Below, in pieces: positions 1 to 34,259 of a DNA stretch of 34,259 nucleotides. Both the position numbers and the translations under genes were made by a program. Origin of the DNA: a virus; the IMG/VR virus record IMGVR_UViG_3300036945_000583, positions 1 to 34,259 of that record; one strand, given 5' to 3'. The notes under the pieces are model-generated. The model ran no database searches, was not told the origin of the DNA, and worked only from the letters and a program-made list of their open reading frames with translations. Every line of letters begins with the position of its first letter. Within the stretch, counting starts at the first letter, position 1.

Positions 1-26
1 TCTTGTTTGTAAGTCGCTTTTCCCAT
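1..26 (-). CDS. Probable 5' end of the metallophosphoesterase gene (partial)
   Basis: On the minus strand an ATG at 26-24 opens a frame reading MGKATYKQ and then runs off the window start. The phosphoesterase gene at the other end of the window is open to its last base and reads ENTVRNHVQRYRGEK. If bases 1-2 (TC) duplicate the last two bases of the window, the two pieces join in frame as MGKATYKQENTVRNHV. This start lies 22 bases downstream of a weak -7-like box (49-56). The join is an inference. With a direct head-to-tail join, without the two-base overlap, the frame is shifted. Confidence 0.45.
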
Positions 27-90
27 AAATTTAGTTTTTAAATTATTACGAAAGTACGAAAAATTTTAATAGTTAGTAAGTTAGTGTTTT

Positions 91-109
91 ATTTAGAATG
101 ATTATAAAT
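91..109. promoter_or_regulatory. Orphan copy of the 19-bp palindrome
   Basis: ATTTAGAATGATTATAAAT, an exact copy of the imperfect palindrome found at the late promoters. It lies between the leftward start at 26 and the rightward promoter at 181-211, with no -7 box at the usual 7-8 bp distance on either side. It may be an operator acting on one or both divergent units. The 1-244 stretch otherwise contains only that start, this site and the rightward promoter. Confidence 0.6.
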
Positions 110-180
110 AGTAATTTTATACCCGATATGATAAGAAATAGACTTATTTTTATCAAAGTATACCCTATCGGTATAAAATG

Positions 181-211
181 TTTGTTATTCTATACAAAGT
201 ATATATTTTTG
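181..211 (+). promoter_or_regulatory. Bacteroidetes-type promoter (TTTG-19-TATTTTTG)
   Basis: TTTG at 181-184 and TATTTTTG at 204-211 with a 19-base spacer fit the Bacteroidetes housekeeping promoter. It points at the small gene starting at 245. Confidence 0.6.
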
Positions 212-244
212 CTTGTAATAACCGACATTAAAAATTATATTAAA

Positions 245-385
245 ATGATACAACTAACAGAACAACAATTAAAGCAAATTATAATAGACGCTTTTAACGA
301 GGGTTTAATTTACGATTTAAATTTAGACTACCCCGCTGAAAAATATGCTGAGTATATTTTAAAGTTACAAACCCGCATTAAATAA
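245..385 (+). CDS. Small hypothetical protein (46 aa)
   Basis: A 46-residue acidic protein starting MIQLTEQQLKQIIIDAF and predicted to be mainly helical. A longer in-frame start exists at 98, but it would precede the promoter at 181-211 and would translate promoter DNA, so I chose the ATG at 245, about 33 bases after the -7 box. The gene has its own promoter and is closed by a strong hairpin terminator, so it is a single-gene unit diverging from the right-end minus-strand genes. Function not recognised. Confidence 0.6.
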   Translation: MIQLTEQQLKQIIIDAFNEGLIYDLNLDYPAEKYAEYILKLQTRIK

Positions 386-411
386 AAAACCCTCTTTAAT
401 CTGAGGGTTTT
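386..411. terminator. Bidirectional hairpin terminator
   Basis: AAAACCCTC (386-394) pairs with GAGGGTTTT (403-411) across an 8-base loop. The A and T tracts on the two sides make it usable on both strands. It directly follows the stop codon of the 46-residue gene. Confidence 0.85.
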
Positions 412-420
412 ATTTCTATA

Positions 421-455
421 CACGGTTACGTTACTAAGTAAGAGGCTTTACCGTG
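421..455. repeat. Inverted repeat CACGGT/ACCGTG with inner hairpin
   Basis: CACGGT (421-426) and ACCGTG (450-455) can pair around an inner TTAC-TTA-GTAA hairpin. It sits between two converging terminators. The word AGAGGCTTT inside it recurs as AGAGGCTTTT at 567-576, within the small-RNA unit, so the two segments may be related. Role unknown. Confidence 0.4.
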
Positions 456-465
456 TCTATTTAGT

Positions 466-585
466 GAAAAACCACTCAAAGTACAAGAGTGGTTTTGTTG
501 TAAAAAGTTTTAGCTTTCTATTTTACCGAAATAAGACTTTAACTGGTACGCTTCATTTAATAGCTGAGAGGCTTTTAAAGTACTG
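466..585 (-). ncRNA. Putative small RNA, ~120 nt
   Basis: A perfect promoter at 592-622 points leftward into a stretch with no open frame longer than a few codons (MKRTS then stop). It ends in an intrinsic terminator at 468-496 whose minus-strand side is followed by a T run. The predicted transcript runs from about 585 to 466. It contains a small TATTT/AAATA hairpin in its middle. It lies downstream of the lysozyme gene, and its promoter overlaps that gene's stop codon. It could be a phage regulatory RNA or an untranslated remnant; no RNA family was recognised. Confidence 0.5.
468..496. terminator. Hairpin terminator of the putative small RNA
   Basis: AAAACCACTC (468-477) pairs with GAGTGGTTTT (487-496), a 10-bp stem with a 9-base loop. 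On the minus strand it ends in five T residues. Confidence 0.85.
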
Positions 586-591
586 TTATTG

Positions 592-622
592 CAAATATAA
601 TAATTACTTTGTAAAATACAAA
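592..622 (-). promoter_or_regulatory. Promoter of the putative small RNA
   Basis: On the minus strand TTTG (622-619), a 19-base spacer and TATATTTG (599-592) match the Bacteroidetes promoter. It overlaps the last codons and stop (606-604) of the lysozyme gene, so it starts a new transcript there. Confidence 0.7.
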
Positions 623-1068
623 GCACTTTCTTTTATTCTTCTATTTGTTAAGCCGTTTAATACTTTACCCGCTTGTTTATTCCATTTAAGAAACTCTTTG
701 GCTATATTACCGTCATTCGGGTTATTGTTTACTAACTTTAATATTGTAGACTTGTCAAAGTTGCCTAAACCTATATTGTAGGCTAAACTTACCAAAGCAT
801 TAAATTGATTTTGTGTTACGTTTGAAGTAACTAAACTATCTACTTTAACTGCAAATGAATCAGCAACAAACTTTAAATATTCCATCGCTTTTGCCTTCGT
901 AATTTGAACATCGGTAATTTTTACCTTTGTACCATTTGGATAAAAAGTATTACCGTAACCAATAGTAACTATTCCTTTTTGTTTTTCTTCTGCCGTTGCA
1001 TAATAAGGGACTAAAGAAAGCCCCTCAAAGTCTGCAATTAGTTTTAAGCCAATATCGTTAATTTTCAT
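604..1068 (-). CDS. Endolysin, GH24 phage lysozyme
   Basis: A 154-residue phage lysozyme that should hydrolyse the peptidoglycan glycan strand at the end of infection. The GH24 pattern is clear: DFEG with the catalytic glutamate E15, TIGYGNT at 35-41, the helical QFNALVSLAYNIGLGNF segment near 92-108, and GLTNRRIKE near the C terminus. The usual middle acidic or cysteine residue of the catalytic triad is not obvious; the segment after Y22-Y23 reads ATAEEKQ. There is no signal peptide, so release depends on a holin or other membrane lesion. Its ATG overlaps the stop of the upstream membrane protein (TAATG), suggesting coupled translation. Confidence 0.9.
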   Translation of the reverse strand: MKINDIGLKLIADFEGLSLVPYYATAEEKQKGIVTIGYGNTFYPNGTKVKITDVQITKAKAMEYLKFVADSFAVKVDSLVTSNVTQNQFNALVSLAYNIGLGNFDKSTILKLVNNNPNDGNIAKEFLKWNKQAGKVLNGLTNRRIKESALYFTK

Positions 1069-1478
1069 TAGTTTGCTTTTTTATATTTGTCAAAATCACG
1101 TTTAAGTTGGTAATGGTCTATTTTCAACTGCTCATAATCACGCTCTAAAAATGCGTATTTCTCGCTTAATTCTCTATGTAGTTTTTCCCAATTTTGAGAC
1201 TTCTCTATTTCTTTTGCGTACTGAAGCTGAATTTCGTTAAACTGTCTTTGTAGTTCAATATTAGCGTTTTTGACTACTACAACTTCGTTCATTACTTCCG
1301 ACATTCTGTCTTTGTAATGGCTTAAAAACTCATCATAAACAGTTTGCATCGTAGCAACAGCATCGGCTGAAGCTTTCTTTATTTCTACTCTTTTAGCTTG
1401 TTTACCGCCAAATATCCACGCTAAAGGGATTGATATAGTGCTAACTAAGGCAACCCAATTTTCAATTAAAAAATTCAT
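1068..1478 (-). CDS. Membrane-anchored coiled-coil protein, holin-region
   Basis: 136 residues. One N-terminal hydrophobic segment (about residues 7-25, WVALVSTISIPLAWIFGG) is followed by a long charged coiled coil to the C terminus. It overlaps the lysozyme start by one base, so the two are probably co-translated. The position directly before the endolysin suggests a role in lysis (holin or accessory), but a single membrane segment with a ~100-residue coiled coil is not a classical holin. Holin function is therefore only a guess from context. Confidence 0.6.
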   Translation of the reverse strand: MNFLIENWVALVSTISIPLAWIFGGKQAKRVEIKKASADAVATMQTVYDEFLSHYKDRMSEVMNEVVVVKNANIELQRQFNEIQLQYAKEIEKSQNWEKLHRELSEKYAFLERDYEQLKIDHYQLKRDFDKYKKAN

Positions 1479-1482
1479 AAAA

Positions 1483-1983
1483 TTACATCGGTTTATAGTT
1501 AGTTTGTATATAATTTAGCATTATCGCTTTTGCTGAATCTAAATAAGATTGTACAAAAGAATATGTATCAGGTATTACAGTCGTTGAAAGTTTGTAGTAG
1601 GCGGTTTCCCAATCGCCTTGTTGAGCTATTTTATCATAACCTTTACTCAAGTAATCTTCTATTATAAATGCTTGTTGTTTAGTAATTATTTCATCGTAAA
1701 TTTCTTTTACCATATTTGCCCTAAAACTTTGATAAGCATCCCAGCCATCTGATTTTCTTTGTTCGTATGCTGATTTTATGTTTTCAGTTCTTAATTGATT
1801 TGTAGCGATGTTTACTTCGTCTTGTGTTGCACCCTCGTAAAATTCTCTTTTTTGTTGGTTAAAATAAGACACAACAAAATTTTCTGTCAATACTTCATCG
1901 ATACCTATTTCAGTTTCTGTGTCTTCAAAATACCGTACTGCAAATAGTACTTTCCCCGATTTTTTGTCAATTACTGTTTTCAT
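1483..1983 (-). CDS. Hypothetical protein downstream of tail fibre
   Basis: 166 residues, rich in aromatic, Asp/Glu and Lys residues, predicted mostly helical, without signal peptide or membrane segment. It follows the 494-residue fibre gene by one base and precedes the lysis pair. Genes in this slot often encode fibre assembly factors or small tail-fibre-associated proteins, but I recognise no family. The start is the ATG that leaves a one-base gap to the fibre stop codon. Confidence 0.6.
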   Translation of the reverse strand: MKTVIDKKSGKVLFAVRYFEDTETEIGIDEVLTENFVVSYFNQQKREFYEGATQDEVNIATNQLRTENIKSAYEQRKSDGWDAYQSFRANMVKEIYDEIITKQQAFIIEDYLSKGYDKIAQQGDWETAYYKLSTTVIPDTYSFVQSYLDSAKAIMLNYIQTNYKPM

Positions 1984-1984
1984 A

Positions 1985-3469
1985 TTAATTTGAGATATTT
2001 GCCAATTGAAAAGTTACTGAATCAGCTGCGTTACCTAATTGAATTGTAAAAAATACATATAAATCATTTGTTGTATCGTATGTGGTAGAGCCTCCATTTA
2101 CTCCCGCAGATACAATATCAGTTGATACATTTCCACTAAAACTATATCCGTAAAGAAATGTATTAAATAGATTAAAATTTCGATTCATAAGACCATAAAC
2201 ACTACCTCCAGCAGTTAATGCAAGTGTGGCTATTTGAGTAGCAGTAGCCGGATTATTTGTTGAGTTAACTCTTATCCTCATAGTAACGTTTGATATTGTA
2301 ATTGGCTTTGTTACTTTAAAAAACATTCTCATAAAGTCAGTAGGATTGAATGTGTCCCCTAAAATAGTTGTTTGAGATACTACTGTTTCTGCAAGACCTA
2401 TTACTGCACCAGAATAAAATACTTGAGTAGCATCTACATATCGATAAGGCGTATAGCTTAAAATATCTTGTTTTAAATCTAAAGCCGTTTGAGTTGCGCT
2501 ACCTACTTGCGTTTGGTCGAGATAAACTCTATTACTCCACCCGCCCGAATGAAAAACTCTAAATACTAAACTCCCTACACCGTAACCCGTTCCGCCTATT
2601 GTAGCCGTTCCGTTACGTACAAAAACTACGTATCCCTTACCCTCTGTAGGACTTGGGTCTGTAAAAGTCGCATTCGCTACAACGGTATAATTAGTATCAT
2701 TTGAAGCGGTTATATTTGAGGAAACTACTGTATAACCACCGCCCGTAATATCGTCCATATAAGCGACTATACCGTCTTTATCTTGAAATTTTACACCCCT
2801 TGCCGTAGTATTATCGCTATTGTCGAAATAAGTAATAAAACCATCGCCAAAATTTAACACTTTAAAATAAGGAAAACCAACATAACAACCTACTTCTGTT
2901 TGTAAAAATGAATCTTCAAATATTATTGGATTTGTAGTTACATTTCCCTCATCGGTTACGCTTTGTAAACCTATAGAAACAACGCCCGTTTGTCCGTTTA
3001 CAGAATCAACTGCACCACCGCCACCCGTAGTATTTATTATAGGATTTAAAGGGTCTGTATTGTCTACTGCCGAGCCTGTAACACTTTGAACTGTTCCCGT
3101 TAATGGATTTATAGGTATTTCTACCGCTAATTCCCAATGGTCTGTTAAGGACATTATAGCGTTTAGATTTTCCGTGCAAATAACGTCAGGATAACCGTTA
3201 ATGTTTAAATAAGTTCCCGCACCCGCTAAAAAGAAACCCGCTTCAGTAGGAACATCAGGTAATTGCTGACCGTCTGTGACTGAAATTGCTAAATAACCAA
3301 CACCTGAACTACTACCAATAGCCGTAGAAACCAAATCAACTAAGGCTTGAATTGTAGCTTTTTTTAATTCTGTCCCGTTAGAGTGAGCAAAATCATTCGT
3401 TAAATTTAAAGTATCCTCTGGTAATTGGTCTACTCTAATTGTTGTAATATTATCGGGATTTATTGCCAT
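1985..3469 (-). CDS. Tail fibre / receptor-binding protein candidate
   Basis: 494 residues. The N-terminal ~55 residues (MAINPDNITTIRVDQLPEDT, then NGTELKKATIQALVDL) match the N terminus of the next gene upstream and probably form a shared tail-attachment module. The rest is rich in Gly, Thr, Asn, Ser and Val in short beta-type repeats, with VDSVNGQTGVVSI near residue 155, a motif common in phage fibre shafts. The C-terminal ~140 residues look like a compact beta domain and may bind the host surface. It acts at the distal tail. The assignment rests on composition, motif and position. Confidence 0.7.
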   Translation of the reverse strand: MAINPDNITTIRVDQLPEDTLNLTNDFAHSNGTELKKATIQALVDLVSTAIGSSSGVGYLAISVTDGQQLPDVPTEAGFFLAGAGTYLNINGYPDVICTENLNAIMSLTDHWELAVEIPINPLTGTVQSVTGSAVDNTDPLNPIINTTGGGGAVDSVNGQTGVVSIGLQSVTDEGNVTTNPIIFEDSFLQTEVGCYVGFPYFKVLNFGDGFITYFDNSDNTTARGVKFQDKDGIVAYMDDITGGGYTVVSSNITASNDTNYTVVANATFTDPSPTEGKGYVVFVRNGTATIGGTGYGVGSLVFRVFHSGGWSNRVYLDQTQVGSATQTALDLKQDILSYTPYRYVDATQVFYSGAVIGLAETVVSQTTILGDTFNPTDFMRMFFKVTKPITISNVTMRIRVNSTNNPATATQIATLALTAGGSVYGLMNRNFNLFNTFLYGYSFSGNVSTDIVSAGVNGGSTTYDTTNDLYVFFTIQLGNAADSVTFQLANISN

Positions 3470-3473
3470 AGTT

Positions 3474-4013
3474 TTATAATTTCATTATTTTTAAAAGAAC
3501 GATGTAAGGTTGCATATTTTTATTAACTCCAGAAACTCCTGTGCTTTCTGTGGTAAAACTACCTTGAGCAGTTGCCGCTTCAAAAGCAGGAAACCCTGTT
3601 CCTGCTGCGTTTGTGTTAACTCTAATATTGTGAGTGTGAGCAACTACAACCGCATCTTTAGAACCACCAAAAGCACCAACAACAGGGTATGTAGTGCCGT
3701 AACCAACACTAACCAAACCACTCATTGGGGGTGTACCGTTTTGACCGTTACAAATTGCCCAGCCATCCATTAATAAGATACCTAAACCTGTCCCATCAAA
3801 ATTAGTGTCAATATATGTTTGATTCACCCATAAATCCCTAATCTCAAATTGAAAGGCATTCGAGTTAGTATTTATAAAATCAACTAAATCTTGACCTGTT
3901 ATTTTCTGTAAATCAGTACCATTTTCGACGGCTATATTACTATCAACTGTTATAGTACCTGTAGGTAACTCACCTACTCGTATTGTCGTTATGTCTGCGG
4001 GATTAATTGCCAT
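3474..4013 (-). CDS. Tail collar-domain protein (short fibre)
   Basis: 179 residues. After the shared N-terminal module (MAINPADITTIRVGELPTGT, NGTDLQKITGQDLVDF) comes a phage tail collar domain: DGWAICNGQNGTPPMSGLVS near residues 83-102, then VVVAHTHNIRV and a C-terminal NMQPYIVLLKIMKL. Collar domains occur in short tail fibres and microcystin-dependent-protein-like appendages. Its start overlaps the end of the upstream tail-tube-like gene by 11 bases. The pair with the next gene suggests two distal tail appendages built on one anchor. Confidence 0.8.
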   Translation of the reverse strand: MAINPADITTIRVGELPTGTITVDSNIAVENGTDLQKITGQDLVDFINTNSNAFQFEIRDLWVNQTYIDTNFDGTGLGILLMDGWAICNGQNGTPPMSGLVSVGYGTTYPVVGAFGGSKDAVVVAHTHNIRVNTNAAGTGFPAFEAATAQGSFTTESTGVSGVNKNMQPYIVLLKIMKL

Positions 4014-4521
4014 CGCTTGTTCTTATTATAAAGTTTGCATCTTCATTCGTTGTTAGTATTACATCAGGGTCACCATCGTTTAATACAAATTCTCCTAAAT
4101 TTGTTGTTAACGGTATTCCATAACCCATTAAAGAGCCTGAAAATGTCATAAATTCTCCAACTTGTGCGCTTTCTGAAATCTCTGAAATATAGCCTTTACC
4201 ATAGTCAACCACAGGGAAAATAGTACCTTGAATTTTCCAATCCAATAACTGTCTATTTCTTTTTAATAGCTTTAATCTATCGTAACTTGCAACGGTAAAA
4301 GTACCACCCGCAACGGTTGTATTAATTTGTATTCCCTCAAAGCTTACTGTATATGTTTGTGTTGTAGGTCTTGAAGTTGCCCAACCGTCATTATCTCTCG
4401 TAGTTGTCGATAGCATTTCTGCGTTTTCAGAAATAGAGTTACCTGTCAAACAACCAACAGGCAACCAAGTACCTAAATACTTAATATATAAAATCCTATC
4501 TTCTCCGTTTGTGTATTCCAT
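4003..4521 (-). CDS. Second tail-tube-like protein (paralogue of major tail protein)
   Basis: 172 residues, clearly homologous by eye to the major tail protein at 9296-9739: ILYIKYLGTWLPVGCLTGNS versus ILYIWDTSAYKPIACLTSNS, then a shared TTxxGG, ASxDxLxLL, LxxWK, YGxxYI and TFSxxLxGxG series in the same order. It is placed after the tail-tip gene and before the fibres, has its own late promoter, and carries a ~25-residue C-terminal extension. It could be a tip ring, a fibre adaptor or an alternative tube subunit. The -7 box ends only four bases before the ATG, so the mRNA may be leaderless. Confidence 0.75.
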   Translation of the reverse strand: MEYTNGEDRILYIKYLGTWLPVGCLTGNSISENAEMLSTTTRDNDGWATSRPTTQTYTVSFEGIQINTTVAGGTFTVASYDRLKLLKRNRQLLDWKIQGTIFPVVDYGKGYISEISESAQVGEFMTFSGSLMGYGIPLTTNLGEFVLNDGDPDVILTTNEDANFIIRTSDGN

Positions 4522-4525
4522 TGTT

Positions 4526-4559
4526 CAAAGATAATAAATTATTTAGAATGATTATAAAT
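4526..4559 (-). promoter_or_regulatory. Late promoter: palindrome 4541-4559 + TATCTTTG 4533-4526
   Basis: The 19-bp palindrome lies 7 bp upstream of a TATCTTTG -7 box. No TTTG -33 box is present; the palindrome occupies that region. The ATG at 4521 follows the box by four bases. Confidence 0.75.
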
Positions 4560-4570
4560 AAAAAACAATT

Positions 4571-6772
4571 TTAACCAACTATTGTCGGCTTAATTGTTGA
4601 GTTTCCATAATCAGGTGATATTTCGTAACTTATATCAGCTAAATCAAAGTTGTAAAACTGCATTAACTTTATATTTGATTTATTTGTGTTAATGTCATAG
4701 TCCCACTCAATAGGCATAAATAAGCCCGATACATTATCAATCGTTACAACTGACATATAAGGTATTTCACCAAAAACAGAACCCGAAAACACCTTTATAG
4801 GGCTTGACTGAATACGCAAATCGTCCATAGCTGAAATACCCAAAATTGGTAACGTTTCTGTTTTACCCGCTCTATTCCAAGTTTCGGTTAAACTTTCTAA
4901 ATCTTCTTTGTATATAGAGCCTATTAATGTTTGTTCACCGTCACCATTAAATACTTTTTGATTTTCCTTTGTAATTGAAGACAGTGGCAAAATACGGCTT
5001 ACTGTATGAAACTCCCCAACAATGCCTAATCTTTGTAAAGTTGTATCTAATATATCGGCACTTAAAACCTCACCTATTCCATTGGGATAATATGATATGT
5101 CGGTAAATGTTATAGGTCTATATAGTATAATTGAAATATCACAGTTGTTTGGAACTGCTGAAGTTGTTATATCTAAATTTGCAAAATAATCACTTGAGTT
5201 TAATTTTCCGCAATCAAATGTTATATTAGTAGGTGTAGTTGTCCAAGTTCCGTTTTTTCTTAAATAATAGCCGTCACTTGTTAAAACCCTAAAGTAAAAT
5301 CTTTGTCGTCTAAATCTTGTTCTAACTTTAAATAAAATACTCAATTCTGTTTCAGACTCAACAGCTACAGTATCGGACTCAATTACTTCTGTTGTAGTAA
5401 AGCCACTTGAAAACAATTCGGAAACCATAATAACACCCGATAAGTCTAAAGGGTCATTTATTAAAATACCACTTGGTAAAGACGGGTTTACAGTCCAATT
5501 ATCATAATTCAAATCCTCATCGTGGTTTAGGTTTGGATTTCCTAAAATCCCATTTGTAAAACCATATTCATAATTTAAACGGTAAGCACTAATCGCCCCT
5601 TTAACTTCTATTTGTTGGTTTCCATCGCAATGGTGAGGGTAAAAGTTATTTATTTGAGAACCTAAAGGTTTATTTAAATTCTTTAAAAATGCAGTATTAT
5701 CGTCTTGATTTATAAATGTAGTATAACCGTTTAACTCTAAATCATTTGGTCTATATAACCACCATTGCCCGTCCTGTTGCGTTATAACGCCCGAAAATAA
5801 GTTTAGTATAGAAGTCAATACCTCGTTACAATTAATTATAACGGTATCGTTGCTACTTTTTATAAATCTTTCGGAATTTACATAAGTATCTTTTAAAATG
5901 TTTGATTCAGTATATCCTGTGTATTCTAAATTTATACTTGTGTTTATTGTAAGGCTTAAACGTGTACGGTCTAAACAGGCTTTTATAACATCGTACATCG
6001 ACATTTTACCTGTAAATTGTAGTCCATTTGTTTGCACAAAAGATAAGTCTTTTAAAGCACCTAAACCGTCAGTACTTTCTATATTCACAAACCAAATATC
6101 GTTTACAAAAGATTGTTGTACGCCGTCAGGCTTAATATAACCCTCATAAATTATAAAATCGTTTTTTAACAATTCAGTTTTATAGGTGAATTCATCCGAA
6201 AGTAAAAACTCATCAAAAGTTAGCGATTGATTAGCTTCTAAAGCAATGTTTAAGCCCGTTCCTCTTATTGGCTCTAATATACTTTCAACGCTCGATTTGT
6301 TTATAGTAATACTTCCGAAAATCTCACTTGAACCACCGCTATAATTTTCTTTGTATATGTTTAATCGATAATCACCGTAAATAATGTAATAAATAAGATT
6401 TATTCCGCTTGGCTCTACGTCTTGCGTTGTAATTTCAATATTTGCGTTTATTGTAGGGTCTATTGTTATGGTTGCATCAGCATTTATAAAGACTTCAATC
6501 GTATCATTAACAATGCTATAAAATACAGTACTATTAACATAAATACTTCTTAACAAATCAAGTGTTAATTGTATCGTTTCTGTAAGCGTTGTGCCTATTG
6601 GTATTTCAGTTATATCTGTAGGAGTGCCACCGTTTGGAATATAACTTACTACAACATCTGTAACACCACTATTATAAACGACATCAAAACCGCCTATATT
6701 TATGTAATAACTAAAACCTACACCCGTTGTAACAGGTTGTGCGCTAAAATCTATTATAATTTTTTTTGCCAT
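4571..6772 (-). CDS. Large tail-tip / baseplate protein
   Basis: 733 residues, directly after the tape measure gene (one-base overlap). This is the position of tail-tip, baseplate or host-specificity proteins in siphoviruses. It is beta-rich and Ile/Asn/Thr-rich throughout, with no signal peptide. The N terminus (MAKKIIIDFSAQ, then a series of short beta strands) could carry Ig- or fibronectin-like modules. The middle (about 160-300) resembles tail proteins with INIYKENYSGG- and LLKNDFIIYEGY-type strands. No enzymatic motif is visible. A function at the tail tip is inferred from size and order. Confidence 0.7.
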   Translation of the reverse strand: MAKKIIIDFSAQPVTTGVGFSYYINIGGFDVVYNSGVTDVVVSYIPNGGTPTDITEIPIGTTLTETIQLTLDLLRSIYVNSTVFYSIVNDTIEVFINADATITIDPTINANIEITTQDVEPSGINLIYYIIYGDYRLNIYKENYSGGSSEIFGSITINKSSVESILEPIRGTGLNIALEANQSLTFDEFLLSDEFTYKTELLKNDFIIYEGYIKPDGVQQSFVNDIWFVNIESTDGLGALKDLSFVQTNGLQFTGKMSMYDVIKACLDRTRLSLTINTSINLEYTGYTESNILKDTYVNSERFIKSSNDTVIINCNEVLTSILNLFSGVITQQDGQWWLYRPNDLELNGYTTFINQDDNTAFLKNLNKPLGSQINNFYPHHCDGNQQIEVKGAISAYRLNYEYGFTNGILGNPNLNHDEDLNYDNWTVNPSLPSGILINDPLDLSGVIMVSELFSSGFTTTEVIESDTVAVESETELSILFKVRTRFRRQRFYFRVLTSDGYYLRKNGTWTTTPTNITFDCGKLNSSDYFANLDITTSAVPNNCDISIILYRPITFTDISYYPNGIGEVLSADILDTTLQRLGIVGEFHTVSRILPLSSITKENQKVFNGDGEQTLIGSIYKEDLESLTETWNRAGKTETLPILGISAMDDLRIQSSPIKVFSGSVFGEIPYMSVVTIDNVSGLFMPIEWDYDINTNKSNIKLMQFYNFDLADISYEISPDYGNSTIKPTIVG

Positions 6773-8610
6773 TATCCTAAACCTAATTGTCCGCCTAAAC
6801 GTCTATTTGCGTTTAACGTATTACTTAAAACTCCTATTAATCGTTGCCCTGATATTTCAAAAACAACTGTTCCGCCACCGTCACCACGTGAAGTAAATCC
6901 GCTACTTGAAAAACTTTGATTGTTTGCCCCTGAACCGCTTCCGCTTGATACACCACCGCCACCACCTATAGAGCTTCCTATAGATTTTGATTTGCTACTA
7001 AAGAATGAACCCAAAGCAACTAAAGCGACACCCGCACCAATCGCTACGGCAGGGTTAAGAGATTTTAAAGCCGTTTTAATAGCTAATAAACCAACTCCGA
7101 CCTGAATAGCCATTTTACCCATTTGTACTAATAAACTACCTAAAGAATCTAATAATGATGCGCCAATAGCTTGTAATACATCGCCACCGTTTGCCAAAGC
7201 ATCTCCTATAGCAGTTCCTAAACCTGAAAAGGCATCTGTTATTGAAGTAGAAATAATGTTGCTTATATTTGCACTAAATTCTTTAAAAGTATCTTCTATT
7301 TCTTTTAATTTAGCTCTTGCCTTTGCACCCGCTTCATCAGGCACTAAATTCATTTGAAGCAAAGGAGAGTTATATTTAAATTGTAATTCAGAAAGAAAAG
7401 TGTCTATTTCTTTTACTACAGTTTCGTCTTTTTTGAACTTGAATTTTATTTCTTCTTCTTTTACCTTTTTACTTTTTAACGTTTTAGGCGTTTCTTTTTC
7501 TAATTCAATAGATGCTTTTGTGCTTTCTTGTACGGCTGTAGTATATTTATTTTGCCAAGCAGTATTTTGTATTAATTGTAATCTTATATCTTTTATAGCA
7601 TTAGAAGAAGTAACAGCACCCGCTACATCAAAAATACTAGCTCGTTTTTTAAATGGGTCTAATAATTGAAAAGCATCACCACCCTTTAAAACTTCTTCTC
7701 TATATTTTCTAGCTTCAACAGCAGTTAATTTATAATTCTTAATAAGTGAAGTAATTTCATTATTAAGTTTATTATTTAACTTTAATTCTTCATTTGCTAG
7801 CTCGCCTAATTTTGAACTAAAAGCACTAGCTTTAGCTCGTTCAATTATAGCAGTTGTTAATTCCTTAACTGTACCTGTAAGATTTCCATTTAATATATTT
7901 TCAGTACTTAAATTAGCAAAATACGCAGGAAATTCTTTTTGTAGATTTTGAACAGCTATTAATCTTTTTTCTCTGCTTAATGTATCATTCTGCGCGACGG
8001 CAACTAAGGCTTTCATATTTGCTATTTCAGCACCCGAATTTTTAGCAGCTTCTTCTGTCGCTTGTTGCATACTTCTAGTAAGACCGTCAAAATTACCTGT
8101 TATCTTATCTATAACATCGCCAACACTTAAGCCTGATTGTGCAAGTAACGTCAATCCTGTAGTAAGTAAAGAAACCCCTAATAAAATACCACCTGTTCCA
8201 GCTATTGATGATGCTAAAGCTTTTAATGCACCACCAGTTGACCCTGTAGCTTGTTTTAAGTATCCAAAACTTTCAACGGTTGCAGTAATGTTGTTTCCTA
8301 TACCTATAATTCCAAAAGGCGCATCTTGTGCGATACGTGAAAACTGCATTAATGCGTTACCACCGTTAGCAACTTTCGGAGCCATTGCGCCAAAACTTGC
8401 ACCCGTATCTTTTACAGTAGATTTAAGAGTGTTTAAATTGTTTTTGGCATCTTTTATTTGGGCATTTATTTCAGTAGTATCTAAGCCTAATTTAAGTCTG
8501 TCAAGTTTAACCTTAGACAATTCCTTAATATCAAACTCAACTTCTTGTATTTTCTTTTGAAAATCGGCAATGTCCGCCCCTATTTGTACTTCTAATTTTC
8601 CGCCTGCCAT
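6772..8610 (-). CDS. Tail tape measure protein
   Basis: 612 residues. It has an N-terminal helical/coiled-coil domain (1-75), a low-complexity Gly/Ala/Ser central part with hydrophobic segments (about 105-165 and 490-560), and a Gly/Ser-rich region near 560-590 before a short C-terminal tail. The motif ALMQFSRIAQDAPFGIIGIGNN at about 87-108 is typical of Bacteroidetes phage tape measure proteins. It sets tail length and is ejected with the DNA. At roughly 1.5 angstrom per residue it would give a tail near 90 nm. It follows the assembly-chaperone genes, as expected. Confidence 0.88.
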   Translation of the reverse strand: MAGGKLEVQIGADIADFQKKIQEVEFDIKELSKVKLDRLKLGLDTTEINAQIKDAKNNLNTLKSTVKDTGASFGAMAPKVANGGNALMQFSRIAQDAPFGIIGIGNNITATVESFGYLKQATGSTGGALKALASSIAGTGGILLGVSLLTTGLTLLAQSGLSVGDVIDKITGNFDGLTRSMQQATEEAAKNSGAEIANMKALVAVAQNDTLSREKRLIAVQNLQKEFPAYFANLSTENILNGNLTGTVKELTTAIIERAKASAFSSKLGELANEELKLNNKLNNEITSLIKNYKLTAVEARKYREEVLKGGDAFQLLDPFKKRASIFDVAGAVTSSNAIKDIRLQLIQNTAWQNKYTTAVQESTKASIELEKETPKTLKSKKVKEEEIKFKFKKDETVVKEIDTFLSELQFKYNSPLLQMNLVPDEAGAKARAKLKEIEDTFKEFSANISNIISTSITDAFSGLGTAIGDALANGGDVLQAIGASLLDSLGSLLVQMGKMAIQVGVGLLAIKTALKSLNPAVAIGAGVALVALGSFFSSKSKSIGSSIGGGGGVSSGSGSGANNQSFSSSGFTSRGDGGGTVVFEISGQRLIGVLSNTLNANRRLGGQLGLG

Positions 8611-8616
8611 TTTAAA

Positions 8617-8967
8617 TTAGGTATTAGTTTGTATCTTTTCCTGATACTTAATATATTCTTTTATAAACCGTTGTCTATGTTCGTCTGTTATACCATTAGA
8701 ATGTCTTTTATCGTCATTTAAAGGTAAAAACAACTCTTTACGTTTAGCCATCTTTTTAGGGTCTTGATGCGGTGCTACATACGTTATCCACATTAACTCC
8801 CTTTGCATTTTCCACTTATATAAATCCTGTCTTTTATAAGCAAAAAGTCGAATTTGAAACTCCGCCCACGTCATTTCGTAAACCGCTTCCAAACTCGACA
8901 ATCCTAATTCACCAATGGCAAATGAAATTACATCTTCCGCCCAGTTTATTTTTTCGTTACTTTTTTT
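8617..8967 (-). CDS. Tail assembly chaperone, frameshifted C-terminal part (GT-type)
   Basis: This frame has no ATG near its start; the first candidate is TTG at 8901. It is open upstream to a TAA at 8970-8968 inside the A-run region of the preceding gene. Slipping -1 on the A9 run (8969-8961) would join residues up to K112 of the upstream protein to SNEKINWAEDVISFAIGELG and then the 94-residue segment seen here, giving a 226-residue fusion. This reproduces the lambda G/GT arrangement of tail assembly chaperones. The segment is helical and basic (YKWKMQRELMWITY). Alternatively it is started separately at TTG 8901. Confidence 0.65.
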   Translation of the reverse strand, partial: KKSNEKINWAEDVISFAIGELGLSSLEAVYEMTWAEFQIRLFAYKRQDLYKWKMQRELMWITYVAPHQDPKKMAKRKELFLPLNDDKRHSNGITDEHRQRFIKEYIKYQEKIQTNT

Positions 8968-9296
8968 TTATCACTTTCGTCTTTAGGCACATCTTTAACT
9001 AACGATTGTCTAAACGCTGTAAAAAAGTCAATAATTACAGTATCGTCCATTCCTATTTCGTCAATCCAATCAGCTACATCGAAAGCATCAAAAGGCGCAT
9101 TTTCATTTTTACGAACGTAACCCCAAGCTAACGAATAATACATAATTAACGGCATCCATTTAAAAGGATTGTTAACTAATTTCTCGTCAATCTCATTTAT
9201 CCCGATGTTTTCCTTTTCAAGTAAATTACCTAAAAAACCTAAACCAAAATAAAATGTACGCTCCTCGTTTCCAAAATTCAGTTTAATTTGTTTCAT
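8946..9296 (-). CDS. Tail assembly chaperone (G-type)
   Basis: 116 residues. The position between the major tail protein and the tape measure gene, the acidic-helical composition and the basic Lys-rich tail (SDKKKVTKK) fit the G protein of siphovirus tail assembly chaperones, which hold the tape measure protein before tube polymerisation. Its end carries the run of nine A residues proposed as the slippery site. The start overlaps the major tail protein stop by one base. Confidence 0.7.
   Translation of the reverse strand: MKQIKLNFGNEERTFYFGLGFLGNLLEKENIGINEIDEKLVNNPFKWMPLIMYYSLAWGYVRKNENAPFDAFDVADWIDEIGMDDTVIIDFFTAFRQSLVKDVPKDESDKKKVTKK
8961..8969 (-). other. Candidate -1 programmed frameshift site (A9)
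   Basis: On the minus strand the codons GAT AAA AAA AAA GTA contain the heptamer A AAA AAA in the right phase. A -1 slip leads into the frame of the next gene, which is open from here to 8617 and lacks an ATG. The stop of the zero frame is at 8948-8946. Confidence 0.6.
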
Positions 9297-9739
9297 TAGT
9301 CGTTAGGGTCAGTTAATACTATCGCACCGTCACCGTCTAAAGTAGCCGAAAAAGTTGTAACCTCATCACCGCTTCCAAAGTCTGCTGATAAGTCAGTAAT
9401 GTAAGCCTCACCGTAATACTTAACAGACGTAGCATCGTCAACGTTTGTGTCTAATTTCCAAGTTACCAAAGTTTTTGCTTGTTGCAATAAAAACAATGCA
9501 TCGTGTGAAGCCTTTGCAGTATCACCGCCTACAGTAGTTGTATCGATGTATTCGCCCTCTGCATCGATTGAATAATTAAATTGTCCTGCCGTTTTCTTAA
9601 CAACGCCCGGAAAACATTTAGTGGTACTTTCGATTACTGAAAGCGTTGTATTTAAACTGTTTGAAGTCAAACAAGCGATAGGCTTGTATGCTGAAGTATC
9701 CCAAATGTATAAAATACCTTTTTCACCTCTTATACTCAT
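9296..9739 (-). CDS. Major tail (tube) protein
   Basis: 147 residues, preceded by its own late promoter and placed between the tail terminator and the assembly chaperones, the normal place for the tail tube subunit. It starts MSIRGEKGILYIWDTSAYKP and contains CLTSNS, TTTVGG, ASHDALFLLQQ, YYGEAYITDL and TTFSATLDGDGAI. It should polymerise into the DNA-conducting tube. A diverged copy lies at 4003-4521. Confidence 0.8.
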   Translation of the reverse strand: MSIRGEKGILYIWDTSAYKPIACLTSNSLNTTLSVIESTTKCFPGVVKKTAGQFNYSIDAEGEYIDTTTVGGDTAKASHDALFLLQQAKTLVTWKLDTNVDDATSVKYYGEAYITDLSADFGSGDEVTTFSATLDGDGAIVLTDPND

Positions 9740-9773
9740 AATTTCTATTTATTTATAAATTAATAATTTCTTT

Positions 9774-9808
9774 CAAAGATAACAATTTTATTTATAATCA
9801 TTCTAAAT
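9774..9808 (-). promoter_or_regulatory. Late promoter: palindrome 9790-9808 + TATCTTTG 9781-9774
   Basis: The palindrome lies 8 bp upstream of TATCTTTG, with no TTTG -33 box. The major tail protein starts 34 bases further on, so this transcript has a short AT-rich leader. Confidence 0.75.
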
Positions 9809-9820
9809 AATTAAAAATAT

Positions 9821-10222
9821 TTATTCAAGAGTTAAAATAACCCTGATAAAACTTCTAAATACTGATTGTGTTGATGTTGTAGTGTTTATGTTAGAAGGGA
9901 ATTCATAACGTCTATTTTTAACAGTAAATCCTTCTACTTCAATATTTTCGATTAAAGCCATTATAGTGTCTTCCATTTGGTCGTTAGCTAATCTACTCCC
10001 AACATTTCCTGCACCATTATAAATGCAAACTAAATCTAACAAAGTATATGAAATCCATTGATAACTACATTTAGTGTTTTTGTCAATTTCTTTGTCTTGA
10101 GTTGATATAAGTACATATTGATTTGGATTTGAATCACCTGTAACTTGTGTATCAAAACAAGGATAATCATTTTTTATTGCTTCAAATAAAGCTCTTCTAA
10201 CGTATTTATTTGGATTTACCAT
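9821..10222 (-). CDS. Tail terminator / tail completion protein
   Basis: 133 residues, between the gp10-like neck protein and the major tail protein. Its features fit the DUF3168/gpU-like group: VRRALFEAIKNDYP at the N terminus, then a QYVLISTQDKEID strand and a C-terminal SVFRSFIRVILTLE. In this position the product usually caps the tail tube and sets its junction to the head. Its start overlaps the preceding gene by 17 bases. The family call is by pattern and gene order. Confidence 0.65.
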   Translation of the reverse strand: MVNPNKYVRRALFEAIKNDYPCFDTQVTGDSNPNQYVLISTQDKEIDKNTKCSYQWISYTLLDLVCIYNGAGNVGSRLANDQMEDTIMALIENIEVEGFTVKNRRYEFPSNINTTTSTQSVFRSFIRVILTLE

Positions 10223-10640
10223 ATTTGCCTAATACTTTTTTCAATTTTTCTACATACTCAATCCTGCCACGCAATAATGCTGGATATAAAAACGGTCTTG
10301 CTCTTAGATTTACTTGTTTTATTCCTTTGCCTTTAAACTTTATAGCTTGTTCTTTCAACTCGTTAGGTACTTCAACTAAACCACCTGTACCAAACTCAAC
10401 AAAAGGGGCGTAAGGTGCTAAAACTCCACCAGCTTCAATAGACCAATTTAAATCATTATCTTTTACTGCTTGTATAGATTGCGCTAATTTCCCCGTGTCA
10501 GTTGTGCTGTTTGCATTAGATTTAGCGTACTTCTCAATATTACGTGCCGTTAATTCAGTAACTCCTGCAATATCCTTTTCAGCTTCTTTACCGTATTTAC
10601 GCAAATTTGATAAAACACTATTTAAACCTTTTATCTCCAT
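10206..10640 (-). CDS. HK97 gp10-like neck / head-tail joining protein
   Basis: 144 residues matching the HK97 gp10 family: a helical N terminus (EIKGLNSVLSNLRKYGKEAE), the TGKLAQSIQ segment, the characteristic APYAPFVEFGTG at about 75-86 and ARPFLYPALLRG near 114-125. Such proteins lie between head closure and tail terminator and help join head and tail. The start overlaps the end of the upstream gene by one base. Confidence 0.85.
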   Translation of the reverse strand: MEIKGLNSVLSNLRKYGKEAEKDIAGVTELTARNIEKYAKSNANSTTDTGKLAQSIQAVKDNDLNWSIEAGGVLAPYAPFVEFGTGGLVEVPNELKEQAIKFKGKGIKQVNLRARPFLYPALLRGRIEYVEKLKKVLGKYGKSK

Positions 10641-10966
10641 TATTCTCTTTGAGTGGCTAATATTTCAACGTCAATATTATCTAAATCAACATTTAACAAA
10701 CTATCAATATTGTAAATTAAACCATTATATTTTATGAAATTATCTTTAATAGAAATTTCTAAATTATATCTATTTCTGACAATAAAAACAGTATTTACTA
10801 AATTATCATTTTGTCCGTTTTCGTTTAACCTACTTGACTTTCTTGTTTCAACATACGCCCACATCGTGAAATCTAACGCAGTAGTTACTGTGTTCCCACT
10901 ATAGTCATCAGGAACTCTTGTCGTTTTCCAAACTTCTATTTGCTTTGTGTACTTACGTGCTAACAT
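10640..10966 (-). CDS. Head closure / head-tail adaptor protein
   Basis: 108 residues. A beta-rich fold with KQIEVWKTTRVPDDYSGNTV at the start, a central MWAYVETRKSSR and a C-terminal DVEILATQRE matches the phage head-tail joining (SPP1 gp16/HK97 gp7-like) group. It should seal the connector after DNA packaging. One-base overlaps on both sides show tight translational coupling with its neighbours. Confidence 0.75.
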   Translation of the reverse strand: MLARKYTKQIEVWKTTRVPDDYSGNTVTTALDFTMWAYVETRKSSRLNENGQNDNLVNTVFIVRNRYNLEISIKDNFIKYNGLIYNIDSLLNVDLDNIDVEILATQRE

Positions 10967-11427
10967 TATATAAATCGTCTGTTTACGTCAATAGCTTGTA
11001 TAACTGACAAAGGTATCAACGTTGTATTGGTTTGTTTTTCTCCTTCATAAAACCAAACTTTAATAATTTGCAATGCTGCATCTATCAACTCGCTTGGTAT
11101 ATCGTCAACACTTGTATAACCGATTGTTAAAGTAACCATATCGTTAACCGTTGGCACAATAGCGTAAAGTTGTCTATAAACTATATCTAAATCAGTTTCC
11201 GAGTTGTCAATAGGGTAATCATACACTTTAACCTGCTGAACTAAAGCGCAATCTTTATAGTAAACTTTATCACGTGTTTTAAATATGTGATTTGTTCGTT
11301 TTTCAATAAACGACAAAGCCGAGTTAATCATTTGCGTGATTTCATCGTCTGTAACGGTTTGTCCGTCATCTATTCGCAAATATAACTTTGCTTGTTCTAA
11401 ACTAATAACATCGGTGTAATTTGTCAT
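10966..11427 (-). CDS. Head-tail connector (gp6-like)
   Basis: 153 residues with the typical gp6-like connector start: VISLEQAKLYLRIDDGQTVTDDEITQMINSALSFIEKRTNH, an all-helical segment, followed by a beta part (KVYYKD...YDYPI) and a C-terminal helix containing LIDAALQIIKVWFYEGE. It would form the ring below the portal. Its ATG overlaps the stop of the small upstream gene (ATGA). Confidence 0.85.
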   Translation of the reverse strand: MTNYTDVISLEQAKLYLRIDDGQTVTDDEITQMINSALSFIEKRTNHIFKTRDKVYYKDCALVQQVKVYDYPIDNSETDLDIVYRQLYAIVPTVNDMVTLTIGYTSVDDIPSELIDAALQIIKVWFYEGEKQTNTTLIPLSVIQAIDVNRRFI

Positions 11428-11585
11428 TTTTCTTTTGGTGCTTTTGGCTCTTTTACTTTCAATTCAATTAAACCCTCTTTAGCCTTTTCTTTAGCTTCAG
11501 TTTCAGTTAATTCGATTTCATCGCCTACTTTATAACATGTTTGATTTGATAGCTTATAAAAGCTTTTAATTACTTTGTATTTCAT
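11424..11585 (-). CDS. Small capsid-region protein (53 aa)
   Basis: A 53-residue frame that fills the gap between the lipoprotein and the connector gene with ATGA/TAATG-type overlaps on both sides: MKYKVIKSFYKL, then KVGDEIELTETEAKEKAKEGLIEL and a Lys/Pro tail. Small proteins with the pattern GDxIxLTxxEAxxLxxxGLI are common just downstream of the major capsid gene in many phages. Function not established. Confidence 0.7.
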   Translation of the reverse strand: MKYKVIKSFYKLSNQTCYKVGDEIELTETEAKEKAKEGLIELKVKEPKAPKEK

Positions 11586-11812
11586 TAGTAACAATATTTT
11601 TCGTTAATATTATACGGTACATTTTGCGGAAATTCAAAATCCATTAATTGACCGTCACAATCGTTTTTTACTTTCAAAATAACTCTACCATCAGGCAAAT
11701 AAGTTTTTTGTTTTATAGTTCCGCAGTTACAATCTAATTGTTCACCTGCATCGATTTCATCTGTGTTACAACCTACTAAGGTTAAAATAGCAATAAATAA
11801 TAGTTTTTTCAT
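11585..11812 (-). CDS. Small phage lipoprotein (moron)
   Basis: 75 residues with a clear lipoprotein signal: MKKLLFIAILTLVGC, cleavage before C15. The mature part is short, acidic and has further Cys residues (CNCG, DCDG, YCY). It sits between the major capsid gene and the connector genes, where no structural gene is expected, and has its own palindrome promoter behind the capsid terminator. Exported phage lipoproteins of this kind can block superinfection, but that role is only inferred here. Confidence 0.75.
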   Translation of the reverse strand: MKKLLFIAILTLVGCNTDEIDAGEQLDCNCGTIKQKTYLPDGRVILKVKNDCDGQLMDFEFPQNVPYNINEKYCY

Positions 11813-11830
11813 AATTTTAGTTTATAAAGT

Positions 11831-11865
11831 CAAAGATATAAAAATTATTTAGATTAATTACAAAT
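11831..11865 (-). promoter_or_regulatory. Late promoter: palindrome 11847-11865 + TATCTTTG 11838-11831
   Basis: A variant palindrome (on the plus strand ATTTAGATTAATTACAAAT) lies 8 bp from the TATCTTTG box. It restarts transcription after the capsid terminator and drives the lipoprotein and connector genes. Confidence 0.75.
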
Positions 11866-11874
11866 AAGCATAAA

Positions 11875-11904
11875 AAAACCCGCTATAATTAAATAACGGG
11901 TTTT
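11875..11904 (-). terminator. Terminator after the major capsid gene
   Basis: AAAACCCG (11875-11882) and CGGGTTTT (11897-11904) form an 8-bp stem. On the minus strand the hairpin is followed by seven T residues. It insulates the capsid unit from the lipoprotein/connector unit. Confidence 0.9.
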
Positions 11905-11922
11905 ATAATTAACTTAAAAATA

Positions 11923-13074
11923 CTAAGTTGTAGCAGTAAAGTCACCGTAAACCAATGCCAAAGGCTGTTCAACGGCTAAAGCAACTTGTGCCTCAATACG
12001 TGCAGTAATGTTGTTGTTTACAAAGTTTGAACCTTCTGTTTCAGAAAACTCTAAAGATAAACCTTCAGTAGTTACTTTGTTAACTCTTGTCCAATCACCT
12101 ACATAGTATTTGTTAGCAGCTAACCAAGTAGCTTTAAATACTTGAACACCTGCAACTCTTAAAACTCCACCCTCATAAGTAACGGCAGACTCTAAATCCA
12201 TTTTCGCAGTTTTCAAAATATCTAAGTAATCAGTAGGTCTAATTACAATACCATTAACCATATAGTTAGCATCTTCTAATTTGCCAATCTCGTTGATAAG
12301 CATTTCAGATTTAGAGCTACCTGTGATAATTTCTGTTGAAGCGGTTGCATCAGCAGCTAATACAGTATTGAAAGCACTATTTTCAGCTTTGAAATAATCT
12401 CTTCTTAACAAATCAGGAATAGCTGAGGTGATATAAGATAAGTTGTTACGCATTTTTTTAGAGTAACGAGCGAAACCTGCAATAAAGTTTGTAGGTACGT
12501 CAACCGCAGTAAAGTCGTAATCTCTTTGAGATTTTGCACTACCTTCAGTTTGAGCAGAAATAGAACCTTCTCCAGCACCTTCAACAGTATAGGTATAAGT
12601 ACCACCGTTAATATTAATGTTTCCTGTTAAGTCAGAAACGTTAACCATTTGAGCGGGAAATTTAACAATATCAAAATTGTAATCTCTTGGCTCTTCACCT
12701 GTAAGGTTTGCAGTAGTCATATTTCCAACTGCCTTCAATCTTACTTTGTTGTTTTCTCCAACTCCTGCAATTTTTTCAGCATTTTCTTTAATCAAACCTT
12801 TGATAGCATCTACATTAGCGGTTGCCTCTGTTTTCGCTTTCTCTTGTAATTTCATATCCAAGCTATCAGCGTGAGATTGTAATTTAGCTAAGTCAGCGTT
12901 GAATTTACCCTCTAACTCCTCACGAACCGATTTGATTTCAGCCTCAAAAGTTGATTTTAAAGAGTTTGTTAATTTTGTTTCAAAAGCATCGATTGCGCTT
13001 TTTACTTCTGTAGCGGTTTTAGTTTCTAATCCGCTTTTAATGTTTGCCAATTCGGCTAATAATTTTTCGTCCAT
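11923..13074 (-). CDS. Major capsid protein, HK97 fold
   Basis: 383 residues. The first ~110 residues are a charged coiled coil (KSGLETKTATEVKSAIDAF...), the delta/scaffold domain that the adjacent protease would remove. The rest fits the HK97-type capsid: RDYDFTAVDVPTNFIAGFARYSKKM, the SYITSAIPDLLRRDYFKAEN spine helix, IVIRPTDYLDILK, and VGDWTRVNKVTTEGLSLEFSE near the C terminus. It forms the shell. It lies two bases downstream of the protease gene and upstream of a strong terminator. Confidence 0.92.
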   Translation of the reverse strand: MDEKLLAELANIKSGLETKTATEVKSAIDAFETKLTNSLKSTFEAEIKSVREELEGKFNADLAKLQSHADSLDMKLQEKAKTEATANVDAIKGLIKENAEKIAGVGENNKVRLKAVGNMTTANLTGEEPRDYNFDIVKFPAQMVNVSDLTGNININGGTYTYTVEGAGEGSISAQTEGSAKSQRDYDFTAVDVPTNFIAGFARYSKKMRNNLSYITSAIPDLLRRDYFKAENSAFNTVLAADATASTEIITGSSKSEMLINEIGKLEDANYMVNGIVIRPTDYLDILKTAKMDLESAVTYEGGVLRVAGVQVFKATWLAANKYYVGDWTRVNKVTTEGLSLEFSETEGSNFVNNNITARIEAQVALAVEQPLALVYGDFTATT

Positions 13075-13076
13075 TT

Positions 13077-13730
13077 TTATTTAATGTTTAACGAGTTTGT
13101 AAATGATTTTAACGTGTCTATAATCGGCTCTAAATTCGGAGTGTCATTCAACGGCTCGTTATCGAGTGATTTTAATAAGTTTTCGATTTGTCTTAGTCTT
13201 TCATCTGAATAATCTAAATCGTATGATTTTTGTATCAATTCCATTAAACCATAATGAGATTTAATAGATTTAATATCCTGAACTGTGCTTAATTGATTTG
13301 CGCCCCAAGAAGATAAAAAAGAATATTCCATCAACTTGTATTCTTTAATAATGCTTTTGTCTTTTTGGTCACGTTGCATAACTCTATATCCTATGCTCAA
13401 TTCAGCATTTAACCCGCTTTCGTGCATTAACTTAATATCGGTAAACATATCTTTACCTAAATCTTTATTAAGGTTAAATTGAGAAGTAGTCAACAATCCA
13501 TAAGTATCTTTAGTATCAATAACCAAAGGCACACCTATCATCATTGTAGGGTTGTGGTCTTTTAATACTCTAATACGTTTAAAGTTTTCGTTTACGGTCT
13601 TATCAAAAGAACCATAAGCCGATACATCGCCATCGCTATCTTTAAAGTTGTAAACGTTAGCGTATGCAGTAACAACGCCTTTTTTCTCATCTAAATCTTT
13701 TAAGTCGTATGATAATTGTTTAAAATCCAT
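13077..13730 (-). CDS. Prohead protease (HK97-type, U35)
   Basis: 217 residues. It has the herpesvirus-protease-like fold typical of phage prohead proteases, with catalytic H59 in LKDHNP and S112 in AELSIGYRV. It should cut off the capsid delta domain and itself during maturation. The C-terminal ~60 residues are a helical tail (SDERLRQIENLLKSL) that may serve as a scaffold contact. The -7 box ends four bases before the ATG, so the transcript is probably leaderless. Confidence 0.9.
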   Translation of the reverse strand: MDFKQLSYDLKDLDEKKGVVTAYANVYNFKDSDGDVSAYGSFDKTVNENFKRIRVLKDHNPTMMIGVPLVIDTKDTYGLLTTSQFNLNKDLGKDMFTDIKLMHESGLNAELSIGYRVMQRDQKDKSIIKEYKLMEYSFLSSWGANQLSTVQDIKSIKSHYGLMELIQKSYDLDYSDERLRQIENLLKSLDNEPLNDTPNLEPIIDTLKSFTNSLNIK

Positions 13731-13734
13731 AATG

Positions 13735-13769
13735 CAAATATATATAAATTATTTATAATCATTCTAAAT
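13735..13769 (-). promoter_or_regulatory. Late promoter: palindrome 13751-13769 + TATATTTG 13742-13735
   Basis: The palindrome overlaps the stop codon (13766-13764) of the upstream head gene and lies 8 bp from the TATATTTG box. There is no TTTG -33 box. It drives the protease and capsid genes. Confidence 0.75.
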
Positions 13770-14510
13770 AAGAATGTTTTTTTTTCTTATTGGCAAACCG
13801 TCGGCATCTTCTTTGATTGTAAATACTATTTTACAACGGCAATTAATTATATTTCCCGCTGCGCCATTTGGGTCACCTGGATATTCTAATTCCTCACCAC
13901 CGACAAAAAAAGGTTGCAAAGCATCTACTTTCACACCGTTCATATCTAAATGATCAAAAGGTGATTTAGGCGGTCTACGTGTTCTATTGTCTTGTGCGCT
14001 TATCCAAGTTTTTTCCAATTCGTATTCGCTATCCTGAGCAGCTAATAAAGTAGCTAAATTAGTAGCGGTTGTTGTTTCAGTTCGTGCAATTCTCAAAGCC
14101 TGTGCCTTAAACCACCCGAATTTATTTTGCAGGTTTCGTGTAATATCGGCAACTGATAAATTATTTTCGTAACCGTCAGCAATTACTTTTATAATGCTTT
14201 CTATTAACGTTTGATGTACTGATACAATTCGTATACCTGCGTTTGTTTGTAACCATTGAGATATAATTATATCAAAATTAATTTCATTCTTTAATTGCTT
14301 GGCAGTACGTTTATATTGCGCACCTATTAAAAGAGTATAAATCTCTTTGTACATCTCTTTAATTTGACTTTCGGTAACGTTTCCTGCAATTAGTTCAGGA
14401 TAGGTAAGACGTGCCATATTGCCAAATTTAATGTTATTGACAATAGCCAAAACATTACGCCTAACAACTCTATAGGCTTGTATTTCTTGTCTTATCCTAA
14501 GCTTGTCCAT
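13764..14510 (-). CDS. Mu gpF-like minor head protein
   Basis: 248 residues. The C-terminal half carries the phage Mu gpF/SPP1 gp7 head morphogenesis pattern: ARTETTTATNLATL near 140-153, EKTWISAQDNRTRRPPKSPFDHLDMNGVKV, then FVGGEELEYPGDPNGAAGNIINCRCKIVF. The N-terminal half is helical. This protein family binds portal and scaffold during head assembly. It overlaps the portal end by 14 bases, the normal portal-gpF gene order. Confidence 0.88.
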   Translation of the reverse strand: MDKLRIRQEIQAYRVVRRNVLAIVNNIKFGNMARLTYPELIAGNVTESQIKEMYKEIYTLLIGAQYKRTAKQLKNEINFDIIISQWLQTNAGIRIVSVHQTLIESIIKVIADGYENNLSVADITRNLQNKFGWFKAQALRIARTETTTATNLATLLAAQDSEYELEKTWISAQDNRTRRPPKSPFDHLDMNGVKVDALQPFFVGGEELEYPGDPNGAAGNIINCRCKIVFTIKEDADGLPIRKKNILI

Positions 14511-15888
14511 TTAAATCGTTTAGCGTTGGGTCGTTTAGATTAACTAAGTTGTTAGGTATGTAAACGTCGTTCATCATTTCATTATCATATATTTCCTCAT
14601 AGTTGAACACTTCACGTCTTTCGTTTAATGTTAAAGGAACGCTATTCACCCATTTTGACATAGTTTCCATATCGGTCTGCATTTCGGGCATTTGTGTAAT
14701 ATCAAATTCTAACTCCGAATTTTCATAACCTTTAAACTTTCGTATAAATTCAGGGTTTAAATAAGCAGCTAACAAATCCAAGTCGGGTTTAATATTGTCA
14801 ATCATTACCCTTTTACGGGCTTCGATAAGCGTATCAGTAAAACCGCCACCGCCTGTAGTACTTCTATCTTCATTCAATAAGTTAACGTCCCAATTCAAAC
14901 AGTTTGCTAAAGTTCTTCTGTCATTACTTAAGAAGTCAAAAGGCTTTAATTCGTCTGTATTTAATGATATTTTAGTAAATCCAAGTTTAGCACTTGCACC
15001 CGCTATATTAGATAGTTTAGACGTAGAGTCATCCATTTCGACCATTCTATTCTTTAACGATTGCGCTTGTTCAGCAGTTAAAGGACTTTGACCATCACCA
15101 GCGTGAATAAAGCCAAATACACCACCATTTTGAGAAGTCTTAACGTTTGTATCAATAAAACTATTAGAACTATTAATATTTCGTATTGCTGACATTAATT
15201 CACTATAACCGTATAATTGTGTGCCGTTGTAGTCAAAGAATGGGTTAGTACGTTTAATGTGAATGATACTATCGGCTTCAAACTTAATAAATTGATTGCC
15301 TTGTTCCATTACATAATAATCTACAGGGTTTTCAGTTCCTATCATTGCTGCATTAGGTTTTAATACTATTCTAACCCAGTTTGACGGTAAAATATGTAAT
15401 TGTAAAGGAACGCTTTTGTTTATTCCTTCTTGTGGTGACATCTTATATAAATATATATTGCCACAAACTTTCAAATATAGCTTATATAAAAATATTAAAT
15501 CGTTCCAAGTCTGTAAAGTATTAGGACGTTCCAAAGGCATCGGTAGATACTCATCGTGGTAAGTTTCCTCTTTTATCTTTGCAAGTTGTCTTTTTTGTTG
15601 TATAGTCAACTCAATAGGATAAGACTTTACTAAATTGAGTTTCTTTTCATCTTTTATCTTTTTAACATAAAAAGGCACTACAGTAGACTTTGATGCCATT
15701 TGATTAACCATAGCGTTAACGTCAGGATTTTCACCATAACCACGAACTAATAAAGTTGTTAAGTCTGTGTTATATGTGTTTGTTTGACCGCCTAACAATC
15801 TAAACACCGCTTCATACAATTTATTTTGTGTATATTTTTGCGGGTTTGTAAGTGCATCCCAAGCTATTGATAGTCTATTTTTTGCCAT
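14497..15888 (-). CDS. Portal protein
   Basis: 463 residues, HK97-type portal family. Supporting segments are the N-terminal LLVRGYGENPDVNAMVNQMAS, the hydrophobic WNDLIFLYKLYLKVCGNIYLY, LHILPSNWVRIVLKPN, IIHIKRTNPFFDYNGTQLYG and NLLNEDRSTTGGGGFTDTL. It forms the dodecameric DNA gate at the unique capsid vertex and docks the terminase. It is the first gene of a palindrome-promoter unit, 57 bases after the terminase large gene. Confidence 0.9.
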   Translation of the reverse strand: MAKNRLSIAWDALTNPQKYTQNKLYEAVFRLLGGQTNTYNTDLTTLLVRGYGENPDVNAMVNQMASKSTVVPFYVKKIKDEKKLNLVKSYPIELTIQQKRQLAKIKEETYHDEYLPMPLERPNTLQTWNDLIFLYKLYLKVCGNIYLYKMSPQEGINKSVPLQLHILPSNWVRIVLKPNAAMIGTENPVDYYVMEQGNQFIKFEADSIIHIKRTNPFFDYNGTQLYGYSELMSAIRNINSSNSFIDTNVKTSQNGGVFGFIHAGDGQSPLTAEQAQSLKNRMVEMDDSTSKLSNIAGASAKLGFTKISLNTDELKPFDFLSNDRRTLANCLNWDVNLLNEDRSTTGGGGFTDTLIEARKRVMIDNIKPDLDLLAAYLNPEFIRKFKGYENSELEFDITQMPEMQTDMETMSKWVNSVPLTLNERREVFNYEEIYDNEMMNDVYIPNNLVNLNDPTLNDLNGQA

Positions 15889-15905
15889 TATATTATATTT
15901 TGTTT

Positions 15906-15939
15906 CAAAGATATAAAATTATTTATAATAATTCTAAAT
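15906..15939 (-). promoter_or_regulatory. Late promoter: palindrome 15921-15939 + TATCTTTG 15913-15906
   Basis: A palindrome (plus strand ATTTATAATAATTCTAAAT) lies 7 bp from the TATCTTTG box. It is located in the 57-base gap between terminase large subunit and portal. Confidence 0.75.
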
Positions 15940-15945
15940 AACGTA

Positions 15946-17253
15946 TTAAAATGTGAAAAATGCTTGTCTTAGTTCAAAATAGAAACGCATAGCCAAAGCA
16001 TCGGAGTAATCGGGTGAATGTCCTATCAACTCTTTTACTTTCTCTTTTGGCAATATCTTAAGCTTTCCGTCTTGGTCTATTTTATCCCTTTTTACTTGTT
16101 CTAACTCTTTGCTTATTACGTCTTGAATATCGGCATGGCTACAATTAACGTATATTTTGTTTTGTTGTATCGCTTCCGCTAATTTATAATAACATTGTGT
16201 TTTAAGGTTTTGATACTCTACTATTGTGTTATCTTCTTTTAGTGCTTTTGAGTTGTTTACAAATCCTTTGCATTTTACAATATCAACAACACCACCGCCC
16301 ACACCGTCCTCATCGGCAATAACATTGCTTAACGGTACTTTATGTTTATTCATTAACGATTTAATCGCTTGTGCCGTTTCTGTTACGCTTGATTTATCTA
16401 AAGAGAATATCTCTACAACTCTAAACCCTGACCAAACAAGTATAACCATTTTATCACTACCATAACGTGCAATATCGGCACTAATATACATATCGCCAAT
16501 ATCAACAAATTCGTTTGTGAATATATTTTGTATTTTATCGTAATCGATTAACCTTGCAGGATCGTTGTCGTATTCCCAATTACCATAGTATAAACGTTGT
16601 TTACTATTTTCATCTAACGCCAATAAACTGTCAAGATATGACGGCGGTAAATTTGGGTTATCTGTAGGTAAAGATTGTATAAACTTTCTGTTTTCAATCA
16701 TTGTACCGTTAGCAGTAGGTAAATAGAATTTAGAGTAAGTCCAATTCTTTGCAGGGTTGCAAGTTCCTAATATTTTCGGGATAAGATTATAATCGTTTAA
16801 TTTGTATCGAATACGTGACGTTACAATTTGCCACGCTTTAAATGATATTTGGTTGCACTCGTCAATAAATGCGCCTGTAATTTCTAACGAACCTAAACTA
16901 TCAAAGTTTGGGTCAGCGGGATAAGAATATAAATCTTTTAAAAGTATTTCGCTTCCGTTATTCCAAGTTATAACACCTGTTTGACTGTTATAATTATAGT
17001 CTTTTGAAAGTTTAAGTTTAGAGCTTAATTCAAAGAAAGTATTTAAGGTTGTTTCTTTTAATGTCTTTAATTTTGAACGACCTATTAACCAACGTGTAGC
17101 GGGATAAGTTTGGCATTGCTCAATTATCCAAAGAACACCCAAAGCGGATTTACCACCACCCGCAGCACCCCCGTAAAGTATTTCCTTTGTAACGTTATCT
17201 TTTAGATAATAGACAGCGTGTTCTTGTTTTAGTAAAAGTTTAAGATATGACAT
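15946..17253 (-). CDS. terL: Terminase large subunit
   Basis: 435 residues. The ATPase domain has Walker A YGGAAGGGKS at 27-36 and Walker B GAFIDE with D131/E132. The nuclease domain has the first acidic motif ADIARYG (D260), the ADEDGVGGG segment near 315 and a late HSPDYSDAL motif near 415. It cuts concatemeric DNA and powers its translocation through the portal. Its start overlaps the end of the homing-endonuclease gene by 14 bases, whereas in most phages it follows the small subunit directly. Confidence 0.95.
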   Translation of the reverse strand: MSYLKLLLKQEHAVYYLKDNVTKEILYGGAAGGGKSALGVLWIIEQCQTYPATRWLIGRSKLKTLKETTLNTFFELSSKLKLSKDYNYNSQTGVITWNNGSEILLKDLYSYPADPNFDSLGSLEITGAFIDECNQISFKAWQIVTSRIRYKLNDYNLIPKILGTCNPAKNWTYSKFYLPTANGTMIENRKFIQSLPTDNPNLPPSYLDSLLALDENSKQRLYYGNWEYDNDPARLIDYDKIQNIFTNEFVDIGDMYISADIARYGSDKMVILVWSGFRVVEIFSLDKSSVTETAQAIKSLMNKHKVPLSNVIADEDGVGGGVVDIVKCKGFVNNSKALKEDNTIVEYQNLKTQCYYKLAEAIQQNKIYVNCSHADIQDVISKELEQVKRDKIDQDGKLKILPKEKVKELIGHSPDYSDALAMRFYFELRQAFFTF

Positions 17254-17899
17254 ATTGGGTATTGTTTACATTTTGACCGCTTAATTTTGCGTTTAATGTA
17301 GAAAACTTTATGTTTATTAACTTAGACAATTCAGAAACAGAGTTGTAATAAACCCCCGTATTTAAATCTAAAACAATCTTAGAGTTTTTATTATTTTTAC
17401 TTAATTTTAATAAAGTTTCTTTACTTGTTTTGTTTCTTTTTTTACCCTTATTGCTTTCAGATATTTTTTTAATATGTTCTTTACTTTTTGGTTTTCCTTT
17501 AAGTGATTGGCTTATTTTTTCTTTTGTTTTTTCTGAAAATATTTTTCCTTTAGTTGTATTGCTTATTTTATTTTTTGTTATATCTGACATAATTTGTTTT
17601 TTAACATCTGTTCTTTGATATAAGCAATTCAATCCGTCAGATATACAATTATAATATTCTTGCCAATATCTTTCTTTATTATTTAAAGAATAAATATCGC
17701 ATTTTTCAATAATTTCAAAACTATGATTTTCAAAACCATATTTTAAAAATGAACGATAAAGTTTTGATTGTGATTTACAATTTAGTTTTTTATACTTATT
17801 TAGTCTTTTAAGTATATCAACACTTTGTCCTATGTATATTTTTTTACTTGGACTTGTTATTTTGTAAATTCCACATATTTTTTCGTTAAGTAGTTTCAT
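17240..17899 (-). CDS. GIY-YIG homing endonuclease (NUMOD)
   Basis: 219 residues. The N-terminal GIY-YIG nuclease domain has CGIYKITSPSKKIYIGQS at about 9-26, an Arg/Lys helix and the E residue in NNKERYWQEYY near residue 78. It is followed by Lys-rich NUMOD3-type repeats (GKIFSEKTKEKISQSLKGK and KSKEHIKKISESNKGK) and a C-terminal NUMOD1/IENR1-type DNA-binding module (VYYNSVSELSKLINIKFSTLNAKLSG). It is a free-standing mobile endonuclease that would cut phage DNA lacking it. It is more AT- and Lys-rich than its neighbours. It overlaps both terminase genes by exactly 14 bases, so it was fitted into a coupled operon. Confidence 0.92.
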   Translation of the reverse strand: MKLLNEKICGIYKITSPSKKIYIGQSVDILKRLNKYKKLNCKSQSKLYRSFLKYGFENHSFEIIEKCDIYSLNNKERYWQEYYNCISDGLNCLYQRTDVKKQIMSDITKNKISNTTKGKIFSEKTKEKISQSLKGKPKSKEHIKKISESNKGKKRNKTSKETLLKLSKNNKNSKIVLDLNTGVYYNSVSELSKLINIKFSTLNAKLSGQNVNNTQYVIS

Positions 17900-18326
17900 T
17901 TGGTTTTATTCCTGAACCTAAAGAAATGACAGTTGTTGTTACTTCGCCTGAGTGTTCTTGTTGAATTTTATCGCCATATTTTTTAGGGTTTAATTTTGAA
18001 AGCACCCATTTACGAGCATCAATTCTAAGTCTTGACCTTTGTATAACATCGTTGTTTACAATTTCAATACCATTATCGTTTACAAATGTATCGTTGGTAT
18101 TTTCATCGGCAATAGTAAGTATATCGTCAAATATTATGTCGGCTCTAACTTCAGTCGCGCGCGCGTATTGTTTCGCTTTATCTGTGTTACTTTCTAACCA
18201 TTGATAAAAAGTTGATGTACTTGGCATATTCTCATCCTTAAGAATATTACGCAAAGCACGTCCTTTTTCAATCTCTAAACAAACGTAATTAAATATGTTA
18301 TTTACTTCATCTGTAGTGTACGCCAT
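17886..18326 (-). CDS. terS: Terminase small subunit
   Basis: 146 residues. An N-terminal helix-turn-helix (LRNILKDENMPSTSTFYQWLES, about 22-43) is followed by the central helical region ATEVRADIIFDDILTIADE and the RIDARKWVLSKLNPKKYGDK motif near 101-120. This is the pattern of small terminase subunits found in many Bacteroidetes and proteobacterial phages. It recognises the packaging site. The inverted repeats just upstream (18336-18398) are candidates for that site. Confidence 0.88.
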   Translation of the reverse strand: MAYTTDEVNNIFNYVCLEIEKGRALRNILKDENMPSTSTFYQWLESNTDKAKQYARATEVRADIIFDDILTIADENTNDTFVNDNGIEIVNNDVIQRSRLRIDARKWVLSKLNPKKYGDKIQQEHSGEVTTTVISLGSGIKPNETT

Positions 18327-18335
18327 TTGTTTTCA

Positions 18336-18398
18336 TTTAACACGTTAAACCTACCTTATTGACTAAAGTAGGTAAACAGACTTTTTAAATTACGTCTG
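18336..18398. repeat. Cluster of inverted repeats before terS (possible pac/cos)
   Basis: Three inverted repeats in 63 bases: TTTAAC-AC-GTTAAA (18336-18349), ACCTAC (18349-18354) with GTAGGT (18368-18373), and CAGAC (18377-18381) with GTCTG (18394-18398). The two longer ones could also form RNA hairpins in the terS leader. The position next to terS is where packaging sites often lie. The role is inferred. Confidence 0.45.
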
Positions 18399-18402
18399 CC
18401 GT

Positions 18403-18657
18403 TTAATTATCTTTTGTTTCTAATAAATCGTAATATCTTTTTATCATAGCGTGTCCTTCCTCTGAATAATCAAAAAAGAACTCGTTTCCGCTTATGGTTA
18501 GTATTAATTCTGTTTTATCCTCACTAACGGAATAGGCATCTATTCTGTCTAATCTTACCCTATACAGTTCGTAGTATCCTTGTGGTACAATAGGGGCGTA
18601 ATACGTTTCCTCGTCATCTGTTATCTCGGTGACCCATCTATTTAACGTAACTATCAT
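18403..18657 (-). CDS. Hypothetical protein, first gene of the late operon
   Basis: 84 residues, acidic and Tyr-rich, beta-type (NRWVTEITDDEETYYAPIV... ELILTISGNEFFFDYSEEG), no signal or membrane segment. It precedes terS and starts the leftward unit from the divergent control region. I recognise no family. Its ATG lies five bases after the -7 box, so it is probably read from a leaderless mRNA. Confidence 0.6.
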   Translation of the reverse strand: MIVTLNRWVTEITDDEETYYAPIVPQGYYELYRVRLDRIDAYSVSEDKTELILTISGNEFFFDYSEEGHAMIKRYYDLLETKDN

Positions 18658-18662
18658 AATAA

Positions 18663-18699
18663 CAAATATACAAAAGTTTTATTTAGATTAATTATAAAT
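18663..18699 (-). promoter_or_regulatory. Leftward late promoter: palindrome 18681-18699 + TATATTTG 18670-18663
   Basis: The palindrome (ATTTAGATTAATTATAAAT) is 10 bp from the -7 box, slightly further than at the other late promoters. It lies between the leftward terminase operon and the rightward early promoter, so a protein bound here could affect both. Confidence 0.65.
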
Positions 18700-18721
18700 T
18701 ACAAAAAAAGTTTAAAAATGT

Positions 18722-18752
18722 TTTGCATGGTAATATTTTTATTATATCTTTG
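18722..18752 (+). promoter_or_regulatory. Rightward early promoter (TTTG-19-TATCTTTG)
   Basis: TTTG at 18722-18725 and TATCTTTG at 18745-18752 with a 19-base spacer form a canonical Bacteroidetes promoter. It has its own -33 box, unlike the palindrome promoters, and faces the early genes starting at 18775. Confidence 0.85.
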
Positions 18753-18774
18753 CTTCATCAAAATAACTAAAATT

Positions 18775-18951
18775 ATGGAAAACAAATTATTCACAGTCGA
18801 AGTATGGTATAGATACTATACTAATGGCGAACAAGAGAAAGAGTTTCAACACTTCACAGTAGAAGCGGAAACAGAAAAAAAAGCTATTGAGTTAGCTTTG
18901 TCAAACTTCAAAAGTAATTCAGCAATCCCATTTAAAGCGACAATATTATGA
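18775..18951 (+). CDS. Small early protein (58 aa)
   Basis: 58 residues, MENKLFTVEVWYRYYTNGEQ..., with an apparent beta-beta-alpha pattern (FTVEAETEKKAIELALSNF). A longer frame begins at 18718 inside the promoter, so I chose the ATG at 18775, 22 bases after the -7 box. It overlaps the next gene by four bases (ATGA). Small early phage proteins of this sort often act on host functions; nothing specific is recognised. Confidence 0.7.
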   Translation: MENKLFTVEVWYRYYTNGEQEKEFQHFTVEAETEKKAIELALSNFKSNSAIPFKATIL

Positions 18952-19127
18952 ATCACACTTTAGTACAACCGCAAATATTAGCTAAAATAAAAAAGCTAAA
19001 CCGAGAAATACAAAGTTTAAGAGAGTTGAAAATAATATTCGGAGCGATAGACGGTTTAACTCCAAAGCAACAACTTAAACTAACAAACAAAGAGAATAAA
19101 TTAACTAAACTATTAAATCAGTTATAA
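18948..19127 (+). CDS. Small early protein (59 aa), coiled coil
   Basis: 59 residues: MNHTLVQPQILAKIKKLNRE, then IFGAIDGLTPKQQ and a Lys/Asn/Leu-rich helix (LTNKENKLTKLLNQL). It is linked by ATGA overlap to the preceding gene and followed one base later by the next start. It is basic and wholly helical. Function unknown. Confidence 0.6.
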   Translation: MNHTLVQPQILAKIKKLNREIQSLRELKIIFGAIDGLTPKQQLKLTNKENKLTKLLNQL

Positions 19128-19128
19128 T

Positions 19129-19299
19129 ATGACAACAACAACGAAACCAAAAAGCGATTTAGAAATTTACCAAGCGTTAAGAATCGAAGCTTTAGAGCGT
19201 GAACTTTTAAAAGCAAAAGAATTGCTTACCGAAATCCAAATAGGTATTGAAACCTATGTTAACGAAATAGAAGTTAAAGAAGTAGAAATTTTAAAATAA
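19129..19299 (+). CDS. Small early protein (56 aa), helical
   Basis: 56 residues: a Thr/Lys start (MTTTTKPKSDLEIYQALRIE) and then a charged helix (LERELLKAKELLTEIQ), likely a short coiled coil. It is tightly packed in the early operon, one base after the previous stop. Function unknown. Confidence 0.6.
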   Translation: MTTTTKPKSDLEIYQALRIEALERELLKAKELLTEIQIGIETYVNEIEVKEVEILK

Positions 19300-19304
19300 A
19301 TATT

Positions 19305-19538
19305 ATGAAATACGAAATAGTAGAATTTAGTAACGGGATGTTTGGGGTTAGAAAGAGAAATTTTTTTCAAAATATTTTTAATATTGGCGGTAGATATTTA
19401 GACTTAAAAAGTTATAATATTTATTTTTGGGGCATTAATTCGGTATACTTTAAAGATAGTCAACATAAAGATTTATTAATAGTCAAAGAGAAATATAAAA
19501 TGTATATAAATCCAGTTAAAAAGGTTATAGAATTATGA
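19305..19538 (+). CDS. Small early protein (77 aa)
   Basis: 77 residues, basic, aromatic-rich and beta-type (MKYEIVEFSNGMFGVRKRNF, IYFWGINSVYF). There is no signal peptide. Its stop overlaps the next ATG (ATGA). Function unknown. Confidence 0.65.
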   Translation: MKYEIVEFSNGMFGVRKRNFFQNIFNIGGRYLDLKSYNIYFWGINSVYFKDSQHKDLLIVKEKYKMYINPVKKVIEL

Positions 19539-19666
19539 AAAACTCTGAAACAATAGCCGAGCAAAATTATCGCCTTAGACAATTAGCAATCAAAAGCGCT
19601 AAAGAAAGTAATCATAAATCATTTGTATACATCGCAAAAGGAGTGGCAAAAAAGGTCAATTTATAA
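19535..19666 (+). CDS. Small basic early protein (43 aa)
   Basis: 43 residues: MKNSETIAEQNYRLRQLAIKSA..., basic and helical. It is coupled to the preceding gene by ATGA. Its last codons overlap the palindrome at 19659-19677, so the end of this gene doubles as regulatory DNA for the next unit. Function unknown. Confidence 0.55.
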   Translation: MKNSETIAEQNYRLRQLAIKSAKESNHKSFVYIAKGVAKKVNL

Positions 19667-19696
19667 TCATTCTTAATATTATTTTTATTATCTTTG
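19659..19696 (+). promoter_or_regulatory. Rightward palindrome promoter before the recombination genes
   Basis: The palindrome variant ATTTATAATCATTCTTAAT (19659-19677) is followed after 11 bases by TATCTTTG (19689-19696). No TTTG -33 box is present. This is the only palindrome promoter on the plus strand, and it leads to the ERF/SSB genes. Confidence 0.65.
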
Positions 19697-19715
19697 ACAA
19701 ACTAAATTTTAAATT

Positions 19716-20240
19716 ATGAAAAACATTGCAACCGCTTTAGTCAAAGCACAATCAGAAATGAGCAACCCTAAAAAAGGTAATACAAATCCTTTTTTTAAAT
19801 CAAAGTACGCTGATTTAAACGCAGTACGTGAAGCCGTTATTCCAATACTAAACGAAAACGGTATAACCGTTTTACAACCGCTTGTACACGTTGACGGTAA
19901 AAACTTTGTAAATACTATTTTACTACACGAAAGCGGTGAAATGATGGAAAGCTTTACCGAGATAGTTTACTCTAAAATTAACGATGCACAAGCGCAAGGA
20001 AGCGGGATAACTTACGCCCGTAGATATGGCTTACAAAGTTTTGTTTGCGTTGGTGCTGATGATGATGACGGCAATAAAGCAAGTACACCGCAACCACAAA
20101 TCGATTTACTACGTTTAGAAACTCGATTAAATGCTTGTAAAAGTTTAGATGAGTTAGCTAACACTTATAAGTCATTCACACCAGCAGAGCAAAAAATTAC
20201 AATATTATTAAAAGACAGACTAAAAACAGAATTAAAATAA
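19716..20240 (+). CDS. ERF-family single-strand annealing protein
   Basis: 174 residues. The ERF superfamily pattern is clear: NPFFKSKYADLNAVREAVIP at 24-43, NENGITVLQPLV at 46-57 and GSGITYARRYGLQSF at 95-109, followed by an acidic GADDDDGN. Such proteins anneal single strands and promote phage recombination and concatemer formation. The C-terminal part (QPQIDLLRLETRLNACKSL...) is a helical module common in this family. It forms a unit with the unknown 150-residue protein (TAATG overlap) and the SSB-like protein. Confidence 0.92.
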   Translation: MKNIATALVKAQSEMSNPKKGNTNPFFKSKYADLNAVREAVIPILNENGITVLQPLVHVDGKNFVNTILLHESGEMMESFTEIVYSKINDAQAQGSGITYARRYGLQSFVCVGADDDDGNKASTPQPQIDLLRLETRLNACKSLDELANTYKSFTPAEQKITILLKDRLKTELK

Positions 20241-20692
20241 TGGGGGCAAATTCAGAATCATTTTTACAATTACGTGAGCAGGAAATAGCCACGTTATACG
20301 ATGCTACTTTTACAAAGAAAGAAGCACAATCAGTAGGCGTAAATTTAGCCAAACAAATTATCGACGACGGTAATGTATCTAAGCACGAATGTTTAGCTAA
20401 CTTAGTACGTTTAAACGAGGTTATAAGCAACGCAATTACCGAACTTAAAGAAAGTGTATCGGATGAAAAAGTAACTATCTTAGGCGTTGAGTTTACACCT
20501 ATGAACGGGCGCACTATGTACAACTTCAAAGATGACGAACTTTGGCAAAGTTTAAGTAACAAACTAAAGCAAAGAGAAGAACTTTTAAAAGTAGCTTTAA
20601 AGTCAGACGAAATAATTTTCGATGCTGACGGTTGCGAAGTACCAAAGATTAGTACATCAAATAGTAAATCGAGTTTAACAATTAAATTTTAA
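20240..20692 (+). CDS. Hypothetical protein between ERF and SSB-like genes
   Basis: 150 residues, acidic and helical in the first 75, with a conserved-looking GVEFTPMNGRTMYNFKDDELW segment near 82-102 and a Ser/Lys-rich C terminus ending TIKF. The one-base overlap with the ERF gene and the four-base gap to the SSB-like gene suggest a recombination or replication accessory role. No family is recognised. Confidence 0.7.
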   Translation: MGANSESFLQLREQEIATLYDATFTKKEAQSVGVNLAKQIIDDGNVSKHECLANLVRLNEVISNAITELKESVSDEKVTILGVEFTPMNGRTMYNFKDDELWQSLSNKLKQREELLKVALKSDEIIFDADGCEVPKISTSNSKSSLTIKF

Positions 20693-20696
20693 TATA

Positions 20697-21083
20697 ATGA
20701 AATTAGAAATCAAAGGAACATTAACGGAATTTTTAACACCGCAAACGGGAGAAACAAAAGCGGGGGGAACTTGGACAAAGCAAAGTTTTTTAGTTAAGAC
20801 AGATGCGGAATATAATAACCTTTATTGCTTTGAAGTATTCGGAGATGAGAAAGTACAAAACCTTACAAAGTATCAAAAAGTAGGCGATACGGTAACGGTA
20901 GATTTTAACGTAAATTGTAACGAGTATCAGGGTAAATATTATACTACGTTGTCAGCTTGGAAAATTAGCAAAGTTGAAGCAGAATTAAATTCTGAAAAGT
21001 TTATTCCGAATAGACAATCTATTGATACAATGATGGAAAATTCTGAACAAATTCAAGAAGAGGAAAACGATTTACCGTTCTAA
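20697..21083 (+). CDS. DUF3127 / SSB-like OB-fold protein
   Basis: 128 residues. The order of strands (KLEIKGTLTEFLTPQTGE, TWTKQSFLVKTDAEYNN, YCFEVFGDEKVQNL, VGDTVTVDFNVNCNEY, YYTTLSAWKISKV) is the DUF3127 pattern, a Bacteroidetes OB-fold group. The C-terminal tail is acidic and ends EEENDLPF, like the protein-docking tip of bacterial SSB. It probably coats single-stranded DNA during replication and recombination. Confidence 0.85.
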   Translation: MKLEIKGTLTEFLTPQTGETKAGGTWTKQSFLVKTDAEYNNLYCFEVFGDEKVQNLTKYQKVGDTVTVDFNVNCNEYQGKYYTTLSAWKISKVEAELNSEKFIPNRQSIDTMMENSEQIQEEENDLPF

Positions 21084-21084
21084 A

Positions 21085-21501
21085 ATGGAAATCACATTAA
21101 TTAAAACACTATCGGGAGTCTATAAATTGGCTTTCGATAGTGATTTTGAAAAATCAAAACAAATACCGTTAAACGAGCCTTTTACGGTTACATACACAAA
21201 AAAAAGAAACGCAAAGTTTCATAGAAAGTTTTTCGCTTTAATTAACCTATGTTATCAAAACCAAACAATATTTAATAACTTAGAACACTTGCGCAAAGAG
21301 TTAATTATTTGCGCCGGTCATTACGAATTGATTTTCGATTTAGAGTCAGGAACTCAAAAAAAAGAAGCGTTAAGCATTTCATTTGCTAAAATGGATGAAA
21401 CCGAATTTAACAAACTTTATAGCGATGTATTAAACGTTATTTGTGATAAGTTTCTATTTGACAAACAAGAAATTTTAGATAATGTAGCGCAATATTTTTA
21501 G
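21085..21501 (+). CDS. DUF1367-like phage protein
   Basis: 138 residues. The central KKRNAKFHRKFFALINLCYQNQ (about 39-60) is the signature of DUF1367-type phage proteins, which occur with recombination and replication genes. The C terminus is helical and acidic. The biochemical role is unknown. It is one base downstream of the SSB-like gene and ends the unit before the promoter at 21509. Confidence 0.7.
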   Translation: MEITLIKTLSGVYKLAFDSDFEKSKQIPLNEPFTVTYTKKRNAKFHRKFFALINLCYQNQTIFNNLEHLRKELIICAGHYELIFDLESGTQKKEALSISFAKMDETEFNKLYSDVLNVICDKFLFDKQEILDNVAQYF

Positions 21502-21508
21502 TTAATTG

Positions 21509-21540
21509 TTTGGTATATTAAAAAAGATTTATTATATTTG
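21509..21540 (+). promoter_or_regulatory. Rightward promoter (TTTG-20-TATATTTG)
   Basis: TTTG 21509-21512, a 20-base spacer, and TATATTTG 21533-21540. The predicted transcript start near 21546 lies just before the structured leader. Confidence 0.75.
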
Positions 21541-21545
21541 TAATT

Positions 21546-21640
21546 GTCGAAGCATCACCGACGGGAAAATATTGTCAAATTTTGACAACCGAGAAACCCT
21601 TAAATGTAGTGATGCACGTTTAGGGGTTTTCTCATTTTAT
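21546..21640 (+). ncRNA. Structured 5' leader with predicted pseudoknot
   Basis: Three interlocking elements: GCATCAC (21552-21558) complementary to GTGATGC (21609-21615); a hairpin from TTGTCAAA (21572-21579) and TTTGACAA (21581-21588); and a 16-bp stem of 21591-21606 with 21617-21633 containing one bulge and two G-U pairs. GTGATGC forms the loop of the last stem, so the pairing order a-b-a'-b' is a pseudoknot or a switch. The last stem is followed by an AT-rich tract and then the ATG at 21646, so it could act as an attenuator, a translation control element or the 3' end of a ~95-nt RNA. Confidence 0.6.
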
Positions 21641-21645
21641 TAAAT

Positions 21646-22266
21646 ATGGATTATTTTAAATTACATCGTGACTTTTGGGATTTCTGTTTTGAAAATCCTG
21701 AAAAAATTAAACCAAATCATTGTGCGCTTTACTGTTTTATTGTTGAGCATTGCAATAGATTAGGTTGGAAAACTAAATTTGGATTGCCTACAACTATGGC
21801 AAAAGATGCAATAGGGATAAGAAGTTATACTACCTATATTCAAACTCTGAATGATTTAGTTGATTTTGGATTGATTATTTTATACGAAAAATCTAAAAAT
21901 CAATACTCAAGCAATATAGTTGGTCTATTAAATTTTGATAAAGCACTTGATAAAGCACTTGACAAAGCATTTATAAACCACGCATCAAAGCAATGTGAAA
22001 GCACACAACAAAGCATTGATAGTATAATAATACCAATAAACAATAAACAAAATAACAATATACCAACGTTTGATGAGTTTTTAATTTACGCCAAAGAAAA
22101 AGAACCAAGTATAAAAGTTTCTGCTTTAAAAAATAAGTATGATGCTTGGGTTGAAAACGGTTGGAAAAATGGCAATGATAAGCCGATTAAAAATTGGAAA
22201 TCTGCATTACTTCAAACATTAACTTACATAGAAAAAGAAGTTACTAAAAATAAAATGGTTTACTAA
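21646..22266 (+). CDS. Replication initiator / helicase-loader-like protein
   Basis: 206 residues. The N-terminal ~100 residues form a winged-helix-like domain (FKLHRDFWDFCFENPEKI, HCALYCFIVEHCNRLGW, LPTTMAKDAIGIRSYTTYIQTLNDLVDFGLI) as in phage DnaD/RepO-type initiators. A linker with a 12-bp tandem repeat (DKALDKALDKAF, bases 21937-21972) follows. The C terminus (PTFDEFLIYAKEKEPS...AWVENGWKNGNDKPIKNWKSALLQT) is a module common before phage helicases. It overlaps the helicase start by one base (TAATG), so it probably recruits or loads that enzyme. It is the first gene after the structured leader. Confidence 0.8.
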   Translation: MDYFKLHRDFWDFCFENPEKIKPNHCALYCFIVEHCNRLGWKTKFGLPTTMAKDAIGIRSYTTYIQTLNDLVDFGLIILYEKSKNQYSSNIVGLLNFDKALDKALDKAFINHASKQCESTQQSIDSIIIPINNKQNNNIPTFDEFLIYAKEKEPSIKVSALKNKYDAWVENGWKNGNDKPIKNWKSALLQTLTYIEKEVTKNKMVY

Positions 22267-24047
22267 TGGATTATAGAGATTTTAACATAGACATAAGAAG
22301 TAGTAAAACATCGGGAGAAGTTCAATGCTTATGCCCTCTATGTAGCCACACTCGTAAAAAGAAATCCGATAAATGTCTTTCGGTTAACTTAGATAAAGAA
22401 AGTTGGTTTTGTCATCACTGTGCTTGGAAAGGTTCTTTGCAAAGACAAAAAATTGAAGACGTAGTTTATATTAAACCCGAATGGAAAAACAATACGAACT
22501 TATCTAAAAATGTTGTCAAGTGGTTTGAAGATAGAAATATAAGCCAAAAAACTTTAATTGAAACGAAAATAACAGAAAGTTTAGAATGGATGCCACAAGT
22601 AAACAAAGAAGTTAATACTATTCAGTTTAATTTTTTTCGTAACAATGAACTTGTAAACGTAAAATATCGAAGTAGTGCAAAAGACTTTAAATTACACAAG
22701 GGCAGTGAATTGATTTTTTACAATTTGGATTGTATTTCTGAAAATAAAGAATTGATTATTACAGAGGGCGAAATAGATTGTTTAAGTTTTATTGAAAGTG
22801 GTTTTAAAAACGTTGTTTCTGTTCCAAATGGTGCAAATTTAAACACTAATAATTTACAGTATGTAGATAATTGTATAGAATTATTTGATAATATAGAAAC
22901 TATTTTTATTGCAACAGATAACGATATAGCGGGTCGAAAACTTAGATACGAACTTGCTGAACGGTTTGGTATTGACAGATGTAAATATTTAGAGTTTGAA
23001 AGCTATAAAGATGCAAACGAATTACTACAACATAAAGGGACTATAGGTATTTCAGATTGTTTATTAAATGCCAAAGAGTTTCCAATTGAGGGCGTTTTTA
23101 CTATTGAAGATATCGATTTAGAAATAAACGATATGTACTCAAATGGTTTAGATAATGGTTTAGATACGGGAATGACAAACTTTGATAAATTATTAAGATT
23201 TTCAAAAGGTTATATTACAACAATAACGGGAATACCAGGACACGGTAAAAGTGATTTTTTAGACCAAATAGCATTAAAACTAAATATTAAACACGGTTGG
23301 AAATTTGCTTTTTACAGTCCTGAGAATAAACCAACACGTTTACATATTTCAAAATTAGCACGTAAGTTAATCGGTAAAAAATGGTATGGAGAAAATAGAA
23401 TTACTTTTGATGAACTTACACAAGTTAAAGAGCATTTAAATAATAAATTTTGGTTTATAAAACCCGAAAAGGATTTTACTTTAGACAGTATTTTGATGCA
23501 CGTTAAACTATTAAAGAAAACCAAAGGAATTGATGCCTTTGTTATTGATGCTTGGAATAAATTAGAGCATAAATATGGACAAAGTGAAACAAAATACATA
23601 GGTGAAAGTTTGGATAAATTAGCAGTGTTTTGTGAAGAAAATAACGTACATTGTTTTTTGGTCGCACACCCTACTAAAATTGCAAAAGCTAAAGATACTG
23701 GTAAATATGAAATTCCTAATCTTTACAATATATCGGGTTCTGCAAATTTTTATAATAAAACAGATAACGGTATAACGGTTTACCGAGATTTTGAAGAAAA
23801 TAACACAAAGGTTTATGTTCAGAAAGTAAAGTTTTCACATTGGGGCGAAATTGGTTTAGCTGAGTTTGACTATGATTTAGAAAGTGGTAGATATTTAAAC
23901 AATTTTAATGATGTTAAAAGTTGGCTACAACAAAACAAACCAATAGAAATAGAAACCGCACCGTTTCCTATGATTGCCTTAGAAGATGTTAAAACGGTTT
24001 TTGATAATGACTTACCGTTTAATGATAATTTTGAAGTACCTTTTTAA
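22266..24047 (+). CDS. Primase-helicase (T7 gp4-like)
   Basis: 593 residues. An N-terminal CHC2-like zinc finger (C23-x2-C26, C49-x2-C52) is followed by a TOPRIM primase core with E166 in ITEGEID and the ATDNDIAG motif (D217, D219). The RecA-type helicase domain has Walker A GIPGHGKS at 321-328, Walker B FVIDAW (D427) and LVAHPTK at 463-469. It should unwind DNA and make primers at the fork. The last ~20 residues contain DLPF, the same tip as in the phage SSB-like protein, possibly a shared docking peptide. Confidence 0.95.
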   Translation: MDYRDFNIDIRSSKTSGEVQCLCPLCSHTRKKKSDKCLSVNLDKESWFCHHCAWKGSLQRQKIEDVVYIKPEWKNNTNLSKNVVKWFEDRNISQKTLIETKITESLEWMPQVNKEVNTIQFNFFRNNELVNVKYRSSAKDFKLHKGSELIFYNLDCISENKELIITEGEIDCLSFIESGFKNVVSVPNGANLNTNNLQYVDNCIELFDNIETIFIATDNDIAGRKLRYELAERFGIDRCKYLEFESYKDANELLQHKGTIGISDCLLNAKEFPIEGVFTIEDIDLEINDMYSNGLDNGLDTGMTNFDKLLRFSKGYITTITGIPGHGKSDFLDQIALKLNIKHGWKFAFYSPENKPTRLHISKLARKLIGKKWYGENRITFDELTQVKEHLNNKFWFIKPEKDFTLDSILMHVKLLKKTKGIDAFVIDAWNKLEHKYGQSETKYIGESLDKLAVFCEENNVHCFLVAHPTKIAKAKDTGKYEIPNLYNISGSANFYNKTDNGITVYRDFEENNTKVYVQKVKFSHWGEIGLAEFDYDLESGRYLNNFNDVKSWLQQNKPIEIETAPFPMIALEDVKTVFDNDLPFNDNFEVPF

Positions 24048-24048
24048 T

Positions 24049-24336
24049 ATGAAATATAATCAACAACTTAGAACATCGGCTTGGATGCGTAAACGTGCCG
24101 AGATAATGCAAAGAGATAATTTTGTTTGCGTAAACTGTTTATGTGATAACTTTGAAACACCTTTAGAAGTGCATCACATAGGATATTTAAAGCGAAAAAA
24201 GGCTTGGGAATATCCTGATTATTTACTTGTTACTTTGTGTAGAGATTGCCACCAAAAAGAACACGATAACGAAAATACATTAAGACCACACATAATAATT
24301 AACTGGATAACAAGATTATTGAAACAAAAGCAATAA
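24049..24336 (+). CDS. HNH endonuclease
   Basis: 95 residues with the HNH layout: two zinc-binding CxxC motifs (CVNC near 31-34 and CRDC near 71-74), LEVHHIGYLKRK with the catalytic His pair in the middle and CHQKEH at the end. A longer frame starts at 23986 inside the helicase gene; the ATG at 24049, one base after the helicase stop, is the better start. Small phage HNH enzymes may nick DNA for packaging or replication, or be mobile. It is placed in the replication operon, away from terminase. Confidence 0.88.
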   Translation: MKYNQQLRTSAWMRKRAEIMQRDNFVCVNCLCDNFETPLEVHHIGYLKRKKAWEYPDYLLVTLCRDCHQKEHDNENTLRPHIIINWITRLLKQKQ

Positions 24337-24354
24337 CTAATAATTGGATTTAAG

Positions 24355-24702
24355 ATGCGAAAAATAAATATTAAACCGCTTTCGGTTAACGAATGTTGGC
24401 AGGGACAAAGATTTAAAACAAAGGAATATAAACAATACGAAAAGGATGTTTTATTAACCTTACCTAAATTAAAAATTTGCGATGCACCATATCAAATAAG
24501 TATTGAGTTTGCATTTAGTAGTACACTTGCGGACATTGATAACCCTTTAAAGCCTTTTTTAGATATACTGCAAAAAAAATACAATATAAACGATAGAGAT
24601 GTTTATAAGTTAAACGTTGCTAAAACAGTCGTTAAAAAAGGTTTTGAGTACATAAGATTTAATATTGAAAGATATGAAAAACAAACTACTGACAAAAGCT
24701 AA
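24355..24702 (+). CDS. RusA-like Holliday junction resolvase
   Basis: 115 residues. The RusA signature is clear: KPLSVNECWQGQRFKTKEYKQYEKDV at the start, ADIDNPLKPFLDILQKKY near 64-81 and NDRDVYKL near 84-91, with the acidic residues needed for metal binding. It resolves branched DNA before packaging and fits with the ERF protein. It overlaps the next small gene by 29 bases. Confidence 0.9.
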   Translation: MRKINIKPLSVNECWQGQRFKTKEYKQYEKDVLLTLPKLKICDAPYQISIEFAFSSTLADIDNPLKPFLDILQKKYNINDRDVYKLNVAKTVVKKGFEYIRFNIERYEKQTTDKS

Positions 24703-24859
24703 TATACAAGTTAATATTTTACCTTTAAACACGCCTTTACTTTTAAAAGCGTTTCACAAGAAAACAGGCGAATGCTTTGAGAAAAAAATAACTTATAAAG
24801 AATGGATAGAGTTTAAAAAGCATAGCGATTATAATTATTACACTTATCAACTAATTTAG
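24674..24859 (+). CDS. Small hypothetical protein (61 aa)
   Basis: 61 residues, basic, with KAFHKKTGECFEKKITYKEWIEFKK in the centre and a Tyr-rich end. The frame can be extended to a TTG at 24665, but the ATG at 24674 is preferred. It overlaps the resolvase end. Function unknown. Confidence 0.55.
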   Translation: MKNKLLTKANIQVNILPLNTPLLLKAFHKKTGECFEKKITYKEWIEFKKHSDYNYYTYQLI

Positions 24860-24883
24860 AATTAATCTTAACTAATATTTTTA

Positions 24884-24891
24884 TAACTTTG
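24884..24891 (+). promoter_or_regulatory. -7 box TAACTTTG before the IbrA/IbrB block
   Basis: TAACTTTG at 24884-24891 fits the Bacteroidetes -7 element. No good TTTG lies at the right distance upstream. The ATG of the next gene follows after four bases, which would give a leaderless mRNA. Confidence 0.5.
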
Positions 24892-24895
24892 TTTT

Positions 24896-25282
24896 ATGGA
24901 AAGAATTTATCACAGATACGAATATTGGGAATGTTTTAAAAATGGGTTTTTTAAAAACGTTTCTGGAACAGAAAAAAAAGAGTTGGCAAAAAAAGTTATT
25001 GAAATTTTTGAAAACCCTAAACTAACTGAAAAATTTATGCAAAAAGTAATTGACGAATGGCAATATTCTTGTGAGCATAATTTAACAAACATAGCTTTAA
25101 ATCGTGTAGCTTGGTTAGGTCAATCGGCTTGTTGTTTATATGCTAAAATACCTTATCAAATTACAATGGAAAATTGGAGATTTGTAGATGAAAACAAAAG
25201 AAAAATAGCTTGTGAAATAGCTGAAAAAATAATTAAAGAATATGAAACCAAAAACAAACAATTATGCCTAAACATTTTTTAA
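24896..25282 (+). CDS. Hypothetical protein linked to IbrA-like gene
   Basis: 128 residues, helical, with a distinctive middle part: EWQYSCEHNLTNIALNRVAWLGQSACCLYAKIP at about 59-91, containing three Cys and several conserved-looking polar residues, then a long helix (NKRKIACEIAEKIIKEYE). It overlaps the IbrA-like gene by 19 bases and has its own -7 box, so it heads the block. I do not recognise a family; joint function with IbrA/IbrB is inferred from the overlap only. Confidence 0.65.
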   Translation: MERIYHRYEYWECFKNGFFKNVSGTEKKELAKKVIEIFENPKLTEKFMQKVIDEWQYSCEHNLTNIALNRVAWLGQSACCLYAKIPYQITMENWRFVDENKRKIACEIAEKIIKEYETKNKQLCLNIF

Positions 25283-26478
25283 ATCAAAACGTTTGCGATG
25301 CAAGTATTGAAAGGATAAAATATACTTTTGATAACTTTGAAAAAATATACTTGTCATTTTCAGCAGGTAAAGATAGTACTGTAATGCTTCATTTAGTTAT
25401 GGACGAAGCTATTAAAAGAAACCGTAAAATAGGACTATTGATAGTTGATTTAGAGGGTCAATATAAATTAACCATACAACATATGGAAGCCTGTGTTGAA
25501 ATGTATAAAGAGTATTTAGATGTTTATTGGATATGTTTACCAATACATTTAAGAAATGCAGTTTCTGTGTTTCAACCTTTTTGGAAGTGTTGGGATAAAG
25601 AAGTTAAAAATGATTGGATAAGAGAAGTTCCAAAATTAGGAATAACAGAAGAAAGTAAATTCCCTTTTTTTAGAGACGGAATGGAATTTGAAGAGTTTGT
25701 TCCAGAGTTTGGAGAATGGTATTCTAAAGGTAAAACAACGGCTTGTTTAGTTGGTATTCGTGCCGATGAGAGTTTAAACAGATTTAGAACCATTGCGAGT
25801 AATTCAAAAATAACTTTTAACGAAAAACAATGGACTACTAAAGTAACTGACAATGTATTTAATGTTTACCCAATTTATGATTGGAAAACTGAAGACATTT
25901 GGACTTATCACGGTAAAAATAAAAATAAAAGACATAATGAACTTTATGATGTGATGCATAAAGCAGGACTTTCAATACACTTACAAAGAATTTGTCAGCC
26001 TTATGGAGATGACCAAAGAAGAGGTTTATATTTATTTCACGTTATAGAGCCAGAAACTTGGGCAAAAGTTGTCGCAAGGGTTGAGGGTGCAAATAGTGGT
26101 GCATTATATGTTCAAGATACTGGAAATATAAATGGATATGGAAAAATAACAAAACCAGAACACCACACTTGGAAATCATTTTCAGAATTAATTTTAAAAA
26201 CTTTACCAGAAGTAACTGCTGAACATTACAAAAATAAAATTTACACTTTTATAAATTGGTGGGAGCAAAGAGGTTATTTAGACGGAATACCAGAACAAGC
26301 ACCTGCAATTCTTGAAAGTGAAAGATTAGCACCAAGCTGGAGAAGAATTTGTAAATCACTACTTAGAAATGATTATTGGTGCAAAGGACTTGGATTTACT
26401 CAACACAAAACAGAGGCTTACAATAAATATTTAAAACTAAAAAAAGAACAAAGAGCATTAAACAATTTTAAATTATAA
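25264..26478 (+). CDS. IbrA-like PAPS-reductase/PP-loop protein (DUF3440)
   Basis: 404 residues. The N-terminal PAPS-reductase-like ATP-pyrophosphatase domain has the PP-loop SFSAGKDST at 31-39 and continues to CLVGIRADESLNRF near 161-174 and IYDWKTEDIWTYH. The C-terminal part (HLQRICQPYGDDQRRGL, INWWEQRGYLDGIP, PSWRRICKSLLRNDYWCKGLGF) matches the DUF3440 region of IbrA-type proteins. IbrA and IbrB are known as paired regulators of E. coli eib genes; the chemistry is not established. The domain class activates substrates by adenylation, as in sulfur transfer or DndC-type DNA modification. The next gene, two bases on, is the expected IbrB partner. Confidence 0.85.
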   Translation: MPKHFLNQNVCDASIERIKYTFDNFEKIYLSFSAGKDSTVMLHLVMDEAIKRNRKIGLLIVDLEGQYKLTIQHMEACVEMYKEYLDVYWICLPIHLRNAVSVFQPFWKCWDKEVKNDWIREVPKLGITEESKFPFFRDGMEFEEFVPEFGEWYSKGKTTACLVGIRADESLNRFRTIASNSKITFNEKQWTTKVTDNVFNVYPIYDWKTEDIWTYHGKNKNKRHNELYDVMHKAGLSIHLQRICQPYGDDQRRGLYLFHVIEPETWAKVVARVEGANSGALYVQDTGNINGYGKITKPEHHTWKSFSELILKTLPEVTAEHYKNKIYTFINWWEQRGYLDGIPEQAPAILESERLAPSWRRICKSLLRNDYWCKGLGFTQHKTEAYNKYLKLKKEQRALNNFKL

Positions 26479-26480
26479 AT

Positions 26481-27128
26481 ATGAAAACACAAATTATCGA
26501 ATTAGTAAAAAATCTTTCAACTTTAGAAGTTGACGAAAGAGTAAATGCAATTAACGAAATAAAATTAGCATTACACGAAATAAGTCCATTTAAAACAGAG
26601 CCAGTTGATTGTGTTTTGTGGGTAAAAAATAATACCGTACAAGCAAACGATTACAACCCTAATAGCGTTGCACCGCCAGAAATGGAATTATTAAGACTTT
26701 CTATATCTTCAGACGGATATACTCAACCTATTGTAAGTATGGATAACTTTGATGGAACAAGAGAAGTTATAGATGGATTTCACAGAAATAGAGTTGGTAA
26801 AGAATGTAATGAAATACAACAACGTGTTCACGGATATTTACCAGTTGTTACAATAAATCAAGATAGAACAAAAATTAACGACAGAGTAGCCTCAACTATT
26901 AGACATAATAGAGCAAGAGGTAAACACAAAATTGATGCGATGAGTGATATTGTAATTGATTTAAAAAAACGTAATTGGAGTGATGAAAAAATAGCTAAAA
27001 ATTTAGGAATGGATGCAGATGAAGTTTTAAGACTTTGTCAAATTGGTGGACTTTCTGAATTATTTTCAGATAAAGAATATAGTCAAGCTTGGGAAGCTGA
27101 AATGTATGAAGCAGGAAATGAAATGTAG
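26481..27128 (+). CDS. IbrB-like ParB/Srx-domain protein
   Basis: 215 residues. The central domain has the ParB-type nucleotide-binding motifs: PPEMELLRLSISSDGYTQPI, then EVIDGFHRNRVGKE near 96-109 and the second motif ASTIRHNRARGKHKIDAMSDI near 142-162. A C-terminal helix-turn-helix-like region (WSDEKIAKNLGMDADEVLRL) follows. The order IbrA then IbrB, two bases apart, is the known pairing. It may bind DNA or a nucleotide for the partner enzyme. It overlaps the downstream nuclease start. Confidence 0.85.
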   Translation: MKTQIIELVKNLSTLEVDERVNAINEIKLALHEISPFKTEPVDCVLWVKNNTVQANDYNPNSVAPPEMELLRLSISSDGYTQPIVSMDNFDGTREVIDGFHRNRVGKECNEIQQRVHGYLPVVTINQDRTKINDRVASTIRHNRARGKHKIDAMSDIVIDLKKRNWSDEKIAKNLGMDADEVLRLCQIGGLSELFSDKEYSQAWEAEMYEAGNEM

Positions 27129-27861
27129 TATTGATAAAAGTGTGGTTTTCGATAGTGTAAGCCACACTTATACTAAAAATGGTAAAAAATTAATATCTGT
27201 TACAACCTTTATCAATCAATTTAAAAATAAATTTGATAGTGATTACCATTCAAAACGTATTGCAAAAAAAGAAAATAAAACACAAGAAGAGATTTTAAAA
27301 CTTTGGAGTGATAAAGCCAAAAAGTCTTGTGAAATAGGAACTGCAATACACAAAATATTTGAAGATTATATTGATGGTAAATTTTCTGTAATATCAAACG
27401 AAATCGAAATTGATTTTATGGATTTAGATATTGAATATTTAATTGATTTTTATCCTAAATCAAAAGTAGCTATTCAATTTATAAAAGACTTTTTTATCAG
27501 TGGTCGATTAACTCCAGTTTATACTGAATACATAGTACACAATGATTTTTTAGCGGGTCAAGTTGATTTAATTTGCAAAGATAAAGACAACAACTATTAT
27601 ATTTTAGACTTTAAAACCAACGATAAAATAGAAACTTTTTCCTATAACAAAAAAATGTTAGGAGTTTTTAAAGAGATTAACGATTGTAATTTTTACCATT
27701 ATTCATTACAATTAAGCATTTATAAAAAAATGTTTGATAAAGATATTAAAGGACTTTTTATAATTCACATAAAGCCTAATAAATACGATTTTATAGAATG
27801 TATAGATATATTTCATAATTACAATATTGATTTTAACTCTATTTTAAATCATTCTAAATAA
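27118..27861 (+). CDS. PD-(D/E)XK nuclease (RecB/Cas4-like)
   Basis: About 247 residues from the ATG at 27118 (ATG at 27106 is also possible; the frame extends further into the IbrB gene). RecB-family motifs in order: GTAIHKIFEDY near 74-84, YTEYIVHNDFLAGQVDLI near 136-153 with the first acidic residues, YILDFKTN near 162-169 with the D-x-K catalytic pair, and YHYSLQLSIYKK near 192-203. It is an exonuclease-type fold that could process recombination ends or cut host or competitor DNA. The overlap with the IbrB-like gene suggests it belongs to that block. Confidence 0.85.
   Translation: MKCSIDKSVVFDSVSHTYTKNGKKLISVTTFINQFKNKFDSDYHSKRIAKKENKTQEEILKLWSDKAKKSCEIGTAIHKIFEDYIDGKFSVISNEIEIDFMDLDIEYLIDFYPKSKVAIQFIKDFFISGRLTPVYTEYIVHNDFLAGQVDLICKDKDNNYYILDFKTNDKIETFSYNKKMLGVFKEINDCNFYHYSLQLSIYKKMFDKDIKGLFIIHIKPNKYDFIECIDIFHNYNIDFNSILNHSK
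27841..27859. promoter_or_regulatory. Degenerate copy of the 19-bp palindrome
   Basis: ATTTTAAATCATTCTAAAT at the end of the nuclease gene matches the palindrome at most positions. It lies 34 bases upstream of a TATCTTTG box, not at the usual spacing, so function is uncertain. Confidence 0.35.
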
Positions 27862-27893
27862 CATAAAAAAGTTAAACGTATTAAAATAATTAC

Positions 27894-27901
27894 TATCTTT
27901 G
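27894..27901 (+). promoter_or_regulatory. -7 box TATCTTTG reading into the cassette array
   Basis: TATCTTTG at 27894-27901 with GTTA in place of a proper TTTG at the -33 position. It is the only recognisable promoter element before the five cassettes, so it may serve the whole array in the way an integron Pc promoter does. Confidence 0.5.
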
Positions 27902-27912
27902 TTGAGATTGTT

Positions 27913-28051
27913 GATTATAACGGTTCTCGGCTTTGTTTAGTGCCGAAAATTCAAGACAAAACACAAAAGTACACACTAATTTTTAAATTTAAAAACAATG
28001 ATTTCAAACACAAAATTAACCCGCAATCTTGCCAAACTGATGTTAGTGGCA
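27913..28051 (+). repeat. attC-like site 0 (left end, weak 5' arm)
   Basis: The 3' half-site GTTAGTGGCA (28042-28051) is certain because it is complementary to the 3' end of the same cassette at 28280-28289. The 5' half GATTATAAC (27913-27921) followed by GGTTC fits the spacer pattern of the other sites. The internal arms pair poorly, so this may be an attI-like or decayed site. Confidence 0.5.
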
Positions 28052-28288
28052 GTCTTTTCTTTAACATTATTTTCTTGCGAAAATGAAGAAGACAAAATTA
28101 AAGTAGGACAAACTTGGAAAGTAGTTATTGGAGAAAAAAATCCTTATGAAAAACCTACTTTTTTATATAGAAAAGTAATTGATATTCAAGGAGATTATGT
28201 TCAATATATTGAAAATAAAAAAGACACATTAAACGATTCAAAATATTGGTTTCTTGTTTCTGCGGAGTTGGTTGGAGATTGCCACTAA
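27998..28288 (+). CDS. Cassette 1: small lipoprotein
   Basis: 96 residues from ATG 27998, with a lipoprotein signal (KLTRNLAKLMLVAVFSLTLFSC, lipobox LFSC, C27) and an acidic, beta-type mature part (GQTWKVVIGEKNP, KVIDIQGDYVQYI). The cassette border falls at 28042/28043. The cassette itself encodes from LVAVFSL onward, and the positively charged signal start lies in the flanking site. The alternative ATG at 28040-28042 spans the border and gives a signal with no charge. The stop TAA is part of the TAAC half-site. Function unknown. Confidence 0.65.
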   Translation: MISNTKLTRNLAKLMLVAVFSLTLFSCENEEDKIKVGQTWKVVIGEKNPYEKPTFLYRKVIDIQGDYVQYIENKKDTLNDSKYWFLVSAELVGDCH

Positions 28289-28413
28289 CGTTATGTTGCT
28301 TGGCATCTGTTGCCGAGAACGCAAAAGAAGTTATGAAAATTAAATTTAATATCAGCAGCGTATTTTCCGCTGAAAAAATAAACGGCAATAGTGCCAAACA
28401 ACTGTTATAACTC
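28280..28413 (+). repeat. attC-like site 1
   Basis: 5' half TGCCACTAAC (28280-28289), spacer GTTAT, arm GTTGCTTGGCA; 3' arm TGCCAAACAAC (arms pair 10 of 11), then T and half-site GTTATAACTC (28404-28413). The central part holds a CAGCG/CGCTG hairpin and a GCCGAGAAC stretch. Its middle resembles that of site 3. Confidence 0.75.
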
Positions 28414-28421
28414 GTTATTTT

Positions 28422-28703
28422 ATGGAATTATATTTTAAAAATTCAAACGGACAATTACAAGAAACTAATTTAAGACAAATATTGTCTAATGCTTTAAAAA
28501 CTGCAAACTTTGAAATGGATAATGGAAGTTTTGAAGGCGACAATCACAAATGGATAGGTGTTGTTCAGAAAAGCAAAAATAAAACACAAGTTGTTACAAA
28601 CATTACTTTTTTAGACGATGGTAACACGATTACAGGATTACACGTTTACGAAACTCCAATTATAAAAGTTGTCGATGAAGAAAATAGTCGTCAGGTGGTA
28701 TAA
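28422..28703 (+). CDS. Cassette 2: hypothetical protein (93 aa)
   Basis: 93 residues: MELYFKNSNGQLQETNLRQI, then a beta-rich part (HKWIGVVQKSKNKTQVVTNI, NTITGLHVYETPIIKVVDEE). No signal or membrane segment. The ATG is 18 bases after the cassette border and the stop two bases before the terminal repeat, so the ORF fills the cassette. It has no promoter of its own. Function unknown. Confidence 0.65.
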   Translation: MELYFKNSNGQLQETNLRQILSNALKTANFEMDNGSFEGDNHKWIGVVQKSKNKTQVVTNITFLDDGNTITGLHVYETPIIKVVDEENSRQVV

Positions 28704-28704
28704 T

Positions 28705-28843
28705 GAGTTATAACGGCGGAGCATTGCCGAAGAAGCGAAGAAAGTAAGCGAGTGCTTTCGGATAATCACAAAAAATAACAGATACAAAACCAACATCATA
28801 GTTCGCCTTAATTCGCTTTTTTGGCAATGCTATGTTAACAGAA
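28705..28843 (+). repeat. attC-like site 2
   Basis: 5' half GAGTTATAAC (28705-28714), spacer GGCGG and an arm beginning AGCATTGCC. The 3' arm TTCGCTTTTTTGGCAATGCT mirrors the 5' arm for about 20 bases with few mismatches and is followed by AT and half-site GTTAACAGAA (28834-28843). Confidence 0.8.
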
Positions 28844-28851
28844 GCCTTATT

Positions 28852-29244
28852 ATGGTACAAGAAGAAAAAATAGAATACTACGCAAATAATATTGCAAAAG
28901 AACTTTGTGATATAGTTCATTTTTCAGTTGAAAATGTTTCTGTTCTTTTAAAATCAAGAATTAGAATTTTAATGCACGATGTATTGAATGATGAAATTTC
29001 AGAATTAGAAAAAAAACGTTCATTTATGGTTGATGAATATTCAAGCGATAAAGTTCCAGCGTGGCGTAAAAGAGAATTACAATCTAAAATTGCGGAATTG
29101 AATGTAGAATTGAAAAAAGCACGTAAAAACGCAGATACAATAAGAATTTCAAGAGAATTTGAGTTACTAAAAAAAGAATGTAACAATAATCTTCCGAAAG
29201 AATTTATGGAAAGATATTACGAACTTCAAAAGCAGTTACGCTAA
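28852..29244 (+). CDS. Cassette 3: coiled-coil hypothetical protein (130 aa)
   Basis: 130 residues, almost wholly helical and charged. An N-terminal domain (EEKIEYYANNIAKELCDIVHFSVE) leads into a coiled coil (LNDEISELEKKRSFMV, RELQSKIAELNVELKKARKN). The ATG lies 18 bases after the cassette border, the same offset as in cassette 2. The stop is four bases before the terminal repeat. It is more lysine- and arginine-rich than the phage genes around it. Function unknown. Confidence 0.65.
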   Translation: MVQEEKIEYYANNIAKELCDIVHFSVENVSVLLKSRIRILMHDVLNDEISELEKKRSFMVDEYSSDKVPAWRKRELQSKIAELNVELKKARKNADTIRISREFELLKKECNNNLPKEFMERYYELQKQLR

Positions 29245-29248
29245 AGGT

Positions 29249-29392
29249 TTCTGTTAACGTTCCTGTGCTTTCTTTAGTGGCTTGATTTCAAGACCAAGCC
29301 AATAAAACACAAAATTAAGATTGAAGTCAACAGCGGTTTTTCCGCAGGAAAAACCTAACCCAAGCCATTGAAGAAAACACGTGTTAGTAGAT
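29249..29392 (+). repeat. attC-like site 3
   Basis: 5' half TTCTGTTAAC (29249-29258), spacer GTTCC and arm TGTGCTTTCTTTAGTGGCTTG; 3' arm CAAGCCATTGAAGAAAACAC, then GT and half-site GTTAGTAGAT (29383-29392). The arms pair over more than 15 positions with some extrahelical bases. An inner GCGG-TTTTT-CCGC hairpin is shared in kind with site 1. Confidence 0.8.
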
Positions 29393-29428
29393 GGCTTTTT
29401 ATTCAGAAACAATTTAAAAAACAATATT

Positions 29429-29752
29429 ATGTCAAAATATACAACAAATAGAGAAACTCCAAAAAAATTCGAGTGTACTAAAAGAAAATGTAAATGGCAA
29501 GGAACTGATGAAGAAAAAGGAAGTCAGTATTTGGATAATGGATTTACAGAATTGATTTGTCCTAAATGCTGTAACAATGAGTTTTATGGTTTGCGTGAAG
29601 GATTAAGATTTACGCATATAGAAACTGGCAATACTGGAGAATTCATCAAAGTTTATAAGCCAACAGGAAAGCCTTACACTATGCAGATAAAGTTAGATGA
29701 TGGACGTATATATTTCGCTCCAAAAGTTGAATTTAAGCAATGTAGTTCATAA
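29429..29752 (+). CDS. Cassette 4: zinc-ribbon-like hypothetical protein (107 aa)
   Basis: 107 residues. The N-terminal half has a likely zinc site (FECTKRKCKWQG and ELICPKCCNNEFYG), followed by a beta domain (RFTHIETGNTGEFIKVYKPTGKPYTMQIKLDDGRIYFAPK). A longer frame begins at 29381 in the recombination site; the ATG at 29429 after an A-rich leader is preferred. The stop is three bases before the terminal repeat. Function unknown. Confidence 0.65.
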   Translation: MSKYTTNRETPKKFECTKRKCKWQGTDEEKGSQYLDNGFTELICPKCCNNEFYGLREGLRFTHIETGNTGEFIKVYKPTGKPYTMQIKLDDGRIYFAPKVEFKQCSS

Positions 29753-29755
29753 GCT

Positions 29756-29892
29756 ATCTACTAACGGCGGACGCTTGTAGCAGGAGGAAAAGATAAATCC
29801 TGATTATTGAATTAATGACTAATTATAAAAGTACAAAATTATGTTTAAATTAAAGACTAAAATCCTCTTGCTACAAACGTATGTTATGTGTA
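29756..29892 (+). repeat. attC-like site 4
   Basis: 5' half ATCTACTAAC (29756-29765), spacer GGCGG and arm ACGCTTGTAGCAGGAGG; 3' arm CCTCTTGCTACAAACGT (15 of 17 complementary), then AT and half-site GTTATGTGTA (29883-29892). The clearest of the arm pairs. Confidence 0.85.
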
Positions 29893-30032
29893 GTTTAGGA
29901 TTTCACAAATGGAAAAATATTGACAGATATACACCAATTCCTAAAGATGGAGAAATGATTTGCTTTCAAAATTTACACGAATGTAAAAACTGTAAAAAAC
30001 AAGAATACAAAGGGATGGGTTGTATTATATAA
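29886..30032 (+). CDS. Cassette 5: small Cys-rich protein (48 aa)
   Basis: 48 residues from the ATG at 29886, just inside the cassette: MCSLGFHKWKNIDRYTPIPK... with HECKNCKKQEYKGMGC, a possible small zinc-binding knuckle. The frame extends upstream to 29841, but that part is recombination-site sequence. The stop is two bases before the terminal repeat TACACATAAC. Function unknown. Confidence 0.6.
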   Translation: MCSLGFHKWKNIDRYTPIPKDGEMICFQNLHECKNCKKQEYKGMGCII

Positions 30033-30034
30033 AT

Positions 30035-30075
30035 TACACATAACTTGATGATAAGCGAAGGTTTGTTTCGCCAAT
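30035..30075 (+). repeat. Truncated attC-like site 5 (right end of the array)
   Basis: 5' half TACACATAAC (30035-30044), spacer TTGAT, then a short GCGAA...TTCGC hairpin. No GTTA half-site follows, and the next gene starts at 30095, so this end appears decayed or was formed by a different event. Confidence 0.55.
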
Positions 30076-30094
30076 CTTCCAAAAACAATTAAAA

Positions 30095-30346
30095 ATGAAA
30101 ACATACACATCAAAAGAAGTACAGATAATTACCAATTTAAGCAGTAGCGGAATGAAATACCGAGCCGATAAATTAAAAATACCATTACGGCTAAGAATTG
30201 TACAAGTCTACAGAAAAGAACGGTATTTCAACGAGGACGAAGTTTTTAAACTTAAGAATTTCAACAACAATAGCGATATAATAATCCCGCAAGTGATTTA
30301 CGTTAATTACCACATTTACGAAAGCAAATTAAATTATTTGCAATAG
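30095..30346 (+). CDS. MerR-like / helix-turn-helix DNA-binding protein
   Basis: 83 residues. The first ~60 residues (KTYTSKEVQIITNLSSSGMKYRADKLKIPLRLR..., VYRKERYFNEDEVFKLKNF) match the MerR/excisionase-type winged helix used by phage regulators to bind DNA. A short C-terminal tail ends KLNYLQ. The region downstream holds the promoter for the next gene. It is a candidate for the protein that acts at the 19-bp palindromes, but nothing in the sequence proves it. Confidence 0.7.
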   Translation: MKTYTSKEVQIITNLSSSGMKYRADKLKIPLRLRIVQVYRKERYFNEDEVFKLKNFNNNSDIIIPQVIYVNYHIYESKLNYLQ

Positions 30347-30369
30347 TTATAAAATAATTACTATATTTG
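30337..30369 (+). promoter_or_regulatory. Rightward promoter (TTTG-21-TATATTTG)
   Basis: TTTG 30337-30340 overlaps the last codons of the preceding gene; TATATTTG lies at 30362-30369 with a 21-base spacer. It drives the last three plus-strand genes. Confidence 0.7.
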
Positions 30370-30384
30370 TTAAAAATTAAAACT

Positions 30385-30600
30385 ATGATATACCAACAAC
30401 TATTTAAGAAATCAGGACTAAGCAATACAGAGATTTGCAATAGACTTGAATTAAGCCACACACAAAGGATACAGTACGAACGCGCGACAAAGTTTAACAT
30501 CGAGCAATATGTTACGTTCGGTAAAAAATTAGGGCTAACCGATAAGGATTTAACCGAGTTAGTGATTGAGCGAATTAACGAACTTTTAAAACAGAAATAA
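30385..30600 (+). CDS. Small HTH regulator (71 aa)
   Basis: 71 residues with an N-terminal helix-turn-helix (YQQLFKKSGLSNTEICNRLELSHTQRIQYERA) and a C-terminal helical part (FGKKLGLTDKDLTELVIERINELLKQ). The layout resembles small phage repressors or activators. A frame extension to 30367 would begin inside the -7 box, so the ATG at 30385 is used. With its own canonical promoter it is the best candidate regulator of the palindrome promoters, by inference only. Confidence 0.7.
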   Translation: MIYQQLFKKSGLSNTEICNRLELSHTQRIQYERATKFNIEQYVTFGKKLGLTDKDLTELVIERINELLKQK

Positions 30601-30601
30601 G

Positions 30602-30802
30602 ATGAAACAATTAGCAGTAGAATTTTTAGTACAAGAATTAAAAGAAAATAGTTTTAGTCATTTAGATTTAGCTACAGATATAATTGATAAAGCCAAAGAA
30701 ATGGAAAAGCAACAGATAGTTGATGCTTATAATGAAAATGAAAATTATATGTGTGACGGAACAGAAGCAGAGCAATACTACAACGAAACATTTAAAAAAT
30801 AA
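30602..30802 (+). CDS. Small acidic hypothetical protein (66 aa)
   Basis: 66 residues: a helical N terminus (KQLAVEFLVQELKENSFSHLDLATDIIDKAKEMEKQQIVDAY) and an acidic tail. It follows the HTH gene by one base. The pattern EKQQIVDAYN... is common in small flavobacterial phage proteins of unknown role. Confidence 0.65.
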   Translation: MKQLAVEFLVQELKENSFSHLDLATDIIDKAKEMEKQQIVDAYNENENYMCDGTEAEQYYNETFKK

Positions 30803-30805
30803 AAT

Positions 30806-31060
30806 ATGACACTAAAAGAAAAGTTTGAAAATGTAGAAATAATGTTTGAAAGTCAAATAGGTACATTAAAATACGATGAATTGGATAGAGCATCAAACCA
30901 TTGTGAAAAAATAGCAGATGAATTTGCTATTGGATTTGCAGAGTGGATTCACTCTAATACTGGTTACGCTGGAAATGGACATTATGCAGTAATAGGACAT
31001 ACATCTTATCATACAATACCAAAACTATTAGAAATTTACAAACAAGAACAAGGATTATAA
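30806..31060 (+). CDS. Hypothetical protein, last gene of the rightward unit (84 aa)
   Basis: 84 residues, acidic and helical, with a central FAIGFAEWIHSN motif and a C-terminal PKLLEIYKQEQGL segment. Similar short FAEWI-LLEIYK proteins are common in flavobacterial phages. Its stop is followed by a strong bidirectional terminator. Function unknown. Confidence 0.65.
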   Translation: MTLKEKFENVEIMFESQIGTLKYDELDRASNHCEKIADEFAIGFAEWIHSNTGYAGNGHYAVIGHTSYHTIPKLLEIYKQEQGL

Positions 31061-31066
31061 AATCAA

Positions 31067-31100
31067 AAAACCCCACCTTATCTTCTAAGCGTGGGGTTTT
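31067..31100. terminator. Bidirectional terminator between rightward genes and tRNA cluster
   Basis: AAAACCCCAC (31067-31076) pairs with GTGGGGTTTT (31091-31100) around a 14-base loop, with T and A tracts on both sides. It ends the rightward unit and the leftward tRNA transcript. Confidence 0.9.
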
Positions 31101-31200
31101 TATCAACCAAAAACTAAATATTATGAAAACATTGTAAAGATAACGATTTTTTCTATTTAAAATACTTTTTATACAAAAAATAAATAGGTAATAAAATAGT

Positions 31201-31271
31201 TTCAGTAGAGAGATTTGAACTCCCATCTTTTGGTTCGTAGCCAAATATTCTATCCATTAAACTATACTGAA
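31201..31271 (-). tRNA. tRNA-Arg (ACG)
   Basis: 71 nt on the minus strand. Acceptor arms TTCAGTA/TACTGAA; anticodon stem TTTGG/CCAAA with loop CTACGAA, anticodon ACG. A34 would need conversion to inosine by a TadA-type enzyme. No 3' CCA is encoded. Confidence 0.9.
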
Positions 31272-31277
31272 TTTTGT

Positions 31278-31350
31278 ACGCTAAGAAAGACTCGAACTTT
31301 CAAATATAGGTTTCTAAGACCTACGTGTCTACCAATTCCACCATTAGCGC
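31278..31350 (-). tRNA. tRNA-Leu (TAG), short variable loop
   Basis: 73 nt. Acceptor GCGCTAA/TTAGCGT (one wobble pair), a leucine-type D arm (GTGGAATTGGTAGACAC), anticodon stem TAGGT/ACCTA with loop CTTAGAA (anticodon TAG) and T arm GAAAG-TTCGAGT-CTTTC. The variable loop is only five bases (TATTT), unlike the long arm usual for leucine tRNAs. Confidence 0.85.
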
Positions 31351-31356
31351 ATTTTG

Positions 31357-31430
31357 GGTGTTATATCGGATTCGAACCGATGTAATTGGATTCACAGTCC
31401 AACCGCCTTACCGCTAAGCGCAATAACACC
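31357..31430 (-). tRNA. tRNA-His (GTG)
   Basis: 74 nt. Acceptor GGTGTTA/TAACACC; anticodon stem TTGGA/TCCAA with loop CTGTGAA, anticodon GTG. The base before the acceptor is T, not an encoded G-1. Confidence 0.9.
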
Positions 31431-31440
31431 ATATAATAGT

Positions 31441-31510
31441 TTCAGATAATGGATTCGAACCACTACAAACAGAGTCAAAGTCTGTTATGCTACCTTTACA
31501 TCAATCTGAA
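31441..31510 (-). tRNA. tRNA-Gln (TTG)
   Basis: 70 nt. Acceptor TTCAGAT/ATCTGAA; anticodon stem ACAGA/TCTGT with loop CTTTGAC, anticodon TTG; T loop TTCGAAT present. Confidence 0.88.
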
Positions 31511-31569
31511 TTAATCTTGTTCTATGCTCCTTTTATATAAGTCTATGCACAAGTAACAGTCCTTATCGT

Positions 31570-31641
31570 GGCAAGTGTGGGACTCGAACCCACAATCTCC
31601 CGATTCCAAGTCGGGCACTTAGCCAATTTTGTGAACTCGCC
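31570..31641 (-). tRNA. tRNA-Pro (TGG)
   Basis: 72 nt. Acceptor GGCGAGT/ACTTGCC (one G-T pair); anticodon stem CCCGA/TCGGG with loop CTTGGAA, anticodon TGG; T arm TGTGG-GTTCGAGT-CCCAC. More GC-rich than the other four. Confidence 0.92.
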
Positions 31642-31649
31642 AAAATAAA

Positions 31650-31677
31650 AAAGCCACCTAAATTAATAAGTGGCTTT
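31650..31677. terminator. Hairpin terminator between spanin gene and tRNAs
   Basis: AAAGCCAC (31650-31657) and GTGGCTTT (31670-31677) form an 8-bp stem. On the minus strand it is followed by six T residues, so it would end transcripts coming from the spanin gene. The 31678-31811 stretch beyond it has no convincing gene, only a 23-codon frame. Confidence 0.8.
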
Positions 31678-31811
31678 CTGTTTAAAATATATTTTACTAT
31701 ACTATACAATAATTCCACTCACAATAAAATTGCGTTGCGGAAGATGCTGAGTATTTGTTTTTATAAATTTCATATTGCAATATTAAATATAATATTTTAA
31801 ACCACCAAACT

Positions 31812-32300
31812 TTAACGCAAGTATTTTCTATAAATAAAATAAATCGGAATTAAAAGCAATAACCACCACCAAGAAAAAAAACTTTTACGCTCGGTTTCTT
31901 TTTGCTTTACTTCAATAACTTGTTTACCGCTTTTATTTACGCCTTTTTGTTCGATTGTAGCGACTTTCTCTTTAATCTCTACTACTTTATTAACTTTAGT
32001 AGTTTTAAGCCTTAAAATACCGTTAAAAACCTTTTTGTTGTTGTAGATTATCGGTTTAGTATTGTCAATCGGTATAATCTCTATTTCGTTAATAGTTGAA
32101 GTGTCTATACTGTTTTCTGTTTTTTCTATTTCTGTTACTGTTTTAGTAGTATCGATTTCTTTTACTTCCGTTGTTTCTTTAACTTCGGTTTTAGAAACTT
32201 TGCGAGTGCTACAACTACAAAGAAATGCCAAAGTCGTTATAACTAAAATTGCAAATAATAAAATGCGGTTTCCTATTTTTTCTACTTCTTTAAATGTCAT
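31812..32300 (-). CDS. Probable unimolecular spanin (lipoprotein with C-terminal TM)
   Basis: 162 residues. The N-terminal hydrophobic segment ends in a lipobox-like LCSC (ILLFAILVITTLAFLCSC, about 13-30). A ~100-residue Thr/Glu/Lys/Val-rich periplasmic part follows, then one C-terminal membrane segment (SFFSWWWLLLLIPIYFIYRKYLR). Lipid anchor in the outer membrane plus C-terminal helix in the inner membrane is the layout of T1 gp11-type u-spanins, which fuse the two membranes in the last lysis step. If the genome is circular it lies within about 3 kb of the lysozyme. It overlaps the preceding gene by 11 bases. Confidence 0.7.
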   Translation of the reverse strand: MTFKEVEKIGNRILLFAILVITTLAFLCSCSTRKVSKTEVKETTEVKEIDTTKTVTEIEKTENSIDTSTINEIEIIPIDNTKPIIYNNKKVFNGILRLKTTKVNKVVEIKEKVATIEQKGVNKSGKQVIEVKQKETERKSFFSWWWLLLLIPIYFIYRKYLR

Positions 32301-32493
32301 ATCCTTTAGGTTTAAATTGATTTTCGTAATACTTATTATCTTTCATATTCATTAAGTCGATTAAGTGTTTCTTTTGCTCTAATTTAGCTTTTAAAATGTT
32401 TCTGTAAACTTTGTTGACGCTTTCTTTGCAAATTCCACGCTTGTAATAAAAAGCTAATATACGGTTAATTCTCTGTAATGGTGTTTGTTTCAT
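32290..32493 (-). CDS. Small basic hypothetical protein (67 aa)
   Basis: 67 residues, basic and helical (MKQTPLQRINRILAFYYKRG, then KVYRNILKAKLEQKKHLIDLMNM). Overlaps the spanin start by 11 bases and the upstream gene by four (ATGA), so it is part of a translationally coupled string. Function unknown. Confidence 0.6.
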   Translation of the reverse strand: MKQTPLQRINRILAFYYKRGICKESVNKVYRNILKAKLEQKKHLIDLMNMKDNKYYENQFKPKGYDI

Positions 32494-32663
32494 TTTTTTT
32501 CTTTTAAAAGGTATTTTATTTCTACTTTTGGATTTTGTATAATGATATTTAATCCTGATAAAAGCGTTTTAATATCTTCTATAGTTTTGATTTTATCAAA
32601 ATCAATTTCGTAGCAATTCAAACTTGAAGCAATTGCTTCTTCTAATGTTATTTTGTTTTCCAT
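32490..32663 (-). CDS. Small hypothetical protein (57 aa)
   Basis: 57 residues: MENKITLEEAIASSLNCYEI, DFDKIKTIEDIKTLLSGLNI and a Lys-rich end. It fills the gap between the DUF3310 gene and the next small gene, with an ATGA overlap at its stop and a three-base gap upstream, as expected for a real operon member. It is mainly helical. Function unknown. Confidence 0.65.
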   Translation of the reverse strand: MENKITLEEAIASSLNCYEIDFDKIKTIEDIKTLLSGLNIIIQNPKVEIKYLLKEKK

Positions 32664-32666
32664 AAT

Positions 32667-33080
32667 TTATTTATTTAATTCTTTTTTAGTTAAGTAATCT
32701 ATTTCACGTTCTAAATAGTCTTTCGCTTTTTGTAGGTCTTGTATCTCGTTTTCTTTTTTACCAGCTCGGCAAATGTATTTTAAAACGTTAAAGCGAAAGA
32801 AGTTTAAATTATAGTCTGTGCCTACGTCTATTAAATCGTAGTGTTTACCGTTGTTGTAGTGTTTTGGAGTTGTTTTGTTTGAAAGTAGAATCCAATCACC
32901 GTTTTTAAAGGTATTTATAACTGTTTCTATTGAAATATCATAAGTTGTTCTTTCGTCTGAATATTTTATAACGAAATTATTGCTATTAACTTTTAAAATA
33001 GCACCCTCCCAACCTTGTTTTACATTCGACACAAACCTACGCCCTACTAATTCCTTAATGTTTTCTTTTGTGATTTCCAT
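32667..33080 (-). CDS. DUF3310 protein with N-terminal beta domain
   Basis: 137 residues. The C-terminal half has the DUF3310 signature: HYNNGKHYDLIDVGTDYNLNFFRFNVLKYICRAGKKENEIQDLQKAKDYLEREIDYL (about 74-130), a small helical domain found in many phages and likened to T7 gp1.7-type nucleotide-metabolism proteins. The N-terminal half (ELVGRRFVSNVKQGWEGAILKVNSNNFVIKYSDE) looks like a small SH3/KOW-type beta barrel. A role in nucleotide metabolism is possible but not shown. Confidence 0.8.
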   Translation of the reverse strand: MEITKENIKELVGRRFVSNVKQGWEGAILKVNSNNFVIKYSDERTTYDISIETVINTFKNGDWILLSNKTTPKHYNNGKHYDLIDVGTDYNLNFFRFNVLKYICRAGKKENEIQDLQKAKDYLEREIDYLTKKELNK

Positions 33081-33082
33081 AA

Positions 33083-33370
33083 TTATAATTTTTCAATTTC
33101 TTGTTTAACTTCTTGCCAATACTCGATATTGTGTAACATAGATTTGTAAATTTCTTTGTTTGCAATATCTAAATCTTCTAATGTTTTACCACTTACATAA
33201 AAATGAATGTTTTTATTGTTTTTTATAATTTCATCAACTGCTATTAATGCAGAACTTAAATCAATAAAATCAAATATAATATCTCTATCAATCCAATCAT
33301 TTATATACTCTCCTCTATTCAAACAAGCGTATCTTTTAACTAACTCTTTTGCTTTTTCTTTTGGTATCAT
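33083..33370 (-). CDS. Hypothetical protein (95 aa)
   Basis: 95 residues from the ATG at 33370, one base after the phosphoesterase stop (a TTG at 33379 is in frame but would overlap that gene). Sequence: IPKEKAKELVKRYACLNRGEY, WIDRDIIFDFIDLSSALIAVDEII, and a helical C terminus with MLHNIEYWQEVKQEIEKL. It is acidic and helical. The IPKEKAKELV/NIEYWQEVKQEI ends are familiar from small flavobacterial phage proteins of unknown role. Confidence 0.65.
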   Translation of the reverse strand: MIPKEKAKELVKRYACLNRGEYINDWIDRDIIFDFIDLSSALIAVDEIIKNNKNIHFYVSGKTLEDLDIANKEIYKSMLHNIEYWQEVKQEIEKL

Positions 33371-33371
33371 A

Positions 33372-34259
33372 TTAAACAATTTTATAGTTAATAATTCTCA
33401 TATTTTTTAATTCATAGTTTCCGTCTTTACTAACTTTAACGTGAGCGAAACCGTGATTATAATTGTTATATGGTGCATACTCAGGTTCTAAACCACATAA
33501 GCAACCCGTTGACCAAGTTGTCGTAACATCGCCTGACAAACTTTTTTCTGTATGCTCTGACGTTCTGTGGTGATGTCCTACTATTGCGCTTTCTTTAGCT
33601 TTCATAAATAAACCACGTGCAGGATTTACGGGCGGTGCAAATCCACCATACCATTCATGACCGTGTAGTATTGGCAATTTACCCGCTAAAGCCATTTGTT
33701 TATCCTTTACCAAAGTTACGCCAAATTCACGAAATCGCAAAAGTTGTTCAAGTTTGAAATCTTCAATACCTAATAATTCGGGCGCTTTAATCATAAGGTA
33801 GTCTTCATATCGTTTTTCGTGGTTGCCTATTTTATAATAAATCGGGCATTTAAAAGTATCTTGTAACATTTTTAAAAAATCCCTACCCATTTCTAACTCT
33901 CCCGCCATATCTCTCAATCGTCTGTCTTTAGTAAATCTACTACATTGGTAAAAGTCTAAAATGTCCCCGTTTAAGTAGATTGCGTTTACATTTTGTTCTA
34001 AACCGTAATTTAAAGCCAATTCTAAGGCTTTATTATCCTGATAAGGAAAATGTATGTCCGATAAAATTAAGATGTTATTTTGCCCTTTAGGAATGATAAA
34101 CGGCTCACATTTTTCGTAGTCGCTTTCGGGTAAGTCAAATTTACCTGCCATAGCGTTTTTCTTTTGTTCTTCAGTACGTTCAGAAACTTTAATAGTAGGA
34201 CAGTTGTCCCCATTTTTTTCGCCTCTGTAACGTTGCACGTGGTTTCTAACGGTGTTCTC
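33372..34259 (-). CDS. Calcineurin-like metallophosphoesterase (5' end outside window)
   Basis: At least 295 residues; the frame is open to the window edge. All five metallophosphoesterase motifs are present in order: LSDIHFP (D, H), LNGDILD (GD), IGNHEKR (GNH), HGHEW and VGHHHRTSEH. The GTG at 34238 can serve as a formal start, but the codons before it (ENTVRNH) fit an N-terminal extension, and bases 1-26 of the window supply a matching MGKATYKQ. The N-terminal region (VRNHVQRYRGEK) may be part of a small DNA-binding domain. Likely a phosphodiesterase or phosphatase acting on nucleotides or nucleic acid; the substrate is unknown. Confidence 0.85.
   Translation of the reverse strand, partial: ENTVRNHVQRYRGEKNGDNCPTIKVSERTEEQKKNAMAGKFDLPESDYEKCEPFIIPKGQNNILILSDIHFPYQDNKALELALNYGLEQNVNAIYLNGDILDFYQCSRFTKDRRLRDMAGELEMGRDFLKMLQDTFKCPIYYKIGNHEKRYEDYLMIKAPELLGIEDFKLEQLLRFREFGVTLVKDKQMALAGKLPILHGHEWYGGFAPPVNPARGLFMKAKESAIVGHHHRTSEHTEKSLSGDVTTTWSTGCLCGLEPEYAPYNNYNHGFAHVKVSKDGNYELKNMRIINYKIV

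Follow-up and report, generated by a model that had tools for sequence, protein, structure and literature searches.

What kind of element is the row of small genes and hairpin-like repeats at positions 27,913-30,075 of a phage contig, and what might move it? The window analysed here is that whole contig of 34,259 nucleotides (IMG/VR record IMGVR_UViG_3300036945_000583), which encodes the portal, terminase, primase/helicase and exonuclease of a phage. The original prediction took the region for an integron-like gene cassette array with four attC-like sites; we find five such sites and five single-gene cassettes (Table 1). Comparison with related sequences indicates that the region is very probably a five-cassette mobile array, part of an integron-like system found in Bacteroidota and in their phages, with an XerA-like recombinase as its most likely mover. 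Clusters of cassettes in phages (CALINs) were already published in 2023 (Front Microbiol, PMC9892861), and as in the present window these arrays lack an integrase; their carriers are lytic phages, one of them a Polaribacter phage. Hardly any integrons have been reported from Bacteroidetes (PMC9024848), and among open-access papers, preprints excluded, we found none that describes this recombinase, its sites or their 5' polarity.

Sites and cassettes in the window

The predicted layout of the sites is present at 28286, 28711, 29255 and 29762, where sites 1-4 each consist of TAAC, 5-6 nt, imperfect arms of ~20 nt, 1-2 nt and GTTA. A detector for such arms finds four sites in the window, all on the + strand and all inside the 27,913-30,075 stretch; 20 dinucleotide shuffles gave two sites on both strands together, or ~0.1 per shuffled window. 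The covariance model, the check proposed with the original prediction, recovers the same sites and a fifth, with the qualification that it was partly trained on sites 1-4, so that only site 0 is an additional match (CM R1, 53.8 bits, E 2e-10, filters off); with default filters it misses the window's own sites despite their presence in its alignment. Site 0, whose arms are degenerate, has an R' box, GTTAGTGGCAGTCTT at 28042, that complements the R'' box at 28275-28289.

Table 1. Features of the cassette array, in window coordinates.
Feature	Position	Strand	Remarks
attC-like site 0	27918..28045	+	arms degenerate; precedes cassette gene 1 and includes its start codon
cassette gene 1	27998..28288	+	small lipoprotein-like ORF; first codons within site 0
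attC-like site 1	28286..28407	+	arm detector and covariance model
cassette 2 (R' to R'')	28404..28714	+	ORF 28422-28703, phrog_31941
attC-like site 2	28711..28837	+	arm detector and covariance model; DNA folding z -3.2
cassette 3 (R' to R'')	28834..29258	+	ORF 28852-29244, no function assigned; cognate 15-nt ends
attC-like site 3	29255..29386	+	arm detector and covariance model
cassette 4 (R' to R'')	29383..29765	+	ORF 29429-29752, no function assigned; cognate ends
attC-like site 4	29762..29886	+	contains gene 5 start codon; arm detector and covariance model
cassette gene 5	29841..30032	+	start codon and first 14 codons inside site 4
terminal lone R'' half-site	30030..30044	+	no arms downstream, no TACTATATG attI-type sequence

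A Pfam search with the translation of cassette gene 1 gave no family match, and a protein search of viral_contigs gave no relatives of the cassette 3 protein. The cassette 4 ORF has a longer alternative start, GTG at 29381. As the terminal R'' box is not followed by the attI-type sequence, the window array has no recognisable attI at its end; the 34-kb contig contains neither a recombinase gene nor an attI.

Cognate ends and folding of the sites

The ends of each cassette belong together. In every cassette of the window the opening 15 nt (GTTA plus 11) are complementary to the closing 15 nt of the same cassette (11 plus TAAC), in a sequence that differs from one cassette to the next, with a single constant mismatch at position 11. 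Such complementarity within one unit is expected if the two ends meet on a circular cassette. At least 9 of the 11 positions match at four window sites, site 0 not being counted, whereas the same test on 100 shuffled windows gave no case in 99 and a single case in one. Mean matching of R' with R'' is 8.8/11 inside a cassette and 3.5 across cassettes. Among 249 related cassettes, position 11 of the R box is G in R' opposite T in R'' in 235, and 149 have a T at position 5 of R'. GTTRRRY is thus not followed, and the statement that the half-sites depart from the RYYYAAC/GTTRRRY rule is borne out on this larger set. Because the arm detector and the covariance model both select for arms, covariation within the arms is in part a product of that selection, a circularity that affects neither the cassette borders nor the fixed mismatch at position 11.

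Folding of three window sites surpasses that of almost every dinucleotide shuffle, whichever strand is taken (z -2.4 to -3.2); for site 3, at 29255, z is -2.1 on the + strand and -3.5 on the - strand. The degenerate site 0 folds no better than chance by the same measure. A candidate promoter motif within the site (TAnnTTTG) was rejected, being present in 15 of 284 sites where 17 were expected.

The mobile unit and its relatives

As in integrons, single-gene cassettes stand in tandem with hairpin sites between them, and the outer boxes pair within one cassette. Which side of the gene does the site belong to? The original prediction has each site following its ORF on the 3' side, in the manner of integrons, which the phage arrays do not bear out. 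Loci L075 and L173 have in common 324 bp at 99.7% identity, running from TAAC through arms, GTTA and gene up to the next TAAC, with unrelated sequence on both flanks; the two are clearly different integrons, with recombinases in separate branches of the tree. In L181 a 394-bp cassette occurs twice at 100% identity, and its downstream copy abuts attI. Taken together, the shared unit and the duplication imply that a moving gene takes along the site on its 5' side, and the position of the second L181 copy implies that new copies enter at the recombinase end. Such exact-border cases are few, namely this one shared and this one duplicated cassette with their sites, and the gene borders of cassette 2.

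The site is often part of the gene. In 93 of 249 cassettes the site already contains the first ATG, as it does for genes 1 and 5 of the window (in cassette 5, MFKLKTKILLLQTYV is a peptide that the site would encode), and in 53 of 249 the gene stops on the TAA of TAAC. Site-encoded N-termini also recur before different genes (L108, L116, L120, L121, L132, L134 and L183), for example ...ENLNISDV..., as if the site added a common leader peptide.

The same kind of array is found well beyond this phage. Site 1 is 91% identical to a site of Flavobacterium phage hattifnatt9-1, with different neighbouring genes; this cultured phage was reached through a blastn match spanning exactly one site and no neighbouring gene, and the covariance model finds eight sites in it, on one strand. 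Site 4 has a counterpart of 93% identity in viral contig L084, and dozens of IMG/VR contigs carry the array type. Three further viral contigs contain cassette 2 (92-98% protein identity), and in two of them (L008 and L009) the DNA match stops at GTTA and at TAAC, within two bases. Cassettes thus appear in new contexts with exact borders, which supports the prediction of integron-like cassettes on a phage. Arms alone are 85-99% alike between unrelated cassettes. The four phages with cassette 2, an old cassette, have neither arm in common, indicating additional reassortment of arms with genes, or else rapid divergence.

Sister phages chosen by the neighbouring exonuclease (L003-L006) gave no sites with the arm detector, and a precise empty site could not be read in them because the region downstream is not syntenic. 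One of these contigs, L004, ends inside a covariance-model site (8052-8172), 2.1 kb beyond the shared exonuclease, and seems to carry, with no cassette around it, a gene related to one of the hattifnatt cassette genes. Polaribacter phage P12002L has one cassette of the present type (L184, 14502-15200; R' GTTGTGTACAGTACT, R'' GGTATTGTACACAAC). Its gene has the polarity of the chromosomal arrays described below, and the cassette lies far from the methyltransferase genes of this phage, the position given for the published CALIN.

An XerA-like recombinase adjoins related arrays

Related viral contigs supply what the window lacks. The array in L008 runs into a tyrosine recombinase gene, and such arrays usually end in a short conserved attI-like sequence directly before this gene. 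The consensus is TAAC-TACTATATGTA, or a clade-specific variant, and is reached directly by the last R'' box; in L010 and L012 it lies ~55-60 bp before the recombinase start codon. Related recombinase loci are alike up to attI and divergent upstream of it. An attI beside the recombinase, with insertion there, is seen in related viral contigs and in Flavobacterium genomes, but not in the window.

Over all recombinase loci, 330 sites share the strand of the recombinase gene, against 20 on the opposite strand. Sites lie upstream in 69 of the 79 loci of the recombinase clade that have sufficient upstream sequence, and at only two loci outside the clade, counts and groups that rest on a quick tree. 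That no integrase is present holds for the 34-kb contig, but in most related viral contigs with enough upstream sequence the recombinase adjoins the array. Phage primases, helicases and head maturation proteases are encoded in the flanks of the recombinase contigs. The closest relative of the integrase among INPHARED phages is only ~35% identical, and a clade integrase is found in one of 299 genomes of the genus of L012 at E 1e-70.

What kind of recombinase is it? The protein is a 266-residue, XerA-like tyrosine recombinase with invariant catalytic residues Arg132, Lys157, His216, Arg219, His242 and Tyr251 (the R-K-H-R-H-Y set). Its predicted fold is that of a tyrosine recombinase, and the nearest structures are XerA (Z 23.2) and VchIntIA, the Vibrio cholerae integron integrase (PDB 2a3v; Z 21.0, 27% identity), which has the same fold and is ~50 residues longer. 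XerA and XerC-like recombinases, of ~266 residues, are the best NCBIfam and structural matches (NF040815; PDB 5hxy, 4a8e). The array-associated enzymes nevertheless differ from XerA in scoring below the NF040815 cutoff (168-193 bits in five of them, 185 for the query, against 220) and in the position of the gene beside cassette arrays. They also fall short of the IntI model TIGR02249 (126-176 bits in the same five, 147 for the query, against 265), which the query matches in two pieces. IntI proteins are longer, at 320-337 residues, and this difference in length, with the split match, suggests that the recombinase may lack the IntI-specific insertion of the catalytic domain. Both IntI controls fall outside the recombinase clade in the quick tree.

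Chromosomal arrays and strand bias

The same sites are widespread in chromosomes. With counts and E-values that are rough, the covariance model has matches in 190 of 249 genomes of Flavobacteriaceae, the family of L012, at E 1e-4, in 128 of 296 genomes of its phylum, Bacteroidota, at E 1e-5, and in none of three control genomes. Genes in these chromosomal arrays, however, have the opposite polarity relative to the site: 68 to 5, compared with 3 to 231 in viral contigs. The chromosomal arrays thus show the usual integron polarity, with the site 3' of the cassette gene. That phages move cassettes between Bacteroidetes arrays, as had been suggested, is plausible in that sites of the same build are common in chromosomes; the two groups nevertheless differ in gene polarity.

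This flip of the genes separates the strand of the site from the strand of the transcript. G.T wobbles in the arms of phage arrays number 374 on the gene-sense strand and 83 on the other. In chromosomal arrays the asymmetry is 98 to 26, and the position-11 G.T is present in 68 of 73, on the strand that is antisense to most genes. The wobble bias stays with the site despite the flipped genes, and this argues for selection on folded DNA rather than RNA. In classical integrons it is the bottom strand of attC that folds, and the strand bias matches this classical polarity once gene orientation is set aside.

Many chromosomal Bacteroidota arrays of the same sites were seen in the usual polarity (L209-L231, L021 and other loci), and in Daejeonella (L209) one 450-bp cassette is apparently present twice. 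XerA-like recombinases at 45-71% to the Croceivirga one lie within a few kb of such arrays in several genomes (L232-L236 and L021 8001-8801), and in L021 the first cassette begins ~60 bp past the recombinase gene.

Alternative explanations

Could the array simply be an ordinary CALIN of a canonical integron, its sites being true attC moved by a classical host IntI? The attC-like architecture of the sites would suit this. Single-gene cassettes, hairpin sites closing on a circle and an attI adjoining a tyrosine recombinase are features in common with IntI integrons and phage CALINs. Classical attC sites, however, have spacers of about 5/5, whereas here they are asymmetric, 5/1-2; the R boxes are 15 nt long with a fixed G.T at position 11 and break GTTRRRY, and the neighbouring recombinase is not IntI, being far from it in sequence and in the tree. 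The site, moreover, travels 5' of the gene and is often coding, with the phage-array genes pointing toward attI, in which the phage arrays are unlike both IntI integrons and phage CALINs. In favour of such an origin, IntI1 can act on certain attC sites carried by phages, among them one of the two assayed from P12002L (PMC9892861); against it, the only complete Bacteroidetes integron reported by IntegronFinder 2 is in Salinibacter ruber (PMC9024848). We therefore consider an origin from a canonical integron unlikely.

Shuffling of phage genes by homologous recombination between similar intergenic repeats is less likely still. Arms common to unrelated cassettes, at the identities given above, and the Erf-like annealing protein encoded by the window phage would favour it, but such a process would not give cassette-specific complementary ends, and accounts neither for insertion by a conserved attI beside a recombinase nor for a unit with TAAC at both borders. 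That the elements are transcription terminators or RNA switches between small genes, rather than recombination sites, can hardly be credited. They are stem-loops between genes, and in phage arrays the G.T wobbles favour the sense strand; the loops, however, are very long, the complementarity links the two ends of each gene unit instead of spanning one intergenic spacer, and whole units recur with exact borders. The reading fails on the chromosomal arrays, where the G.T bias goes with the DNA site and lies on the strand antisense to most genes.

Proposed mechanism and cargo

Recombination of mobile cassettes remains the preferred reading, and we propose a model for it. Each cassette comprises a 5-nt spacer, stem arms, the GTTA-bearing R' box, the gene and an R'' box ending in TAA(C). 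On the circular form, R'' and R' of one cassette would pair to give a hairpin site on the gene-sense strand. In the chemistry that we infer, the XerA-like tyrosine recombinase most likely cuts this folded single strand within TAAC, at TAA^C, and the cut strand would be joined to attI (TAAC|TACTATATGTA) directly before the recombinase gene, so that new cassettes would be added at the array's 3' end. In phage arrays the site lies 5' of each gene and often gives it a start codon and N-terminal codons, and the R'' box often provides the stop codon. Since the window contig has cassettes and no recombinase, its array may be served in trans, by a recombinase of this kind acting on the window sites, or may be a remnant.

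On the sequence comparisons made here, it seems fairly probable that Bacteroidota and their phages, some with contigs of >200 kb, harbour a second, non-IntI lineage of integrons with XerA-like recombinases, in which the phage genes are flipped relative to the site, leaving it as a 5' leader from which each new gene often takes its start codon and N-terminus. If active, the system would be a platform for gene capture in a major phylum and its phages, and would show a non-IntI recombinase using folded-DNA cassette sites. Hattifnatt9-1, cultured and with eight sites, makes the claim testable.

Among the cargo of related arrays are DNA methyltransferases, Mom, GNAT and PAPS reductase domains, although most cargo has no assigned family; the methyltransferases and Mom would fit an anti-restriction function. 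The window also encodes, at 25264-26478, a PAPS-reductase-like phage protein (phrog_2302), with the same domain as that found among this cargo. Downstream of the array, five clustered tRNA genes (Arg, Leu, His, Gln and Pro) lie on the minus strand at 31199-31641.
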